Part shown: positions 1 to 64,000 of the stretch, piece after piece | Position numbering within the stretch: position 1 is the stretch's first letter | Layout: every line of letters begins with the position of its first letter | Origin: Halostagnicola larsenii XH-48 | GTDB taxonomy: Archaea > Halobacteriota > Halobacteria > Halobacteriales > Natrialbaceae | Length of the DNA stretch: 64,000 bases | Direction: 5' to 3' | Assembly: GCF_000517625.1 (NCBI RefSeq) | Contig: NZ_CP007059.1 | Span: 62,001-126,000, forward strand | The notes under the pieces: generated by a model | Told to the model about the DNA's origin: nothing | What the model saw: only the letters and a program-made list of their open reading frames with translations | Databases searched by the model: none | Translations under genes and position numbers: made by a program

Positions 1-1
1 G

Positions 2-157
2 GAAAAGTACGTTTGCATAGCCTGCCAGACGATGCACGCCGGCACGGTCTCCGTACGAACCGATAGCGGTCACCAGTACGAGGCACCTGCGAAGTGTGGC
101 TGCTGCGGCGAAACGGAACTGATACCTGAAAAAGACTGGCCGCACTTCACGCAGTAA
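2..157 (+). CDS. C-terminal fragment of a small Cys-rich zinc-ribbon protein
   Basis: An open frame enters from the left edge and stops at TAA (155-157), giving the last 51 residues of a protein whose start lies outside the window. A CIAC knuckle is followed about 30 residues later by a KCGCCGE cluster, so two Cys pairs are placed as in a treble-clef or zinc-ribbon fold. The fragment is short, soluble and ends in WPHFTQ. Small CxxC/CxxC proteins are very common in haloarchaea and mostly of unknown role. No enzymatic function can be assigned. Confidence 0.6.
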   Translation, partial: EKYVCIACQTMHAGTVSVRTDSGHQYEAPAKCGCCGETELIPEKDWPHFTQ

Positions 158-303
158 CGATTCGATCCATTTCCTCATGACCTACATCAGATAGGCCGTT
201 GGTCTTGCTGATAACGTTATCATCTGTACTTACCGTGAATTTCACGCTCAATTCTGAACAAAGAAGCCGTACTACAAACGACTGTTCGCCTTCATGTTAC
301 GCG

Positions 304-939
304 CTACGCGGACGCCCTGGCAACGAACTCGGCAACGATTCTGTTTTCGGCCCGCTGAAGCAGCTTACTCATCGACGATTTGTTGATGTCAAACACTTCT
401 GCCAATTCGGTGAGCGTGCAGCGTCGGGTCGCCTCGTAGTACCCACGTTCGACCGCTTCAGTAACCACCTGCCACTGGCGCTCCGTAAGCACCTCACTTG
501 GGTTGTATGAGTGGGTTAGTGAGATGACCTCATACGGGATGCCGACTTCTGTTATTTCATCCAAATACTCCGATAACTGCTCTTGTGAAGCCGTTAACTG
601 GGCCGAATACCACCCGTTTTGAAGGCTAACGGGATACTGTGGAACAGTCCCCGACGATATGAGTGCTCCGTATGACTCCGTCATCCGACTCGTGAACTGG
701 AATACCGCCATTTGATCATCCGCATGGAGTAGTTCGCACGACTCGACCTCGGATTCTTCTTCGATTGTTCTCATAAGCCTCCCGTCATCCGATGTTCGTA
801 CTTCGACAATCCCGAGCAAGCCCTCATTGATTGGAATCGTCGCTGAGACGTTGAACAGTGTCTCCGGAAACTCTGTTGAGAGAGCAGCCAACCAATCCTC
901 AACCTCCGCTGCGTCGATCTTTAGCTGTAGTTGGGCCAT
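304..939 (-). CDS. HTH-10 (bacterio-opsin activator type) transcriptional regulator
   Basis: A 211-residue protein. The C-terminal ~55 residues have the HTH_10 pattern: LTERQ, then a GYYEATRRCTLTEL segment, then a recognition helix with NKSSMSKLLQRAEN. The ~150-residue N-terminal part matches the variable sensor-like region of this family. I chose ATG 939 (MAQLQLK) over upstream in-frame starts, because the family begins just before the first beta strand and the upstream residues are basic and unstructured. It is divergent from the SDR gene at 1074 with 134 bp between starts, so it may regulate that gene. Such proteins bind DNA in the cytoplasm; the signal it senses is unknown. Confidence 0.85.
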   Translation of the reverse strand: MAQLQLKIDAAEVEDWLAALSTEFPETLFNVSATIPINEGLLGIVEVRTSDDGRLMRTIEEESEVESCELLHADDQMAVFQFTSRMTESYGALISSGTVPQYPVSLQNGWYSAQLTASQEQLSEYLDEITEVGIPYEVISLTHSYNPSEVLTERQWQVVTEAVERGYYEATRRCTLTELAEVFDINKSSMSKLLQRAENRIVAEFVARASA

Positions 940-1073
940 CTTGCTGAACTTGGATTGCGTAGTACTTAAACACGGAAACCGGTTTCCAGCCGAGACTACG
1001 ACGATCGCCCGGCAAATACGCATACCGCGATGAAACCACACAAACCCGTGACGATACCGACCGAGAGGCGACA

Positions 1074-1847
1074 ATGAGCGTTGAAACCACTGTTGACGGA
1101 ACGACTGTACTCATAACGGGGGCATCGAGTGGAATCGGAGAAGTCGTCGCCAAACGATTCGCCGCTGATGGAGCAAACATTGTAATCTGCTCTCGTACCC
1201 AGAAAAATGTCGATCGCGTTGCCGAACAGATACGAGACGCAGGGGGAAATGCACTCGCTGTTGAGTGTGACGTGACCGATCGTGCGGCCGTTGAACGACT
1301 TATCACCGCCACAGTCGAAGAATTCGGTACCGTAGATACACTCATCAACAACGCGGGTACGAGGGCCATGTCCGACTTCGATACCATCTCGGAGGAGGAG
1401 TGGAAGACTGTCATTGATGTCAACCTCCATGGGACGTATCACTGTACGCAAGCTGCTGGCAAACATCTAAAGGAGGCCAGTGGAACCGTGATCAACTTCG
1501 GTCTTTCCAGCGCCGCAAATCAGCGCGGGACACCATCTCTAAGCCATTATAGCGCCGCGAAGGCTGCCGTGATCAATCTCACAACGACACTCGCATACGA
1601 GTGGGCAGACGACAATGTCAGAGTCAATTGTATCGCGCCAGGTTTCGTTGCGACTCCAGCTGTCGAAACCGGGTTCGGTATCTCCGCAGCGGAGATCGAC
1701 CGTACTGAAGTTACGCGGTCCATCGCGCTTCCTGAAGAGATCGCCGATACCGCGGTATTTCTCGCAAGTCCTGCATCATCTCATATCGTTGGTGAGACAA
1801 TCACTGTCGATGGCGTTCCTCGAATTGAGGAGACGCCTGAACTCTGA
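1074..1847 (+). CDS. Short-chain dehydrogenase/reductase (SDR, 3-oxoacyl-ACP reductase/glucose dehydrogenase-like)
   Basis: A 257-residue classical SDR. The Rossmann fingerprint TGASSGIG is near residues 15-22, NNAG near 90, the catalytic Ser region lies before Y and K, and SHYSAAKAA gives the YxxxK pair. After beta strand 2 the sequence CSRTQKN places an Arg where NADP(H) enzymes bind the 2'-phosphate, so NADP is likely. The C-terminus has the usual GETITVDG. The substrate cannot be read from sequence; relatives are annotated as FabG-like or glucose 1-dehydrogenase-like. It is divergent from the HTH-10 regulator at 939. Confidence 0.9.
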   Translation: MSVETTVDGTTVLITGASSGIGEVVAKRFAADGANIVICSRTQKNVDRVAEQIRDAGGNALAVECDVTDRAAVERLITATVEEFGTVDTLINNAGTRAMSDFDTISEEEWKTVIDVNLHGTYHCTQAAGKHLKEASGTVINFGLSSAANQRGTPSLSHYSAAKAAVINLTTTLAYEWADDNVRVNCIAPGFVATPAVETGFGISAAEIDRTEVTRSIALPEEIADTAVFLASPASSHIVGETITVDGVPRIEETPEL

Positions 1848-2053
1848 TTACAGCTACCCGCAATTACTGGTAACACCCACCCCAAAGATTCTCCGACAAA
1901 ATATCCTCGAGGAGAAATCTCAACGCTTGGGTTCCTCCGCCTGAAAGAGGAGGATGTTAATCGACGTGCTTTGATAAGAGAGAAAGAATGATGGAAATGC
2001 CATCAACACACCTGATTCGGACATCCCTATCAAAGTAAGAAAGTCACTCCTTC

Positions 2054-2167
2054 TCAGCGGGGGGTACCACGAACGTCGAGCGGGACGCGTTCCTGATACT
2101 CGAAGTAGTACTGCTCTTCGAGCATATTACCGACGCCGAACTCCAGCGTACTTTTGCCCCCGTCCAT
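2054..2167 (-). CDS. Possible 37-residue small protein of unknown function
   Basis: A short frame starts at ATG 2167 and reads MDGGKSTLEFGVGNMLEEQ, then an aromatic, charged tail ending VRGTPR. Its composition is coding-like rather than random, and it occupies the otherwise empty gap between the SDR and PAP2 genes. It has no recognised motif, membrane segment or signal. It could instead be the remnant of a longer gene, for example a transposase or a small DNA-associated protein. Confidence 0.25.
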   Translation of the reverse strand: MDGGKSTLEFGVGNMLEEQYYFEYQERVPLDVRGTPR

Positions 2168-2219
2168 AGACGGTTTCTAGACGCACCTGTTTACTTCTAG
2201 AAGGCGACACTCAAAGCGG

Positions 2220-2909
2220 TCAGTCGTCGGTGACGGTAACTGGTTCCGGCTGCGGCTCACTGGGTTTGAGGTGGGCACGGATTGTCGGCGTGGCGAGGTA
2301 GCAGCCATACGCTAAGGCGAGGCCAACGACAAGATCCGTGAGCCAGTGGATGCCAAGATATAGCGTGGAGGCGAGGATGGTACCGGTGACCGCCCAACTG
2401 AGCCGTCTGTAGCCACTAGGTGCGTAGAGGGCTGCAGTCCCGGCGAGGCCAGCGTGCAAGCTCGGGAATGCCTTTTGGAGGGTGTCGACATTTTTCATGA
2501 ATGTCTGAATCGGGCCAGTGGATTCATACAGTACCGGCTCAACGCCTTGCAGATAGTATCCGGTGACACCGACGGGCACGAAGTAGAAGAATGGCATGGA
2601 CACAAGAAGGACAGCCGTGTACGTGGTGACGTAATCAAGTGCCCGGGTGCGGCCGTGGTGATATTTCAAGCTAATGTACGTAGCGAGAAGCAGTGTGGGG
2701 TACACAAGAAGATAGACGATGACAAACAGTGTAGTTAGAATAAGGTTTGGGTCAGGCTGGAGTACTGCAACGACATTTCCCTCAAGGGCATACATGTGGT
2801 CTGTGTGGAGCGGATACGGTGACTGTTCGGATGCCATGCCGACGATACTCGAAACGACTAGGACCATCGCAATGTAACAGACGTCGCGGAGGTCAAGTGG
2901 AGAGCGCAT
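2220..2909 (-). CDS. PAP2-superfamily membrane phosphatase
   Basis: A 229-residue protein with about five or six hydrophobic segments. The phosphatase signature is split as in the family: FPSLHAGLAG near residues 150-158 (second motif) and STLYLGIHWLTDLVVG near 182-197 (third motif, with the catalytic His and Asp). This arrangement resembles the inositol-phosphorylceramide synthase-like branch rather than classic PAP2, whose first motif KxxxxxxRP is not obvious here. Likely substrates are membrane lipid phosphates such as polyprenyl or archaetidyl phosphates; this is inference. It stands alone, with a 485-bp AT-rich gap upstream. Confidence 0.85.
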   Translation of the reverse strand: MRSPLDLRDVCYIAMVLVVSSIVGMASEQSPYPLHTDHMYALEGNVVAVLQPDPNLILTTLFVIVYLLVYPTLLLATYISLKYHHGRTRALDYVTTYTAVLLVSMPFFYFVPVGVTGYYLQGVEPVLYESTGPIQTFMKNVDTLQKAFPSLHAGLAGTAALYAPSGYRRLSWAVTGTILASTLYLGIHWLTDLVVGLALAYGCYLATPTIRAHLKPSEPQPEPVTVTDD

Positions 2910-3394
2910 TAATCTGTGAGTTGAAAATCATTTTTTAAATACTTGTTGGTTATAGAATGGTTTTATATACCATACGTATCACTCCCGTATTGTGCGAGCG
3001 CAGTCTAGTTTAACACTACCTCGTACTGGTTACACTAATTGAACTCGGTGAACGAACCAGTGAATACCGCGTCGCTGAACAGAAATTTGTCACTTATCAT
3101 TCAATCAACTTTGCATAGAGTGTTCGGTAGACACTCACCAAAAGCCAGCGGTCGTACCGACCACGATAGTCCTAAGCAGAAAGACTACTACTAGGACTAA
3201 GACTAGTACGGGTACCGACAATCACCCGAGTTAACGCCTGGCCCCGAGGATTCTGTAGCTAGCGGCTTAACACGCAGAAATTCGGATGCTTATGGTAATC
3301 ACCAAATATATTTTCTACTATAATCTTATGAAAAATTAAAATACATTCATTTGCATCATACTAATTGTATCGGAGTGCGGTCTAAATAGAACCC
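2910..3394. other. AT-rich intergenic region with likely divergent promoters
   Basis: There is no credible coding frame here. The segment is much more AT-rich than its neighbours, with runs such as ATATATTTTCTACTATAATC about 60-90 bp before the Tat-protein start at 3395, and a similar AT-rich block just upstream of the PAP2 start at 2909. Both could contain TATA boxes. No tRNA or repeat array was seen. Confidence 0.5.
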
Positions 3395-3949
3395 ATGACT
3401 GAAGAAAAATCGAACTCCATGACGAGGCGAACGGTATTGCGAAGTACCGCGGCTGCTGGCGTTGCGGGTGCGATCGGGACGAGCGCCATCGGGAGCGTCG
3501 CCGGCGAAGAAGTGGAAGACGAAACCGAGGTCAAAGAAGCAATCGAAGAGCACGCCGGCGAGATACTCAAGCAACTGGCCGAAGGCGGCGTGTTGTCTTC
3601 GGCATCCGCCGATGAACTGCCCACTGACGCAGTCACGACGGACTTCGATGATGAAGGCGTCGAACGAGTGGCCAACGACGGCGACAGTGCGTATATCGTT
3701 CGCAAAGAAACCGACGATGGGTTGCTTGCCCTATTCGTAGACACCGACGGGACCGAATCCATCGCGGCGTTTAGAAATGACGCCGAGTCGGATATCTCTC
3801 GAGATGGAGGCCACATCGATACCTTCAGCGAACCCGGCAGCAGGGACGTAGAGCCCCAGAGCTGTGAACAAACGGATGCCTGCCCCGGACAACCAGGTGT
3901 CCCCGGGTACGGGTTCTATGCCGGTGGATACATGCTCTTCTGTTGCTGA
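3395..3949 (+). CDS. Tat-exported protein with Cys-rich C-terminus, possible halocin-like precursor
   Basis: A 184-residue protein. A twin-arginine signal (TRRTVLRST then an Ala/Gly-rich hydrophobic stretch ending SVAGEE) predicts folded export. Residues ~40-145 form an acidic, mostly helical then beta-containing region with no known domain. The last ~35 residues are different: they contain four Cys (C, C five residues on, then terminal CC), are rich in Gly, Pro and aromatics, and end YMLFCC. A Tat leader, a middle domain and a small Cys-rich tail is the architecture of halocin C8 and S8 precursors, but I see no sequence identity to them. ATG at 3419 (MTRRT) is an alternative start. No immunity or transport gene lies beside it. 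Confidence 0.8.
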   Translation: MTEEKSNSMTRRTVLRSTAAAGVAGAIGTSAIGSVAGEEVEDETEVKEAIEEHAGEILKQLAEGGVLSSASADELPTDAVTTDFDDEGVERVANDGDSAYIVRKETDDGLLALFVDTDGTESIAAFRNDAESDISRDGGHIDTFSEPGSRDVEPQSCEQTDACPGQPGVPGYGFYAGGYMLFCC

Positions 3950-4119
3950 ACAGCCGGAAGACGATTGGCGAAGGGGGACCGAGGCCGGTGTGCGGAATCC
4001 ACAGTTGATGACCGTCGGTCTCCCGATCTGTTTTTTGTGTGCGTTCCGCCGGTCCCTTCGAAGCCAAGGTCGTTTACAAAGATCCCGAACCTTCTGGCTG
4101 TATCACCAGGAGAGAGTTG

Positions 4120-4854
4120 CTAGTGCTGTCTGTTCGATGGACTGGGGACGTGAGAGAGCGCGAGCAGGAACGCGACCGCCGAAACGAGCAGCAGCGCCAA
4201 CCCGAAAACCGACGAGACGGTGATCGGAATCCGGGCTGCGACGATCGCCGTTCCGATCCCGACGAATCCAACGAGCGCGCTCGTTGCCGCCCCGACCAGT
4301 TCGACCGATGCCGTATTGGCAGCCGTTCCGACCTCGTTACCGAGTCCGATCGCGCGCTCCGAGACATCCCACGTCAGGACGACCAACGTCACCGCGGTCG
4401 CCGACCGCCAGACCGTCGGCTCGGCGATGACGGCGTTCGCGAGCACGCCGGCGAGTACCAGCGATAACCCGGTTAGGACGGCCGTCCGTGCCGCCGTCCC
4501 GGACAGGAAATAGACGCCGATCGCCAGCGCGACGAGCCCGACGCCACACGAGAGGAACGCGATCAGTAGCACGGTCGGCAACCCGAACGCCAGCGCGGCG
4601 ACGAACGTCGACATCGCAACGGCGAGCCCTGCGACCGATAGACTCCGACCGACGAACTGGCGGCCTCGTCGACTGGCCACGACACCGATCGAAAGGAGGA
4701 CGAGACCGATCGTCTCGAGGGCCAATGGCGCGGTCTGTAGCGATCCCGCGGATCCGACAACACACGCGCTGATGCCCATGGCGAGCGCGAGGACACCGCT
4801 AAGGGTCGGCGGTTGCTGGCTCGCCAGGCGATCTGGAAGGCTCTGGCCGTTCAT
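4120..4854 (-). CDS. Multi-spanning membrane protein of the DUF58/DUF4129 cluster
   Basis: A 244-residue protein, almost entirely hydrophobic, with about seven membrane segments and no soluble domain. It is the last gene of a four-gene operon read right to left. Its ATG overlaps the stop of the DUF58 gene by 4 bp, the usual sign of translational coupling. Comparable short membrane proteins accompany DUF58/DUF4129 genes in many haloarchaea (I believe DUF7519-type, not verifiable here). The function is unknown; it is probably part of a membrane complex with the other three products. Confidence 0.75.
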   Translation of the reverse strand: MNGQSLPDRLASQQPPTLSGVLALAMGISACVVGSAGSLQTAPLALETIGLVLLSIGVVASRRGRQFVGRSLSVAGLAVAMSTFVAALAFGLPTVLLIAFLSCGVGLVALAIGVYFLSGTAARTAVLTGLSLVLAGVLANAVIAEPTVWRSATAVTLVVLTWDVSERAIGLGNEVGTAANTASVELVGAATSALVGFVGIGTAIVAARIPITVSSVFGLALLLVSAVAFLLALSHVPSPSNRQH

Positions 4855-6116
4855 TTCCGCACCCCGCGTTGTATCGCCGTCTCGAGAGGTGTTTCGGGGT
4901 CCCAGTCGACGACGGTCACGTCCGACCGGCGGAGCGCGTCAATCCGATTCTGGCGCTCGAGTCGAGCTATCGATCGGCCGACCGAGTCCGTCGCGGTCAC
5001 GTCCGGTGAGAGAACAGTGATTCGCCGGCCCGCTCCTCGTAGCGTTCGCGCGGTTTCGACCGACTCTCCATCGAGTAACGGAGAAACGTAGACGAGGTCC
5101 GTGCCGCGATCGAGCCGTGACCGGAGGATCGTGGCGTGTCCATCCTCGTCCTCGTTTTCGTCCCTTCGACGTACTCCTTCAGGTGGTGTGAGCGGGAGTG
5201 CTTCGGAATCAGCGAGCGTTCGCCGGATGGTCGCCGCGTGGTGGTCGCCGGACTGTGGTGCGAGCCAGGTTACGTCGGAGCCGAGGATTCCGAGGCCGAT
5301 CCGTCCGTTCGTCTCCGCGACGGCCTCGAGCAGTTCGCACACAATAGTCCGTTCGTAAAACACGGCGTGGGGTTTGTCCCGACCGGCGGACCGATAGCAA
5401 CAGGCCCGTGCGTCGAGGCAGAGAGCTACTTCCCGGAGCCGGTCCTCGTGGAAGGTGACGGTCGTCAGTTCTCGCTCTCGAGCGTAGCGGTTCCAATCGA
5501 TACGCCCCGGTGGGTCGCCGGGGCGATAGGCGCGAATCCGCGAGAATTCGATCCCGCTTTCGCCCAGGATCGTGTTCGAGCCCCCCGTGTGTCGCGGCGA
5601 TCGGGAGAACGGAAGGGTCCGTATGGGGGAGCGACAGGAGAGCTCCGTCGTCTCCGGAGCGGTGGTCTCGACGACGCTGCTGGCACTCGCGTTCCTGCAA
5701 ACGACCGAGGCCGACTCGAAGCGGTGGACGCCGTGCGTTGGGACGACTGTGTAGGAGAAGGACGTTTCCCGACGAGGGCCGAGCACCGTCGCGTGCCGGG
5801 CCGATCCCGCTACGACCGGAAGCATCGGTGCGACGCCGTCCGTGATTCTGACGTCGAAGGACGTTCGATCGCTCGGATTCCGAACCGTGACCGTGACGTC
5901 GACTTCTTGGCCGTGGTCGGGATCGGTCTCGCTGAGCGAGCGTTCGATCTCGATCGCTGGATTGGGTGTCGAAGTCGCGTGCGAGTAGCCCGCCAGGACG
6001 AGGGGCGGGATCGCACTCAGTAGCAGTATCGGCTCTTCGAACAGGACGCCGGTCGCGCTCGTAAGCATCGCGGCGGCAAGCGCGACGTTCCACCGCGTTG
6101 CGGATCGAGACTTCAT
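4851..6116 (-). CDS. DUF58 domain-containing protein
   Basis: A 421-residue protein. Two N-terminal hydrophobic segments (residues ~8-45) are followed by a beta-rich region and then the DUF58 core: the GESGIEFSRIRAYRPGDPPG stretch, with the conserved R-x-Y-x-x-G-D and IDWN following, lies near residues 186-210. After this comes a von Willebrand-A-like fold. In bacteria and archaea, DUF58 proteins work with MoxR AAA ATPases in envelope-related chaperone modules. No MoxR gene is present beside this operon. It overlaps both neighbours by 4 bp. Confidence 0.88.
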   Translation of the reverse strand: MKSRSATRWNVALAAAMLTSATGVLFEEPILLLSAIPPLVLAGYSHATSTPNPAIEIERSLSETDPDHGQEVDVTVTVRNPSDRTSFDVRITDGVAPMLPVVAGSARHATVLGPRRETSFSYTVVPTHGVHRFESASVVCRNASASSVVETTAPETTELSCRSPIRTLPFSRSPRHTGGSNTILGESGIEFSRIRAYRPGDPPGRIDWNRYARERELTTVTFHEDRLREVALCLDARACCYRSAGRDKPHAVFYERTIVCELLEAVAETNGRIGLGILGSDVTWLAPQSGDHHAATIRRTLADSEALPLTPPEGVRRRDENEDEDGHATILRSRLDRGTDLVYVSPLLDGESVETARTLRGAGRRITVLSPDVTATDSVGRSIARLERQNRIDALRRSDVTVVDWDPETPLETAIQRGVRK

Positions 6117-6697
6117 CGTCGATCACTGCTCTTCTCGCTTCGGGTCAGGATCGCCCTCGCCGTCCGCCGAGCACCGTGGTGAAAGCGGAGCCGGATTCGG
6201 ACTCGCTGGAGACGCGACAGCTCCGAGTCGGGGCAGAGAAACGCCGCGGCAATCGAATCGTCCGTCCACGTGCCCCGATCGATCCGTTCCCGGGCGACGG
6301 CCGCCGAGCAGCCGTCCGTTCGGACGATGGACCTCATCGCCGCCCGTTGAAACTGATTTCGGATACGCTGGCGTTGGGCCGATGAAGGCGGTAGCGACCA
6401 CCAGCGGCGATCGAGTATCCGTTCGAGCTCGTGACCGGGAGGCGACTTCGACGCAACCCGCTCGGGCCGCTTCGTCGTTTCACCGCTCGTTTCTCCCGCG
6501 AGGAATTCGAATGAAGCGACAAAGGAAGCCAGCACGAACGCAACGGTGAAGAAAGCGACTAGGAGCGCGTCGTCGGCCCACGGCCACCCGGCCGCCTCTT
6601 CGAGTGCCGGACTTACCAGAACGACGAGTCCAGTGACGAGCGAGAGTACACCTGCCACTAATAGCACCAGACGAGCACTCGTCGTCACTTTCGTCAT
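6113..6697 (-). CDS. Haloarchaeal membrane protein with cytoplasmic C-terminal domain
   Basis: A 194-residue protein. Two hydrophobic helices near residues 8-30 and 42-66 are followed by a basic, Arg-rich cytoplasmic domain of ~120 residues that contains a repeated helical pattern (RAAMRSIVRTDG, later CSAAVARERIDRG). This fits the small membrane protein (DUF7269-like) usually found between DUF4129 and DUF58 genes; the family number is from memory. It overlaps both neighbours by 4 bp, so it is cotranscribed. The function is unknown. Confidence 0.75.
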   Translation of the reverse strand: MTKVTTSARLVLLVAGVLSLVTGLVVLVSPALEEAAGWPWADDALLVAFFTVAFVLASFVASFEFLAGETSGETTKRPERVASKSPPGHELERILDRRWWSLPPSSAQRQRIRNQFQRAAMRSIVRTDGCSAAVARERIDRGTWTDDSIAAAFLCPDSELSRLQRVRIRLRFHHGARRTARAILTRSEKSSDRR

Positions 6698-7368
6698 TCT
6701 ATATCATCTTCGAGCTGATCCAAGGCGCGGTTTGCTCGTCGGCGATGCTCGGGTGTTTCGGCGTTTTCTCCGTACTGTACGTCTCGAAAGGTACTCGTCA
6801 GGTCGTCCACGGCATCGGCGTCGAGTCCGTCGTCGATAGCCTCCTCGGCCCACTCCATCGGCGTTCTGGCGGTCGGACGTTCCAGGTCGACACTCGCCGT
6901 CATTTTGGCCCACGCTTCGGCGACGCCGGGGTCGGGTTCGGCGGGCGGCCAGGTTTCGCTCGTCGACGGTCGAGAAGTCGACCCCTCCGACTGGGGCTGA
7001 TCGAGTAGGTGGGAAAGGACCGCTCCCGTCGGCGAGTACGCGAACCGACGGCTGGCAAGGTAGAAGGCCCCAATGACGAAACCAACTACAAGAAGGGGAA
7101 CGACGAACGGGAGTAGCCCGCCCGAAACGCCGGACGCGCCACCGAGACCGATCTGCTCGAGTTCAACGCCGAAAACGAATTCGACGAATGCGGACACGAA
7201 TAGCAACATAATAGCCATGAACGAGAGTCCGCTTGCGCCGGCGTCGGTGTTGACCGACACATCGTATGGTGACGAAATCGCTGTCGAGTCGAGTACGGGG
7301 GCGGCAGTCGCAAGAACGAGGATCGCAAAGAGGGTGGTGATAAGCGGAAGAAGCCGAGCCCGACGCAT
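6694..7368 (-). CDS. DUF4129 domain protein, first gene of membrane operon
   Basis: A 224-residue protein. An N-terminal hydrophobic segment or signal (residues 5-30) is followed by two further membrane segments (~50-70 and ~85-108). The C-terminal DUF4129 domain contains RTPMEWAEEAIDDGLD and a final DVQYGENAETPEHRRRA helix. DUF4129 is often found at the C-terminus of transglutaminase-like proteins; here it is separate and no transglutaminase domain is present. It is the first gene of the four-gene operon running to 4120, and the AT-rich segment at 7375-7430 probably holds the promoter. Confidence 0.85.
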   Translation of the reverse strand: MRRARLLPLITTLFAILVLATAAPVLDSTAISSPYDVSVNTDAGASGLSFMAIMLLFVSAFVEFVFGVELEQIGLGGASGVSGGLLPFVVPLLVVGFVIGAFYLASRRFAYSPTGAVLSHLLDQPQSEGSTSRPSTSETWPPAEPDPGVAEAWAKMTASVDLERPTARTPMEWAEEAIDDGLDADAVDDLTSTFRDVQYGENAETPEHRRRANRALDQLEDDIE

Positions 7369-7601
7369 TACTCCAACTTCTTGTTATATGGATAAAAATC
7401 TATTGTATGTGTTTACAGTAGTGTTCAGATAAGGTAACCGGCATTGCAGCCTCAGGCGTTCTGTTCTCTGGGTGCAGTAGTGTTACTACTACACAACCAG
7501 AAATCCGCAGGGACTCAGAAACTACGTGCGAGATGCAGAGAGAGGGTCCAGCGCAAGCCATTCGTATGGATATAACTGCTCCGGGTTCCAACACTGTTCA
7601 G

Positions 7602-8255
7602 ATGGCCGATAAGGATCTGATAGACGTGACCGAACCTGAAGCCGATGGCGCCTCTCCACCCCAAACACCGGAGGGGTATACCGATCCGTATCGGTTCGAG
7701 TATCCTAAACTGCTGCTCTTCGTGAGTGCGTCGGTGCTTATGATCGGCTCCGTCATCGTCTATGGCTGGCTATTGCTCCAATTGCAGGGACCGGAGATTC
7801 TGCCCGTGGTGTTCGAAACCGGTGCCGAGGAAGAGATCACGATCATTTTCACTCCCGGCGAGACGGCAGGCCCCTTTCTATTCGGGTTCTTGACCGTCGC
7901 AATCGTTCACGAGTTGCTCCACGGCGTGGTCTACCAGCGGTACGGGTACGAGGTGAGTTATGGCGTTTACTGGAGGATGGGGGCGGTGTACGCGGTGGTG
8001 TTCCACCAGTTTCAGTCCCGGAAGGACAACCTCCGAGTGGGGATTGCACCGCTGGTTGTCATCACAGGTATCTGTCTCCCGTTACTCGCCGTCCCTCATC
8101 CGGTAATCGCCACGACAGCGTTTTTTGTTCTTACGCTGAACACTGCAGGGGCAGTAGGAGATATCTATGCGCTCTGGCGACTCTATCGGATGCCATCTGG
8201 AACGCTATTATACGATGCTACTATCCAACATATGTACGTGTTCGAACCAGAATGA
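7602..8255 (+). CDS. DUF3267 putative zinc metalloprotease, membrane-bound
   Basis: A 217-residue protein from ATG 7602 (MADKDLID); in-frame starts at 7533 and 7566 would add up to 23 residues. A soluble N-terminal ~35 residues precede a membrane helix (LLLFVSASVLMIGSVIVYG). The motif AIVHELLHGVVYQRYG contains HExxH as in DUF3267 and other site-2-protease-like zincins. Two more membrane segments follow. The protein probably cleaves membrane or exported substrates, but none is known. It stands alone between divergent or distant genes. Confidence 0.82.
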   Translation: MADKDLIDVTEPEADGASPPQTPEGYTDPYRFEYPKLLLFVSASVLMIGSVIVYGWLLLQLQGPEILPVVFETGAEEEITIIFTPGETAGPFLFGFLTVAIVHELLHGVVYQRYGYEVSYGVYWRMGAVYAVVFHQFQSRKDNLRVGIAPLVVITGICLPLLAVPHPVIATTAFFVLTLNTAGAVGDIYALWRLYRMPSGTLLYDATIQHMYVFEPE

Positions 8256-8399
8256 TGGCTACGGCGATGAAATCCGAGTCCTTTTGCACCGCTTCCCAAC
8301 CGACGAAGCCGCGGTCAACACAGAGACTGCAGTCATCTACTTCCGGGCCTGTGCTCGTCGCAACTGATAAAGGGACACCTGAGTATGTTCAACAGAACA

Positions 8400-8570
8400 A
8401 TGGCGTCCAGCACTGATTCCTCGACGGCGGTCGACGACGAGGTCTGCCAGCTGTACGAGCGGTATCAGGCGGCCGAGAGCGACGCCGAGCGTCGAGAAAT
8501 CGCTCTCGAGATGGGGAAGCTTGACGGACGACGCCACTCGGAGATCTACGCAGCACTCGAGAACGAGTGA
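8400..8570 (+). CDS. Small acidic conserved-looking protein
   Basis: A 56-residue protein from ATG 8400 (MASSTDSS); ATG 8385 would add five residues. It is acidic and predicted to be mostly helical (VCQLYERYQAAESDAERREI, ending IYAALENE). The composition is that of a real halophilic protein, and no better frame covers the segment. No motif, membrane helix or metal site is visible. Function unknown. Confidence 0.6.
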   Translation: MASSTDSSTAVDDEVCQLYERYQAAESDAERREIALEMGKLDGRRHSEIYAALENE

Positions 8571-8654
8571 GCACTCCCTGTTTTGGGAACCGTGTGCGGA
8601 GGTTCGTGACTGGCGACCGGACACTCGTTGACCGAGGTTTCCCGTCAGTTGAGT

Positions 8655-8936
8655 TCATTTGGCCTCAAGGTCGCGAGCGTCAAGTTCACCGTCGAGATAC
8701 TGCTTCCCGTCACGGGTGATGTCGTAGACGCCGTTCTCGAGGTGGACGAGCAGCCCATAGGTAACGAGTTTCTTGCACCGCTGGTTAATATGCTGCCGAG
8801 AGAAGCGAACGCAGCCACTATCTGCCATTTCCTTCGGCGTATCAGGGCCGCGTTCGGAGAGATGCTCAAGGATCCTGTCATCGGCGCGTGACATCCAGTC
8901 ATCGTCGAAACGAATATTCAACGCTGATTGCGTCAC
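8655..8936 (-). CDS. PhiH1-repressor-like winged-helix protein
   Basis: A 93-residue single-domain winged helix. The pattern DDWMSRADDRILEHLSERG, then the recognition segment FSRQHINQRCKKL, then a GLLVHLENGVYDIT wing and a GKQYL helix, is characteristic of the haloarchaeal phage PhiH1 repressor family found widely on plasmids, proviruses and chromosomes. It should bind DNA as a homodimer. ATG 8894 (MSRADD) is an alternative start. It is divergent from the DUF2178 gene at 9079, so it could regulate that pair. Confidence 0.85.
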   Translation of the reverse strand: MTQSALNIRFDDDWMSRADDRILEHLSERGPDTPKEMADSGCVRFSRQHINQRCKKLVTYGLLVHLENGVYDITRDGKQYLDGELDARDLEAK

Positions 8937-9078
8937 GGTTATTGTAGCCGCGCTAGGTCAACTAGAGAAGCTAGTAAACGACTCTATCAGTTCTGTCTCG
9001 TGGATTCTTGTATGTCACCTATTTCCACATCGTCCAATCGGTAATCAAACGCTCGAAGTGTATAACCGCGCTCCCGAC

Positions 9079-9456
9079 GTGTCGACCCGCCAGAGAGTCA
9101 TGAGTCTGTTCGTGCTCGCCGTAGTCACGTATCTCTCGTTCATCGCGGTCGGGTATCCACTCGTTGGCGTCGCTGCGTACCTCGTTTGCTGTCTCGCCGG
9201 TCTTGCCTACCACGGCTCGCGCGACCGACCGTTGTTCGACGAACGTGATCAGACGCTCAGAGGCACCGCCTCTCGCCGGACCCTCGATATCATCGGCACT
9301 GTTGCCGTGATTGCCTCTCCCGCAGGCTTCGTCTACTACACAGTGATTGCCCCGAGCGCTAGTACGCCGTCGTGGTTGTCCTGGCTCGGCATCTCCCTCT
9401 TCTTGCTCTACGTGTTCTACGGCGTCGTCCGGCTGTACACTCGCTACGAACGATGA
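9079..9456 (+). CDS. DUF2178-like small membrane protein
   Basis: A 125-residue protein with four membrane segments and a cytoplasmic loop rich in Arg and Asp between segments 2 and 3. I chose GTG 9079 (VSTRQRVM), just before the first hydrophobic stretch; ATG 9100 is also possible. Longer upstream extensions in this frame have non-coding composition. The stop codon overlaps the ATG of the following HTH gene. This membrane protein and compact Xre regulator pair is widespread in archaea and bacteria, where the membrane protein is thought to influence the regulator; that role is inference here. Confidence 0.75.
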   Translation: MSTRQRVMSLFVLAVVTYLSFIAVGYPLVGVAAYLVCCLAGLAYHGSRDRPLFDERDQTLRGTASRRTLDIIGTVAVIASPAGFVYYTVIAPSASTPSWLSWLGISLFLLYVFYGVVRLYTRYER

Positions 9457-9656
9457 AGACGGCACTCCGGACGTATCGGGAGGAAGCCGGATTGAGCCAG
9501 GGTGCCCTCGCCGATCGCGTCGGTGTCACCCGCCAAACGATCAACGCCATCGAACGCGACCGCTACGATCCGTCCCTCGAATTGGCGTTCAAACTCGCTC
9601 GCTACTTCGAGACTCGCATCGAGGACCTCTTTGACCCCGAGCTGGACGAAGCGTGA
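9453..9656 (+). CDS. Compact Xre-family HTH regulator
   Basis: A 67-residue protein that is essentially one HTH_3 domain: LRTYREEAGLSQGALADRVG, then VTRQTINAIERDRYDPSLEL, then a C-terminal ARYFETRIEDLFDPE. This is the YozG/transcriptional-regulator subgroup of Xre proteins that pairs with DUF2178-type membrane proteins. Its ATG overlaps the upstream stop (ATGA), so translation is coupled. It should act as a cytoplasmic DNA-binding dimer, perhaps on its own promoter. Confidence 0.88.
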   Translation: MKTALRTYREEAGLSQGALADRVGVTRQTINAIERDRYDPSLELAFKLARYFETRIEDLFDPELDEA

Positions 9657-9734
9657 AAATACAAAAGACCACACACAAAACCGGCCGGTTGCACGCACTC
9701 AGAAATCGATCCGCGTTTTTGGGCATCGGGGTAG

Positions 9735-9884
9735 GGAGTGGCGGTCGGGGACGTTCACGACGACCTCCACGCGCTTGCCGACGAGAACGTGGTCCGGTTC
9801 GAGCGCGAAGGGCGGCGTATGCGCCCGATCGTTCCGTACGATCACGTCGAGATCGAGGTCTCGCTGCCACCAGAGGTCGGCTAG
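9735..9884 (+). pseudogene. Truncated C-terminus of an HVO_A0114-type HTH regulator
   Basis: The frame after an in-frame TAG at 9732 reads AVGDVHDDLHALADENVV and ends with RPIVPYDHVEIEV and then EVG before TAG 9884. This is the wing and C-terminal strand of haloarchaeal HVO_A0114-family predicted DNA-binding proteins. The N-terminal ~80 residues are absent: upstream sequence does not continue in any frame. I therefore read it as a decayed fragment left by a deletion or by insertion of neighbouring accessory genes. Confidence 0.6.
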
Positions 9885-10018
9885 GTAGATTTGTCATGCA
9901 TAGTCTTGTGCGAAATTTAGACCATGAATTGATTTCATACCCATCATGCATGAGAAAGGCACCTGCCCGACTTCAGTTTCCGTGTACGTGCGTGAAACTG
10001 AGAGGCGGATCCACGGAG

Positions 10019-10435
10019 TTAAAACGTATCAAACGAGGTGATCACGTCACCTGTCGAGTACGTATCGACCAAATCCTGTTCATTGAAGTCAGAATCGTCG
10101 CTCCAGATGGCCCCATCGCTGGCAATCGCACACGCGAGGTACAGCACGTCGTCGGGGTCGGTGTCTCCGATTGCTTCGTCTGCCCTCTCGATAGCCGGAT
10201 AAAAGTCGTCCGCAGGAACGACCTCAATGTACTGGAACAGGAGCTCGATGAATTGTGTCACTCGATCTGGTTCCATTCCCGACTTTTCCACGATCAGATC
10301 TTCGTAGTTCTCGACTTCGTCGTGGACAAACGCAGGCGTCAAGAGATCTGGTTCGAGTGTAACGATGAGCTCCCGCGTCTTCGAATCAGCGATGAGTGCA
10401 GAGATGACGACGTTGGCGTCGATGACCAGCTTCAT
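10019..10435 (-). CDS. PIN-domain ribonuclease toxin (VapC-like, COG1569 type)
   Basis: A 138-residue PIN-fold protein. MKLVIDANVVISALI holds the first catalytic Asp, a middle acidic pair sits in FVHDEVENYEDL, and the last acidic cluster is in DTDPDDVLYLACA and WSDDSDF. These would bind Mg2+ for single-strand RNA cleavage. It starts 9 bp after the stop of the small gene at 10445, which fits the VapBC order of antitoxin first. The RNA target is unknown. A homologous PIN branch is annotated as toxin-antitoxin component, PIN family. Confidence 0.85.
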   Translation of the reverse strand: MKLVIDANVVISALIADSKTRELIVTLEPDLLTPAFVHDEVENYEDLIVEKSGMEPDRVTQFIELLFQYIEVVPADDFYPAIERADEAIGDTDPDDVLYLACAIASDGAIWSDDSDFNEQDLVDTYSTGDVITSFDTF

Positions 10436-10444
10436 TCGTCGCGT

Positions 10445-10675
10445 TTACGCCGACTCTTCTTCGACGCGCTTGCGTCCACGTTCGTTGATTCTATCGGCGA
10501 TTTCCTGAACGTCGCGCTCGGTGAGTTCGCTCTCACTGGTGAGTTCGTCCATCATTTCGAGCGCCTCGATCTTCTCCTGGATGGCCTGTCGCGTGACCTC
10601 GCTCCAGTTGATTTCTGGGTGTTTTTCCATTTGCGCTTTGAGGTCGTTATCCACGTTGACCGTGATACTGGGCAT
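10445..10675 (-). CDS. VapB-like antitoxin, ribbon-helix-helix type
   Basis: A 76-residue protein from ATG 10675 (MPSITVNVDNDLK). An N-terminal beta strand followed by two helices (AQMEKHPEINWSEVTRQAI) gives the ribbon-helix-helix DNA-binding fold, and the C-terminal helical, acidic tail (ERDVQEIADRINERGRKR) would wrap the toxin. It lies immediately upstream of the PIN gene, so it is the likely antitoxin and autorepressor. An upstream in-frame start at 10744 is rejected because the extra residues precede the conserved first strand. Confidence 0.82.
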   Translation of the reverse strand: MPSITVNVDNDLKAQMEKHPEINWSEVTRQAIQEKIEALEMMDELTSESELTERDVQEIADRINERGRKRVEEESA

Positions 10676-10956
10676 ACAGGAACCTATGGGCACACAGAAT
10701 ACTGTGTCTTTCGGTATGTCCAATGTTGAACGCTTCGAGTTCACCGCACTAGATGGACGGTAGAGTTCGAGTCGAGAGGGTTACAAAGTTCCAAACTCCA
10801 CTGGCTCAACACCGAAATCGAGGTCTTCTGAATATCGCCACGTCTCTGGGAGTGCGATAATAATTCACCAGTATAGTTGGCCTGAATGTGGATGAGAGTT
10901 AGCAGTGTGTACGTTTGACAAGAATGTATTTACCGTCAGGTAACTATTATATTAAT
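10676..10956. other. AT-rich intergenic region
   Basis: Noncoding in all frames as far as I can see. Base composition falls here from GC-rich to clearly AT-rich (for example AACTATTATATTAATATG before 10957), and the low GC continues to about 11.64 kb. This marks the left edge of a foreign or decayed segment. Confidence 0.4.
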
Positions 10957-11238
10957 ATGAATAGACGGCAATTCCTTTGAATCTCTGTTTGCAGTGTAGT
11001 TGTTTCGACAGCAGGCTGCCAGAATCTGGTTTCTAACGAGACAAAATATGCGACAATGCAACGACTTGTTTTACATAATACCCCTGGTGGTGATCCCGTG
11101 ACTACAGAGCTTAAAATTGAACGGACTGATACTGACGAAGTAGTTCATGAGGACTCATACGATCTTGATGAAGGATTTGACGAGATTGTTGTTGAGTGTG
11201 TTTGGCCAGACGAACAGCGATCAAGAATATCGGTATAG
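10957..11238 (+). pseudogene. Lipoprotein gene with in-frame premature TGA
   Basis: From ATG 10957 the frame reads MNRRQFL, hits TGA at 10978, then continues in the same frame with ISVCSVVVSTAGCQN, LVSNETKYATMQRLV and LKIERTDTDEVVHEDSYDLD, and ends VVECVWPDE before a diverging tail. The start is a classic Tat/lipobox leader (RRQFL, hydrophobic core, TAGC), so the single stop interrupts a real haloarchaeal lipoprotein gene. Homologues usually continue past the VVEC-W-D motif, so the C-terminus is probably also lost at the fusion near 11.2 kb. The segment is AT-rich. Confidence 0.55.
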
Positions 11239-12059
11239 CTGCCACGGCAGCTACTCTCTTTGGCCACTCCGCTACGGCATCAGATAGCGATGTTGAGCCA
11301 ATGTCTGATCGATTACCATATAATCATACGCATAGTGTGTTCAGAAAAACAGTAGATGCTCATGGTCTCAGTGGCCTTGACTTCGGTGAATCTACAGCTG
11401 TTGGAATTAGATGGCTAGGCTCCTACTCTACACATAACAGTGTGACACACCAGTTTGTGGGGTCTTGTTTGGATGTTCTTTCTCGAAAACCAGACAATTA
11501 CTCTGACTGGGAGCTACTACCGCAAATCTCTGAATATAAATTAGAGATGGTAGATGATTCACCAATCAATAGCTCGCTTTGGACGCCTAGCCAGAATGAT
11601 CGCCGATCGGTCGCTGCAGTTCAAAATGCTGCCGATTCAGCAACTTGCCAGGATGGACACGAGGAGATGCGCCGCTCGGCCGCGAACGCGCTTCCGACGC
11701 GGTTAGCAGCGAAACTCTGGAAGGCTCGAGTCGACGACAGCGTCGGTGACGATCCCTGGAAAACCGGCTGCAAAGACGTCGCCGAGTACGTCAAAGCGAG
11801 CGACCTGAAACACTGGATCCGGCGGCAGGAAACCGGCATCAGCGAGACGTACGCGAAGAAGCTGGTCTCGCGGACGATCGATGCCGCGCTGGACCTGTCG
11901 AAGAATCGACTGGCTGTTCGCAAACGAACGGAGCGAAAGAATGGCCTCGAGTACACCGAACGCCGCCTCGTGTTGCCTGCTAATGCTGCAATTCCCGGTG
12001 AAAGTAGCTCACGGACCGAGCAAAACGGAGAACCGAAGACAGGTGGCGTCCACGGGTAG
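11196..12059 (+). CDS. Chimeric ORF: Tat-signal N-terminus fused to unrelated C-terminus
   Basis: A 287-residue frame from GTG 11196. The N-terminal part is a Tat leader (ARRTAIKNIGIAATAATLFG) followed by ~125 residues of AT-rich-coded sequence with no known domain. At about nt 11640-11680 base composition changes sharply to GC-rich, and the C-terminal ~130 residues become basic and helical (LAAKLWKARVDDSVGDDPWK, ISETYAKKLVSRTIDAAL). That part looks like a DNA-binding or plasmid-associated protein. I read this as a fusion of two gene fragments after a deletion; it may not make a functional product. The alternative is a genuine mosaic exported protein. Confidence 0.45.
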   Translation: MCLARRTAIKNIGIAATAATLFGHSATASDSDVEPMSDRLPYNHTHSVFRKTVDAHGLSGLDFGESTAVGIRWLGSYSTHNSVTHQFVGSCLDVLSRKPDNYSDWELLPQISEYKLEMVDDSPINSSLWTPSQNDRRSVAAVQNAADSATCQDGHEEMRRSAANALPTRLAAKLWKARVDDSVGDDPWKTGCKDVAEYVKASDLKHWIRRQETGISETYAKKLVSRTIDAALDLSKNRLAVRKRTERKNGLEYTERRLVLPANAAIPGESSSRTEQNGEPKTGGVHG

Positions 12060-12330
12060 GCCTGTCTCCGACACTCGAATCCCCCTCGAGAGAGGTTCCC
12101 CTCTTCAGGGGTGATCCAGTTACGACCCGATTGCGGATGATAGCATGGGTTCGGTAGCCGATGGTCTCGTCTCTCGAGCGGTCTTCGGCGGGTACAATGA
12201 GACAGAAGCCGAAGGGGAAGCCGGAGACAACAGTTGTCTCTGGAGTCCAGAACCTTCCGTAGTTCACACCACTCTCCAATGGGGTCCGTTTCGACAGTTT
12301 CATCCAGTTCTAAAGGAAACAGCGAGAGTT

Positions 12331-12352
12331 CCACGGGTCAGGTGACCCGTGG
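12331..12352. repeat. Left-end subterminal hairpin of the IS200/IS605 element
   Basis: CCACGGGTCA, two-base spacer GG, TGACCCGTGG: a perfect 10-bp stem. It lies 20 bp outside the tnpA stop and matches the right-end hairpin in its stem sequence. Confidence 0.85.
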
Positions 12353-12371
12353 GTGAATCGCGTACGCTTGC

Positions 12372-12770
12372 CTAATGTTCAGTCTCCTCGATGTACCGAC
12401 GAACCACGTCCTCGGAAACAGCACCAGTCGTCCCAACGTAGTATCCATCCTTCCACAACCCACTTCTCCAGAAATACCGCTGTTTGATTTCTGGATGGTG
12501 TTTCAGAATCGTTCGGCCCGAGTAGCCCTTGAACTGCTTGGCAATCTCGGCAGGACTCCATTTCGGGTCAGCCTCCACGAACAAGTGAACGTGGTCAGTA
12601 GCAATCTCCATCGACACAATCTCGTGACCGAACCGCTCAGCAGTTCCTTGGAACAACTCCGCAAGTTCGTCTCGAACTAACTCCAACATCCCGTGTCGAT
12701 ACTTCGGACACCACACGAAATGATACTTACACAAACTAATCGAATGTGTATGACTCCTGTATTCTCCCAT
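12372..12770 (-). CDS. tnpA: IS200/IS605 Y1 transposase TnpA
   Basis: A 132-residue HUH transposase from ATG 12770 (MGEYRSHTHS); an upstream in-frame start at 12794 is unlikely. KYHFVWCPKYRHGML is the family N-terminal strand, TDHVHLFVEA carries the His-hydrophobic-His metal motif, and GYYVGTTG carries the nucleophilic Tyr. All catalytic residues are present, so the protein should be active in single-strand excision and insertion at the end hairpins. It is divergent from tnpB. Confidence 0.93.
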   Translation of the reverse strand: MGEYRSHTHSISLCKYHFVWCPKYRHGMLELVRDELAELFQGTAERFGHEIVSMEIATDHVHLFVEADPKWSPAEIAKQFKGYSGRTILKHHPEIKQRYFWRSGLWKDGYYVGTTGAVSEDVVRRYIEETEH

Positions 12771-12813
12771 CCTAATCCCTACTTTTATTATCATTTGATT
12801 CGATAGTCAAGGT

Positions 12814-14130
12814 ATGGGTATCGAAGAAGTCACGAAGACCGCACGCACCCGGCTCTGCAGAGAGTCTGGTGAGCGGTCGTGGCTCAAAGATGCCCGTTAC
12901 ACCGCACGAGACATCGCCAACGACACACTCCGACTCAAACGACAAGGCTACAACCGCACCGAGATTCAGAACGAAGTTGACCGCGATGACTTCCTTCGGA
13001 ACAATAAGTGTGCAGTCGTCGGGAAAGCCCTGCAAGCGTGGGACTCCTACAAAGAACTCCTCAATTGGTGGTACGACCAAGACGACACCAACGTCGGGAA
13101 ACCGTCGCCACCAACCACGGACAAGAAAGGAGCCTACCCGCTCGTTATGGCGCACACCGAAGGTTATCGACTCACCTACAACGATGAGGCCGACCGCATT
13201 CAGTTCCGTGTGAGTCCGAAGCCGTACAAGAAGGTGAAAGGACACCTTCGAGGACGACCGGAAGACCTCAACCTCATCGAGTCAGCCTTGACCGAAGATG
13301 AATGGTCGTTGGGACAGGCCGAACTTCTGTACCGAGATGGCGTGTACTACCTACACGTCACGGTCAAAACAGAAGTCGAAGTGCCTGAACCCGAAGACGC
13401 TGATACATTCGTCGGTGTGGACATTAACGAGCGCAACATCGCTCTCACCGCCCTTAATCGTGAGACGATGGACACGCTCGGAACACTCGTGCTTGACTAC
13501 GGCTTGGTGAAAGCCGAACGCCAACGCTACCACACCATCACCAAACGCTGTCAAGAACACGGCCAACACTCCATCCACCACCAACTCGGGGAGAAAGAAG
13601 AACGCTACACTGAGTGGACTCTTCACAGACTGTCCCGAGTTGTGGTGGAGTTCGCCCAAAAATTCCCTAACCCAGTCATCGTGTTCGAGGACTTGAGTGG
13701 GATTCGAGACGCCATCAAGTACGGCACGTACATGAACCGTCGTCTACATAAACTGCCGTTCCACAAGTTCGAGCAACAAGTTCGATACAAAGCAACGTGG
13801 AATCAGATATCGTGTGAGACGGTTGAGTCGCCGTACAACTCGAAGTCGTGTTCGTGCTGTGGACACCGTGGCTACCGCCAAGGCCGGCGGTTCCGGTGTA
13901 CGAACGAGTCGTGCGAGGTTCAGCAAGACCACGCTGACCGAAACGCGAGCGTGAATGTGGCGTGGCGAGCGTGGGCAAAACACGCTGGCGTAGACGTTGA
14001 ATCGGTTAATTACCGGACTCGCAAAACCCAACCGTTTGTTCGGAAGGTGAGCCTGTCTGGGTCGGGGCACTCTGTAAACTGCCCATCCTCATCCCGCGAA
14101 ATCGCTTCGTGTGGAGTGCTTACGACGTAG
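12814..14130 (+). CDS. tnpB: TnpB RNA-guided nuclease (IS605 OrfB)
   Basis: A 438-residue protein with a split RuvC fold. RuvC-I Asp is in FVGVDINERNIAL, RuvC-II Glu in VIVFEDLSGIRD, and RuvC-III Asp in DHADRNASVNVAWRAW. A four-Cys zinc finger (CSCCGHRG and FRCTNESC) sits between the last two. The N-terminal ~120 residues form the helical recognition region. All three acidic residues are intact, so nuclease activity is expected. Characterised TnpB proteins use a guide RNA made from the right end of the element to cut donor sites and retain the IS copy. The long C-terminal tail (~40 residues) lies over the likely RNA-coding part. Confidence 0.93.
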   Translation: MGIEEVTKTARTRLCRESGERSWLKDARYTARDIANDTLRLKRQGYNRTEIQNEVDRDDFLRNNKCAVVGKALQAWDSYKELLNWWYDQDDTNVGKPSPPTTDKKGAYPLVMAHTEGYRLTYNDEADRIQFRVSPKPYKKVKGHLRGRPEDLNLIESALTEDEWSLGQAELLYRDGVYYLHVTVKTEVEVPEPEDADTFVGVDINERNIALTALNRETMDTLGTLVLDYGLVKAERQRYHTITKRCQEHGQHSIHHQLGEKEERYTEWTLHRLSRVVVEFAQKFPNPVIVFEDLSGIRDAIKYGTYMNRRLHKLPFHKFEQQVRYKATWNQISCETVESPYNSKSCSCCGHRGYRQGRRFRCTNESCEVQQDHADRNASVNVAWRAWAKHAGVDVESVNYRTRKTQPFVRKVSLSGSGHSVNCPSSSREIASCGVLTT

Positions 14131-14175
14131 GCTGAGGGAAGTAGAAAAGCCACGGGTCACCCGACCCGTGGTCGT
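14000..14175 (+). ncRNA. Predicted right-end element RNA (omega/reRNA) of TnpB
   Basis: Known TnpB guide RNAs overlap the tnpB 3' end and run through the right-end hairpin, with the guide taken from DNA just outside the element. This segment has the tnpB tail, the 14150-14171 hairpin and a short linker in the right order. The boundaries are inferred; no promoter was identified. Confidence 0.4.
14150..14171. repeat. Right-end subterminal hairpin of the IS200/IS605 element
   Basis: CCACGGGTC, four-base loop ACCC, GACCCGTGG: a 9-bp perfect stem, matching the left-end hairpin. It lies 19 bp after the tnpB stop. Confidence 0.85.
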
Positions 14176-14332
14176 TTACTCTGAAATAAGTGCCCACACC
14201 AATCTACCCGGTGAACTTTGTGGTCGTTTCGCTACAACTGCTATCGTGGATAAACCTCGTCATCAGATAGTATACCGTATTTTATTTCATCACTCTCGGA
14301 ATGTTTATATCTCTTTGCTCAATAATTCCAAT

Positions 14333-14626
14333 ATGTACGATTTGACTGCGTTCCAGCGCGATGTTCTGTATACGATCGCCGGCCAGGACGAACCCCACGG
14401 ACTGGCGATCAAGGACGAACTCGACAACTATTACGAGCGAAATATCAACCACGGCCATCTGTACCCCAACCTCGACGAAGTCGTCGACAAAGGCCTCGTC
14501 GAAAAAGGCGAACTCGATCAGCGGACAAATTACTACACGATCACCGCCCGCGGCGAGCGCGAACTCGAGGCCCGACGCGAGTGGGAAGACGAACACGTCG
14601 GCGAGTTACTCGAAGAATCTGAGTAG
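14333..14626 (+). CDS. PadR-family transcriptional regulator
   Basis: A 97-residue protein from ATG 14333 (MYDLTAFQRD). It is a typical haloarchaeal PadR winged helix: FQRDVLYTIAGQDEPHGLAI, INHGHLYPNLDEVVDKGLVE with the signature LYPNLD, then a TNYYTITARGEREL wing and an acidic C-terminal helix. It likely binds DNA as a dimer and senses an unknown ligand. It converges with the mnh operon and lies just outside the right end of the IS element. The AT-rich sequence before the start (TTTATTTCATCAC) may contain its TATA box. Confidence 0.9.
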   Translation: MYDLTAFQRDVLYTIAGQDEPHGLAIKDELDNYYERNINHGHLYPNLDEVVDKGLVEKGELDQRTNYYTITARGERELEARREWEDEHVGELLEESE

Positions 14627-14752
14627 AGGACCTCGTTTGGGTGCCTCGAGAGGAACGACGAGTTTGGCTGTCACTTGATGAGGTCCGACAGGCTCCCACT
14701 TCGATTTTGCTCGAATACGTACGATCATTTTCGACCGGATGACCGACTCCGT

Positions 14753-15124
14753 TTACTCCCCGTCGCCACCCTCGTCGCCGTCACCCTCGTCGTCGCGCTC
14801 GCTCGGCCACGTCACGCCGCCGAGGAAGGGTACGCCGGTCTTCTGGGCCGCCCGGGAGATCATGTGGGCTCCGGTCGGCACCGTCAGGAACAGAAAGAGA
14901 ATTCCCACGAGCGAGGTCAGGCCCGCGCCACCGGGCCCGAAGTGGACGAAGCCGGCGAGGAAGGTCGCGGCCGTTCCGAGCGTCGTCGGCTTGCTCGTGG
15001 CGTGCATCCGGTTGTAGACGTTTGGGAACCGGAGAAGCCCGATCGTGCCGGTCAGGAGGAAGAACGTACCGACGACGACGAGCGCGATGACGGTCAGGTG
15101 CTGGATCGCTTCGAGTGAGACCAT
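14753..15124 (-). CDS. mnhG: Na+/H+ antiporter (Mrp/Mnh) subunit G
   Basis: A 123-residue subunit with three membrane helices. The motif GLLRFPNVYNRMHATSKPTT is the MnhG/PhaG signature. The C-terminus is a charged acidic tail. It is the last gene of the mnh operon. ATG 15124 follows the stop of a tiny frame by 2 bp; GTG 15130 is an alternative. MnhG is a small membrane subunit of the seven-subunit Mrp-type complex that exchanges cytoplasmic Na+ for external H+. Confidence 0.92.
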   Translation of the reverse strand: MVSLEAIQHLTVIALVVVGTFFLLTGTIGLLRFPNVYNRMHATSKPTTLGTAATFLAGFVHFGPGGAGLTSLVGILFLFLTVPTGAHMISRAAQKTGVPFLGGVTWPSERDDEGDGDEGGDGE

Positions 15125-15126
15125 CG

Positions 15127-15219
15127 TCACTCGTCACCTCCGGATCGAGCCGCACGACTCATCGTGGTGCCGTACCGGCGTTCGTCGACAATGTCGGTGT
15201 GTTGTCGTTCGTCGTTCAT
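15127..15219 (-). CDS. Possible 30-residue ORF between mnhF and mnhG
   Basis: A frame of 30 residues from ATG 15219 (MNDERQHTDIVDERRYGT...) to TGA 15127, which lies 2 bp before the mnhG start. It begins 8 bp after the mnhF stop. It is highly charged and has no motif. It may be translated mainly to couple mnhF and mnhG, or may be spurious. Confidence 0.25.
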   Translation of the reverse strand: MNDERQHTDIVDERRYGTTMSRAARSGGDE

Positions 15220-15227
15220 GGGTACGA

Positions 15228-15518
15228 TCAGCGCGTGATGATGTCGCCCTCGGTGACGTACTTCGCCACCGTGACCGTCGAGAGGAAGCCGATGATCGCC
15301 AGCACGAGGCTGACGGTCACGAACAGGCCCCGGTCGGTTTTGAGCGCGAACAGCACCGCGATCGCGACGACGTTCGTCGCGATGGCGTCGAGCGCGACGA
15401 CGCGGTCCGGAATCGTCGGCCCCCGGACGACCCGGTAGGTACAGAGCAGACAGAGCGCGGCGACGACGATCAGTGCCGCGTCGATCGTCGTCGCGGCCAG
15501 GGCCGCCTCATCGACCAT
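15228..15518 (-). CDS. mnhF: Na+/H+ antiporter (Mrp/Mnh) subunit F
   Basis: A 96-residue subunit with three membrane helices. The start ATG 15518 (MVDEAALAAT) is chosen because the family begins just before helix 1; it overlaps the end of mnhE by 11 bp. The family signature TYRVVRGPTIPDRVVALDAI is present, with the conserved Asp in helix 2. A longer in-frame extension upstream would lie inside mnhE and is rejected. Confidence 0.92.
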   Translation of the reverse strand: MVDEAALAATTIDAALIVVAALCLLCTYRVVRGPTIPDRVVALDAIATNVVAIAVLFALKTDRGLFVTVSLVLAIIGFLSTVTVAKYVTEGDIITR

Positions 15519-16269
15519 CGTTCTCACCACCGGTTTGGCCGTTGGAGTCCACGTCAGTATCGGATTCGTCTCTCGAGCCCACGTCAGTTTCGGATTCTCT
15601 ATCGGCCTCCGGGTCAGCCGCTGCTTCGTCATCGGGCCCTACGTCGGTCGACTCTCCGGTCGACTGGGCTGCGTCGAGGTGGTCGGTGGCCCGCTTCGGT
15701 TCCGGCGGGTAGTCGGGCGGATGGACCGTGATCTCCGGCGGTGGGTCCTCGGGCGAGCGCTCCTCGTCGAAGATGCGGAGCGCGTAGTCCTCCCACGTTC
15801 GGATCGGTTCGACGATCGCCTCGGGGTCCCGTCCGTCGATGACGTGGACGTAGAGCGCGTTCTCGTCGGTGTCGTGGTCGAGCGTGATCGTCCCCGGCGT
15901 GACCGTGATACTGTTCGCGATGGTCGTGATCCCGAACGAGGTCTGAACGCGCAACGGGACGAAGATGACCTGCGGATCGATCGGCGTCCCCGGAGCGAAC
16001 ACGCGATAGGCCACGTCGACGTTGGCGACGAGGATTTCCTTGAAGAACACGAGGACGTACCGGATCACGTACGGGATTGCGGTGATCGGCTGTGTGATCT
16101 CGACTTCCTCCTCGTAGAGGCGTCGGAAGAGGTAGGCGACCGGGAGGCCGACCGCGACGCCGACGACGAAGTTCGCGAGCAACGACCGCGGGGTCAGCGA
16201 CGCGCCTCGAACGAATACCCACAGCGCGCCGAACAGGAGACCGGCGACGAGCCAGCGGCGGACCTTCAT
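15508..16269 (-). CDS. mnhE: Na+/H+ antiporter (Mrp/Mnh) subunit E with acidic tail
   Basis: A 253-residue protein. The first ~170 residues are MnhE: two or three N-terminal membrane helices, then the conserved soluble segment with NSITVTPGTITLD and the HVIDG motif. The last ~80 residues are a disordered, strongly acidic extension rich in Asp, Glu and Ser (DVGPDDEAAADPEADRESE). Such tails are common in haloarchaeal proteins and are not part of the core fold. Its start overlaps the mnhD stop by 4 bp. Confidence 0.92.
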   Translation of the reverse strand: MKVRRWLVAGLLFGALWVFVRGASLTPRSLLANFVVGVAVGLPVAYLFRRLYEEEVEITQPITAIPYVIRYVLVFFKEILVANVDVAYRVFAPGTPIDPQVIFVPLRVQTSFGITTIANSITVTPGTITLDHDTDENALYVHVIDGRDPEAIVEPIRTWEDYALRIFDEERSPEDPPPEITVHPPDYPPEPKRATDHLDAAQSTGESTDVGPDDEAAADPEADRESETDVGSRDESDTDVDSNGQTGGENDGR

Positions 16270-17870
16270 CCGTTCTCACCCCCCTCGAGGCCGACGACGT
16301 CGACGTAGGCCTCGGTGTCGAGCGCGGCGGTCGCGGCCGCGTCGGCGAACCGGTAGACGGGGTCGAAGCCGACGCCGACGAGGATCACGAGCACTGCGAG
16401 GCTCGCAACCAACAGCACCTGTGGGGTGTCGAGTATCGCACCCTCGACCGCGGCCGTCTGGGTGCCCCAGAAACTCCCGACCCAGATCCGCGTGGCGTAG
16501 ACGATGGTCAGGACCGCACCCGCCAGCAGGACGAGCAGGACGACCGCCGCACCCGCCGTCGGATCGGCCGCGAGCCGCGATACAGCGGCCTCGAAGGCGA
16601 AAAACTTGCCGAAGAAGCCGGACAGCGGCGGGATTCCGACCAGCGAGAGGCTGCCGACGAAGACGGATCCGCCGAGCACCGGTGAATGTGCTGCAAGACC
16701 GCCCAGTTCCGCCAGTCGCGTCGTTCCCGTTCCGTTCTGAATCGCGCCCGCGGAGAGAAAGAGCATGCTCTTGGTCAGCGCGTGGTGGAGCGCGTAGATC
16801 AGCCCAGCGAGGATTCCGAGGCGCTGGAGGGAAGCCGAAGTCGCCATCCCGGCGATCCCGATCGGCACCGCGATGAAGCCTACCTGGCCGATACTGGAGT
16901 ACGCCAGCAGCCCGTCGATCGTCTCCCGACCAATCGCGCCGAGTCCACCCACGATGATGCTAAGCGAGCCGAGAACCAGGAGGATCGGCCCGAAGTAGGT
17001 CAACAGCGAGGCGTCGGCCACTCCCGGAACGGCGATCGGCACCGTCGCCCCGGCGAAGACGGTGAAGTAGAGCCGGACGATGGCGTATATGCCGACCTTC
17101 TTGGTCGCGCCGGCGAGCATCGCCGCGATCGGAGCCGGGGCCGCACGGTACGCCGACGGCACCCAAAACTGGAACGGAACCAGTCCGGCCTTCAACGCGA
17201 ACGGTGCGAAGACGAACATCGAGAGGCCGACGACGGGCGCCGCGTCGACGTCGGCGGCCGGGTCGGCCACCGTCTGGGCCATGTCGGCCATGTTGAGCGT
17301 CCCCAGCGTGGCGTACAGGCCGCCGATTCCGAGCAGCATGAGCACGCTCCCGATGAGGTTCATCACCACGTAGCGCATCCCCGCGGCGGTGTGTTCGGCG
17401 TCGCCGTAGAACGCGACGAAGGCGTAACTGGCCATCAACATCACTTCGAACCAGACGAAGAGGTTGAAGAGGTCGCCGGTGAGGAAGGCACCGGTCACGC
17501 CCAGCAACAGGACGTGGACAAGCGGGTGGTAGTAGACCCGTTGGTTCAGCGGATCGACGTAGAAGACGGAGAAGACGATGGAGTAGAGGGCGACGACGGC
17601 GACGATTGCGAGCATGAACGCCGCGAGGCCGTCGGCGACGAGCGTGATCCCGAACGGCGCGCCCCAGCCGCCCACCTGGTAGGCCGCGGCTCCCGGCGCG
17701 TCCGGACCGAGGACGACCAGCCAGTCGAGCGCGGCGACGACGACCACGTACGCGAGGACGCCGCCGACGCTCGCGATTCGCTGGAAGCGGGGCCACTGGC
17801 CCGTGGCGAGGGTGACCGCGATGCTCACGAGCGCGACTAGCATCGGCGCGATGACGATGGTCTCCACCAT
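16266..17870 (-). CDS. mnhD: Na+/H+ antiporter (Mrp/Mnh) subunit D, NuoN/M-like
   Basis: A 534-residue protein with about 14 membrane helices, homologous to complex I antiporter-like subunits. The family core (ALKAGLVPFQFWVPSAYRAA, then the helix with ALHHALTKSMLFLSAG) carries the conserved Lys and His residues of the proton channel. It is the larger of the two ion-translocating subunits together with MnhA. It follows mnhC with one base between the stop and start codons. Confidence 0.94.
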   Translation of the reverse strand: MVETIVIAPMLVALVSIAVTLATGQWPRFQRIASVGGVLAYVVVVAALDWLVVLGPDAPGAAAYQVGGWGAPFGITLVADGLAAFMLAIVAVVALYSIVFSVFYVDPLNQRVYYHPLVHVLLLGVTGAFLTGDLFNLFVWFEVMLMASYAFVAFYGDAEHTAAGMRYVVMNLIGSVLMLLGIGGLYATLGTLNMADMAQTVADPAADVDAAPVVGLSMFVFAPFALKAGLVPFQFWVPSAYRAAPAPIAAMLAGATKKVGIYAIVRLYFTVFAGATVPIAVPGVADASLLTYFGPILLVLGSLSIIVGGLGAIGRETIDGLLAYSSIGQVGFIAVPIGIAGMATSASLQRLGILAGLIYALHHALTKSMLFLSAGAIQNGTGTTRLAELGGLAAHSPVLGGSVFVGSLSLVGIPPLSGFFGKFFAFEAAVSRLAADPTAGAAVVLLVLLAGAVLTIVYATRIWVGSFWGTQTAAVEGAILDTPQVLLVASLAVLVILVGVGFDPVYRFADAAATAALDTEAYVDVVGLEGGENG

Positions 17871-17871
17871 G

Positions 17872-18213
17872 TTAGCTCCACTCCGTGACGTCCATGGTCT
17901 CGTTCTCCTGGTAGGTGCGATACGACAGCACGAGCGCGAACGCGGTCATCCCGAAGTTGATGACGATCGCCGTCAGCACCAGTGCCTGGACCAGCGGGTC
18001 CGCGGTCTCCGGAAACGGGGCCTCGTGGGTGACCAGTACGGGAATCAGGTCGTGGGTCCCTGCCTGAATCCCGCCCATCGAGATCAGGTAGATGTTCGCC
18101 GCCTGTGAGATGACCGCGAGCCCCCAGACGACCTCGATCACGTCCTCTCGGAGGAGCAAGAACGTACCCAGCGCGAACAGCGCACCGACGGTGACTGCGA
18201 TCGCGAGACTCAT
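17872..18213 (-). CDS. mnhC: Na+/H+ antiporter (Mrp/Mnh) subunit C, NuoK-like
   Basis: A 113-residue protein with three membrane helices, homologous to NuoK. The conserved Glu lies in LREDVIEVVWGLAVISQAAN, and DPLVQALVLTAIVINF is the third helix, as in the family. Its ATG overlaps the mnhB stop by 4 bp. Confidence 0.93.
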   Translation of the reverse strand: MSLAIAVTVGALFALGTFLLLREDVIEVVWGLAVISQAANIYLISMGGIQAGTHDLIPVLVTHEAPFPETADPLVQALVLTAIVINFGMTAFALVLSYRTYQENETMDVTEWS

Positions 18214-18671
18214 TCGTCACCCACCACCGAGAGGATCGTCAGCAGGCCCCCGACGACGACACAGTAGACGCCGACGTCGAAGACGAGCGCCGAGGCCAGT
18301 TCCACGTCGCCGAACAACGGGAGTTCGACGTAGACGAACGTCTGAGAGAGGAACGGCTCGCCGAACAGCAGGCCCGCAATGCCGCTGGCGATCGCGAGGA
18401 CGAGGCCGAACGTGAACAGCTGGCGGTAGGCCACGACGGTCCGGTGTTCGAAAATGCCGGTGTAGGGATCGATATCCCGTTCGAGGATGCCGATCTCGAG
18501 GTAGTCGAGGCCGTAGGCCACGTACACCAGCGCGAAGGCGACGACGGTCAGCACCCCGGCGATGAAGCCGCCGCCGGGAAGGTTGTGGCCCTGGATCAGC
18601 AGTTCGATGGCGACGACGAGGATGATCGGGACCACCACGCGGGCGGTCGTCCGCATGACGATCGTGGTCAT
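18210..18671 (-). CDS. mnhB: Na+/H+ antiporter (Mrp/Mnh) subunit B
   Basis: A 153-residue subunit with four membrane helices. IQGHNLPGGGFIAGV is the MnhB signature, followed by a helix with conserved acidic residues and FDVGVYCVVVGGLLTIL at the end. It overlaps mnhA and mnhC by 4 bp each. In many species this domain is fused to MnhA; here it is separate. Confidence 0.93.
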   Translation of the reverse strand: MTTIVMRTTARVVVPIILVVAIELLIQGHNLPGGGFIAGVLTVVAFALVYVAYGLDYLEIGILERDIDPYTGIFEHRTVVAYRQLFTFGLVLAIASGIAGLLFGEPFLSQTFVYVELPLFGDVELASALVFDVGVYCVVVGGLLTILSVVGDE

Positions 18672-21100
18672 CGGCCATCACCCCGGACGTCCCGGTCGTC
18701 ACGCTGATCGGGTCCCTCGCGGTCTTCGCCGCGGCGGTCGCCGTCGGGTCGCTGCTCCTCGCCGTGGCTCCGCATCCGGATCAACACCAGGACCGAGAGC
18801 GCAGCGAGTACGACCACGACCAGTTCGCCGAGCGTGTCGAACGCGCGAAAGTCCGTCAGGATCACGTTGACGACGTTGGTCCCACCGCCGCCCTCGACCG
18901 CGTGGTCGACGTAGTAGCGAGCTGTCTCGCTGAGCGGCGTCTCCGATGCGGGCGCGGCGACGAGTACGGACAGGAACGCCGTCGCGCCGACGAAGATGGA
19001 AAAGGCGGCGTCCCTAACGGCGACGCTCACCTCGATCTCGCTGTAGAAGGCGGGCACCTCCTCGATAACGAGGAGGAAGATGAGCAGGATCAGCGTCTCG
19101 ACGACGAGTTGCGTTAGCGCCAGATCCGGCGCGCTCGCGAGGATGTAGAAAATGGCGACCATGAATCCGAGGATTCCGAGGGTCAACACCCCCGTGACGT
19201 GTGATTCGGCCGTCGTGATCCTGAACGCTGCGACGACGGCGACGCCGAGCACCAGCGCCATCGCGGCCGGCGCTCCCGGACCGCTCACCGCAGGCACCGG
19301 AACCGAGGCGGCGACGAAGCCGACCAGCGTGAGCACACACGTCGCGCCGAGCGCCCACTGGGCGTAGGTCCGGATCAGTCCGTTGTGGACGTATCGCCCG
19401 AAGCGCTCGCTCACGCTCTCGATTCCCGTCAGCGATCGCGCGTAAAGCGCGCTGGGATGGAGCGCGCTGCCCGCGGCGACGAGCGCTTCGACGCCGCGTC
19501 GAACGCGGTCACCGAACGGGAACGCGGTGACACCGACGCCGACCGTAACGATCGACATGGCGACGGGGCCGGTGAGTTCTGTGGGGATCGCCGCGTGGAC
19601 CTCGATCGGTTCGACGGCCGTCACCGCCGCGGCGTTCTGGACGGTCAGATCGATCGCGAGCTGGGGCGAAACGCTGACCACGGCCGCGACGCCGACCAGC
19701 ACGGCCGGCGGGACGAGCAGGGCCACGGACGGCCGGGGGACGTCGGTGACGGTCGACGGGCGTTCGCCGAAGAATATCGCGAGGAATCGAAGCGAGTAGA
19801 TGACGGTGAAAATGCTCGCGAGGAGGGCGATGGCTGGATACAGCCACGCGAGCCCGCCACCGTCGATCGCGGTCGTCCACGCCGCCTCGAACAGCAGTTC
19901 CTTCGAGTAGAAGCCGTTGAACGGGGGGATTCCCGCCATGCTCAGCGCCGCGACGACGGTGAGAAGAGCGGTCAGAGGTAGGTCGCGCCGGAGGCCGCCC
20001 AGTTCGTCGAGTCGTCGCGTGCCGACCTGGTGGACGACGATGCCGGCGACGAGGAACAGCGCTGCCTTGAACAGCGCGTGGTTCAGCAGGTGGAAGACGC
20101 CCGCCTCGGGGCCGTAGTGAGAGATGAATCCGAAGCCGGCGACCATCAATCCGAGGTGGCTCGCGGTGGAGTACGCCAGAAGTTCCTTGATGTCCATCGC
20201 GCGCACCGCGAGCATCGCACCGACCAGCATCGTCACCAGTCCAACGGTCGCGAACACGAGCATCCACGCCTCGCCGAGGAACAGCTGGCGGAGGCGACCG
20301 ATCGCGTAGACACCGACTTTCACCATCGTCGCCGAGTGGAGGAACGCGGAGACGGGCGTCGGGGCGACCATCGCGTTTGGTAGCCAGAAGTGCAGCGGGA
20401 CCTGTGCCGACTTCGCGCCAGCGGCGACGGCGATCAGGAGGAGGGCGGGTACGAACAGCCCTCGCTCTTCGAGCGCGGCGCGGATCGCCTCGTCGTTCTC
20501 GAGGATCGTCGCGAGGTCGAACGTTTGCGACCCGAGAACCGCTTCGCTCGCGACTGAGAGCATCAGCAGGCCGGCGAGCAAACAGAGGCCGCCGCCGACG
20601 GTCACGAGCATCGCCATTCGGGCGGCGTACCGGGAGCCGCTCTCGTCGGTGTGGTAGCCGATGAGGACGAACGAGGCGACGCTCGTCAGTTCCCAGAACA
20701 GGAAGAGTACCACGATGTCCGCGGCGAACGCGACGCCGAGAATCGATCCCATGAACGCCAGTAACGCAGCGTAAAAGCGCGGGAGGTTCGACTCGCCGTG
20801 CATGTAACTGGCCGAGTACAGAAAGATCAGCGCGCCGATGCCGCTGGCCAACAGCGCGAACAGCAACGACCAGCCGTCGACGGTGAACCTGGCGGCGACG
20901 CCCATCGACGGGATCCACGGGGCTGCGTCGGTCCACTGAGCCCCGAGTTGCGAGGCGATGAGGCCGAAGGAGACGACGGCGACTGCGGCGCCGACGTAGG
21001 CGACGGCCTCACCGAGGAGCCGGTAGAACAGCGGAACGAGGGCAGCGGCGAGAAACGGGGCCCCGATCGCGGTGAGGATGACCCAGAGTTGCGGTTCCAT
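18668..21100 (-). CDS. mnhA: Na+/H+ antiporter (Mrp/Mnh) subunit A, NuoL-like with MbhD-like C-terminus
   Basis: An 810-residue protein from ATG 21100 (MEPQLWVILTAIGAPF). The N-terminal ~500 residues are NuoL-like: SFVLIGYHTDESGSRYAARM, SAQVPLHFWLPNAMVAPTPV and FHLLNHALFKAALFLVAG hold the conserved Lys and His channel residues. The C-terminal part after residue ~640 contains SAPDLALTQLVVETLILLIF, the MbhD/DUF4040-like domain of MrpA proteins. It is the first gene of the operon reading A to G. The complex extrudes Na+ using the proton gradient, a core function for salt-adapted cells. The AT-rich stretch just upstream of the start is a likely promoter. Confidence 0.94.
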   Translation of the reverse strand: MEPQLWVILTAIGAPFLAAALVPLFYRLLGEAVAYVGAAVAVVSFGLIASQLGAQWTDAAPWIPSMGVAARFTVDGWSLLFALLASGIGALIFLYSASYMHGESNLPRFYAALLAFMGSILGVAFAADIVVLFLFWELTSVASFVLIGYHTDESGSRYAARMAMLVTVGGGLCLLAGLLMLSVASEAVLGSQTFDLATILENDEAIRAALEERGLFVPALLLIAVAAGAKSAQVPLHFWLPNAMVAPTPVSAFLHSATMVKVGVYAIGRLRQLFLGEAWMLVFATVGLVTMLVGAMLAVRAMDIKELLAYSTASHLGLMVAGFGFISHYGPEAGVFHLLNHALFKAALFLVAGIVVHQVGTRRLDELGGLRRDLPLTALLTVVAALSMAGIPPFNGFYSKELLFEAAWTTAIDGGGLAWLYPAIALLASIFTVIYSLRFLAIFFGERPSTVTDVPRPSVALLVPPAVLVGVAAVVSVSPQLAIDLTVQNAAAVTAVEPIEVHAAIPTELTGPVAMSIVTVGVGVTAFPFGDRVRRGVEALVAAGSALHPSALYARSLTGIESVSERFGRYVHNGLIRTYAQWALGATCVLTLVGFVAASVPVPAVSGPGAPAAMALVLGVAVVAAFRITTAESHVTGVLTLGILGFMVAIFYILASAPDLALTQLVVETLILLIFLLVIEEVPAFYSEIEVSVAVRDAAFSIFVGATAFLSVLVAAPASETPLSETARYYVDHAVEGGGGTNVVNVILTDFRAFDTLGELVVVVLAALSVLVLIRMRSHGEEQRPDGDRRGEDREGPDQRDDRDVRGDGR

Positions 21101-21303
21101 CCGATACCCCTCGTTGGGCCACGGCCAACTTAAAAACACGGAACGCGGGTGTAACGGCAACGGACCACCGAATTCGATTCACGTGCGCTCGTAACGGGAG
21201 CGATCGGACGCTATCGACGCGTCACTCACGGCGGAACCGGGACCGCGCTCACACTGTGAAGCCTATTCTCGATCCCGAACGCGACAAAGAAGTGTCTTGG
21301 CAG

Positions 21304-22545
21304 CTACTCGAAACCGCGTTCGTCTCGAGATCCGCCGGTTTCGCTCACGTCGCATGGAAGCGATTCGAGGCCGTAGAGGCCGTTCAACGGCTGACAGTTC
21401 CAGAGATCGGCATCCAGTCGATCGAACCGTTCGAGGAATCCGTTCAGGGCGACGGCCGCTTCCATCCGCGCGAGGTGTGCACCGAGACAGAAGTGAACGC
21501 CGGTTCCGAACGCGATGTGGCGGTTCGGTTGGCGCTCGGGTCGAAACTCCTCGGGTGCATCGAACCGTGCTGGGTCGCGGTTCGCAGCGCCCAACCAGAC
21601 GGTGAGGACGTCACCGGCCTGGATTTGGCGGCCGCGTAGCTCGACGTCCTCGAGGGCGATCCGCTTCAGCGATTGGATCGGCGACCGGTACCGAAGCGTC
21701 TCCTCGATGGCCGCCTCGAGGTCGACCGCGCCCTGTCGAACCGCATCCGTCAGGCCCTCTTCTTCGAACGTCCAGATCGCGTTGGTGAGGAGATTCGTCG
21801 TCGTAATGTTGCCGGCGAGAAGCAACAGCATACAAAAGCCGATCTGTTCTCCCCTGTTCAACGCCGAATTGGCCGCGAGCGTTATCAGGTCGTCAGCCGT
21901 TCCGCCCTCGCGTTCTTGCAGTAACGACCCGAAGTACCGCCCCATCTCTCGTTGGGCCTGTTGCCGTGCGTCCTGAACCCGTTGTCGTTCCTCCTGGGAG
22001 TCGTCTTCGGGTCGTGCAACGAGGGCATCCGACCAGGCTTTGAACTGATCGCGGCGTTCGGCGGGGATCCCCAGTAATTCGGCGATGACGGTAACCGGAA
22101 GCGAAATTGCGACCTCGTCGACGAAGTCGAACTGCCCTCTGCCCTCGAGGTCGTCCAACACCGCTTCAGTTACCCGCTCCACTTGCGGGCGGTACTCCCG
22201 TATCGACCCCGGTTGGAACCGTTCGTCGACGAACCCACGGAGGCGGGTGTGTTCCGGCGGATCGGTCGTGATCATCGTCTGCAACATCGGCATTCCCTCG
22301 TCAGCGCCGCTCGAGGGTTCGCCGTCTTCGGCGGAGCGCTTCGCGGTAAACGAGACGTGATCTTTCAGAACGCGATTGACGTCGTCGTATCGAAACACGT
22401 CCCACGTCTCTCGTTGCTCGTCGTAATGGACTGGCCGCTCCTCGCGCATCTCGGCGTACCATCCGAACGGCGAGAGTTGCCCTTCAGGACTTCGGATGGG
22501 TTCTGGTGGCCGTCCAACGCCGACGACTGAATCAGAAGACTGCAT
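21304..22545 (-). CDS. Cytochrome P450 (soluble, bacterial-type)
   Basis: A 413-residue P450 without a membrane anchor. The ExxR motif is in ETLRYRSPIQ, and the heme loop FGTGVHFCLGAHLARME contains the Cys ligand near residue 353. The I-helix reads LLLAGNITTTN, so the usual acidic residue before the Thr pair (Asp/Glu in AGxDTT or AGxETT) is replaced by Ile. That may alter proton delivery and the reaction type. Substrate and redox partners are unknown. A TetR gene lies upstream on the same strand, and a palindrome sits 5 bp before the start. Confidence 0.92.
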   Translation of the reverse strand: MQSSDSVVGVGRPPEPIRSPEGQLSPFGWYAEMREERPVHYDEQRETWDVFRYDDVNRVLKDHVSFTAKRSAEDGEPSSGADEGMPMLQTMITTDPPEHTRLRGFVDERFQPGSIREYRPQVERVTEAVLDDLEGRGQFDFVDEVAISLPVTVIAELLGIPAERRDQFKAWSDALVARPEDDSQEERQRVQDARQQAQREMGRYFGSLLQEREGGTADDLITLAANSALNRGEQIGFCMLLLLAGNITTTNLLTNAIWTFEEEGLTDAVRQGAVDLEAAIEETLRYRSPIQSLKRIALEDVELRGRQIQAGDVLTVWLGAANRDPARFDAPEEFRPERQPNRHIAFGTGVHFCLGAHLARMEAAVALNGFLERFDRLDADLWNCQPLNGLYGLESLPCDVSETGGSRDERGFE

Positions 22546-22550
22546 GGATT

Positions 22551-22570
22551 AATTGATCGTTTAATCAATT
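22551..22570. promoter_or_regulatory. Inverted repeat, probable TetR operator of the P450 gene
   Basis: AATTGAT, six-base spacer CGTTTA, ATCAATT: perfect 7-bp arms immediately upstream of the P450 ATG (complement of 22543-22545). The spacing and AT-rich arms suit a TetR-type dimer, and the adjacent TetR gene is the natural candidate. A protein bound here would block the start region. Confidence 0.6.
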
Positions 22571-22711
22571 GTAGTTCTTTTGTTCCTTCTAGTCATCTCA
22601 ATAACAGAACGGTGGTGACCTGCTGGTGGACATACAGCCGACTGGGAAGACACTCGAGAAGAGCCAGAACGTATCCAAACCCCGCGTACAACGGGTATAC
22701 TATCTTACTCG

Positions 22712-23332
22712 CTACGTCTCTCGTGAGATGTCCTCGAGAATCTCGTCGACGAGCGTTTCAGTTCGGTCGATCGCATCATCTCGATTCGTCGTCGTGTGCG
22801 TGTGTATCCCCTGCTTGACGAGAAAGAGGATGTGATCGGCGGTCAGTTCCGGATCGACCTGTCGAAACTGATCGCGTTCGATGCCGGCCCGAATTTGCCG
22901 TGCGATCGTCGCTCGAAGTCGTTCTTCGACCGAGGTCGTTTTTTCCCGAAATTCACTGTCCCACGTCGCGTGTCCCCAGAGTTCGACGAAAAGACGCGAG
23001 GTCGCCGTCTCGGTTACAACTGGGGGCCCAGCCATAATCTGCTCGCCCTGTTCCGGTTCTGGATGCAGTATCTGGCCGACGAATGCTCGCAGTGCGGCCT
23101 CCGGGTCGTCGAACTCCCGTTCGGCCTGCCCGTCGACGAAGATATCGACGAAGACGTCGAGCATCGACAGTAACAGATCGTCTTTGCTATCGAAATAGTG
23201 GTAGATGAGAGACGGGTTCTGGCCGAGTTCCTCCCCGATGTCCTTGATGGAGAGATCCGCGTAGCCGTACTCGACCAGCGCGCGGAACGCCGCTTCTCTA
23301 ATCCGTTGTTCCGTCTCGGGATGACCGCTCAT
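22712..23332 (-). CDS. TetR/AcrR-family transcriptional regulator
   Basis: A 206-residue protein. The N-terminal HTH spans roughly residues 8-55: RIREAAFRALVEYGYADLSI, then DIGEELGQNPSLIYHYFDSK with the typical YHYF end of the recognition helix. The C-terminal ~150 residues are the ligand-binding helical domain. It precedes the P450 gene on the same strand, 166 bp away. It is divergent from the GH2 gene at 23457, so it could also act there. The inducer is unknown. Confidence 0.92.
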   Translation of the reverse strand: MSGHPETEQRIREAAFRALVEYGYADLSIKDIGEELGQNPSLIYHYFDSKDDLLLSMLDVFVDIFVDGQAEREFDDPEAALRAFVGQILHPEPEQGEQIMAGPPVVTETATSRLFVELWGHATWDSEFREKTTSVEERLRATIARQIRAGIERDQFRQVDPELTADHILFLVKQGIHTHTTTNRDDAIDRTETLVDEILEDISRET

Positions 23333-23456
23333 TATCCGACACTAGGTAAGCACACTCATAAGCCAGTATCGGGTCGAGAGCATCCAAGACAGAACGCACG
23401 AACTCGAGTCGTTACCCGTAACAAACCCTATATGCCACCTGTCGAATGGGGGACTC

Positions 23457-26321
23457 GTGCAACCGATCTCACTGTCGGGACCGTGGACCCTCCACCTCGA
23501 TCCCGACGACGACGGGCCCGTTCGGGACCCAGCCGGCGACGACGTCGACGGGACGATGTATCTTCCGGGGACGACCGACGAATACGGCTACGGCGAGGAA
23601 GTCGACGAGTCCCCGCGAGACCACCTCCAGCGCACCCATCGCTACGAGGGGCCAGCGTGGTACCGGCGCACCGTCTCCGTTCCCGAGTCGTGGGCCGACA
23701 AACGTGTGACGTTCACGCTCGAGCGAACCCGCCCGAGCGAGGTCTGGGTCGACGGGGAGCGCATCGGCGCTCGAGTCTGTCTGAGCACTCCGCACGTCTA
23801 CGACCTCACCGAGGAAATCGAGCCCGGCGAGCACGAAATCGTGGTTCGCGTGGACAACACCGACGACTCGATGGCGCGGCCGGGCGTCGAGCGGTCGCAC
23901 GCGAGTACCGAACACACCCAGACGAACTGGAACGGTATCGTCGGGGACGTTCGCCTCGAGGCGACGCCGCGGGTCTGGATCGAGGACGTCCGGACGGTCA
24001 CCGATCCGGACCGGAACGCGGTCGACCTCGAGGTAACGCTCGCCAACGCGACGACGACCGAGCGCGCTGGAACGCTTGCGGCCGACGCCCGGAGTACGAA
24101 CACCGACGAGATTCACGACCCGGATGCCGTCGACCGGTCCGTCTCGATCCCCGCCGGTGACGGCTCGGAGCCGGGTCGAACGACCCTCGAGTTCACCTAC
24201 GACCTCGGACTCGACGCGCTCACCTGGGACGAGTTCTCGCCCGCGGTCTACGACCTGACCGTCGGGCTCGAGACGGAAGCCGTACTCGAGGCGGGTCCAA
24301 ACGACGAGGGGTCCGACTGCGTCGACGAGTTCGAGACGACGTTCGGCCTCCGAAACTTCGAAGCCGACGGCACGCAGTTCGCGATCAACGACACGACGAT
24401 TTTCCTTAGAGGGCGGACCGACTGTTGTGTCTTCCCGGACACCGCGTATCCGCCGACGACGACCGCCGAATGGGTCGAGCACATGGAAACCGCGAAGGCG
24501 TACGGCATCAACCACTACCGGTTTCACAGCTGGTGTCCGCCGGAGGCCGCATTCGAGGCCGCCGATCGGGTCGGGATCTACATGCAACCGGAACTCTCCC
24601 AGTGGAACTTCGGCACCTCGTTCGAGGACGACGGGGCCTACGAGTACTACAAGCAAGAGGCCGAACGCATTCTCGAGACCTACGGCAATCACCCCTCGTT
24701 CGTCTGTTTTACGCTCGGGAACGAGAACAAAGGCGACGAGGAGAGGATGACCGAACTCGTCCAGCACTGTCGGGCGATCGACGACCGGAGACTGCACGCC
24801 TATGGCGCGAACAACTTTCTCACCTCCCCCCATCCCGGCGAAGCGGACGACTTCTTCATCACCGCCAACGTCCCCGAGGATACCGACGCCAGCCACTGGG
24901 AGGTCGACCGGACGCCAATCCGCGGCACCGGCCACGTCAACGACGCGCCACCCTCGACGAGCGTCGACTACGAGAGCAAACTCGAGCCCTACGACATGCC
25001 CGTCGTGGGTCACGAAATCGGGCAGTACCAGATCCACCCCGACTACGACGAGACACGCAAGTACCGCGGGGTGCTCCGGGCCCGGAACCTCGAGCGATTC
25101 GAGCGCTCGCTGGCCGACCGCTACATGGACGGTGCCGACACGGACTTTCAGGCGGCCTCCGGTGCGCTCTCGATCAGGTGCTACCGCGAGGACATCGAAG
25201 CCGCGTTCCGAACGGCGGGCTTTGGCGGCTTCCAGTTGCTCGGCCTCGACGACTTTCCGGGTCAGGGCACCGCCATGGTCGGCATCCTCGACTCGTTCAT
25301 GGAGTCGAAAGGGCTGATCGAACCCCACGAGTGGCGTCGCTTCTGTGCCGCTCGAGTGGCGTTGCTCTCGTTCGAGCAGTACGCGTACACGACCGGCGAG
25401 GGGTTCGCCGCCGAGGCGAAGTTGGCCAACTACGGTCCCGAACCGATCGTCGACGCGACCGCAACCTGGTCGATCGAAACGGAAGACGGCGCGGAACTCG
25501 CGACCGGCGACCTCGAGCCGGAACGAATCGAACAGGGGGCGCTCGCGACCCTGGGAACTATCGACGTCCCGCTCTCCGCCGTCGATGCACCCGCCCGCCT
25601 CGAGGTGACGCTCGCCGTCGACGGCGAAGAACCCGAAAGCGGCGCTGCCGTCGACCGGCGAACGTCCTATCCGATCTGGGTCTATCCCGAAACCCTCGAG
25701 TCCGAGAGCCTCGAACGCTCCGGTATCGACGGGTTCGGCGTCTCGCGGCGCTTCGACGAGGAGACGCGGACCCGGCTGGAAGCCGGCGAGACGATCCTCT
25801 TGCTTCCGGAACCGAGCGCGGTCCGGTACAGTCTCGAGGGATCGTTCCAGCCGGACTTCTGGAACTACGAGATCTTCAAGCAAAACGGAAAGCCCGGCAC
25901 GCTCGGCATGACCACCGACGCCGACCACCCGCTGTTCGACGCGTTCCCCACCGAGGGGCACACTGACTGGCAGTGGTGGCACCTCCTGCGCCGGTCGCGA
26001 TCGGTCGTCCTCGACGACGCGCCCGCCGAGTTCGAGCCCACCGTCCAGATCATCGATACGATCTACCGAAACCACAAACTCGGCGTCTACTTCGAAACCG
26101 CGGTCGGCGACGGAAACCTCGCCGTCTGTACGCTGGATCTCGCCGGAGACGATCCCGTCACGAGACAGTTTCGCCGCAGCCTCGAGTCGTATCTCACCTC
26201 GGAATCGTTCGATCCCGAGTCCACACTCTCGACAGGCGTCCTCGACAGTCTTCTCAACGCCGGAGAGGACGAGGACCGCACCTACGGCGACGACGCCGGC
26301 GCGTGGGTCGACACCGACTGA
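23457..26321 (+). CDS. Glycoside hydrolase family 2 (beta-galactosidase/mannosidase-like)
   Basis: A 954-residue protein from GTG 23457. Domain order follows GH2: an N-terminal jelly-roll sugar-binding domain (PGTTDEYGYGEE, WYRRTVSVPESW, TRPSEVWVDGERIG), an immunoglobulin-like domain to about residue 300, then a TIM barrel. The acid/base Glu is in CFTLGNENKGD near residue 423, and the likely nucleophile is in VVGHEIGQYQ near 520. The C-terminal ~300 residues are beta-rich. It has no signal peptide, so it acts on imported oligosaccharides. The sugar specificity is not clear; no transporter lies beside it. A TATA-like CCCTATATGCC lies ~25 bp before the start. Confidence 0.9.
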   Translation: MQPISLSGPWTLHLDPDDDGPVRDPAGDDVDGTMYLPGTTDEYGYGEEVDESPRDHLQRTHRYEGPAWYRRTVSVPESWADKRVTFTLERTRPSEVWVDGERIGARVCLSTPHVYDLTEEIEPGEHEIVVRVDNTDDSMARPGVERSHASTEHTQTNWNGIVGDVRLEATPRVWIEDVRTVTDPDRNAVDLEVTLANATTTERAGTLAADARSTNTDEIHDPDAVDRSVSIPAGDGSEPGRTTLEFTYDLGLDALTWDEFSPAVYDLTVGLETEAVLEAGPNDEGSDCVDEFETTFGLRNFEADGTQFAINDTTIFLRGRTDCCVFPDTAYPPTTTAEWVEHMETAKAYGINHYRFHSWCPPEAAFEAADRVGIYMQPELSQWNFGTSFEDDGAYEYYKQEAERILETYGNHPSFVCFTLGNENKGDEERMTELVQHCRAIDDRRLHAYGANNFLTSPHPGEADDFFITANVPEDTDASHWEVDRTPIRGTGHVNDAPPSTSVDYESKLEPYDMPVVGHEIGQYQIHPDYDETRKYRGVLRARNLERFERSLADRYMDGADTDFQAASGALSIRCYREDIEAAFRTAGFGGFQLLGLDDFPGQGTAMVGILDSFMESKGLIEPHEWRRFCAARVALLSFEQYAYTTGEGFAAEAKLANYGPEPIVDATATWSIETEDGAELATGDLEPERIEQGALATLGTIDVPLSAVDAPARLEVTLAVDGEEPESGAAVDRRTSYPIWVYPETLESESLERSGIDGFGVSRRFDEETRTRLEAGETILLLPEPSAVRYSLEGSFQPDFWNYEIFKQNGKPGTLGMTTDADHPLFDAFPTEGHTDWQWWHLLRRSRSVVLDDAPAEFEPTVQIIDTIYRNHKLGVYFETAVGDGNLAVCTLDLAGDDPVTRQFRRSLESYLTSESFDPESTLSTGVLDSLLNAGEDEDRTYGDDAGAWVDTD

Positions 26322-26398
26322 ATCCCTCGCCGCCCATCACAACGGGCGTCCGTTCCCGAGCGAAATCGGTTTAGTCGTACCGCCGCTACCCTGGGGCA

Positions 26399-28324
26399 GT
26401 GACCGACGACCCCTCCTCGAGTGCTGGCTCTGACGATGGAATCACTTCCGACGAGAAGCCCCGTTCGTCCGGCGACGACTCGAACGGGAGTCAGGCGGAG
26501 AACGAATCAGACGGCGAGGCCGAACGCTCGCTCACGCTGGCTGCGTTCCACGACGCGTGCCAGCAGGAAGGGCGACCGGTTCTCACCGCAGGCGGAGTCG
26601 CACGGGCGCTCGAGTACCCCCACAGCGCCGTCACCGAGCAACTCGAGGCCCTCGAGGCTGCCGGCGACGTCGAATCGCTCTCGGTCTCGACCGATCCGGT
26701 CGTCTGGTATCCGAGCGAACTCGAGGATCTGACCGACAGAGAGCGGGTAGTCGTCTTTCCGAAGCGACGGGAAATCGTCGTCGACCGGCCCGAGCAGTTC
26801 ACCCGCGCACAGCTCTCGCAGTTCGCCCACCTCGCCGATACGAACGGCGAGAACGGCTACCGATACGAGGTCCGACCGGAGGACGTCTGGCAAGCGCCCC
26901 ACGATTCGTTCGACGGGCTCGCTCGGACGATGCGACAGGCGCTCGGCCAGCGCTCGGACGCCCTCGAGGACTGGGTCGAGAGCCAGTGGGATCGCGCCCG
27001 ACAGTTCCGACTCGTGACACACGAGGAGGGCTACACCGTGCTCGAGGCCCAGAGCGCCGAGATCATGGGCAACGTCGCCCGGCAGAAGTTAGACGAAGAA
27101 CACGTCCACGCGCCGATTTCCGAGACGGAAGACTGGGTCCGGGAGGGTTCCGAGGCCGCGATCAAACGGACGCTCTACGAGGCGGGGTATCCGGTGCAAG
27201 ATCAGCGGGAACTGGCGGCCGGCGAGGAGCTATCGATCGAGCTACAGGTACGCCTTCGAGACTACCAGCGGACGTGGGTCGATCGCTTCGCAGAAGCCGG
27301 AGAAGGCGTCTTCGTCGGACCGCCGGGAAGCGGGAAAACCGTCGCCGCGATGGGGGCGATGGCCCACGTCGGCGGCGAGACCCTGATACTGGTCCCCAGC
27401 CGCGACCTCGCGAGACAGTGGAACGAGGAACTGCTCGCACAGACCTCCCTCGAGCCCGAACAGATCGGCCAGTATCACGGCGGCCAGAAGAACGTCCGCC
27501 CGGTAACGATCGCGACCTACCAGATCGCGGGCATGGACAGACACCGGTCGCTGTTCGACGACCGCGAGTGGGGACTCGTCGTCTTCGACGAGTGCCAGCA
27601 CGTCCCCAGCGACGTCTACCGGCGGAGTACGCACCTCCAGTCCCGGCACCGGCTCGGCCTCTCTGCGAGTCCGATCCGGGAGGACGATCGTCAGACCGAA
27701 ATCTTCACGCTCGTCGGACCGCCCATCGGCACCGACTGGGAGGCGCTGTTCGAGGACGGCTTCGTCGCCGAGCCGGAACTCGAGATCCGGTACGTCCCCT
27801 GGGGGGACGACGAGCAGCAGAACGCCTACGGCTCGGCCGACGGCAGGGAGAAGTACCGCATCGCGGCGCGAAATCGAGGGAAGGTCGACGACGTTCGATA
27901 CCTCCTCTCGGCTCACCCCGACTCGAAGGCGCTGGTGTTCGTCGACTACCTGAAACAGGGCCGCGCCATCGCCGAGGCGGTCGACGCGCCGTTCCTGAGC
28001 GGGGAAACGCCCCATGCCGAACGCCGACGGTTGCTCGAGGAGTTCCGCCGGAACGAACGCGAGTTACTCGTCGTCTCTCGCGTCGGCGACGAAGGGATCG
28101 ACCTGCCGACGGCCGACCTGGCGATCATCGCCTCCGGGCTCGGCGGCTCCCGTCGACAGGGGACCCAGCGGGCCGGCCGGACGATGCGTCCGGCGGGCGG
28201 GGCGCTCGTCTACGTGCTGGCGACGCGAGGGACTCGAGAGGAGGATTTCGCCCGGAAGCAGCTCCAACACCTCGGGCGCAAGGGGATGACGGTCCGCGAG
28301 CAAAACGTCGATATCGAAACCTAA
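26399..28324 (+). CDS. XPB/Rad25-like superfamily 2 DNA helicase
   Basis: A 641-residue protein from GTG 26399. After an acidic disordered N-terminus comes a winged-helix region (~residues 47-100), then an SF2 motor. Walker A is FVGPPGSGKTVAAMG near residue 306, motif II is VVFDECQH near 396-403 (DExH-type), and motif III is LGLSASPIRED. The C-terminal RecA domain has ALVFVDYLKQGRAI, VVSRVGDEGIDLP and the arginine-finger motif QRAGRTMRP, ending with ARKQLQHLGRKGMTV. Haloarchaea carry several such Rad25-like proteins linked to repair or transcription. It converges with the gene at 28321 and overlaps its end by 4 bp. Confidence 0.85.
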   Translation: MTDDPSSSAGSDDGITSDEKPRSSGDDSNGSQAENESDGEAERSLTLAAFHDACQQEGRPVLTAGGVARALEYPHSAVTEQLEALEAAGDVESLSVSTDPVVWYPSELEDLTDRERVVVFPKRREIVVDRPEQFTRAQLSQFAHLADTNGENGYRYEVRPEDVWQAPHDSFDGLARTMRQALGQRSDALEDWVESQWDRARQFRLVTHEEGYTVLEAQSAEIMGNVARQKLDEEHVHAPISETEDWVREGSEAAIKRTLYEAGYPVQDQRELAAGEELSIELQVRLRDYQRTWVDRFAEAGEGVFVGPPGSGKTVAAMGAMAHVGGETLILVPSRDLARQWNEELLAQTSLEPEQIGQYHGGQKNVRPVTIATYQIAGMDRHRSLFDDREWGLVVFDECQHVPSDVYRRSTHLQSRHRLGLSASPIREDDRQTEIFTLVGPPIGTDWEALFEDGFVAEPELEIRYVPWGDDEQQNAYGSADGREKYRIAARNRGKVDDVRYLLSAHPDSKALVFVDYLKQGRAIAEAVDAPFLSGETPHAERRRLLEEFRRNERELLVVSRVGDEGIDLPTADLAIIASGLGGSRRQGTQRAGRTMRPAGGALVYVLATRGTREEDFARKQLQHLGRKGMTVREQNVDIET

Positions 28325-28737
28325 CCGAGAGGGCCGTTTTCGGTTACCGTCGCAGTACTTTCCCGGTCCTCGAGAGGTTCCTCACCAGCAGACCGACCGC
28401 CGGACGACTCCTCACAGGCTGTGACCCGCGTTTCCGGATCAGTCTCTGTCGGCTCGATGCTGTCGACGGCCAGAACTCCGACACCGGTCTCGAGCCGTCG
28501 CCTCACAACCGCGGTATCTTCGCCCCGGTCGCCGACGGCCAGCTCGAGTCGGGTGTGGATATCGACGGTTATGTCGTTCAGCCCCGGTTCGATACCCTGA
28601 ACTTCCGGTTCGTCGACGACCTCGACGGGCTCGACTCGCTCGAGGACGCTTCTGGCACCGTCGACGAGACTGCCGGGTGCGTTGATCGGTACTCGAACGA
28701 CCAGTCCAACTGCGAACGACTGGCAAGTGCGTTCCAT
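28321..28737 (-). CDS. Conserved-looking haloarchaeal protein of unknown function
   Basis: A 138-residue protein from ATG 28737 (MERTCQSFAVGLVVRVP). The first ~105 residues alternate beta strands and helices in a ferredoxin-like pattern, and the last ~35 are acidic and disordered. A longer upstream frame exists but would start inside low-quality sequence. It ends 4 bp into the convergent helicase gene. I recognise no family; the protein-like composition and start support it as real. Confidence 0.55.
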   Translation of the reverse strand: MERTCQSFAVGLVVRVPINAPGSLVDGARSVLERVEPVEVVDEPEVQGIEPGLNDITVDIHTRLELAVGDRGEDTAVVRRRLETGVGVLAVDSIEPTETDPETRVTACEESSGGRSAGEEPLEDRESTATVTENGPLG

Positions 28738-29359
28738 ACTCCCCCGCCGAGAATCGAACTCGGCGCTCGAGCGGATTGCCCGCGCGTTGCCCAGCACTGA
28801 AGCGGGTCTGTCCCGTTCCAGCGTACACTACGGGGGACGGCCCCGCGTAGTTCGGACTGGCCGGACGAACGAGCCACGAGAACGACGGGATCTGCGGCGT
28901 GCCACCCATGACACGACGAGAATCCTCCGCGAGTGACGACATCCATCCGGCCAGAATCGAACTTACGCGGCGCGGATGGACGTGCCGCCGGATGCAATCG
29001 ACACCGGCAGCATCCCGATCCACCCACGACCGTTCGGCTCGAGGCCGATCGCCGGCCCCGATCCATAGCCCCCACTCGCCGGCTGACGAATGCCGATGAG
29101 CGAGGCCATAGTGGTCGTGAGCGAGATCATGGGTGTGTCGATCGCGCCCTCGAGCGTCGACGACGCCGAGTCGAAACGCGATCAGCTATCTACATCGTAT
29201 TCGGCTCCCAACATAATCGTTTCCTTGGTATGCTAGCATAGGCCACGCTGTGGGAGAGAAGTGTTGCATTACAGAATTGAGTAGTCGACATGGTAATGTC
29301 GGATCCAGAGATGGTGGTAGCCACGCGGGAAGTACAGTCGACGGAGACACCCTGGCCCT
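28738..29359. other. Gene-poor region with one possible small ORF and a tRNA-like fold
   Basis: No confident gene. On the minus strand 28963-29130 encodes a possible 55-residue Gly/Ser/Ile-rich protein (MISLTTTMASLIGIRQPASG...) from ATG 29130. At 28739-28837 (minus) there is a perfect T-arm-like hairpin with TTCGATT loop and 7-bp closing arms, but the D-arm and anticodon loop are not those of a working tRNA. A second TTCGATT loop at about 28950 lacks a paired stem. Composition stays GC-rich throughout, unlike the AT-rich promoters nearby. Confidence 0.35.
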
Positions 29360-29788
29360 CTATGCAGACAGTGGATCGCGCCCGAGCTGCTGGAGCATAC
29401 CGAAGATGTCGAAGTTCGCCCACCGTTCGGCGACTTTCCCGTCAATGACGCGGACGACGTTGATACCCATGAGATCTATGCGGTTACCAGTCGGCTCGAT
29501 GCCCATGAATGACCCCTGGTGAGTTCCAGTTGCCTGTCCCCAGAACGAGACTAGATCGCCCTCTGCGATGTATCGGTCTACGGAGAAGGAAAGATCCGGA
29601 AACGCCCGGTGATATCCTTGGACGAATTCTTTGAACTCCGACAGTGGCTCTTCTCCGTCATCGGTCGGGTCGTGGTATACCTGCTGTTCGGTGAGAACCT
29701 CGTCCATCTCTTCGATGTTCCCCTCGTTCCAGACCACCTCAACGTAACGGCGAGCGACTTCCTTCGGATCCGATTCGCGGTGTGCCAT
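29360..29788 (-). CDS. SnoaL-like ester cyclase family protein
   Basis: A 142-residue protein with the NTF2-like alpha+beta barrel of the SnoaL/polyketide cyclase family: VARRYVEVVWNEGNIEEMDE, then YHRAFPDLSFSVDRYIAEGD, then a GTHQGSFMGIEPTGNRIDL motif and a DIFGMLQQLG tail. Members are often annotated ester cyclase, but the catalytic activity is proven for only a few antibiotic enzymes. It stands alone; halocyanin is upstream on the same strand with 182 bp between. Confidence 0.88.
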   Translation of the reverse strand: MAHRESDPKEVARRYVEVVWNEGNIEEMDEVLTEQQVYHDPTDDGEEPLSEFKEFVQGYHRAFPDLSFSVDRYIAEGDLVSFWGQATGTHQGSFMGIEPTGNRIDLMGINVVRVIDGKVAERWANFDIFGMLQQLGRDPLSA

Positions 29789-29970
29789 ACTGGGGAGATG
29801 TTTTGAACGGCAATAAACAAAATCCTCAATAACAGACCTATCGCAACGAGTTCATCGATCGATAGCGAAGTCACTCTCCGACGAGGGCAATAGAGGACTC
29901 TTCTCACCCTTGTCGCGACAGTCGGCGCGGTCCATCGAATTACCGGTCGTATTCGGGCTCGGTTCCGTCG

Positions 29971-30453
29971 CTATTCAACCTGTATGTCCCCAATCATCGA
30001 ACCCTGGTGAACCTCACAGACGTACGCGGCCATGTCGCTGTTCGCATCGAACTCGAGCCACTGGTCTTCGGGTTCGGTGACGACTTCCGTCTGCAGGTCG
30101 TCGATGACTTCGTCGTTGCCGTCCCAAATTTCGATGTTGTGCTCGGAACCGTCGCCGGTCGTCCAGCCGATTTCGTAGGTTTCTCCCTCTTGAAGGATGA
30201 GCGTCGGATTTTCCTCGTCCGCGATCGAGTCGGGTGCGATGCCGACCCACCCCGCCGTCTGGCCGTCGAACTCGATCTGTGTGCCGGGTTCGATCTCCAT
30301 GCCACCGCCACCGTTCCCGCCGCCACCGCCACCGCCACCGTTACCGTTCCCGCCGCCACCGCCACCACCGCAACCAGCGACGAGCGCTGTAGCCGTCGCG
30401 ACACCTGTTACTTTGAGCATCTGCCGTCGGGACACGCGATCATCATGTGTCAT
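29971..30453 (-). CDS. Halocyanin-like blue copper lipoprotein
   Basis: A 160-residue cupredoxin. A Tat/lipobox leader (SRRQMLKVTGVATATALVAG then C) is followed by a long glycine-asparagine linker and one plastocyanin-like domain. Type I copper ligands are visible: His in GSEHNIEIWD, Cys and His in YVCEVHQG, and Met in the SMIGDI end. The lipid anchor places it outside the membrane, where halocyanins carry electrons between membrane complexes. The poly-Gly tract is unusually pure and repeat-prone. Confidence 0.9.
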   Translation of the reverse strand: MTHDDRVSRRQMLKVTGVATATALVAGCGGGGGGGNGNGGGGGGGGNGGGGMEIEPGTQIEFDGQTAGWVGIAPDSIADEENPTLILQEGETYEIGWTTGDGSEHNIEIWDGNDEVIDDLQTEVVTEPEDQWLEFDANSDMAAYVCEVHQGSMIGDIQVE

Positions 30454-30813
30454 TAGGACTGTTTACCGCCCAACACGGATATCCGGACACCCGTCCAATG
30501 CATGGATATAAAACCAAGGAACTGCCATAGAATGGCTCGAAAATTTAACATTCACGAAATATTGAAGGGGAAATCTCGTGACCCGCCTGGCATCGAGACA
30601 GCCCATCGAGCGAAAAAGCCTACTCTCGAGCGAGCCGGCGTTCGAGATGACCGGATTCGGCTAGCTCGGTGGTCGTTTCCTCGAGTGCCCTCACGAGAAT
30701 CGTGACGCGTGAGGATCCCGTCGCGACGATCGGCGAACAACTCGAGACGTCGCGGAGACGATCGAAGTCCAGTCGCTGAACTACAGCCCGTGAATCGACC
30801 GAAGATGCGTTTT
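30454..30813. other. Intergenic region, no gene seen
   Basis: No credible frame. Composition turns AT-rich near 30530-30560 (AAAATTTAACATTCACGAAA), close to the halocyanin start on the minus strand, and could hold its promoter. The rest is GC-rich with no repeats or hairpins that I can support. Confidence 0.4.
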
Positions 30814-31374
30814 TCAGGGTGATTCCGCTGCGAACGTCTCGACGATAGCGTCGCAGAACGCGGGCAAATCGTCGGGGTTTCGACTCGTCACGAGGCCGTC
30901 GTCGGTCACGACCTCCTCGTCGACCCACTCGCCGCCCGCGTTTTCGATGTCGGTTTGGAGGCTCGGATACGACGTCAGCGTTCGACCGTCGACGACGTCC
31001 GCTTCGACGAGTGTCCACGGACCGTGACAGATGACCCCCAGCGGTTTGCCGGCCGCGTCGTGCTCGCGGAGCAACTCGACTACGTCTGAATCTAATCGGA
31101 GCGTATCCGCGCCGACGGTACCGCCAGGGACGATCAATGCGTCGTAGTCCGACGCCGAAACCTCCGACACGACTGCGTCGACCTCGTAGGAATCGCTCCA
31201 CTCGAGGTCGTTGTTGACCGTCCGCGCCTCGCCGGATTCGGTTCCGAGAACCCGAACGGTGGCTCCGGCGTCGGAAACCGCCTGCTTCGATTCCGTGAAC
31301 TCGATTTCCTCGGTGCCGTTCTCGGCGATCAGGACACCGACGGTTACGCCCTCCAGTTGTTGTGCGTCGCTCAT
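30814..31374 (-). CDS. DJ-1/PfpI family protein (class I glutamine amidotransferase-like)
   Basis: A 186-residue protein from ATG 31374 (MSDAQQLEGV); ATGs at 31377 and 31383 add up to three residues. The nucleophile elbow VICHGPWTLVEAD holds the Cys, and IVPGGTVGADTLR and NGTEEIEFTESKQ hold the conserved Gly and Glu of the PfpI/YhbO branch. Family members act as deglycases, proteases or chaperones; the exact activity cannot be read from sequence. It is cytoplasmic, with no signal peptide. Confidence 0.9.
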   Translation of the reverse strand: MSDAQQLEGVTVGVLIAENGTEEIEFTESKQAVSDAGATVRVLGTESGEARTVNNDLEWSDSYEVDAVVSEVSASDYDALIVPGGTVGADTLRLDSDVVELLREHDAAGKPLGVICHGPWTLVEADVVDGRTLTSYPSLQTDIENAGGEWVDEEVVTDDGLVTSRNPDDLPAFCDAIVETFAAESP

Positions 31375-31758
31375 CATGGCCATTGCCCACCGTCTCGAGA
31401 ATAAAGACTGCGCCTGTGTGTGCAACTGTCGCCGGGATCCAGCCCTCCAGTCCGACGGTCCTCCGGCGCTCGTTACAGATCCACGATTTAAGCGGTTTGA
31501 ACTGTTTGCAAATTGTAAAAAGTGTACACGGTGTGTACGGCTTGGAGTACTACTCCATCCGATCGGAGGCGGCTTGCGAGTGCAATACGGATCAACGGCT
31601 CTGTTGAGATCATCAGCGGCTAACAAATTTTGAGGGGATCGGTAAGTACAGGGGGCACAAAGATCGTTCGTAATCGGAGAATCAAATCCTGATACAGAGA
31701 GAAGGTGGAGAGAGGCACCACACCTTTTCCGGCTGACCGGCGAAGTACCAATCAACGA
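31375..31758. promoter_or_regulatory. Divergent promoter region with one copy of the palindromic site
   Basis: This gap between the DJ-1 gene (minus) and the membrane-protein gene (plus) is AT-rich from ~31490. At 31510-31540 it contains AAATTGTAAAAAGTGTACAC then GGTGTGTAC, which is the same type of GTGT/ACAC half-sites that cluster near the ParA gene. No gene was found. Confidence 0.5.
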
Positions 31759-32660
31759 ATGGACGACCGATTCAGTCGATGGCTGCTCCTCTCAGGAGAT
31801 CGGTACACCGTCGCCACTGGGATACTCTTCACTATGGCTGTGGTGGTGCTTATCCCTCTCTTCTCTCGGTTTGCCATCCACAATCTCACGCCGTTGATCT
31901 ATATCGCGAGCGCGTTGATTGGGGGGAATATCACGCTCATCACCCTTGTGGTCGCGATCAACCAAGTGATTCTCTCCCAAGAGCTTGAGTCACCGGGGTC
32001 GCTCCGAGACGAGATCGACCAATCAGACGACTATCGGCAGGCAGCACTTGACCAGCCGGCACCACCGACCGATCCAGCCGACTTCCTGCAACAGCTCCTT
32101 CAACAGACCCAAGAATGCGCCGGTTCGCTCGCGGAATTTCTCCCAGACTCGACCAGTGAACCGGATACCCACCTTATCGATGAGTTACCGGAGGAATGTG
32201 CCCAGATTAGCGAGGAACTCGGGACAGGATCGGATAAGCTCTCTTCGGTGATCGTTCCCCTCCTCGGTATCGAATACGCGACACACATTCATGAATGTCA
32301 TCAGCTTGAATCGGCTTACGAGGGGGGTGAGCATGAACAGCTGCTCTCCACGCTCGATGCCTTGAGCGCGGATTTGAAGAATCTCGACAGTACTTTACGA
32401 CCGCGTTCATGAAGGAGGAACTCGCGAAACTCTCTCGCTCGCTCCTGTATGTCGGTGTGCTGGCTATTTCTCTCCCAGTCGCATTACTCATCGATCTCGC
32501 TACCTTTCCCACGGCGGCTGCCCCTATGCCAACGGTATTCGTTTTCACTCTCCTGACGGTTGTGGTTGGTCTCATCCCTCTTGCGCTCCTGATAGCGTTT
32601 ATCCTCCGGGTAGCAACAGTGGCCCAGCATATCGCGTCAATCACCCCATTCATGACGTAG
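31759..32660 (+). pseudogene. Membrane-protein gene split by a frameshift
   Basis: The first frame (31759-32412, 217 residues) has two membrane helices and an acidic cytoplasmic region and ends DLKNLDSTLRPRS. The second frame (32409-32660) has two further helices. In the second frame, sequence upstream of its ATG reads RQYFTTAFMKEELAKLSRSL, which is the natural bridge into helix 3: haloarchaeal homologues have YF-x-TL/AF-x-x-EL-x-x-LSR here. A one-base indel near 32380-32395 therefore likely divides a single ~300-residue four-helix protein. Coordinates span both parts. The GC content is lower than the surroundings. The split could be a sequencing error, a true mutation or translational coupling through the ATGA overlap. 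Confidence 0.6.
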
Positions 32661-32909
32661 CAACAACCGCGATTGGGATTGATTTCGTCGCCGTATGGGA
32701 GGCCGAGTTAGTTGTATCACGCTTACTAAGAGAGAAGACATCAGTTGGTTAATAGCACGGATTTCGATCAGTAAGCATCTGTAGTGTGCGTGTGTTTCAC
32801 GCTAAATACATCTGAATAATAGAATTTAAACAGAGCCGGATCAACCACTGTGCGTTCACTGGAAATCGGACCAGAAGGCGAAGTGATCCGTACCGCGTCT
32901 ATCCACGAA

Positions 32910-33695
32910 CTACTGAGACGGCGCTCGAACGCAGCGTTCGACGTCGTCCAGTGATTTCATCTCGAGGATATTGTACGGCGCGCCGATCGTTTCGCCGACC
33001 GCTCGAAAGGACGGGAGCGGGTCGTGTGCATCGGTCGTTCCGTCGTTGTCGTGGAGGTGAACGAGGTGAATTCGATCACCGAATCGATCGACGAAGCGGT
33101 CGTACTCGATCCCGCCTGCCTTCGCGTGACCGACATCGAGGGTGACTCGGAGCGCCTCAGGCCCGACACCTACCGCCTCGAGGAAGGAGGCCAGCCGCTC
33201 CGGGGTTGCAGTGAAGCGGCGTTTTTGGGTTCGCGTTCGTTGGTTCTCGAGACAGAGCGGGACGCCGACGTCGGCCGCGTGATGGGCACACGCCCGAATC
33301 GTCTCGACCGAGCGTTCCCTGACGTACGCGTGGACTCGCTCCGGATAGCGCGTCCGGACGCTCCCCCCGTGGACGACGACGCCGACGGCGTCGATGGCGG
33401 CGGCGAAGTCGAGTGCCTCCGTCGTGGCATCGACGACTGCCGATCGGAGATGGTCGTTGATGTTCCCCGGCGCGACATCGATATGGGGGGCGTGAATGGA
33501 GTACGTCAGGTCGTACGTGCGAGCGATGTCTCGAAGCGTCTCCGGCGTGAGACCGTCTTCGCGCACGTTCAGATATCCGGCGCGTAGTTCGATGTGATTC
33601 AGTCCAAGATCGGTCAGAAACTCGGCGAACGCCCCGACGTCTTCTGCGAATCGGATGTCCATCGAGGCACCGAACCTGGGGGTCGGTTCAGACAT
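32910..33695 (-). CDS. Sugar phosphate isomerase/epimerase (xylose isomerase-like TIM barrel)
   Basis: A 261-residue AP2Ec-type TIM barrel. LGLNHIELRAG, TYSIHAPHIDVAP, VVVHGGSVRTRYP, PLCLENQRTRTQ and VTLDVGHAKAGG carry the strand-end His, Glu and Asp residues expected to bind a divalent metal. IHLVHLHDNDG forms the last active-site strand. It is soluble and cytoplasmic. The substrate is unknown. It is divergent from the ECF transporter operon (225 bp apart), so it could act on a solute imported by it. Confidence 0.88.
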   Translation of the reverse strand: MSEPTPRFGASMDIRFAEDVGAFAEFLTDLGLNHIELRAGYLNVREDGLTPETLRDIARTYDLTYSIHAPHIDVAPGNINDHLRSAVVDATTEALDFAAAIDAVGVVVHGGSVRTRYPERVHAYVRERSVETIRACAHHAADVGVPLCLENQRTRTQKRRFTATPERLASFLEAVGVGPEALRVTLDVGHAKAGGIEYDRFVDRFGDRIHLVHLHDNDGTTDAHDPLPSFRAVGETIGAPYNILEMKSLDDVERCVRAPSQ

Positions 33696-33920
33696 CCGTC
33701 ACGACCCTCCAGTGAGCCGGTCCAACCGCGCCGTTCGCCGTTTGCCGTCGTCCGGTTGCATGGTACGGAGAAAACCCGATCGATAGTTAAGTCGAACTAT
33801 GAGGAGTATATAGTACACATACACGTTGGCTACGGTATAGAGTGAGCAGACGCTCGCTATCTCGTTACGTAGTACAATTATAATAGTTCAAATACGGATA
33901 CGAGAGCCAATAGCCCGTCT

Positions 33921-34772
33921 ATGAGTACATCGACAGCGACGGGGAGTCGGTTCGATTTGGGCAAACACGACATGATGGTTTTTATACTAATCATGTCGCT
34001 CACGGGGTTACAGAACGCTATCACAGAAATCCTCCCGGAATTCTCGCTCGGCCCGCTCGAGTTAGGAGTCGGAGAGTTCGTGTTCATTCCGATCGTGCTC
34101 GTGTTGCTGTTTCGTACCTACTGGGCGGCACTGGCCGTCCCGGTCGGCGAGATCGTATTCGGTGAAATACTGCTGGGCGAGTTCGACGGGCTGGGAGCGA
34201 TGGAGGGGCTCCTGTTGATCCCGGTCTGTTATTACTTCGCCGCGAAACTCCTGCAGGATCCCGAAAACACCACGCAGTTGGCGCTCGTCGTCTTCCTCGC
34301 CGAAGCGCTCGAGGAGTTCTTCGCGATGTGGATCGACATCGGAAAGGTCTACGTCGGCGTCGAAGAGCTCGAGGCGGTTCCCGGCCTCCCGGAGAGCATC
34401 CTCGTGCTCGAGGGCGTTGATTTTGTCACGCAGATGGTGATCACTGGCGTCGTCTTCGGCGTGATACCCGCGTTGTACCTCTATCCGAAACTTCACGGGA
34501 AAATCGAGCCACTGCTCGGAATGGAACCGTTCACGGGTGAGCGGGGAGCCTCGATGATGAGCGGCTTTTCCATCACTGCGCTTGCGGCGGTGCTCGTCGC
34601 CGTCCCGCTCGCACTCGCCGCCGAAGCCGCGAGCGAGGCCGGTGGAGCCATCAACGTGATCTGGGAGCCCGAATTCCTCGAGGCCTACGGACAGCAGTTC
34701 ATCGCGGTTCCCATCGTCGTCTCGGCGGTCGTCGCTGCCATCGTCTGGTATCGAGCAAACCGATCCCCATGA
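33921..34772 (+). CDS. Putative ECF transporter S component (substrate-binding subunit)
   Basis: A 283-residue membrane protein with roughly seven or eight hydrophobic segments, starting at ATG 33921. It has no ATPase motif and directly precedes genes for a double ATPase and an EcfT protein, overlapping the ATPase start by 4 bp. That position and topology fit an S component, though it is longer than the usual ~180-200 residues and no known family motif is visible. Acidic residues in membrane segments (FLAEALEEFFAMWID) might contact a substrate or cation. The substrate is unknown. Confidence 0.65.
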   Translation: MSTSTATGSRFDLGKHDMMVFILIMSLTGLQNAITEILPEFSLGPLELGVGEFVFIPIVLVLLFRTYWAALAVPVGEIVFGEILLGEFDGLGAMEGLLLIPVCYYFAAKLLQDPENTTQLALVVFLAEALEEFFAMWIDIGKVYVGVEELEAVPGLPESILVLEGVDFVTQMVITGVVFGVIPALYLYPKLHGKIEPLLGMEPFTGERGASMMSGFSITALAAVLVAVPLALAAEAASEAGGAINVIWEPEFLEAYGQQFIAVPIVVSAVVAAIVWYRANRSP

Positions 34773-36520
34773 AATCGACGAACCCATCCACCGACGCCAG
34801 TATCGTCGTCGACGGTCTCTCGTTTCGCTATCCCGGAGCCGAGAGCGCCGTCCTCGCAAACGTCGATCTCGAGATCGAAGCCGGGGAGTTCGTCGCCGTC
34901 GTCGGCGGGAACGGCTCAGGAAAGACGACACTGTGTAAGTCATTCAACGGAATCATCCCACACTTCTACGAGGGGGAAATGACGGGGGCGGTCACAGTCG
35001 CAGATCTCGACGTGTCGAACAGTTCAGTGTCAGAACTGTCTCAACACGTCGGCTACGTCTTTCAGGAGTTCGACAATCAACTCGTCAATCCGACGGTGTT
35101 CGAGGAGGTGGCGTTTGCGCCGATAAATTACGGCTTGGAGGACTATCGAGAACGGGTCCATCGAACGCTCGATCTACTCGATCTCGACGGGCTCGAAGAC
35201 CGGTTCGTCTGGGAGCTGTCGGGAGGTCAGAAACACCTCGTTGCGCTCGCCGCGTCGCTCTCGCTCGACCCGGAGATTCTGGTCGTCGACGAACCCGCGG
35301 CACAGCTCGATCCGGTCAACGCTCGCGAGACGTACGATCAGCTCGCTCGACTCAACGAGGACCTGGGAAAGACCGTCGTCGCGATCGAACACCAGACGGA
35401 ATTCATCGCGGAGTACTGCGAGTACGTGGTTCTCGTCGAAAGCGGTGCCGTCAGGTGGAAGCTCCCCGTCGAGGAGGCACTCAACCGGTTGGATGACCTG
35501 CGATCCCAGGACGTCCACCCGCCGCAGGTGACACGCATTGCCGAACGCGTGTTCGAAGACGAGGATAGGTTGCCGACGACGCTTCGAGCCGGGACAACCC
35601 GATTCGGAGAACGGGTCTCCGAGACGGAGATCCGAACGGACGAGACCACGGGGACGGAATCACCCACATACGACACCGATCCCGTCATCTCCTTCGAAGA
35701 CGTCTCTCACTCCTACCAGACGCTCCGAAGCGGCACTCGAGACGTCCTCGATGAGCTGTCGCTCGAACTGTATCCTGACGAGCGGGTTGTACTCCTCGGG
35801 AGCAACGGCGCTGGAAAGTCGACGCTCCTACAGTTGATAACCGGCCTGGAAACGCCGGACGCGGGGACCGTCACCGTCGACGGCGTCGAGACCGAGACGG
35901 TACTTCCCGAACAGCTCGCAGAAGACGTCGTCTACGTCCACCAGAATCCGGAGGAGATGTTCATCGACGACGCGGTGCGAGCCGACATCGCCCACTACCT
36001 CGAGGACAGGGGTAATCCGGACGCGGACGAGCGCGTCGACGAAGTGATCGACTTCCTCGACCTCGAAGCGGTCGCGGACCGTGACGGGCGACTCCTCAGC
36101 GTCGGCCAGCAACGTCGCGCCTCGCTGGCAATCGGTTTGGCGACCGAACCCTCGATCGTTCTGCTGGACGAACCGACCGGCAGCCTCGACCTCGCGAGTC
36201 GCGAGGAGGTCGGCCGCACGATCGATCGAGCCGGATCGCGCGTCGAAACCGTGATCATCGCGACACACGACCTCGAACTCGCGGCGGCGTGGGCGACCCG
36301 CGTGGTCGTCCTCGACGACGGCGATATCATCGCTGACGGGCCACCCGGAACCGTCTTCGCGGATCTCGATGTCCTCGAGCGGGCGAACCTTCGCCCGCCA
36401 CAGGTCGTCAGGCTCGGGAACGAACTCGGCCTCGATCCCGCACCGTTGACCGTCGAGACGTTCGTGGAACGACTCGAGGCCGCAGACAAATCGTCCTCAC
36501 CGACGGAGGTGACGCGATGA
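34769..36520 (+). CDS. ECF transporter ATPase with two fused ABC domains (EcfA-A')
   Basis: A 583-residue protein with two tandem ABC ATPase domains. Domain 1 (~residues 10-260): Walker A GGNGSGKTT at 46-54, signature LSGGQK, Walker B ILVVDEPAAQLDP. Domain 2 (~310-560): Walker A GSNGAGKST near 344-352, signature changed to LSVGQ, Walker B IVLLDEPTGSLD. A fused A-A' protein replaces the usual separate EcfA1 and EcfA2 and powers import by the S component. Four-base overlaps on both sides show coupling with its neighbours. Confidence 0.93.
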   Translation: MKSTNPSTDASIVVDGLSFRYPGAESAVLANVDLEIEAGEFVAVVGGNGSGKTTLCKSFNGIIPHFYEGEMTGAVTVADLDVSNSSVSELSQHVGYVFQEFDNQLVNPTVFEEVAFAPINYGLEDYRERVHRTLDLLDLDGLEDRFVWELSGGQKHLVALAASLSLDPEILVVDEPAAQLDPVNARETYDQLARLNEDLGKTVVAIEHQTEFIAEYCEYVVLVESGAVRWKLPVEEALNRLDDLRSQDVHPPQVTRIAERVFEDEDRLPTTLRAGTTRFGERVSETEIRTDETTGTESPTYDTDPVISFEDVSHSYQTLRSGTRDVLDELSLELYPDERVVLLGSNGAGKSTLLQLITGLETPDAGTVTVDGVETETVLPEQLAEDVVYVHQNPEEMFIDDAVRADIAHYLEDRGNPDADERVDEVIDFLDLEAVADRDGRLLSVGQQRRASLAIGLATEPSIVLLDEPTGSLDLASREEVGRTIDRAGSRVETVIIATHDLELAAAWATRVVVLDDGDIIADGPPGTVFADLDVLERANLRPPQVVRLGNELGLDPAPLTVETFVERLEAADKSSSPTEVTR

Positions 36521-37326
36521 GCTATCTGGACGGACTCCGAGACGCCGCGTCGGTCGACGCGATCAAGAGCGACTTGCTCCGAACGGCCTACGAAAACGAG
36601 GGATCGTTTCTGCATCGGCTCGACCCGCGCGTACTGCTACTGTGGTACTTCGTCTTCCTGTTCATCCCGTGGCTGTTCTACGACATCGGCGTGTTGCTGG
36701 GCCTGTTAGCGTTCGTCTCAGTGCTTGCAGTGCTCTCGCGCGTGAGTCTCTTTCTCGTCGCGGTGATGGCGTTCAGCGTGGCCTCGACGCTCGCCTCGTA
36801 CGCAGTCGTGACCGCTTTTACCGGCGATGCGATCGGGGCAATTCAGGCGCTAATCCCGTTTACGCTGAAGCTGACAATCATTTCAGTCGCCAGCCTCGCG
36901 GTCTTCTCGAGTATGGGTCCGAAGACGCTCGCCCGGGGGCTCACCAGTCTCGGCATCCCGCGCCAGTTCACCTTTCTCATCACGTACGGCTACCGAATGC
37001 TACCGGTATTGTTCGAGGAGTATCACGACCTGGTGAACGCCTACCGGTTGCGAAGCGTCGCACCGGACTCGCCGGGACGGTTGCGCTGGCGTCATTACGC
37101 CTACCTGTTGAAACTCTCGATGCGGGCGTTCTACCCCATGATATTCAACGTCGCAAAACGCAGCCGAGTCACGGTTGAAGCCATGGAAACCAGGGGGTTC
37201 TCTCACTCGCTCCACGACGAGGCGAGCAAAAAACTCCAACTGGCAGACCTCCGGATTCGACCCAGCGACATCGTCTTTTTCGGCGGTTCGTTGACCATCG
37301 TCGCCGCGATGGCCTTCGTTCTGTAG
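36517..37326 (+). CDS. ECF transporter transmembrane coupling protein EcfT
   Basis: A 269-residue protein with about five membrane helices. HRLDPRVLLLWYFVFLF is the family N-terminal segment, SLGIPRQFTFLITYGYRML holds the coupling region, and the two Ala-x-x-x-Arg-Gly-like coupling elements appear as VNAYRLRSV and VEAMETRGFS. These helices bind the ATPases. Its ATG overlaps the ATPase stop by 4 bp. Together with the two preceding genes this is a complete group-I-like ECF importer. Confidence 0.9.
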   Translation: MSYLDGLRDAASVDAIKSDLLRTAYENEGSFLHRLDPRVLLLWYFVFLFIPWLFYDIGVLLGLLAFVSVLAVLSRVSLFLVAVMAFSVASTLASYAVVTAFTGDAIGAIQALIPFTLKLTIISVASLAVFSSMGPKTLARGLTSLGIPRQFTFLITYGYRMLPVLFEEYHDLVNAYRLRSVAPDSPGRLRWRHYAYLLKLSMRAFYPMIFNVAKRSRVTVEAMETRGFSHSLHDEASKKLQLADLRIRPSDIVFFGGSLTIVAAMAFVL

Positions 37327-37505
37327 GTATCCGGCCCGCTTCGCCTTCTGTGGTAAAATCGCCCTCAGACAACGTCTTGAACGCGAAAACCGACCGTACA
37401 GTCGCTCGAGGGAACAACGATCGGATATATACCCAGCCATACCGGTCAGGGCAACTATATATTACTCTTAGTTATCCTATTGGGTGCGGACACGAAGCCA
37501 TCGAC

Positions 37506-38282
37506 ATGGACGGACTTGCGGATAGCACGCTGGAATCGCAACTGCTCGAAACGATTATTCCCTCGCGCGCGTCGTTGCCAGCCGACCCGGCACCGGGCAA
37601 CTACGTGGTCGTCGACGTCGCTCAGTTTTCGACCACCGTTCCCGAACTGTTCGCCAACGGTGCGGAGTACATCTACGTTACCGAACAACGGGGGAACGAA
37701 CCCGAATTCAAAGCGGACCATCCTCGAGCGAAGATCGGCGGCGGCTCCGGCCCCGATTACGAGGGAGAACCTGGATACGATTTCTTCAACTCACCGAGTT
37801 TTGTCCAGAACGTGGATGTCGACGGACGCCCGACGGCGATGACGTCGACGAACGGCGGGAATGCGATCACCGACCTTCGACTCGCCGGCGGCGACGATGT
37901 AGACATCTACGTCGGCGGCCTGACCAACGGCAGGGCCGTCGCCGAGCACCTTCGGGAGAGCGACCGCGAGACGTACCTCGTCGCCGCCGGATCGAACGGG
38001 AAACCCTCGCCCGAAGATACCGTCGGCACGCTGGTCATCGCTCATCACCTCCACGGGATCACGATCACGGACGAACGGCGGGAAGCCTTCCGACAGGTCG
38101 TTCAGTTCGCCAAGGGGCCGAAGTACGAGAACAAACCCCAGATCAAACGAACCGACCTCTACGAGTACACCCTCGCGTTCGATAGCCGCACCGTCGTGCC
38201 GAAACTCGAGGGCCAGCGCCTCTACGATATTACCGCGGCGGACGACGACGGTGAAGCCGACGGAAAAGCGGAGACGTATTGA
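37506..38282 (+). CDS. 2-phosphosulfolactate phosphatase family protein (ComB-like)
   Basis: A 258-residue protein from ATG 37506 (MDGLADSTLES). VVVDVAQFSTTVPELFANGA and the later TSTNGGNAITDL and VAAGSNGKPSPEDTVG match the ComB fold, where an Asp-rich site binds Mg2+. In methanogens ComB makes sulfolactate for coenzyme M synthesis; haloarchaea are not known to make coenzyme M, so the substrate here is probably another phosphoester. It follows the ECF transporter by 179 bp; an AT-rich ACTATATATTACTC 40 bp upstream suggests its own promoter. Confidence 0.82.
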   Translation: MDGLADSTLESQLLETIIPSRASLPADPAPGNYVVVDVAQFSTTVPELFANGAEYIYVTEQRGNEPEFKADHPRAKIGGGSGPDYEGEPGYDFFNSPSFVQNVDVDGRPTAMTSTNGGNAITDLRLAGGDDVDIYVGGLTNGRAVAEHLRESDRETYLVAAGSNGKPSPEDTVGTLVIAHHLHGITITDERREAFRQVVQFAKGPKYENKPQIKRTDLYEYTLAFDSRTVVPKLEGQRLYDITAADDDGEADGKAETY

Positions 38283-38304
38283 TGCGGGAGGTGCGTTATG
38301 AACC

Positions 38305-38751
38305 ATGGAACGGACATCCCTGCTCGAGCGCGTTTCCGAGCACATCGCCGAAGTAATCGGCCTCCTATCGATGGGAGTGGCGGTCGTCGGCGCAACGCTC
38401 GGAATCGAGTGGGTCCTGCTCGTCGGTGCCATCGGGTTCATCGTCGGGATGCCCCTCGCGTTCCTCCTCGAGCCCGACACCGAGACGACGGCGGAGCGGA
38501 CTGGCGAAGCCGACGGTGACAGCCAGCAACAGGACGATCCGATAGACGCCCTCAAAACAGCATACGCGAATGGGACGATCGCCGAGGAAGAATTCGAGCA
38601 GAAAGTGAGTCGACTTCTCGAGAGTGAGGACGCCGATCTGGCCGATGAGGCTGGCGTGAGGACTCGAGAACCATCCACAGTCGAAGGGACGGACCGCGGG
38701 ACGGACACCGACCGGCTCGAGCACGGACGCCTCGATCGCGAGTCGACGTGA
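38305..38751 (+). CDS. SHOCT-domain membrane protein
   Basis: A 148-residue protein. Two hydrophobic helices (residues ~15-55) are followed by a linker and a short SHOCT domain with DPIDALKTAYANGTIAEEEF and EQKVSRLLES. The tail is acidic and disordered. SHOCT domains are small oligomerisation or anchoring modules attached to many haloarchaeal membrane proteins. It begins 22 bp after the ComB stop; a functional link is not evident. Confidence 0.85.
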   Translation: MERTSLLERVSEHIAEVIGLLSMGVAVVGATLGIEWVLLVGAIGFIVGMPLAFLLEPDTETTAERTGEADGDSQQQDDPIDALKTAYANGTIAEEEFEQKVSRLLESEDADLADEAGVRTREPSTVEGTDRGTDTDRLEHGRLDREST

Positions 38752-38779
38752 CGGAACGGCTTCCGGACAGTGTAGATCC

Positions 38780-39697
38780 CTAGCCGGACGCAAGCGCCTC
38801 GTCGATCCGCCGTTCGATCTCGAGGAGGTCCTCCTGAATCGCCTCCCCGCCCTCGACCTCCTCGAGTCGCTCCGCCAATCCCTGCAGGCGCGAGAACTTC
38901 TCGCCCTCGTCGACGCCCGTTTTCTGGACGTAGACCTGCTCGTCGACGTCGTACACGTCGTCCTCGTCCAGATCGGTTACCGCGAGGACGACGTCCAACT
39001 TCTCGGGATCGACGCCGAGGACCCACTCGCGCGGAACGTCGTGTTCGTCGAGCGCGTCGAAAATTATCTCGTCGTCCTTCGAGTACCGCCGCTCGCGCGT
39101 GGTCCGCCTGACGGTGCCGAACCGCCCGTGCAACTGCTGATCGGGGCCGAGACGCTCGAGCAAGGAGTTTCTGGCCGTTCCCCTGACGCGATCGGCACCC
39201 CGCTGGACGTCCGAGAGGAGGACGTACAGGTCAGTCAGCGTCCCGGTGTCGAGCGACGACGGGTCGTCCGCATCCACCCGATCGAGGAGGTCGGCCAGCA
39301 ACACGGCGTCGTCGTGGACGCGTTCGGGTCGCGTTCGCGCCTCCTCGGGCGTGAGGAGGTGCGGACTCTCCCCGCCGACCGCCTCGTCGAGAGCCAGCGA
39401 CAGCGCTTCGCCGTCGGAAACGAACTCCGGGCCGAGACTCAGGACTGCCGCGTACGGTTCGACGCCCGGGGCGAGCGTCTCCAGCGTGATGGGGCTCCCC
39501 TCGAGGCGGTCGACGAGGACGCTGAACTGCTCCCGATGAAGCGGTCGTTCCTCGCCGCTGTCTCGAAACTTGACGACGATGCGATCGTCGCGAGTCGCCT
39601 CGATCTCGAACGGGCGCTCCGAGACGGGAGTGACCAGCACAGAACCCGACTCGAGTCCCTCACAAGCCGTACACAGCGGTGACCAGTACGCGTCCAT
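38780..39697 (-). CDS. Conserved-looking haloarchaeal protein of unknown function
   Basis: A 305-residue soluble acidic protein from ATG 39697 (MDAYWSPLCTACEGLES). The first ~80 residues are beta-rich with one CxxC pair (CTAC) near the start. The centre is helical, and residues ~190-280 contain a region with DEIIFDALDEHDVPREWVLG and VVLAVTDLDEDDVYDV. There is no membrane helix or catalytic motif. The CxxC alone does not define a zinc site. Function unknown. Confidence 0.75.
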   Translation of the reverse strand: MDAYWSPLCTACEGLESGSVLVTPVSERPFEIEATRDDRIVVKFRDSGEERPLHREQFSVLVDRLEGSPITLETLAPGVEPYAAVLSLGPEFVSDGEALSLALDEAVGGESPHLLTPEEARTRPERVHDDAVLLADLLDRVDADDPSSLDTGTLTDLYVLLSDVQRGADRVRGTARNSLLERLGPDQQLHGRFGTVRRTTRERRYSKDDEIIFDALDEHDVPREWVLGVDPEKLDVVLAVTDLDEDDVYDVDEQVYVQKTGVDEGEKFSRLQGLAERLEEVEGGEAIQEDLLEIERRIDEALASG

Positions 39698-39809
39698 ACG
39701 GGATCGATCACCGAGCCATAGCAAAAGTTGCAACCACGAAAGTGCCGGGCAGTCGGACTCACAGCGCTTCGCGCCTCGAGGGCGACGAAATGACCGACAT
39801 CGACCCAGA

Positions 39810-40079
39810 CTACGATTCGATTTTCTCGACGATTTCCCGCGCCTGTTCTCTCGCTTTCTCCTCGCCGACGCTCTTTTTGATCAGGACGCTCGTGACCTCC
39901 CAGTCGTCTTCTCCCTCCAGTTTCCCGGTTCGAACTTCGCTTCCTTCCGACACCGATTCCGCCGGGTTGTCAGCCCAGTCGGGCGTTCGGATGTCGTCGT
40001 ATCGGTCGGGATCTCGAAACCTGACGTGGATGTACTCGTCTTCGGTATCTACCATCTCGACGTCGGGGATCTCGGCCAT
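39810..40079 (-). CDS. Small conserved-looking haloarchaeal protein
   Basis: An 89-residue protein from ATG 40079 (MAEIPDVEMVDTEDEY). It has a beta-rich N-terminal half (EYIHVRFRDPDRYDDIRTPD) and a helical C-terminus (GEEKAREQAREIVEKIES). This pattern recurs in short haloarchaeal proteins of unknown function. There is no metal site or membrane helix. It stands alone; its neighbours are a hypothetical gene and a ferritin-like gene on the opposite strand. Confidence 0.75.
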   Translation of the reverse strand: MAEIPDVEMVDTEDEYIHVRFRDPDRYDDIRTPDWADNPAESVSEGSEVRTGKLEGEDDWEVTSVLIKKSVGEEKAREQAREIVEKIES

Positions 40080-40271
40080 GGTCGAGACTACCTCGCTATC
40101 GGACCTCAATCTGGGGCTTGAATGTGCTCTGTCGCCGTCCAATTCGATTCTCCGCACGCCACTCTGACACGCGGGACTTCGCTACAGACACCCACGGCCG
40201 ATCGCGGGCGGCGCGCCTGCCGTCGCAGGCTGTTCCCATTTCGGGCTGGTTGCCGACGATCGAAACGCACC

Positions 40272-40766
40272 ATGAGCACTGACACCATCCACGATCTGTT
40301 CGAACACGGCCTCGAGGACATCTACCACGCCGAACACGAACTTCTCGAGGCGCTCGAGGACCTCGAAGAACACACCGAAGACGAGGAGATCGCACAGGCC
40401 TTTGCCGACCACCGACAGGAGACCGAAGGGCAGATCGACCGGCTCGAGCAGGTCTTCGAGGAGTTCGGCGAGCCGCCCGAGAAAGAAGAGTGCGAGGGCA
40501 TCGAGGGCTTGATCGAAGAGTACGAGGGGTTCCTCGAGACCGACCCCGAACAGCACGTCCTCGACTATCACAGCATGGCCGCAGCGGAGAAAACGGAACA
40601 CTACGAAATCGCCGCCTACGGGAACCTCCTTCCGCTGGCCGACCAGCTCGGGCTGGACGATGCTGCGGACATGCTCGAGGAAAACCTCCGCGAGGAACAA
40701 GATGCGCTCGAGAAACTGAAAACGCTGACCGAAAACTACGATATCGAATCGATTCCGGCCCAGTGA
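40272..40766 (+). CDS. DUF892 (YciE/YciF) ferritin-like protein
   Basis: A 164-residue four-helix-bundle protein from ATG 40272 (MSTDTIHDLFEHGLEDIYHA). Conserved positions for a di-metal site include EDIYHAEHELLEALEDL and the later HSMAAAEKTEHYEIAAYGNL. Helices at residues ~5-40, 45-75, 98-125 and 130-160 fit the family. YciF-like proteins are associated with stress, though the reaction is not defined. It is highly acidic, as usual in halophiles. Confidence 0.9.
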   Translation: MSTDTIHDLFEHGLEDIYHAEHELLEALEDLEEHTEDEEIAQAFADHRQETEGQIDRLEQVFEEFGEPPEKEECEGIEGLIEEYEGFLETDPEQHVLDYHSMAAAEKTEHYEIAAYGNLLPLADQLGLDDAADMLEENLREEQDALEKLKTLTENYDIESIPAQ

Positions 40767-41259
40767 ACGAACTCGAGGGAGACCCAACGATATCGACGAC
40801 CGATTCGAGGATCGAAAGCGGCCACGTCGGCGCACACGATTTTTTCGGACACGACCGAGAGATGGAAGGGGGGTTCGCTCCTCGAGTCGAGTAGGATGGG
40901 TTTTCTTCACGGCGAACAGTGGATACAGTCGAACGTGTCGTTAGGCAAAATGAATCATATATCGCGATATGATTGTCAAGCTCGTCACGGTAAATCAGAA
41001 GTTCGCTCGGAATTCTCGGGTGCTGAGTACTCGAGTGGAATTATCGGCTTTGCCAAACTCTGAGGCCGCATCGGATTACCCTTCTTCGTCCGACATCCGT
41101 AGCTACAACGCAGAAACGAAGGAAGTGCTTTCTCGAGCGTTTTCGAGGCGGGGAGACCAGTTCCCAGCGACAGTTCGCGTGAGAGGCGCGCCGTTGCAGG
41201 TGCACGCCCAACAGCCAAGGGAGACAGTAGCGGTTACAAGACCGAGGCTCGGTATCGAT
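40767..41259. other. Intergenic region without a confident gene
   Basis: It includes the inverted repeat at 40953-40974. A frame from GTG 40969 joins the downstream gene, but its N-terminal ~97 codons look non-coding (no helical or strand pattern, mixed composition), so I do not extend the gene into it. It may hold a decayed regulator. Confidence 0.4.
40953..40974. promoter_or_regulatory. 8-bp inverted repeat, possible operator
   Basis: AATCATAT, six-base spacer ATCGCG, ATATGATT. The arms are perfect. The site is AT-rich in a GC-rich region and sits between the DUF892 gene and the SRPBCC gene. It suits a dimeric winged-helix or HTH protein; no adjacent regulator is known. Confidence 0.4.
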
Positions 41260-42156
41260 ATGTCACTCAAAGCTGCCTTCGAAACCGGCGAAAATGACGC
41301 GACGCTCGATTCCGCGAGTACAGCCACTCAGTGGAAGCGGATTGCATCCACCATAATCGGTGGCGGTCTCGTAGTTATCGGGCTCAAGAAACGCTCGATA
41401 AGCGGATCGGTCGCCACGATTGCTGGCGGGTGGCTCCTCTATCGAGGACTCACCGGAAACAAACGTACTACGTCGAAACGCGAAACCAGCGTTGTGAGGG
41501 ATTCTGCAGACGCCATCGAGACCGAGGGCGACTCCGAAATCGGAATAGACTCCGACACCGACGCTGACGCCGACACGACTCCCGACCGCGTTCTGGATTC
41601 GGCGACCGGAGGCGGTTCTAGCTCTATCGCTGCTCGAATTCGATCCAAAATGAACACGGACCCGCCACGAGTCGAACGCTCGATTACGGTGGGAAAATCA
41701 CCCGAGGAACTCTACGAACTGTGGCTCGAGCCGGGAACGATAGAACAGCTCATGGGCCAGGAAGACGGGATGGTGGCGGTGAACGCGGACGACGGACGCT
41801 GGGAGTGGACGGTTTCCGGCCCCCTCGAGGGGGTGCTCACGTGGGAAACCGAACTCATCGAGGAAGAACCCAACGAGTCCCTGCGCTGGGAATCCGTCAA
41901 CGGCGATCGCGTCTCGGTCGACGGAACGGTCGAGTTTCGGCCCGCACCGGCCGATCGGGGCACGGAAGTGACGCTCCGGCTGGAAGTCGACCATCCCGGC
42001 GGTTCGCTCGGTAACGGAGTCCTCAACGGGATCGGCATCGTTCCGCGAATGCTCGAGAGCAAGGCGCTCAACCGCTTCAAGAGTCTCGCCGAGACAGGAG
42101 AGATACCGTCGCTCGAGACCAACCCGTCCGGTCGAGGAACGGGAGACCTGCTGTGA
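41260..42156 (+). CDS. SRPBCC-fold (START/Bet v1-like) protein with N-terminal membrane segment
   Basis: A 298-residue protein from ATG 41260 (MSLKAAFETGENDA). Residues ~28-60 form a short membrane segment pair like YgaP/DUF2892 (IASTIIGGGLVVIGL, VATIAGGWLLYRGLTG). After an acidic linker comes an SRPBCC domain: VERSITVGKSPEELYELWLE, GRWEWTVSGPLEGVLTWETE and GTVEFRPAPADRGTEVTLRL, with a hydrophobic ligand cavity expected. Fusions of these two units occur in several bacteria. Ligand unknown. It converges with the wHTH gene at 42581. Confidence 0.85.
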   Translation: MSLKAAFETGENDATLDSASTATQWKRIASTIIGGGLVVIGLKKRSISGSVATIAGGWLLYRGLTGNKRTTSKRETSVVRDSADAIETEGDSEIGIDSDTDADADTTPDRVLDSATGGGSSSIAARIRSKMNTDPPRVERSITVGKSPEELYELWLEPGTIEQLMGQEDGMVAVNADDGRWEWTVSGPLEGVLTWETELIEEEPNESLRWESVNGDRVSVDGTVEFRPAPADRGTEVTLRLEVDHPGGSLGNGVLNGIGIVPRMLESKALNRFKSLAETGEIPSLETNPSGRGTGDLL

Positions 42157-42254
42157 AGTCCGAAGCGACGAGCCGCTCCGATGGAAATTCCTCGTGAAAA
42201 AGCGTCAGGTCGAAAGACGAAACAGGCCTACGGCGACGCCGATAGGATTTCGAA

Positions 42255-42340
42255 AGTGTAGACGGTTCACACATCGTGCTGTCGGACAGTGTAGACAGTT
42301 CACACATCGTGCTGTCGGACAGTGTAGACAGTTCACACAG
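42255..42340. repeat. 33-bp tandem repeat carrying palindromic half-sites (cluster A)
   Basis: Two full 33-bp units and a partial third (42255-42287, 42288-42320, 42321-42340). Each unit begins AGTGTAGAC(A/G)GTTCACACA and continues CGTGCTGTCGGAC. GTGTAGAC and GTTCACAC are inverted halves with 6 of 8 matching bases. The third unit passes into TTCACACAGTGTAAA, the near-palindrome also found at 51680-51694. The repeat lies between two convergent genes. Confidence 0.85.
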
Positions 42341-42473
42341 TGTAAAGTAGTCCGGTAGAAGTTACACTCGGACAAGTGGACCGAGTACTAAAACGGACCA
42401 AAACATCGAATAAATGTGTTTTCCAACGATATAGGGTGAGAAGGGAAACGAGGCCATTGAACCGTATAGGCAT

Positions 42474-42507
42474 TGTAAACAGTGTACACAGTGTACACAT
42501 TCTACAC
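42474..42507. repeat. Direct and inverted GTGTACAC sites (cluster A, second part)
   Basis: TGTAAACAGTGTACACAGTG then TACACATTCTACAC. It contains GTGTACAC-A-GTGTACAC, a 17-bp palindrome at 42482-42498, plus flanking TGTAAAC and TTCTACAC half-sites. It sits 74 bp from the stop of the wHTH gene at 42581. Confidence 0.8.
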
Positions 42508-42580
42508 CGTTTGGTAGTTCAAATTACAACACAATGGACCAGACAAACAGCCCCTCGACTCCCGGGAACTGCGATCGGAC

Positions 42581-43513
42581 TCACTCACCCAAACCGTCTG
42601 ACTCGAGTGCGGACTCGTACTTCCAGCCGATTTCGGCATCCGTTTTCTCGTCTCGTTCGATACCGGGGAGGTCGTCGAAAACGTCCGAAAGCCAGGCGAC
42701 CCACGCGTCACTCGAGTCGTACTCTGCCGGGTAGTCCGCATAGACGCGCTCGGCCAGTTCGAAAGCGGTCGCCGTCCCCTGATCGAAGAGGACGCCGAAC
42801 GCAACGCGAGCAGCCGTGCGTTCGGCATCGCTCTCCGTTCGATTCTCGAGGCCGTGGCGAACGCTGCCGAACGGTTCGGGATCCGACTCCGGCGCGTCCC
42901 GCCCGTCTTCGTCCTCGAGCCGTTCGATGACGGGAGTGCGTTCGTACATCCACAATTCCGCAATCGGCGCCGAACACTCGTCCGAAGCGGACGAATTCGG
43001 TTGTGAGGAGGGAGCGCTCGAGACAGTCGCGTCGGGATCCGGAGGGGTGACCAGCGGGAGTTCCCGAAGGCTGTCTTCGAGACAGGTTGCCCACCACTGC
43101 TCCGGCGTTTCGTAACCCGCCGGCGATTCGCTGTAACAGCCGTCGACGAGTTCGGCGGTCGTCGCGTTGCCCCAGTACGCAAGAAACGAGAACGCGGTTC
43201 GGACTGCCTGCGCTTCGTCCGGTGTCAGTGAGAGCCCCTCGATCGATCGTTCGACCGGTGGTGGGATGTCGATGCGATTGTCGCGCGCGCCGAATGGTGT
43301 GGCTCGCAAGAGCCGACGGCCGTTGTCGGTCAGTTCGTACTCGTCGCCGTTTACCTTCCGAACCAGCGCGTTATCGATCAGTTGTGCCAGATGGGACTCG
43401 AGCGTCTCCTGAGACGTATCGAACGTCGCCTCGAGCGTGTCGAACGTTACGGTTTCCTCCTCGAGCGTCTCGAGGATGGCCCGCCCGAGGGCATCGAGCG
43501 TATTCGAACTCAC
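42581..43513 (-). CDS. Winged-helix protein with duplicated C-terminal domain
   Basis: A 310-residue protein. Residues ~4-70 form a winged helix (LGRAILETLEEETVTFDTLE, then a LTDNGRRLL end). The rest contains two similar ~54-residue segments, at residues 101-154 and 230-284, each with a hydrophobic helix, a TA-ELV/TAFELAE helix and a (E/D)xWxxWLxD or EQWWATCLEDSL end. Each is followed by a similar AEL/IxWxYE motif (ELWMYER, EIGWKYES). So it is an internal duplication. I know no named family for it. It may be a DNA-binding regulator. Cluster A repeats lie just downstream of its stop. Confidence 0.75.
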   Translation of the reverse strand: MSSNTLDALGRAILETLEEETVTFDTLEATFDTSQETLESHLAQLIDNALVRKVNGDEYELTDNGRRLLRATPFGARDNRIDIPPPVERSIEGLSLTPDEAQAVRTAFSFLAYWGNATTAELVDGCYSESPAGYETPEQWWATCLEDSLRELPLVTPPDPDATVSSAPSSQPNSSASDECSAPIAELWMYERTPVIERLEDEDGRDAPESDPEPFGSVRHGLENRTESDAERTAARVAFGVLFDQGTATAFELAERVYADYPAEYDSSDAWVAWLSDVFDDLPGIERDEKTDAEIGWKYESALESDGLGE

Positions 43514-43579
43514 GTGTATACTGTAGACGGGAACGCCCTTAATTCGAACACGCTGCGAATCGCAGGTTCTGGCAGCACG

Positions 43580-44254
43580 TCAGTCGAGATAGGCCGTTAT
43601 CAGGCGCCGTTCGATCCGCTGGAGCCGATCGCTGACCGTTCCGACGGAGAGATCGAGACTCCTTGCGAGTTCTCGATGGGTCGTCTCGCGTGGCACCTCG
43701 TAGTAGCCCTCTCTGACGGCGCGCTCGAGGAGGTCCTCTTGACGGTCGGTCAGCGCCCTCTCGCGTTGGCCCGGTCCCGTCTCGTAGGAACCGATTTCCT
43801 CGAGTTCGACCGAGATCTCGCCGGGGACGCGTGCGAGCGCCCGTTGGATCCCCGATTCCGTTCCGATCACCGTGAACCGATAGCGTTTCCCGTCCGCTGT
43901 TTGGGAGTGAACTATCGGCCAATCGAGGACGATGTCGTGTGCGTAGAGGATCGACAACAGGTCGCCGATCAATCCGATGCTCCGACATCGCAGGTACGCG
44001 ACCCCGCGTCCGTTCGCGCCGGTCACGTCGTACTGAACGATATCGCTCGAGTCGGCGAGCAACCCCTCGGCAGCCGAGAGGTCTCCCTCGAGGTCGACGA
44101 GGACGACGTGCTGTCCGTCCTCGATCGGACCAATGTGACGAGTGAATTCGATACGGACGGCGTCAGAACGGGTGAATCGATCCAAAACCGGGGCGATCTG
44201 TGTATCTTGACCCCCGAGAGCGAGTGTCGCGTATCTCACCGGCGGGTCACCCAC
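43580..44254 (-). CDS. HTH-10 (bacterio-opsin activator type) regulator
   Basis: A 224-residue protein from GTG 44254. The C-terminal HTH-10 domain has LTDRQEDLLERAVREGYYEV, then PRETTHRELARSLDLSVGTV and a DRLQRIERRLITAYL end. The N-terminal ~160 residues form an ACT-like or sensor-like region with HVVLVDLEGDLSAAEGLL. It is divergent from the P450 gene at 44373, with 118 bp between starts, so P450 control is likely. The next gene on the same strand, a wHTH, starts 66 bp downstream. Confidence 0.9.
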   Translation of the reverse strand: MGDPPVRYATLALGGQDTQIAPVLDRFTRSDAVRIEFTRHIGPIEDGQHVVLVDLEGDLSAAEGLLADSSDIVQYDVTGANGRGVAYLRCRSIGLIGDLLSILYAHDIVLDWPIVHSQTADGKRYRFTVIGTESGIQRALARVPGEISVELEEIGSYETGPGQRERALTDRQEDLLERAVREGYYEVPRETTHRELARSLDLSVGTVSDRLQRIERRLITAYLD

Positions 44255-44372
44255 GAGTTGGTATCGTCGCTGTCCACCATTATCGTCTGGACGATAGAGG
44301 CACAGTGACCTAAGAGTGTTTCTAGCATCCTAGAAAGTAAATCCAAATCCGTTCCACCCGTAGGGACACTCG

Positions 44373-45698
44373 ATGCCTAACGAGACACGCTCAGGTGAAA
44401 CGCCGCCCGGCCCGCGCGGACTGCCGGTCGTCGGTGCGGATCCGGCGATGATCCGCGGCGGCCTGGATTTCAGATCGCGAGTAGCCGCCGAGTACGGTGA
44501 TGTCGTCCACTGGGACGGAGTTCGGGGAGACGTCTACCAGCTCAATCATCCAGACGACATCGAACACGTCCTGGTCCAGAACAATCAGAACTACGTGAAA
44601 GGCGAGAATTTTCAGAAGATTCTCGGCCCGCTGACCGGCAACGGCATCCTCAACAGCGAGGGCGAGGAGTGGCGGCGAAACCGCCACCTCGTTCAGCCGG
44701 CGTTCCATCCCGACCGAATCGAAGTCTACGCCGAGATGATGACCGACTTCACGGAGGAGATGTGCCAGCGGTGGTCCGACGGCCAACGGCTACTGATCCA
44801 CGAGGACATGATGGAACTCACGCTTCAGATCGTCGCGAAAGCCCTCTTCGGTGCCGACGTCGAGGACCACCTCGAGGAAATCTCCACGGCTATCGATACG
44901 TTTCTCCCGGCAACCTCGAGTCTCCCGAACATCCTCCTCCCGGAAGAAGTTCCGCTTCCCTCGCGGAGAAAGATGGACAACGCGCGCGAAACGCTCGATA
45001 CGATCGTCGAGGAAATTATCCGAGAACGACGAGCGGACCCCGGCGACGATGTCGTCTCGGCGCTTCTCTCGGCGGCCGACGAGGAGGGGAACGCGCTCAC
45101 CGACGAGCAGATTCACGACGAGATTATCACCCTCCTGACCGCCGGTCACGAGACGACGGCGGTCTCGCTGACCTACACGACGTATCTCCTCTCGCAACAT
45201 CCGAAGGTCGAACGGCGACTCGTCGAGGAACTCGAGGGACGGACGCCGGAGATGAGCGACCTCGCTCAATTGACGTACACCGAACAGGTGGTCAAGGAGT
45301 CGATGCGGCTCTTCCCGCCCGTTCCGGCCATCGTCCGCGAGGCGGTTTCACTCGACACCGTCGGCGGCTACGAGATCCCCGCTGGGGCGACTGTCCACAT
45401 GAGTCAGTGGGTCGTCCACCGCGATCCGCGCTGGTACGACGATGCCCGCACCTTTCGACCCGAACGCTGGACCAGCGAGATGGAGTCCGAACTTCCGCGT
45501 CTGGCGTATTTCCCGTTCGCGGCCGGCCCAAGACGGTGCATCGGTGACCGCTTTGCCATGCTCGAGGCCCGCCTCTTGCTGGCGACGATCTATCAGCACT
45601 ACCATCTCGAACTGGTCTCCGATCGCACGCTCGAGGTGATCCCGACCGTAACGTCGCGGCCGAAAGAGGACGTCGTAATGGTTGCCCACGAACGATAA
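44373..45698 (+). CDS. Cytochrome P450 (second)
   Basis: A 441-residue P450. The N-terminal proline-rich PPGPRGLPVVG is typical. The I-helix is TAGHETTAVS, with the normal acid-alcohol pair. The ExxR motif is KESMRLFPPVP, and the heme loop FPFAAGPRRCIGDRFAMLEA holds the Cys near residue 389. There is no N-terminal membrane anchor, so it is likely soluble. It resembles the CYP102/CYP4-like fatty-acid or terpenoid hydroxylase clade more than the first P450 at 21304. Divergent from an HTH-10 regulator. Confidence 0.94.
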   Translation: MPNETRSGETPPGPRGLPVVGADPAMIRGGLDFRSRVAAEYGDVVHWDGVRGDVYQLNHPDDIEHVLVQNNQNYVKGENFQKILGPLTGNGILNSEGEEWRRNRHLVQPAFHPDRIEVYAEMMTDFTEEMCQRWSDGQRLLIHEDMMELTLQIVAKALFGADVEDHLEEISTAIDTFLPATSSLPNILLPEEVPLPSRRKMDNARETLDTIVEEIIRERRADPGDDVVSALLSAADEEGNALTDEQIHDEIITLLTAGHETTAVSLTYTTYLLSQHPKVERRLVEELEGRTPEMSDLAQLTYTEQVVKESMRLFPPVPAIVREAVSLDTVGGYEIPAGATVHMSQWVVHRDPRWYDDARTFRPERWTSEMESELPRLAYFPFAAGPRRCIGDRFAMLEARLLLATIYQHYHLELVSDRTLEVIPTVTSRPKEDVVMVAHER

Positions 45699-45754
45699 GA
45701 TAAGCAACATATTGTATCAATGGACTAATTTATCGGACTATCCTACTGCCGGTC

Positions 45755-46831
45755 ATGCCAGACAGACCCCATTCGCCGGACTGGATCGTCGAACAGCCCG
45801 GCCTGACCGCGTTCGCCCTGCTAAGCGGTCTCCTCGCGCTATTCGTGCTCCTGCCGTATCTCCAGTACGTGCTGTTCGGCGTCGTACTCGCATACATCAT
45901 GTTTCCAGTCCAACAACGCGTCGAGCAGTACGTCAGGCCGACGATCGCTGCGGTAACCGTCGTCGTGGCGACCTTACTGGCCGTGCTCATCCCGCTCGTC
46001 TACACCATCACGGTCGCCGTCCAACAGTCGCTCGGGGTCGTTCGCTCTATCAGACAAGGGGATATCAACGTTAACACGATCGAGAACGTATTCGAGACCA
46101 ACGGCTACGCAGTCGACCTCGTTTCCCTGTACGAGGCGAACCAGGATCGGATTGCGACAGGAATTCAAGAAATCACGACGGGAGCGCTCAATCTCGTTGG
46201 CAGCCTGCCCAAAATGTTCATCGGGCTGACCGTCACGCTGTTCGTCCTCTTTGCACTGTTGCGGGACGGAAAGCGGTTAGTCAATTGGTTCCAGTGGGTG
46301 TTGCCTATCGAAGACGAGATTCTCGAAGAGCTACGCGACGGGTTAGATCAACTCATGTGGGCCTCGGTGGTCGGGAACGTCGCCGTCGCTGGGATCCAGG
46401 CTGTACTGCTCGGAATCGGACTCGTCATTGCCGGCGTCCCGGCGGTCATCTTTCTCACCGTGGCCACGTTCATCCTCACGCTGTTGCCGCTCGTCGGTGC
46501 GTTCGGAATCTGGATCCCGGCAGCGGCCTACCTCGTAACGGTCGGCCGTCCGACCGCCGGCGCGGTAATGGTCGTCTACGGGCTATTGGTCACCTTCTCG
46601 GACTCGTATCTCCGTCCGGCCCTGATCGGTCAAACAGCTGCGTTCAACTCCGCCATCGTCGTTATCGGCATCTTCGGCGGACTCATCGCCTTCGGGGCCG
46701 TCGGGCTGTTCATCGGACCCGTCGTCCTCGGCGGCGCGAAGCTCACCCTCGACGAATTCGCTCGAGAACTCACCGGAGACCCAGACCCCGCCCAGTCGCT
46801 CGAGAGTACCGATCGTTCATCGTCCGAGTGA
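45755..46831 (+). CDS. AI-2E family transporter (UPF0118 permease)
   Basis: A 358-residue membrane protein with about eight helices. The family core is visible: GVVLAYIMFPVQQRVEQYV near the N-terminus, a loop with TGIQEITTGALNLVGSLPK, then GIQAVLLGIGLVIAGVPAVI and DSYLRPALIGQTAAFNSAIV. Family members include a Na+(Li+)/H+ antiporter in bacteria and a proposed AI-2 exporter; the substrate here is unknown. It is 56 bp downstream of the P450 stop and may be cotranscribed. Confidence 0.92.
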   Translation: MPDRPHSPDWIVEQPGLTAFALLSGLLALFVLLPYLQYVLFGVVLAYIMFPVQQRVEQYVRPTIAAVTVVVATLLAVLIPLVYTITVAVQQSLGVVRSIRQGDINVNTIENVFETNGYAVDLVSLYEANQDRIATGIQEITTGALNLVGSLPKMFIGLTVTLFVLFALLRDGKRLVNWFQWVLPIEDEILEELRDGLDQLMWASVVGNVAVAGIQAVLLGIGLVIAGVPAVIFLTVATFILTLLPLVGAFGIWIPAAAYLVTVGRPTAGAVMVVYGLLVTFSDSYLRPALIGQTAAFNSAIVVIGIFGGLIAFGAVGLFIGPVVLGGAKLTLDEFARELTGDPDPAQSLESTDRSSSE

Positions 46832-46941
46832 GGCCGTACCGATAAACGGCTCCATTCGGAAAACGAGAATCAGACACATGCGGTACGTCCAACGTGAAAG
46901 ATGACAGCACGTATTTGCGTTCGATCCCCGCCACCCGCGCG

Positions 46942-47262
46942 TTAGTGCCCAGAGGCGAGATGAAGACCGACGATCCCAACGACGATGAGACTAATACAGA
47001 CTACCCTGGCCAGCGAGGCCGGCTCGTCGAAGAGGACGATTCCAAGCGAAGCAGTGCCGACAGCTCCGATACCAGTCCAGACTGCATATGCCGTCCCGAC
47101 GGGAAGATCCTTGACCGCCTGAGCGAGAAGAATCATGCTAATAACGAGAGCGAGGACGGTCCCGAGCGTGGGCAGCGGCTTCGAGAGTCCATCTGAGTAT
47201 TCGAGCCCGACAGCCCAGCCGATTTCGAACAGTCCCGCGACCAGTAAAATATACCACGACAT
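46942..47262 (-). CDS. Small multidrug resistance (SMR) family exporter, SugE/Gdx-like
   Basis: A 106-residue protein with four membrane helices. The first helix has FEIGWAVGLEYSDG with the conserved Glu that couples H+ to substrate, and GTAYAVWTGIGAVGTAS is the SMR second-helix signature. The Gly-Trp-Ala pattern suggests the Gdx/SugE subgroup, which exports guanidinium in bacteria. A single gene can form a dual-topology dimer. No riboswitch was seen upstream. Confidence 0.9.
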   Translation of the reverse strand: MSWYILLVAGLFEIGWAVGLEYSDGLSKPLPTLGTVLALVISMILLAQAVKDLPVGTAYAVWTGIGAVGTASLGIVLFDEPASLARVVCISLIVVGIVGLHLASGH

Positions 47263-47511
47263 TTCGTCTCGGGTCTACACATCCACTACGGCTAAAATTT
47301 CTGTTCGTAGCCGACACACCAGATAGTCGCACTTTCGGAGGACGATTTTGATGGGTGACTTATGGGCAGTGTAGCTGACTGTGAATGGGCTGATCAGTAG
47401 AGCTTGCGTATTGACCGTGGTGCTTGATGCGGATAGTTTGTGAATAACATAGTAGACACTGCTACGCACAGCCCCATCACAATTATCGCATTCGACGGAG
47501 AGTGACAGATT

Positions 47512-48108
47512 ATGTTCCCAGAATGCATCGAGACGGAGCGTCTTCAACTTGAACGGATTTCACACAGTTCTATTGACGTATTTGACCTTTATGAACTCTA
47601 CCGCGACGCGGATGAGGCCGAGGAGATGTTCAAATATTGGGATTCTCCTCCCCATAAGACGATGAAAGAAACGCATGATTATGTCGATCAGGCCGAACAG
47701 TTATGGGGCGAGAGAGAGGGTGCGAAGTACGTGATTCGACCGAAGCAAGGAGAAGACGGAGCAAGTGATATTGCTGGCACAACAGGGGTATACCCAGAAT
47801 GGGAAAAACGTTCTGCCAACCTGGGTATCCTTTTAGATAAACGATTTTGGGGACGGGGATACTCTGGAGAGCGGGCTGATGCCATTCTCTCCGTCGTGTT
47901 TGACCGGCTTGACCTGGAGCTTGTTGTTGCCTCTCATATCGACGGGAACAAACAGTCTCAACAAGCAATCGAAAAGTATGTTGAACGGTATGGGGGCCAA
48001 TACGATGGCCTTCTCCGTAATTGGCTTTCGATGCCAGATACTGTTGCTGACGTTCACAGATATACGATTTCGAAAGAGCAGTATTTCGAAGCGACCAACG
48101 CTAAGTAG
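47512..48108 (+). CDS. GNAT-family N-acetyltransferase (RimJ-like)
   Basis: A 198-residue GNAT from ATG 47512. ETERLQLERI is the N-terminal strand of the RimJ/RimL class, AGTTGVYPEWEKRSANLGIL is the central sheet, and the acetyl-CoA binding loop is RFWGRGYSGERADAIL. Base composition is noticeably more AT-rich than neighbours, which suggests recent acquisition. Its substrate could be a protein N-terminus, a polyamine or a small molecule. Confidence 0.9.
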   Translation: MFPECIETERLQLERISHSSIDVFDLYELYRDADEAEEMFKYWDSPPHKTMKETHDYVDQAEQLWGEREGAKYVIRPKQGEDGASDIAGTTGVYPEWEKRSANLGILLDKRFWGRGYSGERADAILSVVFDRLDLELVVASHIDGNKQSQQAIEKYVERYGGQYDGLLRNWLSMPDTVADVHRYTISKEQYFEATNAK

Positions 48109-48287
48109 CTCCCCTGTACCTACCGATCAGTACAGAGGGTATATCCAGCAGTTTGACGCTACTCAATTGTCACCCTGAAGTGAATCACGGTCACGGACCG
48201 GAGATCTCCCTACGCCGAAGGCTGAGCGGGTTGTGCCGGCCCAGTGAATCAGTATGTTCGAAGTCACTGGGGACAGAGGAAATACAC

Positions 48288-49727
48288 ATGAATCGTTCCA
48301 ACTCGCCCGAAGCGGGGTTCATCCACCCGGACGGGGCTAACGCCGAAGCCGTCCGGGACCTCGCCGAGGACGTTCTTGATCAGCTCCTCGAACAGCTCGG
48401 AGCGGCGGAAGAGCGGTCGCCGTTACCAGACGAATCGACCGTCCCTACGGTCAGGATTCCAGCGTCTCCACGGTCCCAGAACGACCTTCTCGGCGACCTC
48501 GAGACGATCGTTGCGGGATCGATGAACCCCGCTCATCCGGGATACATCGGCCACATGGACACGATGCCGACGACGGTGTCGGTGCTAGGTGACCTCGTCG
48601 CATCGGCAGTCAACAACAACATGTTGAGCGTGGAGATGTCGCCAGTATTCTCGGAACTCGAGGTCCAGTTGATCGAGACCATCGCCAGCGAGTTCGGCCT
48701 CGGGCCCGACGCTGGCGGGATCCTCGCCAGCGGCGGCTCGCTCGCGAACCTTCACGCCCTGGCAGTCGCCCGGAACCACGCGTTCGACGTTCACAAGGGT
48801 GGACTCACCGGACTGGATCGCAAGCCGGTGTTGTTCGCGTCCGAGGTGGCACACACGTCGCTCCAGAAAGCCGCGATGGTGCTCGGGCTCGGGACCGAGA
48901 CCGTCGTCGCGGTCGAGACGGACGCGGACTCCCGACTGAAGCCGAGCGCGCTGAAGCGGGCGGTCGAACGGGCCGAACGAGGCGGCTGCGTGCCCTTCTG
49001 CGTCGTCGCGACCGCTGGCACGACCACGACGGGGAACATCGATCCGCTCCCGGCGGTCCGTGATATCGCCGATGAACACGACCTGTGGCTACACGTCGAT
49101 GCAGCCTACGGCGGTGCCCTCGTCTTCTCCGAGGCCGAGCGTGGACGACTCGACGGGATTGAGGCCGCGGACTCGGTTACGTTCAACCCCCAGAAGTGGT
49201 GTTACGTCGCGAAGACGTGTGCGATGGTACTGTTCGCCGACGCCGACGTACTTCAGGAGGATTTCCGAATTGGGGCACCGTACATGCGGGGCGACGATGC
49301 GATTCCGAATCTCGGCGAGCTGAGCGTCCAAGGGACCCGGCGAGCGGAGGTCCTGAAACTCTGGCTCACCTTCCAGCACCTCGGTCGCGAGGGACTCGGA
49401 CAGTTGATCGACGAGAGCTACCGCCTGACGGCTGTGATTCGCAACCGCGTCGCCGAACACGACGCGTTGGAGCTGGCCAGCGAGCCAGAGCTGAACCTCG
49501 TCTGTTTCCGTGCTGCGCCCGACTGGTGTCCACCAGACGAGCAGGATGCGCTCAACGGGCGGCTCCAGCGGCGGCTGCTCTCCGAGCAGGATATCTTTGT
49601 TTCGCTACCGACCTATAGGGACAACCGGTGGCTCCGGGTCGTCCTATTGAATCCATTCACCGACGAGACGACGCTCGACCGGCTGTTCAACGGGATCGAC
49701 GTGTTTCTGGACGCGGAACGACCGTAG
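48288..49727 (+). CDS. PLP-dependent group II decarboxylase
   Basis: A 479-residue protein from ATG 48288 (MNRSNSPEAGFIHPDG). PYIGHMD region aside, the PLP site is clear: SGGSLANLHALAVAR, EVAHTSLQKAA with the ring-stacking His, LWLHVDAAYGGALVFSE with the Asp, and SVTFNPQKWCYV with the Schiff-base Lys. It resembles glutamate, tyrosine, diaminobutyrate and aromatic L-amino-acid decarboxylases; I cannot choose among these. An upstream longer frame (48153) is rejected as non-coding. The product is an amine and CO2. Confidence 0.92.
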   Translation: MNRSNSPEAGFIHPDGANAEAVRDLAEDVLDQLLEQLGAAEERSPLPDESTVPTVRIPASPRSQNDLLGDLETIVAGSMNPAHPGYIGHMDTMPTTVSVLGDLVASAVNNNMLSVEMSPVFSELEVQLIETIASEFGLGPDAGGILASGGSLANLHALAVARNHAFDVHKGGLTGLDRKPVLFASEVAHTSLQKAAMVLGLGTETVVAVETDADSRLKPSALKRAVERAERGGCVPFCVVATAGTTTTGNIDPLPAVRDIADEHDLWLHVDAAYGGALVFSEAERGRLDGIEAADSVTFNPQKWCYVAKTCAMVLFADADVLQEDFRIGAPYMRGDDAIPNLGELSVQGTRRAEVLKLWLTFQHLGREGLGQLIDESYRLTAVIRNRVAEHDALELASEPELNLVCFRAAPDWCPPDEQDALNGRLQRRLLSEQDIFVSLPTYRDNRWLRVVLLNPFTDETTLDRLFNGIDVFLDAERP

Positions 49728-49875
49728 TCTGCTGTACGTGACTTCGTGAGCGATACGCAGTACTACTTAACAGATGTTCCGATGGGTAGGTTGAGTGAAC
49801 TAAGATATAGCTATATGGAGTTTATAGATGCGCTGTATCGGACGATAGTGGAGACCGCTCGAGACTGCTCCGCAC

Positions 49876-50250
49876 CTACTCGTCGTCAGACTCGCCACGG
49901 GCAGCGAGAAGTTCGTCGATCAGCCCATCCGTATCGTCGGCCGCGAGCCGAAAGGCCGCGTCGTAGAACTCTCGGCCCGTCAAGTTTCGCACGTCGTGTT
50001 CGGTTCGTAACTGTGCATCGACGAGTGCGCGAGCATCCTCGAGATCGTCTATCGTTTCGGGCCGCACGTAGACCGTTTTCTTCGTCGTATCGTCAAACGG
50101 AAACGCCGCCGGCTCCGAATCAGACACACTCTCCTCGCGTTCGAGTTCGTCGGTGTCCGACTCACTCGTCGTCTCCTCGACCGATTCAGGTTCCGGCTCC
50201 TCGTCCTCGACGGCGCTTCCCAGACCAGCGAACCGATTATCATCAGGCAC
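49876..50250 (-). CDS. Small DNA-binding partner of ParA (ribbon-helix-helix-like)
   Basis: A 124-residue protein from GTG 50250 (VPDDNRFAGLG). It overlaps the ParA stop by 8 bp, so the two are one operon. The N-terminal ~55 residues are acidic and disordered. The C-terminal ~70 residues read KKTVYVRPETIDDLEDARAL then LRTEHDVRNLTGREFYDAAF, a strand followed by helices as in CopG/RHH proteins. Haloarchaeal ParA genes are commonly followed by such a protein rather than by a ParB with a classical HTH. It is the best candidate to bind the repeated sites upstream. Confidence 0.75.
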   Translation of the reverse strand: MPDDNRFAGLGSAVEDEEPEPESVEETTSESDTDELEREESVSDSEPAAFPFDDTTKKTVYVRPETIDDLEDARALVDAQLRTEHDVRNLTGREFYDAAFRLAADDTDGLIDELLAARGESDDE

Positions 50251-51070
50251 CGAGGACACCTCCGCGTTCGACGACCGCCGCAAGCGCATCCAGCCGCTCG
50301 AGCATGTCACTCTCCGGATCGTACTCCGCGAGCGGGACCCCTTCACGCCATGCACGCCGGAACGCGATGCGTTCGCGAATTCCCGGTCCGGGCGAATCCG
50401 GATCGTCGAAGTGATCGGTGCGAGCGAACTCGGGGAGATACTTCCCGAACTCCGACTCCTCGAGGTTGCCGATAATACGCTTTTCCTCGTTGTCCCCGGA
50501 GAGCGCGTTCGGTACGATGGCCATGATATCGAGGTCGATCTCCTTTCTGATCGGCGTGATCTGCTGGGTGTACATGCGCTCGAACCCGCTGACGCTCGGT
50601 TCGCTCATCCGGAGCGGTACGATCACGTTCTGCGTCGAGATCAGTGATGCATCCGCGAGCGGACCCAGATTCGGCGGCGAATCGACGACGACGTAATCGT
50701 ACGTGTCCTCGAGGACGGGATCGATGATCTCGTTTCTGATCCAGAGCTCGCCGAACGTCGCGCTCCGAATGCTGTTTTCGACGCTATCTAAGTCCTCGTT
50801 GGCCGGGAGCACGTCGAACGAGCCGGCCTCCCGGATAACGTCTCCGAGCGTCGTCTCGGAACTGTCCTCGAGAACGTGTCCGATGTGGACATCGTTTTGG
50901 TAGGCATCGGCGAGGCCGACACCTTCCGTCGCGTTTCCTTGCTGGTCGAGGTCGACCAGCAAGACGTCGTTCGATCGATTTGCGAGCCGTTCTGCGAGAT
51001 TGATCGCAACCGTCGTCTTGCCGACGCCGCCTTTTTGCAAAGCGACGCTTACGGCGCGTTGGTCACTCAT
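50243..51070 (-). CDS. ParA/Soj-family DNA segregation ATPase
   Basis: A 275-residue protein from ATG 51070 (MSDQRAVSVALQKG); a start at 51100 adds ten residues. The deviant Walker A is KGGVGKTT (residues 13-20), with the signature Lys of ParA-type ATPases. Switch I is LLVDLDQQGNATEG, and Walker B/switch II is VVVDSPPNLGPLADASLIS. No N-terminal HTH is present, so a separate protein must read the DNA. It likely forms ATP-dependent dimers on nonspecific DNA and drives movement of partner-bound sites. Confidence 0.93.
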   Translation of the reverse strand: MSDQRAVSVALQKGGVGKTTVAINLAERLANRSNDVLLVDLDQQGNATEGVGLADAYQNDVHIGHVLEDSSETTLGDVIREAGSFDVLPANEDLDSVENSIRSATFGELWIRNEIIDPVLEDTYDYVVVDSPPNLGPLADASLISTQNVIVPLRMSEPSVSGFERMYTQQITPIRKEIDLDIMAIVPNALSGDNEEKRIIGNLEESEFGKYLPEFARTDHFDDPDSPGPGIRERIAFRRAWREGVPLAEYDPESDMLERLDALAAVVERGGVLGA

Positions 51071-51120
51071 ATTGGTTAACACCTCGTTCGCCGTCTCCAC
51101 CGTCGAGGCCGTTTTGGCAG

Positions 51121-52003
51121 TTCACACGGCTCGAGCCTTGTAGAAGGTTCACACATTGTAGACGTTCTACAAAGTTTGCGCGTTGCGGACTGCGGAGTGT
51201 ATGGGTGGGGCGGGTGTCTGAACGACACACCATCGATGAACAGCGAAAATCGATCGTCCAGAGGAAACGGTTCCAAATTCGAGCGAACCGCCTACCCCAC
51301 ATCGCTGACAGCCCATAACGTCTAAGCTTTTTACACAGTGTAGAAGGCCTACGCCGTGCAAACTGTGTACACAGTTTATAGGTTCGGAGTTGGGGCAGTA
51401 GCGCGATAATTATCCAAAGAATAGCCTGTAGAGCGGCTATACCTTTGTTCAAGCACGAACGCCGTGTACACAGTGTGGACATTGTATCCTAGTACTCGAG
51501 CGACACCGCGAGCCGGGTCCAGTGGAAACGTCGAATGACAGCAGAATCGTCACAGTGAGATGACTTAACACTGCCGGAAACGTTCACACAGTATACAGCG
51601 TTTTAGATGTTTACACATTGTACGCTGTCTAGAATAAGACCACAAAAGAGCCGTTCCTTATACGAACACCGGTCGAAAGTTCACACAGTGTAAACCTTGT
51701 GGAAATTCGAGATGGGATAGACAGTACGACATCCAGAACGTGTTCTAACTCGACAGTCCACATCGTCCGCACAGCGAGAACAGTAGAGACGTTCGAGACA
51801 GTTACAACATCGTACGCGTCTTCCGAGGTGCAAACCGTTACCGAAGTTTGAGACGTGAACACATTCTACACTTCGCAAACATTGTAAAATGTCCTCGACG
51901 GAATAGATGTAATTCGAACCGTGCAGCGAGAGGAGTCAATGAAATCGAACACGGAAGATATGGACTGACAAAGTCAAATCCACACAGTGTACAAAGTGTG
52001 AAC
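51121..52003. repeat. Array of dispersed palindromic sites (cluster B), candidate centromere
   Basis: A gene-free ~1.1-kb region (51071-52238) with at least nine related sites at irregular spacing: TTCACAC 51121, composite 51138-51172, TTTACACAGTGTAGA 51330, AAACTGTGTACACAGTTT 51360 (perfect 18-bp palindrome), GTGTACACAGTGTGGACATT 51464, TTCACACAGTATACA 51583, TTTACACATTGTACG 51610, TTCACACAGTGTAAA 51680, GTGAACACATTCTACAC 51855, and TCCACACAGTGTACAAAGTG 51979. The common half-site is T(T/C)(C/T)ACAC and its complement. No coding frame is credible here. Confidence 0.8.
51138..51172. promoter_or_regulatory. Composite palindromic site upstream of the ParA operon
   Basis: TTGTAGAA at 51138-51145 and TTCTACAA at 51165-51172 are a perfect 8-bp inverted repeat. 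Between them TTCACACATTGTAGA is a third, near-palindromic site (51148-51162). The block is 68-102 bp upstream of the ParA ATG. It could be the operator for autoregulation as well as a segregation site. Confidence 0.7.
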
Positions 52004-52238
52004 AGTTCGAGAGCGTCCCCTTGAAGGAATTTGTCTCTGGAACTGGGTGATGAACTCCCGTGACCAACCATCAAATTCTGCCGCGTAACACACACTGTTC
52101 AGGTCTATGAGGACATCCCAAGCACATCACGACCTGCTCTTGCGCAAACTGAGCTACTAGCGAGTGTCTCAAACGATCACTCAAAGCACACAATCAAGAA
52201 GGATTTGTTACTGTTCCCAGATTATTGGTAACTACCAT

Positions 52239-52614
52239 ATGTACGAAGTGCTCGACGACACAACGGCTCAGGTCATCCTCGCTATTGAGAGTGGTGACTC
52301 CATCCGTCGTGTCGCACAGCACATCCATACGCCGTACGAGACGGTGAGACCAGCCGTCAACCGGCTCGAGGATGCAGGTTTGTCCGCTATAATAACGGAC
52401 TTTCGGTCGCCGACGACCGCTGCAGATCGTCCTCGACCCTCGGCCGACGCTCGAAATCGAGCATGTCGAAGGCTACCCGGTAATCTCGAGAACGATCGAA
52501 TATATGCGCGAGCACTACGCCCAGTTCCAGTCAGCGCTGGCGATGCTCGAGCGAATGTACGACGACCTTGACCTCGGTGTCGCCTATCGGGAGACAGAAC
52601 GGGCGCAAACATGA
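52239..52614 (+). pseudogene. Frameshifted winged-helix regulator gene
   Basis: From ATG 52239 the frame gives MYEVLDDTTAQVILAIESGD and a wHTH ending VNRLEDAG. It then continues in another frame as FVRYNNGLSVADDR, and the 3' part is in a third arrangement: IVLDPRPTLEIEHVEGYPVI, ISRTIEYMREHYAQF and LAMLERMYDDLDLGVAYRET, stopping at TGA 52614. Intact haloarchaeal proteins of this type have all parts in one frame with ~60 more residues between. So it is a decayed gene with at least two lesions and a deletion. Its promoter side faces cluster B. Confidence 0.7.
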
Positions 52615-52729
52615 GTTTCCACAACCGGAGTGATTTCGGGACAACAGCTGTCTCGACGCAAACACTCACAGCCCTCTAAGAGTATCTGTCTGAACAAGCT
52701 GATCAACTGGGTTGACAACGGTTAGGAGG

Positions 52730-52780
52730 TTTACACATTGTACAATGTGTACAAAGTGTAGACTTCGTATACAGTGTGCG
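52730..52780. repeat. Palindromic site cluster C in a convergent gap
   Basis: TTTACACATTGTACAATGTG then TACAAAGTGTAGAC (52730-52763), and GTATACAGTGTGCG (52767-52780). These are the same half-sites as in cluster B. They lie between the decayed regulator (ends 52614, plus strand) and the TRIC-like gene (ends 52895, minus strand), so no promoter is expected there. Confidence 0.75.
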
Positions 52781-52894
52781 AATTGAGCGTGGAGTTCGTG
52801 CGAGATCCGATCGCAAAATATGATGCGCTAGATGAAATCGGTCCGCCGTCTGGGATAGCTCGCTCCAACAAAACTCTCAGACGGAGAAACTAAT

Positions 52895-53551
52895 TCAGTG
52901 GTTAAGTAGCCCCAAACCCTGCACGGTGGGGAGATTCCAGTCGTAAGTAACCGCGACTAACCGAGTCACGACAGTAACAACTGCACACACTCCGGCAGCG
53001 GTACTTCCGGATGCTCCTACGGTGCCTGCGATAACGTATGCACCCGCGCCGAACACTGCACAACTCGCGTAGAAATCGTCAAAGAGGATAAACGGAGACT
53101 TGTCGAGAAGGATATCTGCAAACGCGCCACCGCCCACCGCATTGATCGTTCCGATGGCGACGACGCCGAATGCCGAAACGCCCGCCTCCGTTGCGACGAT
53201 AGCACCAGTCGTCGTAAAAGCGGCGAGGCCGATAGCATCCGAGACGAGCGTGATCGGATGGGTATCCGGAGACGGCAAGACGACGCTCAATGCGATCGCT
53301 AGGCTAACGCCGAGTAATCCCAAACCGATTTCGATCGGGGACTGAAGCGCTAATGGTACTCGAGTCACGAGGAGGTCCCGCGTCGCCCCACCGGCAAACG
53401 CCATTGCCAGTCCAACGATAGTAATTCCGAATACGTCGAACTCCTCACGGATCGCCTTCGATGATCCGACGAGTGCGAACGCGACCAGGCCGATCGTGTT
53501 CATAACAGCAAATGGGTCCCCGAATAATACTGTGATGAGATCCTGACTCAC
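52895..53551 (-). CDS. TRIC/UPF0126 family membrane channel
   Basis: A 218-residue protein with seven helices arranged as two similar triple-helix repeats. VAFALVGSSKAIREEFDVFGI and VGLAMAFAGGATRDLLV are repeat 1; LAAFTTTGAIVATEAGVSAF and IGTINAVGGGAFADILLDKS are repeat 2, with the GGG bends that line the pore. Bacterial and archaeal homologues are trimeric K+ channels; some annotate this family as glycine transporters. The single gene suggests potassium or cation homeostasis. Confidence 0.9.
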   Translation of the reverse strand: MSQDLITVLFGDPFAVMNTIGLVAFALVGSSKAIREEFDVFGITIVGLAMAFAGGATRDLLVTRVPLALQSPIEIGLGLLGVSLAIALSVVLPSPDTHPITLVSDAIGLAAFTTTGAIVATEAGVSAFGVVAIGTINAVGGGAFADILLDKSPFILFDDFYASCAVFGAGAYVIAGTVGASGSTAAGVCAVVTVVTRLVAVTYDWNLPTVQGLGLLNH

Positions 53552-53843
53552 TGGTGGGGGCTACGAGAGCAGTTCTCTTGAGTGCTACGTATGCGATGCT
53601 CTCTTCGCGATCCACCTGGACCGTAACACAGGCGATCGCTATATGATCCGGATTGACTGTTGCCAATCCGCGTCTCTTCCGGCATCACCTCTCGACAGGC
53701 TCTTTGAGCCGATATGGGATCAAGGCACACCAACAACGTATCAATTTACGAATTGGTTGTGTGTCTCGAGGCGAATATTCAAGGGTCCGTGACAGAAGTG
53801 TACAGGTAATGAACGAGGCGCGCGCGAATGGGGGTGGCCTGCA

Positions 53844-55499
53844 GTGAGTGACGAGCGTGAGGTCGTCGTCGGCGAAGCGTCGGACGGAACCGACGTCACG
53901 ATTCCCGTCGTCGAACTGCTGACCGGACGGGGGTTCGTGACCGGAAAATCAGGGAGCGGAAAATCGAACACGGCATCGGTGATCGCCGAGGAACTCCTCG
54001 AAGCCGGGTTCCCGCTGTTGATCGTCGATACCGACGGCGAGTACTACGGTCTCAAAGAGGAGTACGAGATGCTTCACGCCGGTGCGGACGAAGAGTGTGA
54101 CATCCAGATCGGACCCGAACACGCAGAGCAGATGGCGACGCTCGCACTCGAGGAGAACGTTCCCGTAATCCTCGACGTGTCGGGATATCTCGACGAGGAG
54201 GTCGCCAACGAACTCCTCCGTGAGACGGCGCGGCAACTGTTCGTAAAGGAAAAGAAGCTCAAAAAACCGTTCTTGCTGGTCGTCGAGGAGGTCCACGAGT
54301 ACATTCCCGAGGGCGGGGGTATGGACGAGACCGGAAAGTTGCTGATCAAGATCGGCAAGCGCGGCCGAAAGCACGGCCTGGGCATCCTGGGTATCAGCCA
54401 GCGACCCGCAGACGTCAAGAAAGATTTCATCACGCAGGCGAACTGGCTCGTCTGGCACCGACTAACCTGGGAGAACGACACCAAGGTCGTCGGCCGGATT
54501 ATCGACAGCGAGTACTCCGAACTCGTTTCGGAACTCGGCGACGGACAGGCCTACGTCCAGACCGACTGGAACGACGTGGACGTTCGAAAGATCCAGTTCC
54601 GACGCAAGCGGACGTTCGACGCCGGCGCGACGCCGGGTCTGGACGATTTCGAGCGCCCGGAACTCAAATCGGTCTCCGATGCACTCGTCGGCGACCTTCA
54701 GAAAATTTCCGAGCGAAAGCAACGCGAGGAGAGCCGGATCGAAGAACTCGAGCGCAACCTCGAGAAGCGCGGGGACCGAATCGAAGAACTCGAAGAGGAA
54801 CTGAGAAACGCACGGGACATCTCGAGCGTTGCCCAACAGATGGCCGAGGCGTTACAAAATCCGGATAGCGTCCAGACCGAACTCCCGCAGTCGAACGACG
54901 AAATTCGACGGCTGCACGACGAACTCGTCGAACTCGAGACCAAACACGAAGAACTCGAGGCGGAACTCGAAGAGAAAGATCACGTTATCGACATCCTCCA
55001 GGACAAACTCGAGGCCCAGCGCGGCAGAACGGAAAATCTCGCCAAGCGAAATCGTGCACTCAAAGACCGGATCGACGAAATCGAGGGGGGCGAGGGCGAA
55101 CAGACGATCGTCCAGGCAGACGCAGATGACTTCGAATTCGGTTACACAGACGTAACAGAGGGGCTTACGGTCGCGGATTCCCAGATTATCGTCGCGGACG
55201 AACAGCAGAACGTCGACGAGCTGCTCGAGACGACGCCGATCGACGACCGTCTCAGCGCCGCCTGCGATCAGTCCCGGTGTTCGCTCGAGACGAGTCGGAT
55301 GGTCATCAAAACGCTCGCCCAGGCCGGTCCGTTGACCACTATCGAAGTGGCCAGCCGCGTCGACCGGTCCACCGTCGCGGTACAGAGCCTGCTTTCGGAA
55401 CTCAGGACCCAGGGTGTCGTCGGTCGACCCTCCGAACGAACGTACCAACTCGAATCCGACATTCTCGAGGCGCTAAAAGCGACGGCAAAAGAGGAGTAG
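53844..55499 (+). CDS. HerA/FtsK-like ATPase with coiled coil and winged helix
   Basis: A 551-residue protein from GTG 53844. The DUF87/HerA ATPase core is residues ~20-260: Walker A GFVTGKSGSGKSNTASVIAE, Walker B LLVVEEVHEYIPEG, and sensor ILGISQRPADVKKDFITQ. Residues ~290-440 are a long acidic coiled coil (KISERKQREESRIEELERNL then ELEAELEEKDHVIDILQDKL). The C-terminus (~480-551) is a winged helix (IEVASRVDRSTVAVQSLLSE). HerA usually works with the NurA nuclease in end resection, but no NurA gene is adjacent. The protein may pump or process DNA. Confidence 0.88.
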   Translation: MSDEREVVVGEASDGTDVTIPVVELLTGRGFVTGKSGSGKSNTASVIAEELLEAGFPLLIVDTDGEYYGLKEEYEMLHAGADEECDIQIGPEHAEQMATLALEENVPVILDVSGYLDEEVANELLRETARQLFVKEKKLKKPFLLVVEEVHEYIPEGGGMDETGKLLIKIGKRGRKHGLGILGISQRPADVKKDFITQANWLVWHRLTWENDTKVVGRIIDSEYSELVSELGDGQAYVQTDWNDVDVRKIQFRRKRTFDAGATPGLDDFERPELKSVSDALVGDLQKISERKQREESRIEELERNLEKRGDRIEELEEELRNARDISSVAQQMAEALQNPDSVQTELPQSNDEIRRLHDELVELETKHEELEAELEEKDHVIDILQDKLEAQRGRTENLAKRNRALKDRIDEIEGGEGEQTIVQADADDFEFGYTDVTEGLTVADSQIIVADEQQNVDELLETTPIDDRLSAACDQSRCSLETSRMVIKTLAQAGPLTTIEVASRVDRSTVAVQSLLSELRTQGVVGRPSERTYQLESDILEALKATAKEE

Positions 55500-55543
55500 C
55501 AGGATCGCAGAGCGTGCGAACGAAAAGCAGTAAACCGTAGAAT

Positions 55544-56682
55544 TCACCAGGTCAGATCGTCTCCGACCGCTTCGATGGCAGCCGGATCGATGTGTTGATG
55601 AACTGGGAGGACGACCGTCGACTTCGAGAGCGTGTTCGACGTTTCGTAGGCCGGATTATCCATGACTGACGCCGAAAGCCGCGGCCAGGTGTGGGCACCG
55701 TCGACGCCCACCTGCTCGAGTTCCCACATGAATTCCGACGGATCCGTGACACGGACCGGAAACACCTGTGGGCAGATTCCGTCGGGCAGCGTGTCGAAAA
55801 CCGGGACGACGTCAGAGCGTGACTCGAGGACGCGCTGCCACGCCGAAAAGTTGGCCCGGCGGCTGGACCGTATCGACTCGGGATCGGCGTCGACGAAAAC
55901 TCGGTGTGCCAGGTTCGACATCTGGGATTTTTCGTTCTCGTAGCGATTTCTCGGTGACGCCGTCACGCGTCCCACGCCGCTGCCGCTGACGAGTGTGTCT
56001 ACCGATTCGCGGAGTCGAGCGTTTCGATCGAACAGTTCGAACGCGATCGATTTTATGAGAAACTGACAATCAGTTGTGTCGAGTCGGTCACGGACGCCTT
56101 CGTACCTGGATGGCGTATACTCCGTGGCGAGACGATCCGAATTGAGGTATAACAACGCGCCGTTCGGAATCGGAAGCTGTTTCCAGAGACTCGTAATTCC
56201 AATATCACCGTAGGTTCCGAGTAACCTGCCGTCGTCCACACTCAACGGTGAGTGAGCGTTGTCGTCGATGTGATAGCACTCGTACTCGCTGGTAATCGAC
56301 GAAATCGTCTCGAGACCGGGCTGGGGAAAACCGAAGTAGTTGACCGAGATGATCGCCGCCGTCTCGGTATCATCGCCGCCGTCTCGGTATCGATTCGACT
56401 CCGAAGGTCGTCCACGTTGGGACCGAGCGATTCTGTGATCGCATAAAATCGAGGCTCGAGGCCGAGTTCGACGATCGGTTCCGCGACGGCGTCGGGGAGG
56501 TACGCCGGGAGGAGGACGTTCTGTCCGGCCGTCGAAATCGTTTTCAGGCCGTCCCGAAGCGCGATCTTACCTGATCCATAAAAAGCGTACGCGGTTACGT
56601 ATTGCTCGAGAAGCGATTCGAAATCCGCGGGTCGGTGACTCGAGAGAGCCCACAGAGACAGCGACGGGGTTGCACTGATCAT
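55544..56682 (-). pseudogene. DegT/DnrJ-type aminotransferase gene broken by a 20-bp duplication
   Basis: The 5' part (from ATG 56682) reads MISATPSLSLWALSSHRPAD to RIDTETAAMI; the 3' part continues from SPLSVDDGRLLGTYGDIGIT. At 56352-56391 a 20-bp sequence is duplicated in tandem. Removing one copy joins the two parts in one frame: ETAAIISVNYFGFPQPGLET, then SITSEYECYHIDDNAHS. The repaired protein has 372 residues. The PLP Lys is in DIGITSLWKQLPIPNGALL. DegT enzymes aminate nucleotide sugars or related keto groups in surface-glycan synthesis. As it stands the gene cannot make a full product. Confidence 0.85.
56352..56391. repeat. Perfect 20-bp tandem duplication causing a frameshift
   Basis: ATCGCCGCCGTCTCGGTATC occurs twice back to back (56352-56371 and 56372-56391). 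Twenty is not a multiple of three, so it shifts the frame of the aminotransferase gene. Loss of one copy restores a 373-codon frame. Confidence 0.97.
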
Positions 56683-56907
56683 AGAGCTGCCTCCGAACGC
56701 TCGGCGAGCAGGTAGCGTCCCACCACGTACGCGGTACTGAACGATCACCACCTTAGTGATGGTGGGAATACCATCTTCGCGAGCGAATCAGGCAGTGCTT
56801 ACTGTCGAATGGTGGAGACGGGACCGGACAGCATCCACAGGAGAAGCCCGTTCCTACGATGACCCAGTCATCGCATAACAAAGCCGAAACCGATCAACTG
56901 CGTGCCT

Positions 56908-58527
56908 ATGGAAGGTACGGACGACGATTGTAAACTTCTCGTCATCGGCATCGATGCCGGGTGTCTCCCGGTATTGCAGCCGTTATTCGATTCCGGAATC
57001 ACGCCGACGATACAACGACTCGTCGAGGGCGGTGCGAGCGGACCGCTCGAGTCCCAGATCCCGCCCTGGACTGCCAGCGCGTGGCCCTCGATGTACACCG
57101 GGAAGAATCCCGGTAAACACGGCGTGTTCGATTTCCTGTCGTTCGACGGTTACGAGTGGGACGTCGTTAATTCGACGCACGTTCGCGAGCGGGCGGTATG
57201 GGAACTGCTGAGCGAGAACGGGATCACGAGCGTGGTCGTTAACGTCCCCGTTACGCACCCACCACGGACGTTCGACGGCGCGCTCGTTCCGGGGATGACG
57301 GCCCCCGAGGATCCCGACTGTCACCCGGAGGGGCTGCTCGCGGACATCAAATCCGAATGTAGCGGGTATCAGGTGTACCCGCAGGGCGGAAACTACTCCG
57401 ACGGTGAGATTGCGGGCTACGAGGAAACGATCGAACGCCGTGGCGACGCGTTTCGATATCTCTGCCGGCGCTTCGAGCCCGGATTCGGATTCGTTCAGTT
57501 CCAGCAAACTGATTCCGTCTTTCACGAACGCCCAGGCGATACGGACGCGATCGAAGCGGTCTACGGTGCCGTCGACCGGGAGATCGAAGAGACACTGGAC
57601 GCCGTCGAGCCCGAGAACGTCCTGCTCGTCAGCGATCACGGAATGGGAACGGTCGATGGCCACGAATTCCGGGTCAACGAGTTCCTTCGCGATCGCGGGG
57701 ATCTCGTCGCCCAAAGCGGCGGAGAGGGAATGCCCGACTGGTCGCAAGCCTGGCGAAACGACCTGTTAGACGGGGAGGAGGCGGGAGATCACACGCCTGG
57801 CATGTTCGAACGCTCGATGAACGTCGCTGCAAAATTCGGTATTACGACCCAGCGGATCGCGAACGCGCTCGACACCGTTGGGTTGAAAGAGCCGATCGGG
57901 AAGCGAGTTCCCAACGATATGATTCGCGCGGCGAGCGAACAGGTGAATTTCCCCGAATCTTCGGTATACGTCCGCTCGAAGAGCGAACTCGGCCTCCGGA
58001 TCAACCTCGAGGGACGCGAGCCGAACGGGCAGGTTCCAGCATCGGAGTACGAGTCGTTCCGGACGGAGTTAATCGAGGAGTTACGAGCGGTCCGAACGCC
58101 CGACGACGAGCCGATGTTCGAGGCGGTCGAACCGCGGGAAACGTACTTCCACGGCCCCGAAATCGAGAATGCACCGGACATCCTCACCGTTCCGAAGGGA
58201 TTCGACAACGCGATTGTTGCCGACCTCGATAAGGAGACGTTCGGCGAGCCGATGGAGCCATGGAACCACAAGCGGACCGGCATCGTCGCTGGCGCGGGTT
58301 CGGCGTTCGACGAGAACGCATCGTTGACGGACGCGACGATCTTCGACGTCGCACCGACGATCTGCTCGCTGTTCGACGTGTCAATCGATTCGGCGATGGA
58401 CGGCAACGTTCTTCCATTCGTCGAAGCCAGCGACCGAGCGGAGTACCCCACCTACGAGCCGGAACCGATCGCGGCGACCGAACAAAGGGCCGTCGAAGAG
58501 CGACTCTCGGATCTCGGTTATCTCTAA
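56908..58527 (+). CDS. Type I phosphodiesterase/nucleotide pyrophosphatase family (alkaline-phosphatase fold)
   Basis: A 539-residue protein from ATG 56908 (MEGTDDDCKLLVIG); GTG 56902 is an alternative. The alkaline-phosphatase-like metal and nucleophile region is CKLLVIGIDAGCL, then IPPWTASAWPSMYTGKNPGK with Thr/Ser nucleophile. Late metal ligands are LLVSDHGMGTVDGHEFRVN. It has no signal peptide or membrane helix. Members of this archaeal family lie in glycan and lipid biosynthesis clusters and transfer or remove phospho groups. It is followed after one base by the FemAB-like gene, so the two are an operon. Confidence 0.9.
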   Translation: MEGTDDDCKLLVIGIDAGCLPVLQPLFDSGITPTIQRLVEGGASGPLESQIPPWTASAWPSMYTGKNPGKHGVFDFLSFDGYEWDVVNSTHVRERAVWELLSENGITSVVVNVPVTHPPRTFDGALVPGMTAPEDPDCHPEGLLADIKSECSGYQVYPQGGNYSDGEIAGYEETIERRGDAFRYLCRRFEPGFGFVQFQQTDSVFHERPGDTDAIEAVYGAVDREIEETLDAVEPENVLLVSDHGMGTVDGHEFRVNEFLRDRGDLVAQSGGEGMPDWSQAWRNDLLDGEEAGDHTPGMFERSMNVAAKFGITTQRIANALDTVGLKEPIGKRVPNDMIRAASEQVNFPESSVYVRSKSELGLRINLEGREPNGQVPASEYESFRTELIEELRAVRTPDDEPMFEAVEPRETYFHGPEIENAPDILTVPKGFDNAIVADLDKETFGEPMEPWNHKRTGIVAGAGSAFDENASLTDATIFDVAPTICSLFDVSIDSAMDGNVLPFVEASDRAEYPTYEPEPIAATEQRAVEERLSDLGYL

Positions 58528-58528
58528 G

Positions 58529-59539
58529 ATGAGTATCGATATCAGCGTCCTCGATATGGAGACAGATGCCACAGAGTGGAACCGTTACGTCGAACGGTCG
58601 CCGGGAACGAACCCGTTCTTTCGGACCGAGGCACTCGAGTTACAGGCCGCGGATTCGGACACGACACCGCACCTGCTCGCGGGATTCAAAGGGCAGGAAG
58701 CGGTCGGACTCTTTCCGGTATTCGAGTACAATAAGGGGCCGATCACGGGCGTATTTTCGCCGGCTCCGTTCTCGTGGTCGTGTTACCTTGGGCCCGCCCT
58801 GTTGAACGTCGACAAACTCAAACAACGAAAGGCCGATCGTCGAACGAAACGGTTTCTTGACGGCTGTCTCGAGTGGATCGAGACGGAACTATCGCCCGTC
58901 TACAGCAAGTTCGTCGCCGCGGAGTTTCCGGACATTCGCCCGTTCACCTGGAACGAATACGATGTCGAGCCGGGCTACACGTACGTGCTCGATCTCGACA
59001 AATCGACCGACGAACTACTCGATCGGTTCAGCAGTGACGCGCGTTCGAACATCCGAAATGCCCCGGAAGATCGGTACGTCGTCGAAGAAGGTACGGTCGA
59101 CGATATCGACCGGATCGTCGATCAGGTTCGAGCACGGTACGAGAGCCAGGGCCAGTCCTACCAGATGAACAACGGCTTCGCTCGCTCGCTGTACGAGCAC
59201 CTTCCCGACGGCGCGATACGACCGTACGTTTGCCGCGTCGACGGTGAATTCGTCGGCGGCATCCTCGTCGTCGAATCGGAGACGACGCGTTACCGATGGC
59301 AGGGCGGCGTAAAACCCGACATGAACGCGGACATCTCGATCAATGATGTCCTCGACTGGCACGTGATCCGGGACGGGGCCGAAAACGGGGTCGAGCAATA
59401 CGACCTCGTGGGTGCTGGAGTACCGAGCATCAATCGCTACAAAGCGAAGTTCAATCCCGAGCTGCAGTCACAGTATACCATAACGAACGGAGCCTACGGA
59501 GTGGATCTCCTGATCGATCGATACCGAAAATTCCGGTGA
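58529..59539 (+). CDS. FemAB/BioF2-like acyltransferase
   Basis: A 336-residue protein made of two GNAT-like lobes. NPFFRTEALELQAADSD and GFKGQEAVGLFPVFEYNKGP form the first; DELLDRFSSDARSNIRNAPE with the conserved Arg/Asn, RPYVCRVDGEFVGGILVVES and NDVLDWHVIRDGAENGVEQY form the second, as in FemAB and BioF2-like proteins. Bacterial FemAB adds amino acids to peptidoglycan; archaea lack peptidoglycan, so here an acyl or aminoacyl group probably goes to an S-layer glycan or lipid. It begins one base after the phosphodiesterase stop. Confidence 0.9.
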   Translation: MSIDISVLDMETDATEWNRYVERSPGTNPFFRTEALELQAADSDTTPHLLAGFKGQEAVGLFPVFEYNKGPITGVFSPAPFSWSCYLGPALLNVDKLKQRKADRRTKRFLDGCLEWIETELSPVYSKFVAAEFPDIRPFTWNEYDVEPGYTYVLDLDKSTDELLDRFSSDARSNIRNAPEDRYVVEEGTVDDIDRIVDQVRARYESQGQSYQMNNGFARSLYEHLPDGAIRPYVCRVDGEFVGGILVVESETTRYRWQGGVKPDMNADISINDVLDWHVIRDGAENGVEQYDLVGAGVPSINRYKAKFNPELQSQYTITNGAYGVDLLIDRYRKFR

Positions 59540-59567
59540 GAAGACAGCCAGTCACTCTTGACCTCCT

Positions 59568-59587
59568 CCCGCGCCTGAAGACGCGGG
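59568..59587. terminator. Hairpin after the FemAB-like gene
   Basis: CCCGCG, eight-base loop, CGCGGG. It lies 29 bp past the FemAB stop at 59539 and could be a terminator. The preceding CTTGACCTCCTCCCGCG resembles ends of haloarchaeal IS200/IS605 elements, so it may instead be a relic of an IS end. Confidence 0.45.
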
Positions 59588-59599
59588 TATGCGCTCGCA

Positions 59600-59881
59600 C
59601 TATGTGTCACAGATTCGATAGACGGACTGGCGTGCGTCGTCGAGACTGACCCGACTATCGACGATTCCCTCGGCCTCTAACTTTCGCAATCCGTATCGAA
59701 CGGTGCGCGAGCAGAGACGCGATTCGACCACGAGCGCTTCCTGTGTCATCGGTCCCTCGTACTCGAGCACTTTGTAGACCAATTTTGCGCTCGGTGATAG
59801 CTCAGTCAGCGGCGCGTCGGTACTCGAGGTGTCGGTTGGAGAGACTGTGCCTGAGACCTCCGGGGAATGTGATGATGTCAT
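59600..59881 (-). CDS. MarR-type winged-helix protein
   Basis: A 93-residue protein. After a disordered Ser/Thr-rich N-terminus (~25 residues) comes a winged helix: LSPSAKLVYKVLEYEGPMTQ, then SRLCSRTVRYGLRKLEAEGI and a SVYRI wing. This is a haloarchaeal MarR-type pattern. It converges on the FemAB-like gene. Its target is unknown. Confidence 0.88.
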   Translation of the reverse strand: MTSSHSPEVSGTVSPTDTSSTDAPLTELSPSAKLVYKVLEYEGPMTQEALVVESRLCSRTVRYGLRKLEAEGIVDSRVSLDDARQSVYRICDT

Positions 59882-60324
59882 TGGTATCGGTAATTGACGA
59901 GAGAGTCCCGATTAAGTCGGAACGAGGCGGCCTATCGCTCGAGCTAATTGCCAACGCGAGACGGTAAGATAGCTTTGATCGTTCCGATCTGTAGGTTAGT
60001 ATTATAATTGTTCTCCGTACGGAATTCGATAGTGGACGTTCCCTTCAACGATCACATATCGAACGCCGATATACTCTCGCAAACTCAGACTTCAACAAAC
60101 TTGGACAGCCATCGAGATTCTAACGATCGCGATCAGGTCGACGAATAGAGCGCCGAAATGGAGCCATACACGAATCCGCTGTGGACAACTGTGTGAGTAG
60201 TACAGCCTACACAGAGAACGATCGAGTGACTATCGCTTCCACCATGGCCAAACCTGTCACATGTGTATTACTGACCCGGAGGTAGTCATAACATAGTAAC
60301 GGCTGTCCGAACACAGGTACAGAT
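59882..60324. other. Intergenic region, no gene seen
   Basis: This divergent gap between the MarR-type gene and glmM has no credible frame. An AT-rich block (AGTATTATAATTGTTCTCC) near 60000 may be a promoter, and a GTGGACAACTGTGTG stretch at 60181 resembles the palindromic half-sites weakly. Confidence 0.4.
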
Positions 60325-61638
60325 ATGTTTGGAACAAGCGGCATTCGCGGTCGCGTCGGTGAAGACGTGACGGCAGCACTCGCACTCGAGATCGGGCGCG
60401 CGCTCGGTTCGGAAGGGTACGATCGGGTCGTCATCGGACGGGATAGCAGAGACAGCGGCTCGATGTTGCTCGACGCCATCGCTGCCGGGTTGTGTGAATG
60501 CGGTGCCGACGCGCTCGAGATCAAAGGCGAGATCGCAGCCACCCCAACGATCGCCCGGGCGGTCGGCTGGGCCGATGCCGACGCGGGAGTCGTCGTCACC
60601 GCCTCGCACAATCCCCCCGAGGACAACGGGATCAAACTCTGGACGCCGTCGGGGAAGGCGTTCGGCCCCGACCGGCGGGCCGCCATCGTCGAACGGGTCG
60701 AATCGGAAGCTGTCGACTCTGCCGCGTGGGACGAAACTGGAGATCGGACGACGCTCTCGGGGGCAACGGAATCGCACGCATCCGCAATCCGCTCGAGCGT
60801 GAATCTTCGAGAGCCGCTTTCGGTCGTCGTCGACGTCGGGAACGGAGCTGGTCAGATAACGGCGACGGTGCTCGAGCAACTGGGGTGTACGGTCCGGACA
60901 CTGAACGCCCAGCCGGACGGTTCGTTCCCGGGCAGACCGAGCGAGCCGACCGCGGAGACGCTCGAATCCCTCGAGACGCTCGTCGGTGGGAGCGATGCGG
61001 ACCTCGGCGTCGCCCACGACGGTGACGCCGACCGGATGATGGCCGTCGACGAGACCGGAACGTTCGTGCCGAAAGATTCGTTGCTCGCGCTATTCGCTCG
61101 CGAGGAAGTCGGCGACGGAGACCGCGTTGCAGCGCCGGTCGATACGAGTCTGGCCGTCGAAGACGCACTCGCCGCCCGCGGCGGCTCTCTCGTCCGAACG
61201 AAGGTCGGGGACGTGTTCGTCGCACAGCGAGCGACCGACGCGGACGTCGTCTTCGGGGGCGAACCCAGCGGCGCATGGATCTGGCCCGAAGAAACGCTCT
61301 GTCCCGACGGGCCACTGGCTGCCGCCAAACTCGTCGAACTGGTCGCGGCCAGTGGACCGCTCTCGAGCCTCGAGTCCGAGATCGACTCCTATCCGATTCG
61401 CCGAGGAGCCATCGAATCCGACGACAAATCCCGCCGGATGGACGACGTCGAACGTCGAGTCCTCGAGACGTACGACGATGTCGACAACCGGGATGGTGTG
61501 CGCGTCGAAACCGAAGACGGCTGGTTCTTGCTCCGGGCGAGCGGAACCCAGCCCATAATCCGGGTTACCGCGCAAGCGCGTGAGAGCGGCCGCGCCGCAC
61601 AGTTGTACGAGGAGGCGACCGAGCTCGTCGGGGAGTAA
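60325..61638 (+). CDS. glmM: Phosphoglucosamine mutase
   Basis: A 437-residue alpha-phosphohexomutase with all four domains. MFGTSGIRGRVGEDVT is the N-terminus, TASHNPPEDNGIKLW contains the phosphorylated Ser (residue ~94), VAHDGDADRMMAVDETG is the Mg2+ loop, GGEPSGAWIW binds the sugar, and RASGTQPIIRVT binds phosphate. It converts glucosamine-6-phosphate to glucosamine-1-phosphate for UDP-GlcNAc. In archaea GlmM and phosphomannomutase are closely related, so specificity is inferred from the TASHN and EPSG motifs and the nearby glmS gene. Confidence 0.93.
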   Translation: MFGTSGIRGRVGEDVTAALALEIGRALGSEGYDRVVIGRDSRDSGSMLLDAIAAGLCECGADALEIKGEIAATPTIARAVGWADADAGVVVTASHNPPEDNGIKLWTPSGKAFGPDRRAAIVERVESEAVDSAAWDETGDRTTLSGATESHASAIRSSVNLREPLSVVVDVGNGAGQITATVLEQLGCTVRTLNAQPDGSFPGRPSEPTAETLESLETLVGGSDADLGVAHDGDADRMMAVDETGTFVPKDSLLALFAREEVGDGDRVAAPVDTSLAVEDALAARGGSLVRTKVGDVFVAQRATDADVVFGGEPSGAWIWPEETLCPDGPLAAAKLVELVAASGPLSSLESEIDSYPIRRGAIESDDKSRRMDDVERRVLETYDDVDNRDGVRVETEDGWFLLRASGTQPIIRVTAQARESGRAAQLYEEATELVGE

Positions 61639-61825
61639 CGCGATCGGCAAAACGAGGACCTACTGCAGGCTACGAAGCGGAACAGACTCGAGGTCGCGAC
61701 GATCCGAGACGAGAGGCTTCGAGGCTTGTGACGCCACGGTTGGGTCTATTCGAGACTATCAGCCTACGGCACCAGGATTCGACAGGAACGGCAGTTCTGT
61801 ACGGACCACCCGAGGACGAGACTCG

Positions 61826-62035
61826 CTATCGGTCTTCTTCCGGAATGTAATCGGACGTCTTCATCTCTCGGTACGTAGAACAGTCGGGACAGGCGTGGAC
61901 GACATCCCGGTTGTCTCCGAACACGCGTGCGAACTGGCGCGTGACCTGATTCCCACAGGTGACACAGCGGGGCGCGGTCGTTTGTTGGCCAGCAGTCATC
62001 GGCGTCCACTTGGTTTCGGTTGGTTCCGTCGACAT
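61826..62035 (-). CDS. DUF7563-like small zinc-ribbon protein
   Basis: A 69-residue protein from ATG 62035 (MSTEPTETKW). The Cys pairs are CVTCGNQVTRQFARVFGDN and HACPDCSTYREM, the pattern of a haloarchaeal single zinc-ribbon family (I believe DUF7563, from memory). The family is very common in haloarchaea, with unknown function. An ATG at 61999 is a possible shorter start. Confidence 0.78.
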   Translation of the reverse strand: MSTEPTETKWTPMTAGQQTTAPRCVTCGNQVTRQFARVFGDNRDVVHACPDCSTYREMKTSDYIPEEDR

Positions 62036-62038
62036 CAT

Positions 62039-62683
62039 CAGTTCATTTCGACAGGATACTATTTACTATAGGCTGCATAACGTCGACCGAGTTGTCGAGC
62101 GTTTCTTTCATCTGTCATTAATCATACCTAAAGAGTGTCTATAAATCCGTATTGTTACCGTCCCTATCAGCGGAAATTCTATATTTCCGAACCGTAATAC
62201 GTTGTTTCACCGGTCGTATTCTACCGAATTCCATCCCTGCGACGACCACGTGGAGAACACCGATATCGCCCCACCGGATCGTTCGACCGACTCGAAGACA
62301 GACATCCCGACCAGGTACCAGAACCCAGCAGCTACCGATGAAGTGGCCGTGGCCAGTCAGTGTTAGTGACCGAGATCCATCGGCGTGACCAGCGGCTGGG
62401 TTTGTTTATCAGGTGCTACGTTTATACCCCGGTAAGCGCGATATATATGTGGAGGGCGTCCCGAATTTTCGCGGGAAAATCCCTCCGTTACCGATTCCGA
62501 CGTCGACCGAGGACGTAAAACCCCGCACAGACACAGCAGGGACTTGGGCCTATGGGGGTAGGTCTCGAGTCCGGCCGTGTTCGCACGTCCTCGACTCGAT
62601 TCGACCGACTCGAGAGCGGTTGTGCCGTTGATAGCGGTGAGAACAGGTATCGAGACTGGGGATGAAGTGTCGCGAAAGCGGCG
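62039..62683. other. Intergenic region, no gene seen
   Basis: The first ~150 bp, upstream of the zinc-ribbon gene, are AT-rich (TACTATTTACTATAGGCTGC) and should contain its promoter. Later short frames (for example 62152-62388) have no protein-like composition. No RNA or repeat is evident. Confidence 0.4.
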
Positions 62684-64000
62684 TTACTCGACAGTTACGC
62701 TCTTGGCGAGGTTCCGCGGCTTGTCGATCGGACGATCCAACAGCGTGGCCGCGTAGTACGACACCAACTGAAGTTGTACGTTTGCGAGCAGTCCCGCTAG
62801 CGTGGCATCCGTCTCGGGGATCGCCAGGTGATCGTCCGCGATTTCGATCGCTTCGTGCCCTGGCGGACAGACTGCGATCACGGGCGCACCGCGCGTCTGG
62901 GCTTCCGCGGCGTTTTTCAGCGTCTTCTCGTCTTCCGTCCCGGTAAATACCGCAAAGAGGGGCGTTTCCGGCGTCACTAATGCGAGCGGCCCGTGTTTCA
63001 GTTCACCCGAAGCGAACCCCTCGGCGTGTTCGTAGGTGATTTCCTTGAACTTCAGCGCTCCCTCGAGTGCAACCGAGTACCCCAGCCCACGGCCGATGAA
63101 AAAGTAGGCCTGAGAATCCCTGTACCGGCTGGCGACCGATGCCGCCTGGGACTGTTCGAGTAGCGTCTCGATCGACTCCGGCATCGAATCGGCCGCCTCG
63201 AGAAGCGAGCGTCGATCGGTCCGGACCTCGCCCGTCTGATCCGCTGCGACTCGCCTCGCCAGCAACACGAGCATGAGCGCCTGCGATGAGAACGTCTTCG
63301 TCGCCGCGACGCCGATTTCTGGACCCGCCCTGATGAGGAGGGTTTCGTCCGCGACGCGTGATGCGGTGGATCCGATCACGTTCGTGACCGTCATCGTCTT
63401 GGCTCCGGCGGCTGCCGCACTTCGAAGGGCGTTCAGCGTATCCGCCGTCTCGCCGCTCTGGGTGACGGCGACGACGAGCGTGCTGTCGTCGATCGGCGGC
63501 GCAGCGACCGAATACTCGTTGGCGAGCAACGCCGTCGAGGAAATCCCCACCTGGTTGAGCGCCGTCGAACCGTACAGCGCCGCGTGGTAGGACGTCCCGC
63601 ACGCGACGAACTGGACCTCGTCGATATCCTCGAACGTACCCCGTTCGAATCGCTCGAGGTCGATCGTTCCAGAGCGGGGATCGATCCGCCCTTCGATCGC
63701 CTGTGCGATCGAGGTCGGCTGTTCGCTGATCTCCTTGAGCATGAAATGATCGTACTCGCCTTTCCCTGCCTGTTCTGGGTCCCATTCGACGGTTTCACGC
63801 TCCCGATCGATCGGGTTTCCGTCCTGGTCGGTGTACTCGATTCCGTCACTGTCGACGACGACGACATCACCGTCCTCGAGATACACCACGGTATCGGTGT
63901 ACTCGAGAAACGCGGGTACGTCGCTTGCGAGGAAGAACCCGTCGTCCTCGATACCGACGACGAGCGGCGAGCCCTGCCGCGCGGCATACAGGACGTGCTC
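62684..64000 (-). CDS. glmS: Glutamine-fructose-6-phosphate aminotransferase, C-terminal part
   Basis: The 3' end of the gene: 438 residues up to the stop, with the start beyond the window edge. The end of the N-terminal glutaminase domain (GSPLVVGIEDDGFFLASDVP) is followed by two SIS domains: VQFVACGTSYHAALYGSTAL and VAVTQSGETADTLNALRSAA in the first, AYFFIGRGLGYSVALEGAL and FAVFTGTEDEKTLKNAAEA in the second. The C-terminus ends NLAKSVTVE, a family hallmark. It makes glucosamine-6-phosphate, the substrate of GlmM nearby, from fructose-6-phosphate and glutamine. Confidence 0.96.
   Translation of the reverse strand, partial: EHVLYAARQGSPLVVGIEDDGFFLASDVPAFLEYTDTVVYLEDGDVVVVDSDGIEYTDQDGNPIDRERETVEWDPEQAGKGEYDHFMLKEISEQPTSIAQAIEGRIDPRSGTIDLERFERGTFEDIDEVQFVACGTSYHAALYGSTALNQVGISSTALLANEYSVAAPPIDDSTLVVAVTQSGETADTLNALRSAAAAGAKTMTVTNVIGSTASRVADETLLIRAGPEIGVAATKTFSSQALMLVLLARRVAADQTGEVRTDRRSLLEAADSMPESIETLLEQSQAASVASRYRDSQAYFFIGRGLGYSVALEGALKFKEITYEHAEGFASGELKHGPLALVTPETPLFAVFTGTEDEKTLKNAAEAQTRGAPVIAVCPPGHEAIEIADDHLAIPETDATLAGLLANVQLQLVSYYAATLLDRPIDKPRNLAKSVTVE

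Follow-up and report, generated by a model that had tools for sequence, protein, structure and literature searches.

A putative type Ib-like plasmid partition locus with a replicon-specific array of degenerate 9-bp units in Halostagnicola larsenii

Introduction

Type Ib partition systems combine a short ParA and a small centromere-binding protein having a flexible N-terminus with upstream repeats that also cover the promoter (PMC5016525). In the delta/omega system of pSM19035, the ParA motor works with a small ribbon-helix-helix (RHH) centromere-binding protein on contiguous arrays of short repeats placed over promoters, and several separate parS sites are found on one plasmid; one 7-bp repeat is bound per RHH dimer, and activation of the ParA ATPase takes at least four contiguous repeats (PMC9499535). 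The locus described here resembles it in its motor, small partner and contiguous short repeats at several places on one replicon, the RHH nature of the partner and its binding to the repeats being inferences. It departs from pSM19035, in which the heptads are non-palindromic (WATCACW) and the genes are transcribed separately (PMC9499535). Here the units are 9 bp with another consensus, so that the heptad trait is not met; they are palindromic in the clade of our locus, the arrays are longer, the two genes overlap, and the partner has no detectable sequence match.

ParA/ParB of pCXC100 and ParF/ParG of TP228 offer a second comparison, in which parA is followed by a gene for a small protein with a flexible N-terminus and a C-terminal RHH domain (inferred in our case) and the centromere lies upstream of the operon; a further likeness to pCXC100 is the use of direct repeats only (PMC5016525). 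Both are bacterial, however, and their repeat design and proteins are unrelated in sequence to ours as far as tested. The elements of pCXC100 are approximately 9 bp long.

Among archaea, SegAB of the Sulfolobales likewise has a ParA-like protein, an RHH partner encoded downstream (again inferred here) and sites both upstream of the operon and scattered, but it is chromosomal and its sites are isolated 13-bp TCTAGASTCTAGA elements, mostly intragenic (PMC12284271, PMC5120986). That trait is not met by our locus, whose unit is ACnGT or CCTA at a 9-bp period. The ParA-AspA-ParB system of the Sulfolobus plasmid pNOB8 is also an archaeal plasmid partition system; it differs in having three proteins with AspA as the centromere binder (PMC9178275), and no third gene was seen here. 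Among the outstanding questions named by a 2016 review are what serves as centromere on archaeal chromosomes and plasmids and whether such sites occur clustered or dispersed (PMC5120986). No haloarchaeal centromere is described in the open-access literature that we searched, which covered SegAB, the bacterial systems and pNOB8; priority remains uncertain without subscription papers and preprints.

We propose, with a probability of roughly 0.78, that ParA, its partner and the array together form a type Ib partition system of the plasmid, in which binding, segregation and the RHH fold of the partner are inferred. Such a system would give a concrete, sequence-defined answer to the centromere question for haloarchaeal plasmids, a predicted recognition code leading from a partner residue to the array type, and a starting point for sorting haloarchaeal plasmids into compatibility groups and for building stable vectors.

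Results and discussion

The parA operon and its partner gene

The window, which is the whole stretch of 64,000 nucleotides analysed, corresponds to C5:62001-126000 in a haloarchaeal genome of five contigs (C1 to C5) and 4.13 Mb. A sequence-only reading of it had proposed a tripartite segregation locus consisting of a ParA ATPase, a small overlapping RHH-like gene and an irregular array of sites. Both genes were confirmed.

50243-51070, minus strand: parA, encoding a 275-residue Walker-type ParA ATPase (KGGVGKT; Pfam AAA_31, E = 1e-36)
49876-50250, minus strand: partner gene, GTG start, 124 residues, proposed centromere-binding protein

The nearest solved structures of the ParA in the PDB are Soj/ParA, and it matches structures of the Soj/Delta/ParF type. 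With the Walker A motif at the N-terminus of the 275-residue chain and no N-terminal DNA-binding extension, it meets the short-ParA trait of type Ib systems. The GTG start of the partner gene overlaps the parA stop by 8 bp, and overlaps of -8 or -4 bp are typical of the partner family. The partner itself begins with a NRFAGL peptide, continues with an acidic linker and ends with a domain composed of KKTVYVRPE and two predicted helices. A small protein gene directly 3' of parA, whose product has a variable acidic N-terminal region before a conserved C-terminal domain, is a further type Ib trait.

The assignment of the partner to the RHH proteins could be upheld only in part. The strand-helix-helix pattern makes an RHH fold of the C-terminal domain plausible, and this pattern is its only basis; the fold as such found no support, as the partner matched neither the RHH family nor another one significantly and no confident model was obtained. 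Searches of Pfam, NCBIfam and the PDB gave no sequence match, and an hhalign comparison with RHH_1, made against the 11 RHH_1 proteins of the genome, was not significant (probability 0.6%). Single-sequence AF2 models had low confidence (pLDDT 56 and 63), and a fold search with them returned no match. Among the PDB chains, those annotated as SegB gave no hit to the partner profiles at E <= 10, in a profile search without direct SegB alignment. Relatives of the partner were not found in viral contigs.

The region 5' of parA is poor in genes and is followed by a divergent DUF87/HerA-like gene at 53844-55499. From alkaline phosphatase/phosphodiesterase through DegT, DUF87 and the array to parA and the partner, the order agrees with that on plasmids of Haloterrigena, Natronorubrum and Natrononativus. 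The DegT/DnrJ aminotransferase gene (55544-56751, minus strand), which is unbroken in relatives, is present here as two overlapping frames (55544-56245 and 56242-56751), through either a frameshift in the gene or a sequencing error.

A tandem array of degenerate 9-bp units

The related sites noted beside parA are real and more numerous than had been claimed. They amount to approximately 64 units between 51079 and 52777, in an array that is broken by an insertion and leaves only 9 bp to the start codon of parA.

51079-52008, no strand: main array, 57 degenerate 9-bp units with core ACnGT in seven runs, identified with a model from other species, Viterbi decoding and periodicity
52009-52714, no strand: inserted DNA splitting the array, with an HTH-like ORF at 52164-52571 that has only weak HTH matches
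52715-52777, no strand: 7 units at the distal end of the main array, cut off by the inserted DNA, identified by model and decoding

The sites do not form an irregular array, as had been suggested, but runs of 3-16 contiguous units; the run at 52733-52777, for example, reads ACACATTGT ACAATGTGT ACAAAGTGT AGACTTCGT ATACAGTGT. The autocorrelation of the region 5' of parA peaked at lags 9, 18 and 27 with z values of 7.6, 5.9 and 6.2, respectively, and the same peaks were observed in 12 of the 13 relatives tested. The pattern TTYACACANTGTRRA, with up to three mismatches, matched the window 47 times against 8.3 expected, a count reached in none of 100 shuffles. Over the whole window, 99 decoded units fell in runs of at least two, as compared with 5-17 in block-shuffled copies. 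A scan for isolated palindromes by consensus missed the 9-bp register, and a tandem HMM was used instead. Trained on seven Natrialbaceae relatives with the window left out and no symmetry imposed, it learned the palindromic unit AcACnGTnT, whose matrix and its reverse complement are correlated at r = 0.985.

The recurrence of sites at 52.7 kb, also noted earlier, turned out to be the far end of this parA-adjacent array. In G271, a genome of the same genus, the intergenic region is one continuous array, and positions 51628-53765 of the window have no match there. The flanking genes of the two genomes share 80-85% DNA identity, and the array can be aligned over 164 bp only; the array sequence changes fast and the layout stays. 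On the segment absent from G271 (52009-53700), which lies within and beside the array, are the HTH-like ORF, as a fragment, and, at 52895-53551, a gene of the UPF0126/TRIC type.

Partner type and array type

Unit models from different loci form two types, ACnGT-like palindromes and an asymmetric CCTA unit. The C-terminal domain of the partners carries the motif x[T/S/P][VILF]Y[VA]R and, behind it, two predicted helices, and F, Y, R, RE and A are invariant in the aligned set. When each upstream region was scored with both unit models, the array type was found to correlate with one residue in the predicted beta-strand of the partner. All 37 loci with a T/S-type partner had ACnGT arrays; CCTA arrays were found in 24 of the 27 loci with a P-type partner, the other three being unresolved and none showing the opposite combination. 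The four loci with a G-type partner gave one ACnGT array and three undecided cases.

The correlation is not fully independent, because loci that share partner types are related, and it could stem from shared ancestry, but the ParA and partner trees disagree in the informative cases. L191 and L211, each with a P-type partner and a CCTA array, fall in the T/S ParA clade of the window, and L238, whose partner is of the T type and whose array is ACnGT, falls in the P clade. L211 and L238 sit on long branches, which leaves L191 as the cleanest case. The array type follows the partner and not ParA, as binding of the array by the partner would predict. The role of the partner as reader of the sites is thus supported indirectly, by sequence comparison and in the absence of binding data. 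Of the functional type Ib traits, in which the partner binds the repeats, stimulates the ATPase of ParA and stabilises the plasmid, this indirect correlation is the only sign.

Satellite clusters and replicon specificity

The sites extend beyond 50.2-52.8 kb; satellite clusters lie elsewhere in the window.

31481-31543, no strand: satellite cluster of 7 units between divergent genes (a DJ-1/PfpI gene and a hypothetical gene)
42251-42343, no strand: satellite cluster formed by a 33-bp direct repeat with 3 x 3 units, between the same convergent genes as the next cluster
42459-42512, no strand: satellite cluster of 6 contiguous units between the convergent genes 40969-42156 (plus strand) and 42581-43513 (minus strand)

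The two clusters at 42251-42512 hold 15 units in total. The three copies of the 33-bp repeat are each built from 9-bp units, as if the array grew by local duplication. A main array with satellites was found again on pHTUR04, on a Natronorubrum bangense plasmid and in G271.

C3, C4 and C5 were retrieved whole, C2 over positions 1-320 kb and a 14-kb piece, and C1 over 100 kb and a 10-kb piece. With the ACnGT model, built from plasmids of other species without the window, and a three-unit score of at least 15, clusters were called on C5 and once on C4 (136067-136129). The 320 kb scanned on C2 and the 100 kb on C1 had none, and the whole of C3 gave one isolated borderline match. An extended pattern searched over the 4.13-Mb genome had its matches with at most one mismatch only on C5; taken together, the whole-genome pattern searches showed elsewhere only isolated two-mismatch matches and one isolated one-mismatch match. 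A random density genome-wide would have counted against the proposal, and both the model scans and the pattern search exclude it. The paralogous locus on C3 has a P-type partner and a CCTA array adjoining parA (85590-85952 and 86288-86342), together with a remote CCTA cluster at 64869-64922; the CCTA model, from which the C3 locus itself had been left out, found nothing on C4.

No ParA was found on C4 and no match to Orc1/Cdc6 on C5. One nucleotide-sugar dehydrogenase gene is split between the two contigs, with one part at the right end of C4 and the other at the left end of C5, and in Halosolutus the counterparts of the two parts are contiguous but for 6 bp (168447-168692 and 168699-169166). 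ORB-like repeats in opposite orientation, beside orc1, are present at the right end of C5 (C5:130.1-130.9 kb, outside the window) and the left end of C4. Because of the split gene and the shared repeats, C4 and C5 are most simply taken, from these contig ends, as a single replicon of approximately 304 kb with the array some 16 kb from the origin. In G271, a single contig carries the parA locus together with a stretch that has homology to the orc1 end of C4. We had considered the C4 cluster as belonging to a ParA-less plasmid that rides on the system of C5, an idea dropped in view of the contig ends.

Proposed mechanism and alternatives

Then, how might these elements work together? The best reading is that of type Ib-like loci with replicon-specific centromeres and an undescribed partner family as their reader, binding being inferred. 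The ParA ATPase would be the motor, and the product of the overlapping downstream gene would be the centromere-binding protein, whose C-terminal domain, probably RHH, reads the degenerate 9-bp unit. Binding would most simply involve one dimer per unit with cooperativity along the contiguous runs, whose length invites a pSM19035-like reading. The array of ~64 units upstream of parA is most likely the centromere of the plasmid, the main one in this scheme, and the satellites may be secondary binding sites. The conserved N-terminal peptide of the partner (NRFAGL or NPFDDL) probably contacts ParA, which is inferred by analogy only. The spelling of the array, specific to each replicon, would be set by the beta-strand of the partner and would let coexisting plasmids avoid cross-talk. 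Haloarchaea are polyploid, and strict plasmid partition may not be needed in them, which counts against a partition reading.

We also lean, less firmly than towards partition itself, to a broader version of the proposal. The partners would be an undescribed centromere-binding family that tiles degenerate 9-bp arrays, with one beta-strand position switching the code between ACnGT and CCTA and thereby providing orthogonal addresses in one polyploid cell; the satellites would make the centromere a distributed one, and modules of partner plus array would have been exchanged between ParA lineages.

The array probably doubles as an autoregulatory operator, an inference drawn from its distance of 9 bp to the parA start codon. 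That position would also suit an array which is mainly an operator, with the partner acting as a repressor of its own operon and as regulator of parA and a small plasmid regulon marked by the satellites, without any centromere role. The 31.5-kb satellite between divergent genes, the C4 cluster, which precedes a PAS/histidine-kinase gene by ~140 bp, and a pHTUR04 cluster upstream of a bacterio-opsin-activator gene fit such a regulon, and satellites upstream of genes could indeed regulate them. However, ~64 units over 1.7 kb are far above the need of an operator, the clusters track the replicon and not gene function, and the satellites at 42.3 kb and, on the N. bangense plasmid, at 157 kb are flanked by convergent genes, a position that speaks against a role in transcription alone. 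We regard the operator-only explanation as unlikely.

Slightly less likely still is that the array and the satellites serve the partner to condense or bridge plasmid DNA, as in chromosome organisation by SegB, with segregation secondary. SegB is able to compact DNA and to bridge sites that lie far apart (PMC12284271), and some satellites here are tens of kb away; yet there are only about four satellite positions on the ~304 kb, most units lie at parA, and the ParA gene is always adjacent. Iterons of plasmid origins are short direct repeats too, and the Haloferax locus has an orc1/cdc6 gene nearby, so the 9-bp units might be replication iterons. This is less likely again, as the orc1 gene here, at the C4 start/C5 end, has ORB-like inverted repeats of different sequence (TTCACCGGAAACCCGG...) ~16 kb off, and the unit spelling tracks the partner.

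Distribution among haloarchaea

Relatives of the ParA (E <= 1e-40) are encoded in 141 of 292 Halobacteria genomes. A codon-controlled 9-bp periodicity statistic was computed for the 1.5-kb regions upstream of parA. It exceeded the maximum of 238 control blocks in 39/43 loci whose ParA is at least 60% identical, in 25/35 loci below 45% and in 3/12 between. The analysis yielded 76 partner-like ORFs. With duplicates removed, 52 of the 64 distinct haloarchaeal ParA loci with the partner family were above 0.086, as were 3/16 loci where the partner was not found by the search. A contig scan with ParA, dominated by the QKGGVGKT motif, returned almost only bacteria and was reused as a negative control; none of these 77 non-haloarchaeal loci exceeded 0.086. 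In the own genome 4 of 764 blocks did, the C3 array being the top block. Twelve of the 64 partner loci fell below the threshold, nine of which the unit models class as ACnGT or CCTA. A short-repeat centromere candidate upstream of the operon, another type Ib trait, is thus present as 9-bp arrays. The tripartite arrangement of ParA, small putative DNA-binding partner and site array is well supported, without binding data, by the conservation of arrays that adjoin ParA genes at dozens of separate loci in haloarchaea; lack of such conservation in relatives would have refuted it.

An unbiased ranking of periods looked nearly perfect, but coding DNA also raises multiples of 9 (z > 4 in 290/1508 own-genome blocks), and for this reason our conclusions rest on the codon-controlled statistic. 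The same codon effect is what could make the arrays a chance, compositional or coding artefact, which can be set aside since the codon-controlled statistic and the shuffles exclude it and the signal is far above that of control blocks and non-haloarchaeal ParA loci.

Three more 1.5-kb blocks of C3 (312000, 370500 and 406500) were above the 9-bp periodicity threshold. A distant ParA paralogue with 27-31% identity (L004, G000:C2:430730-434545) has an upstream period of 13 bp, not 9 bp, and is possibly part of another repeat-based partition system.
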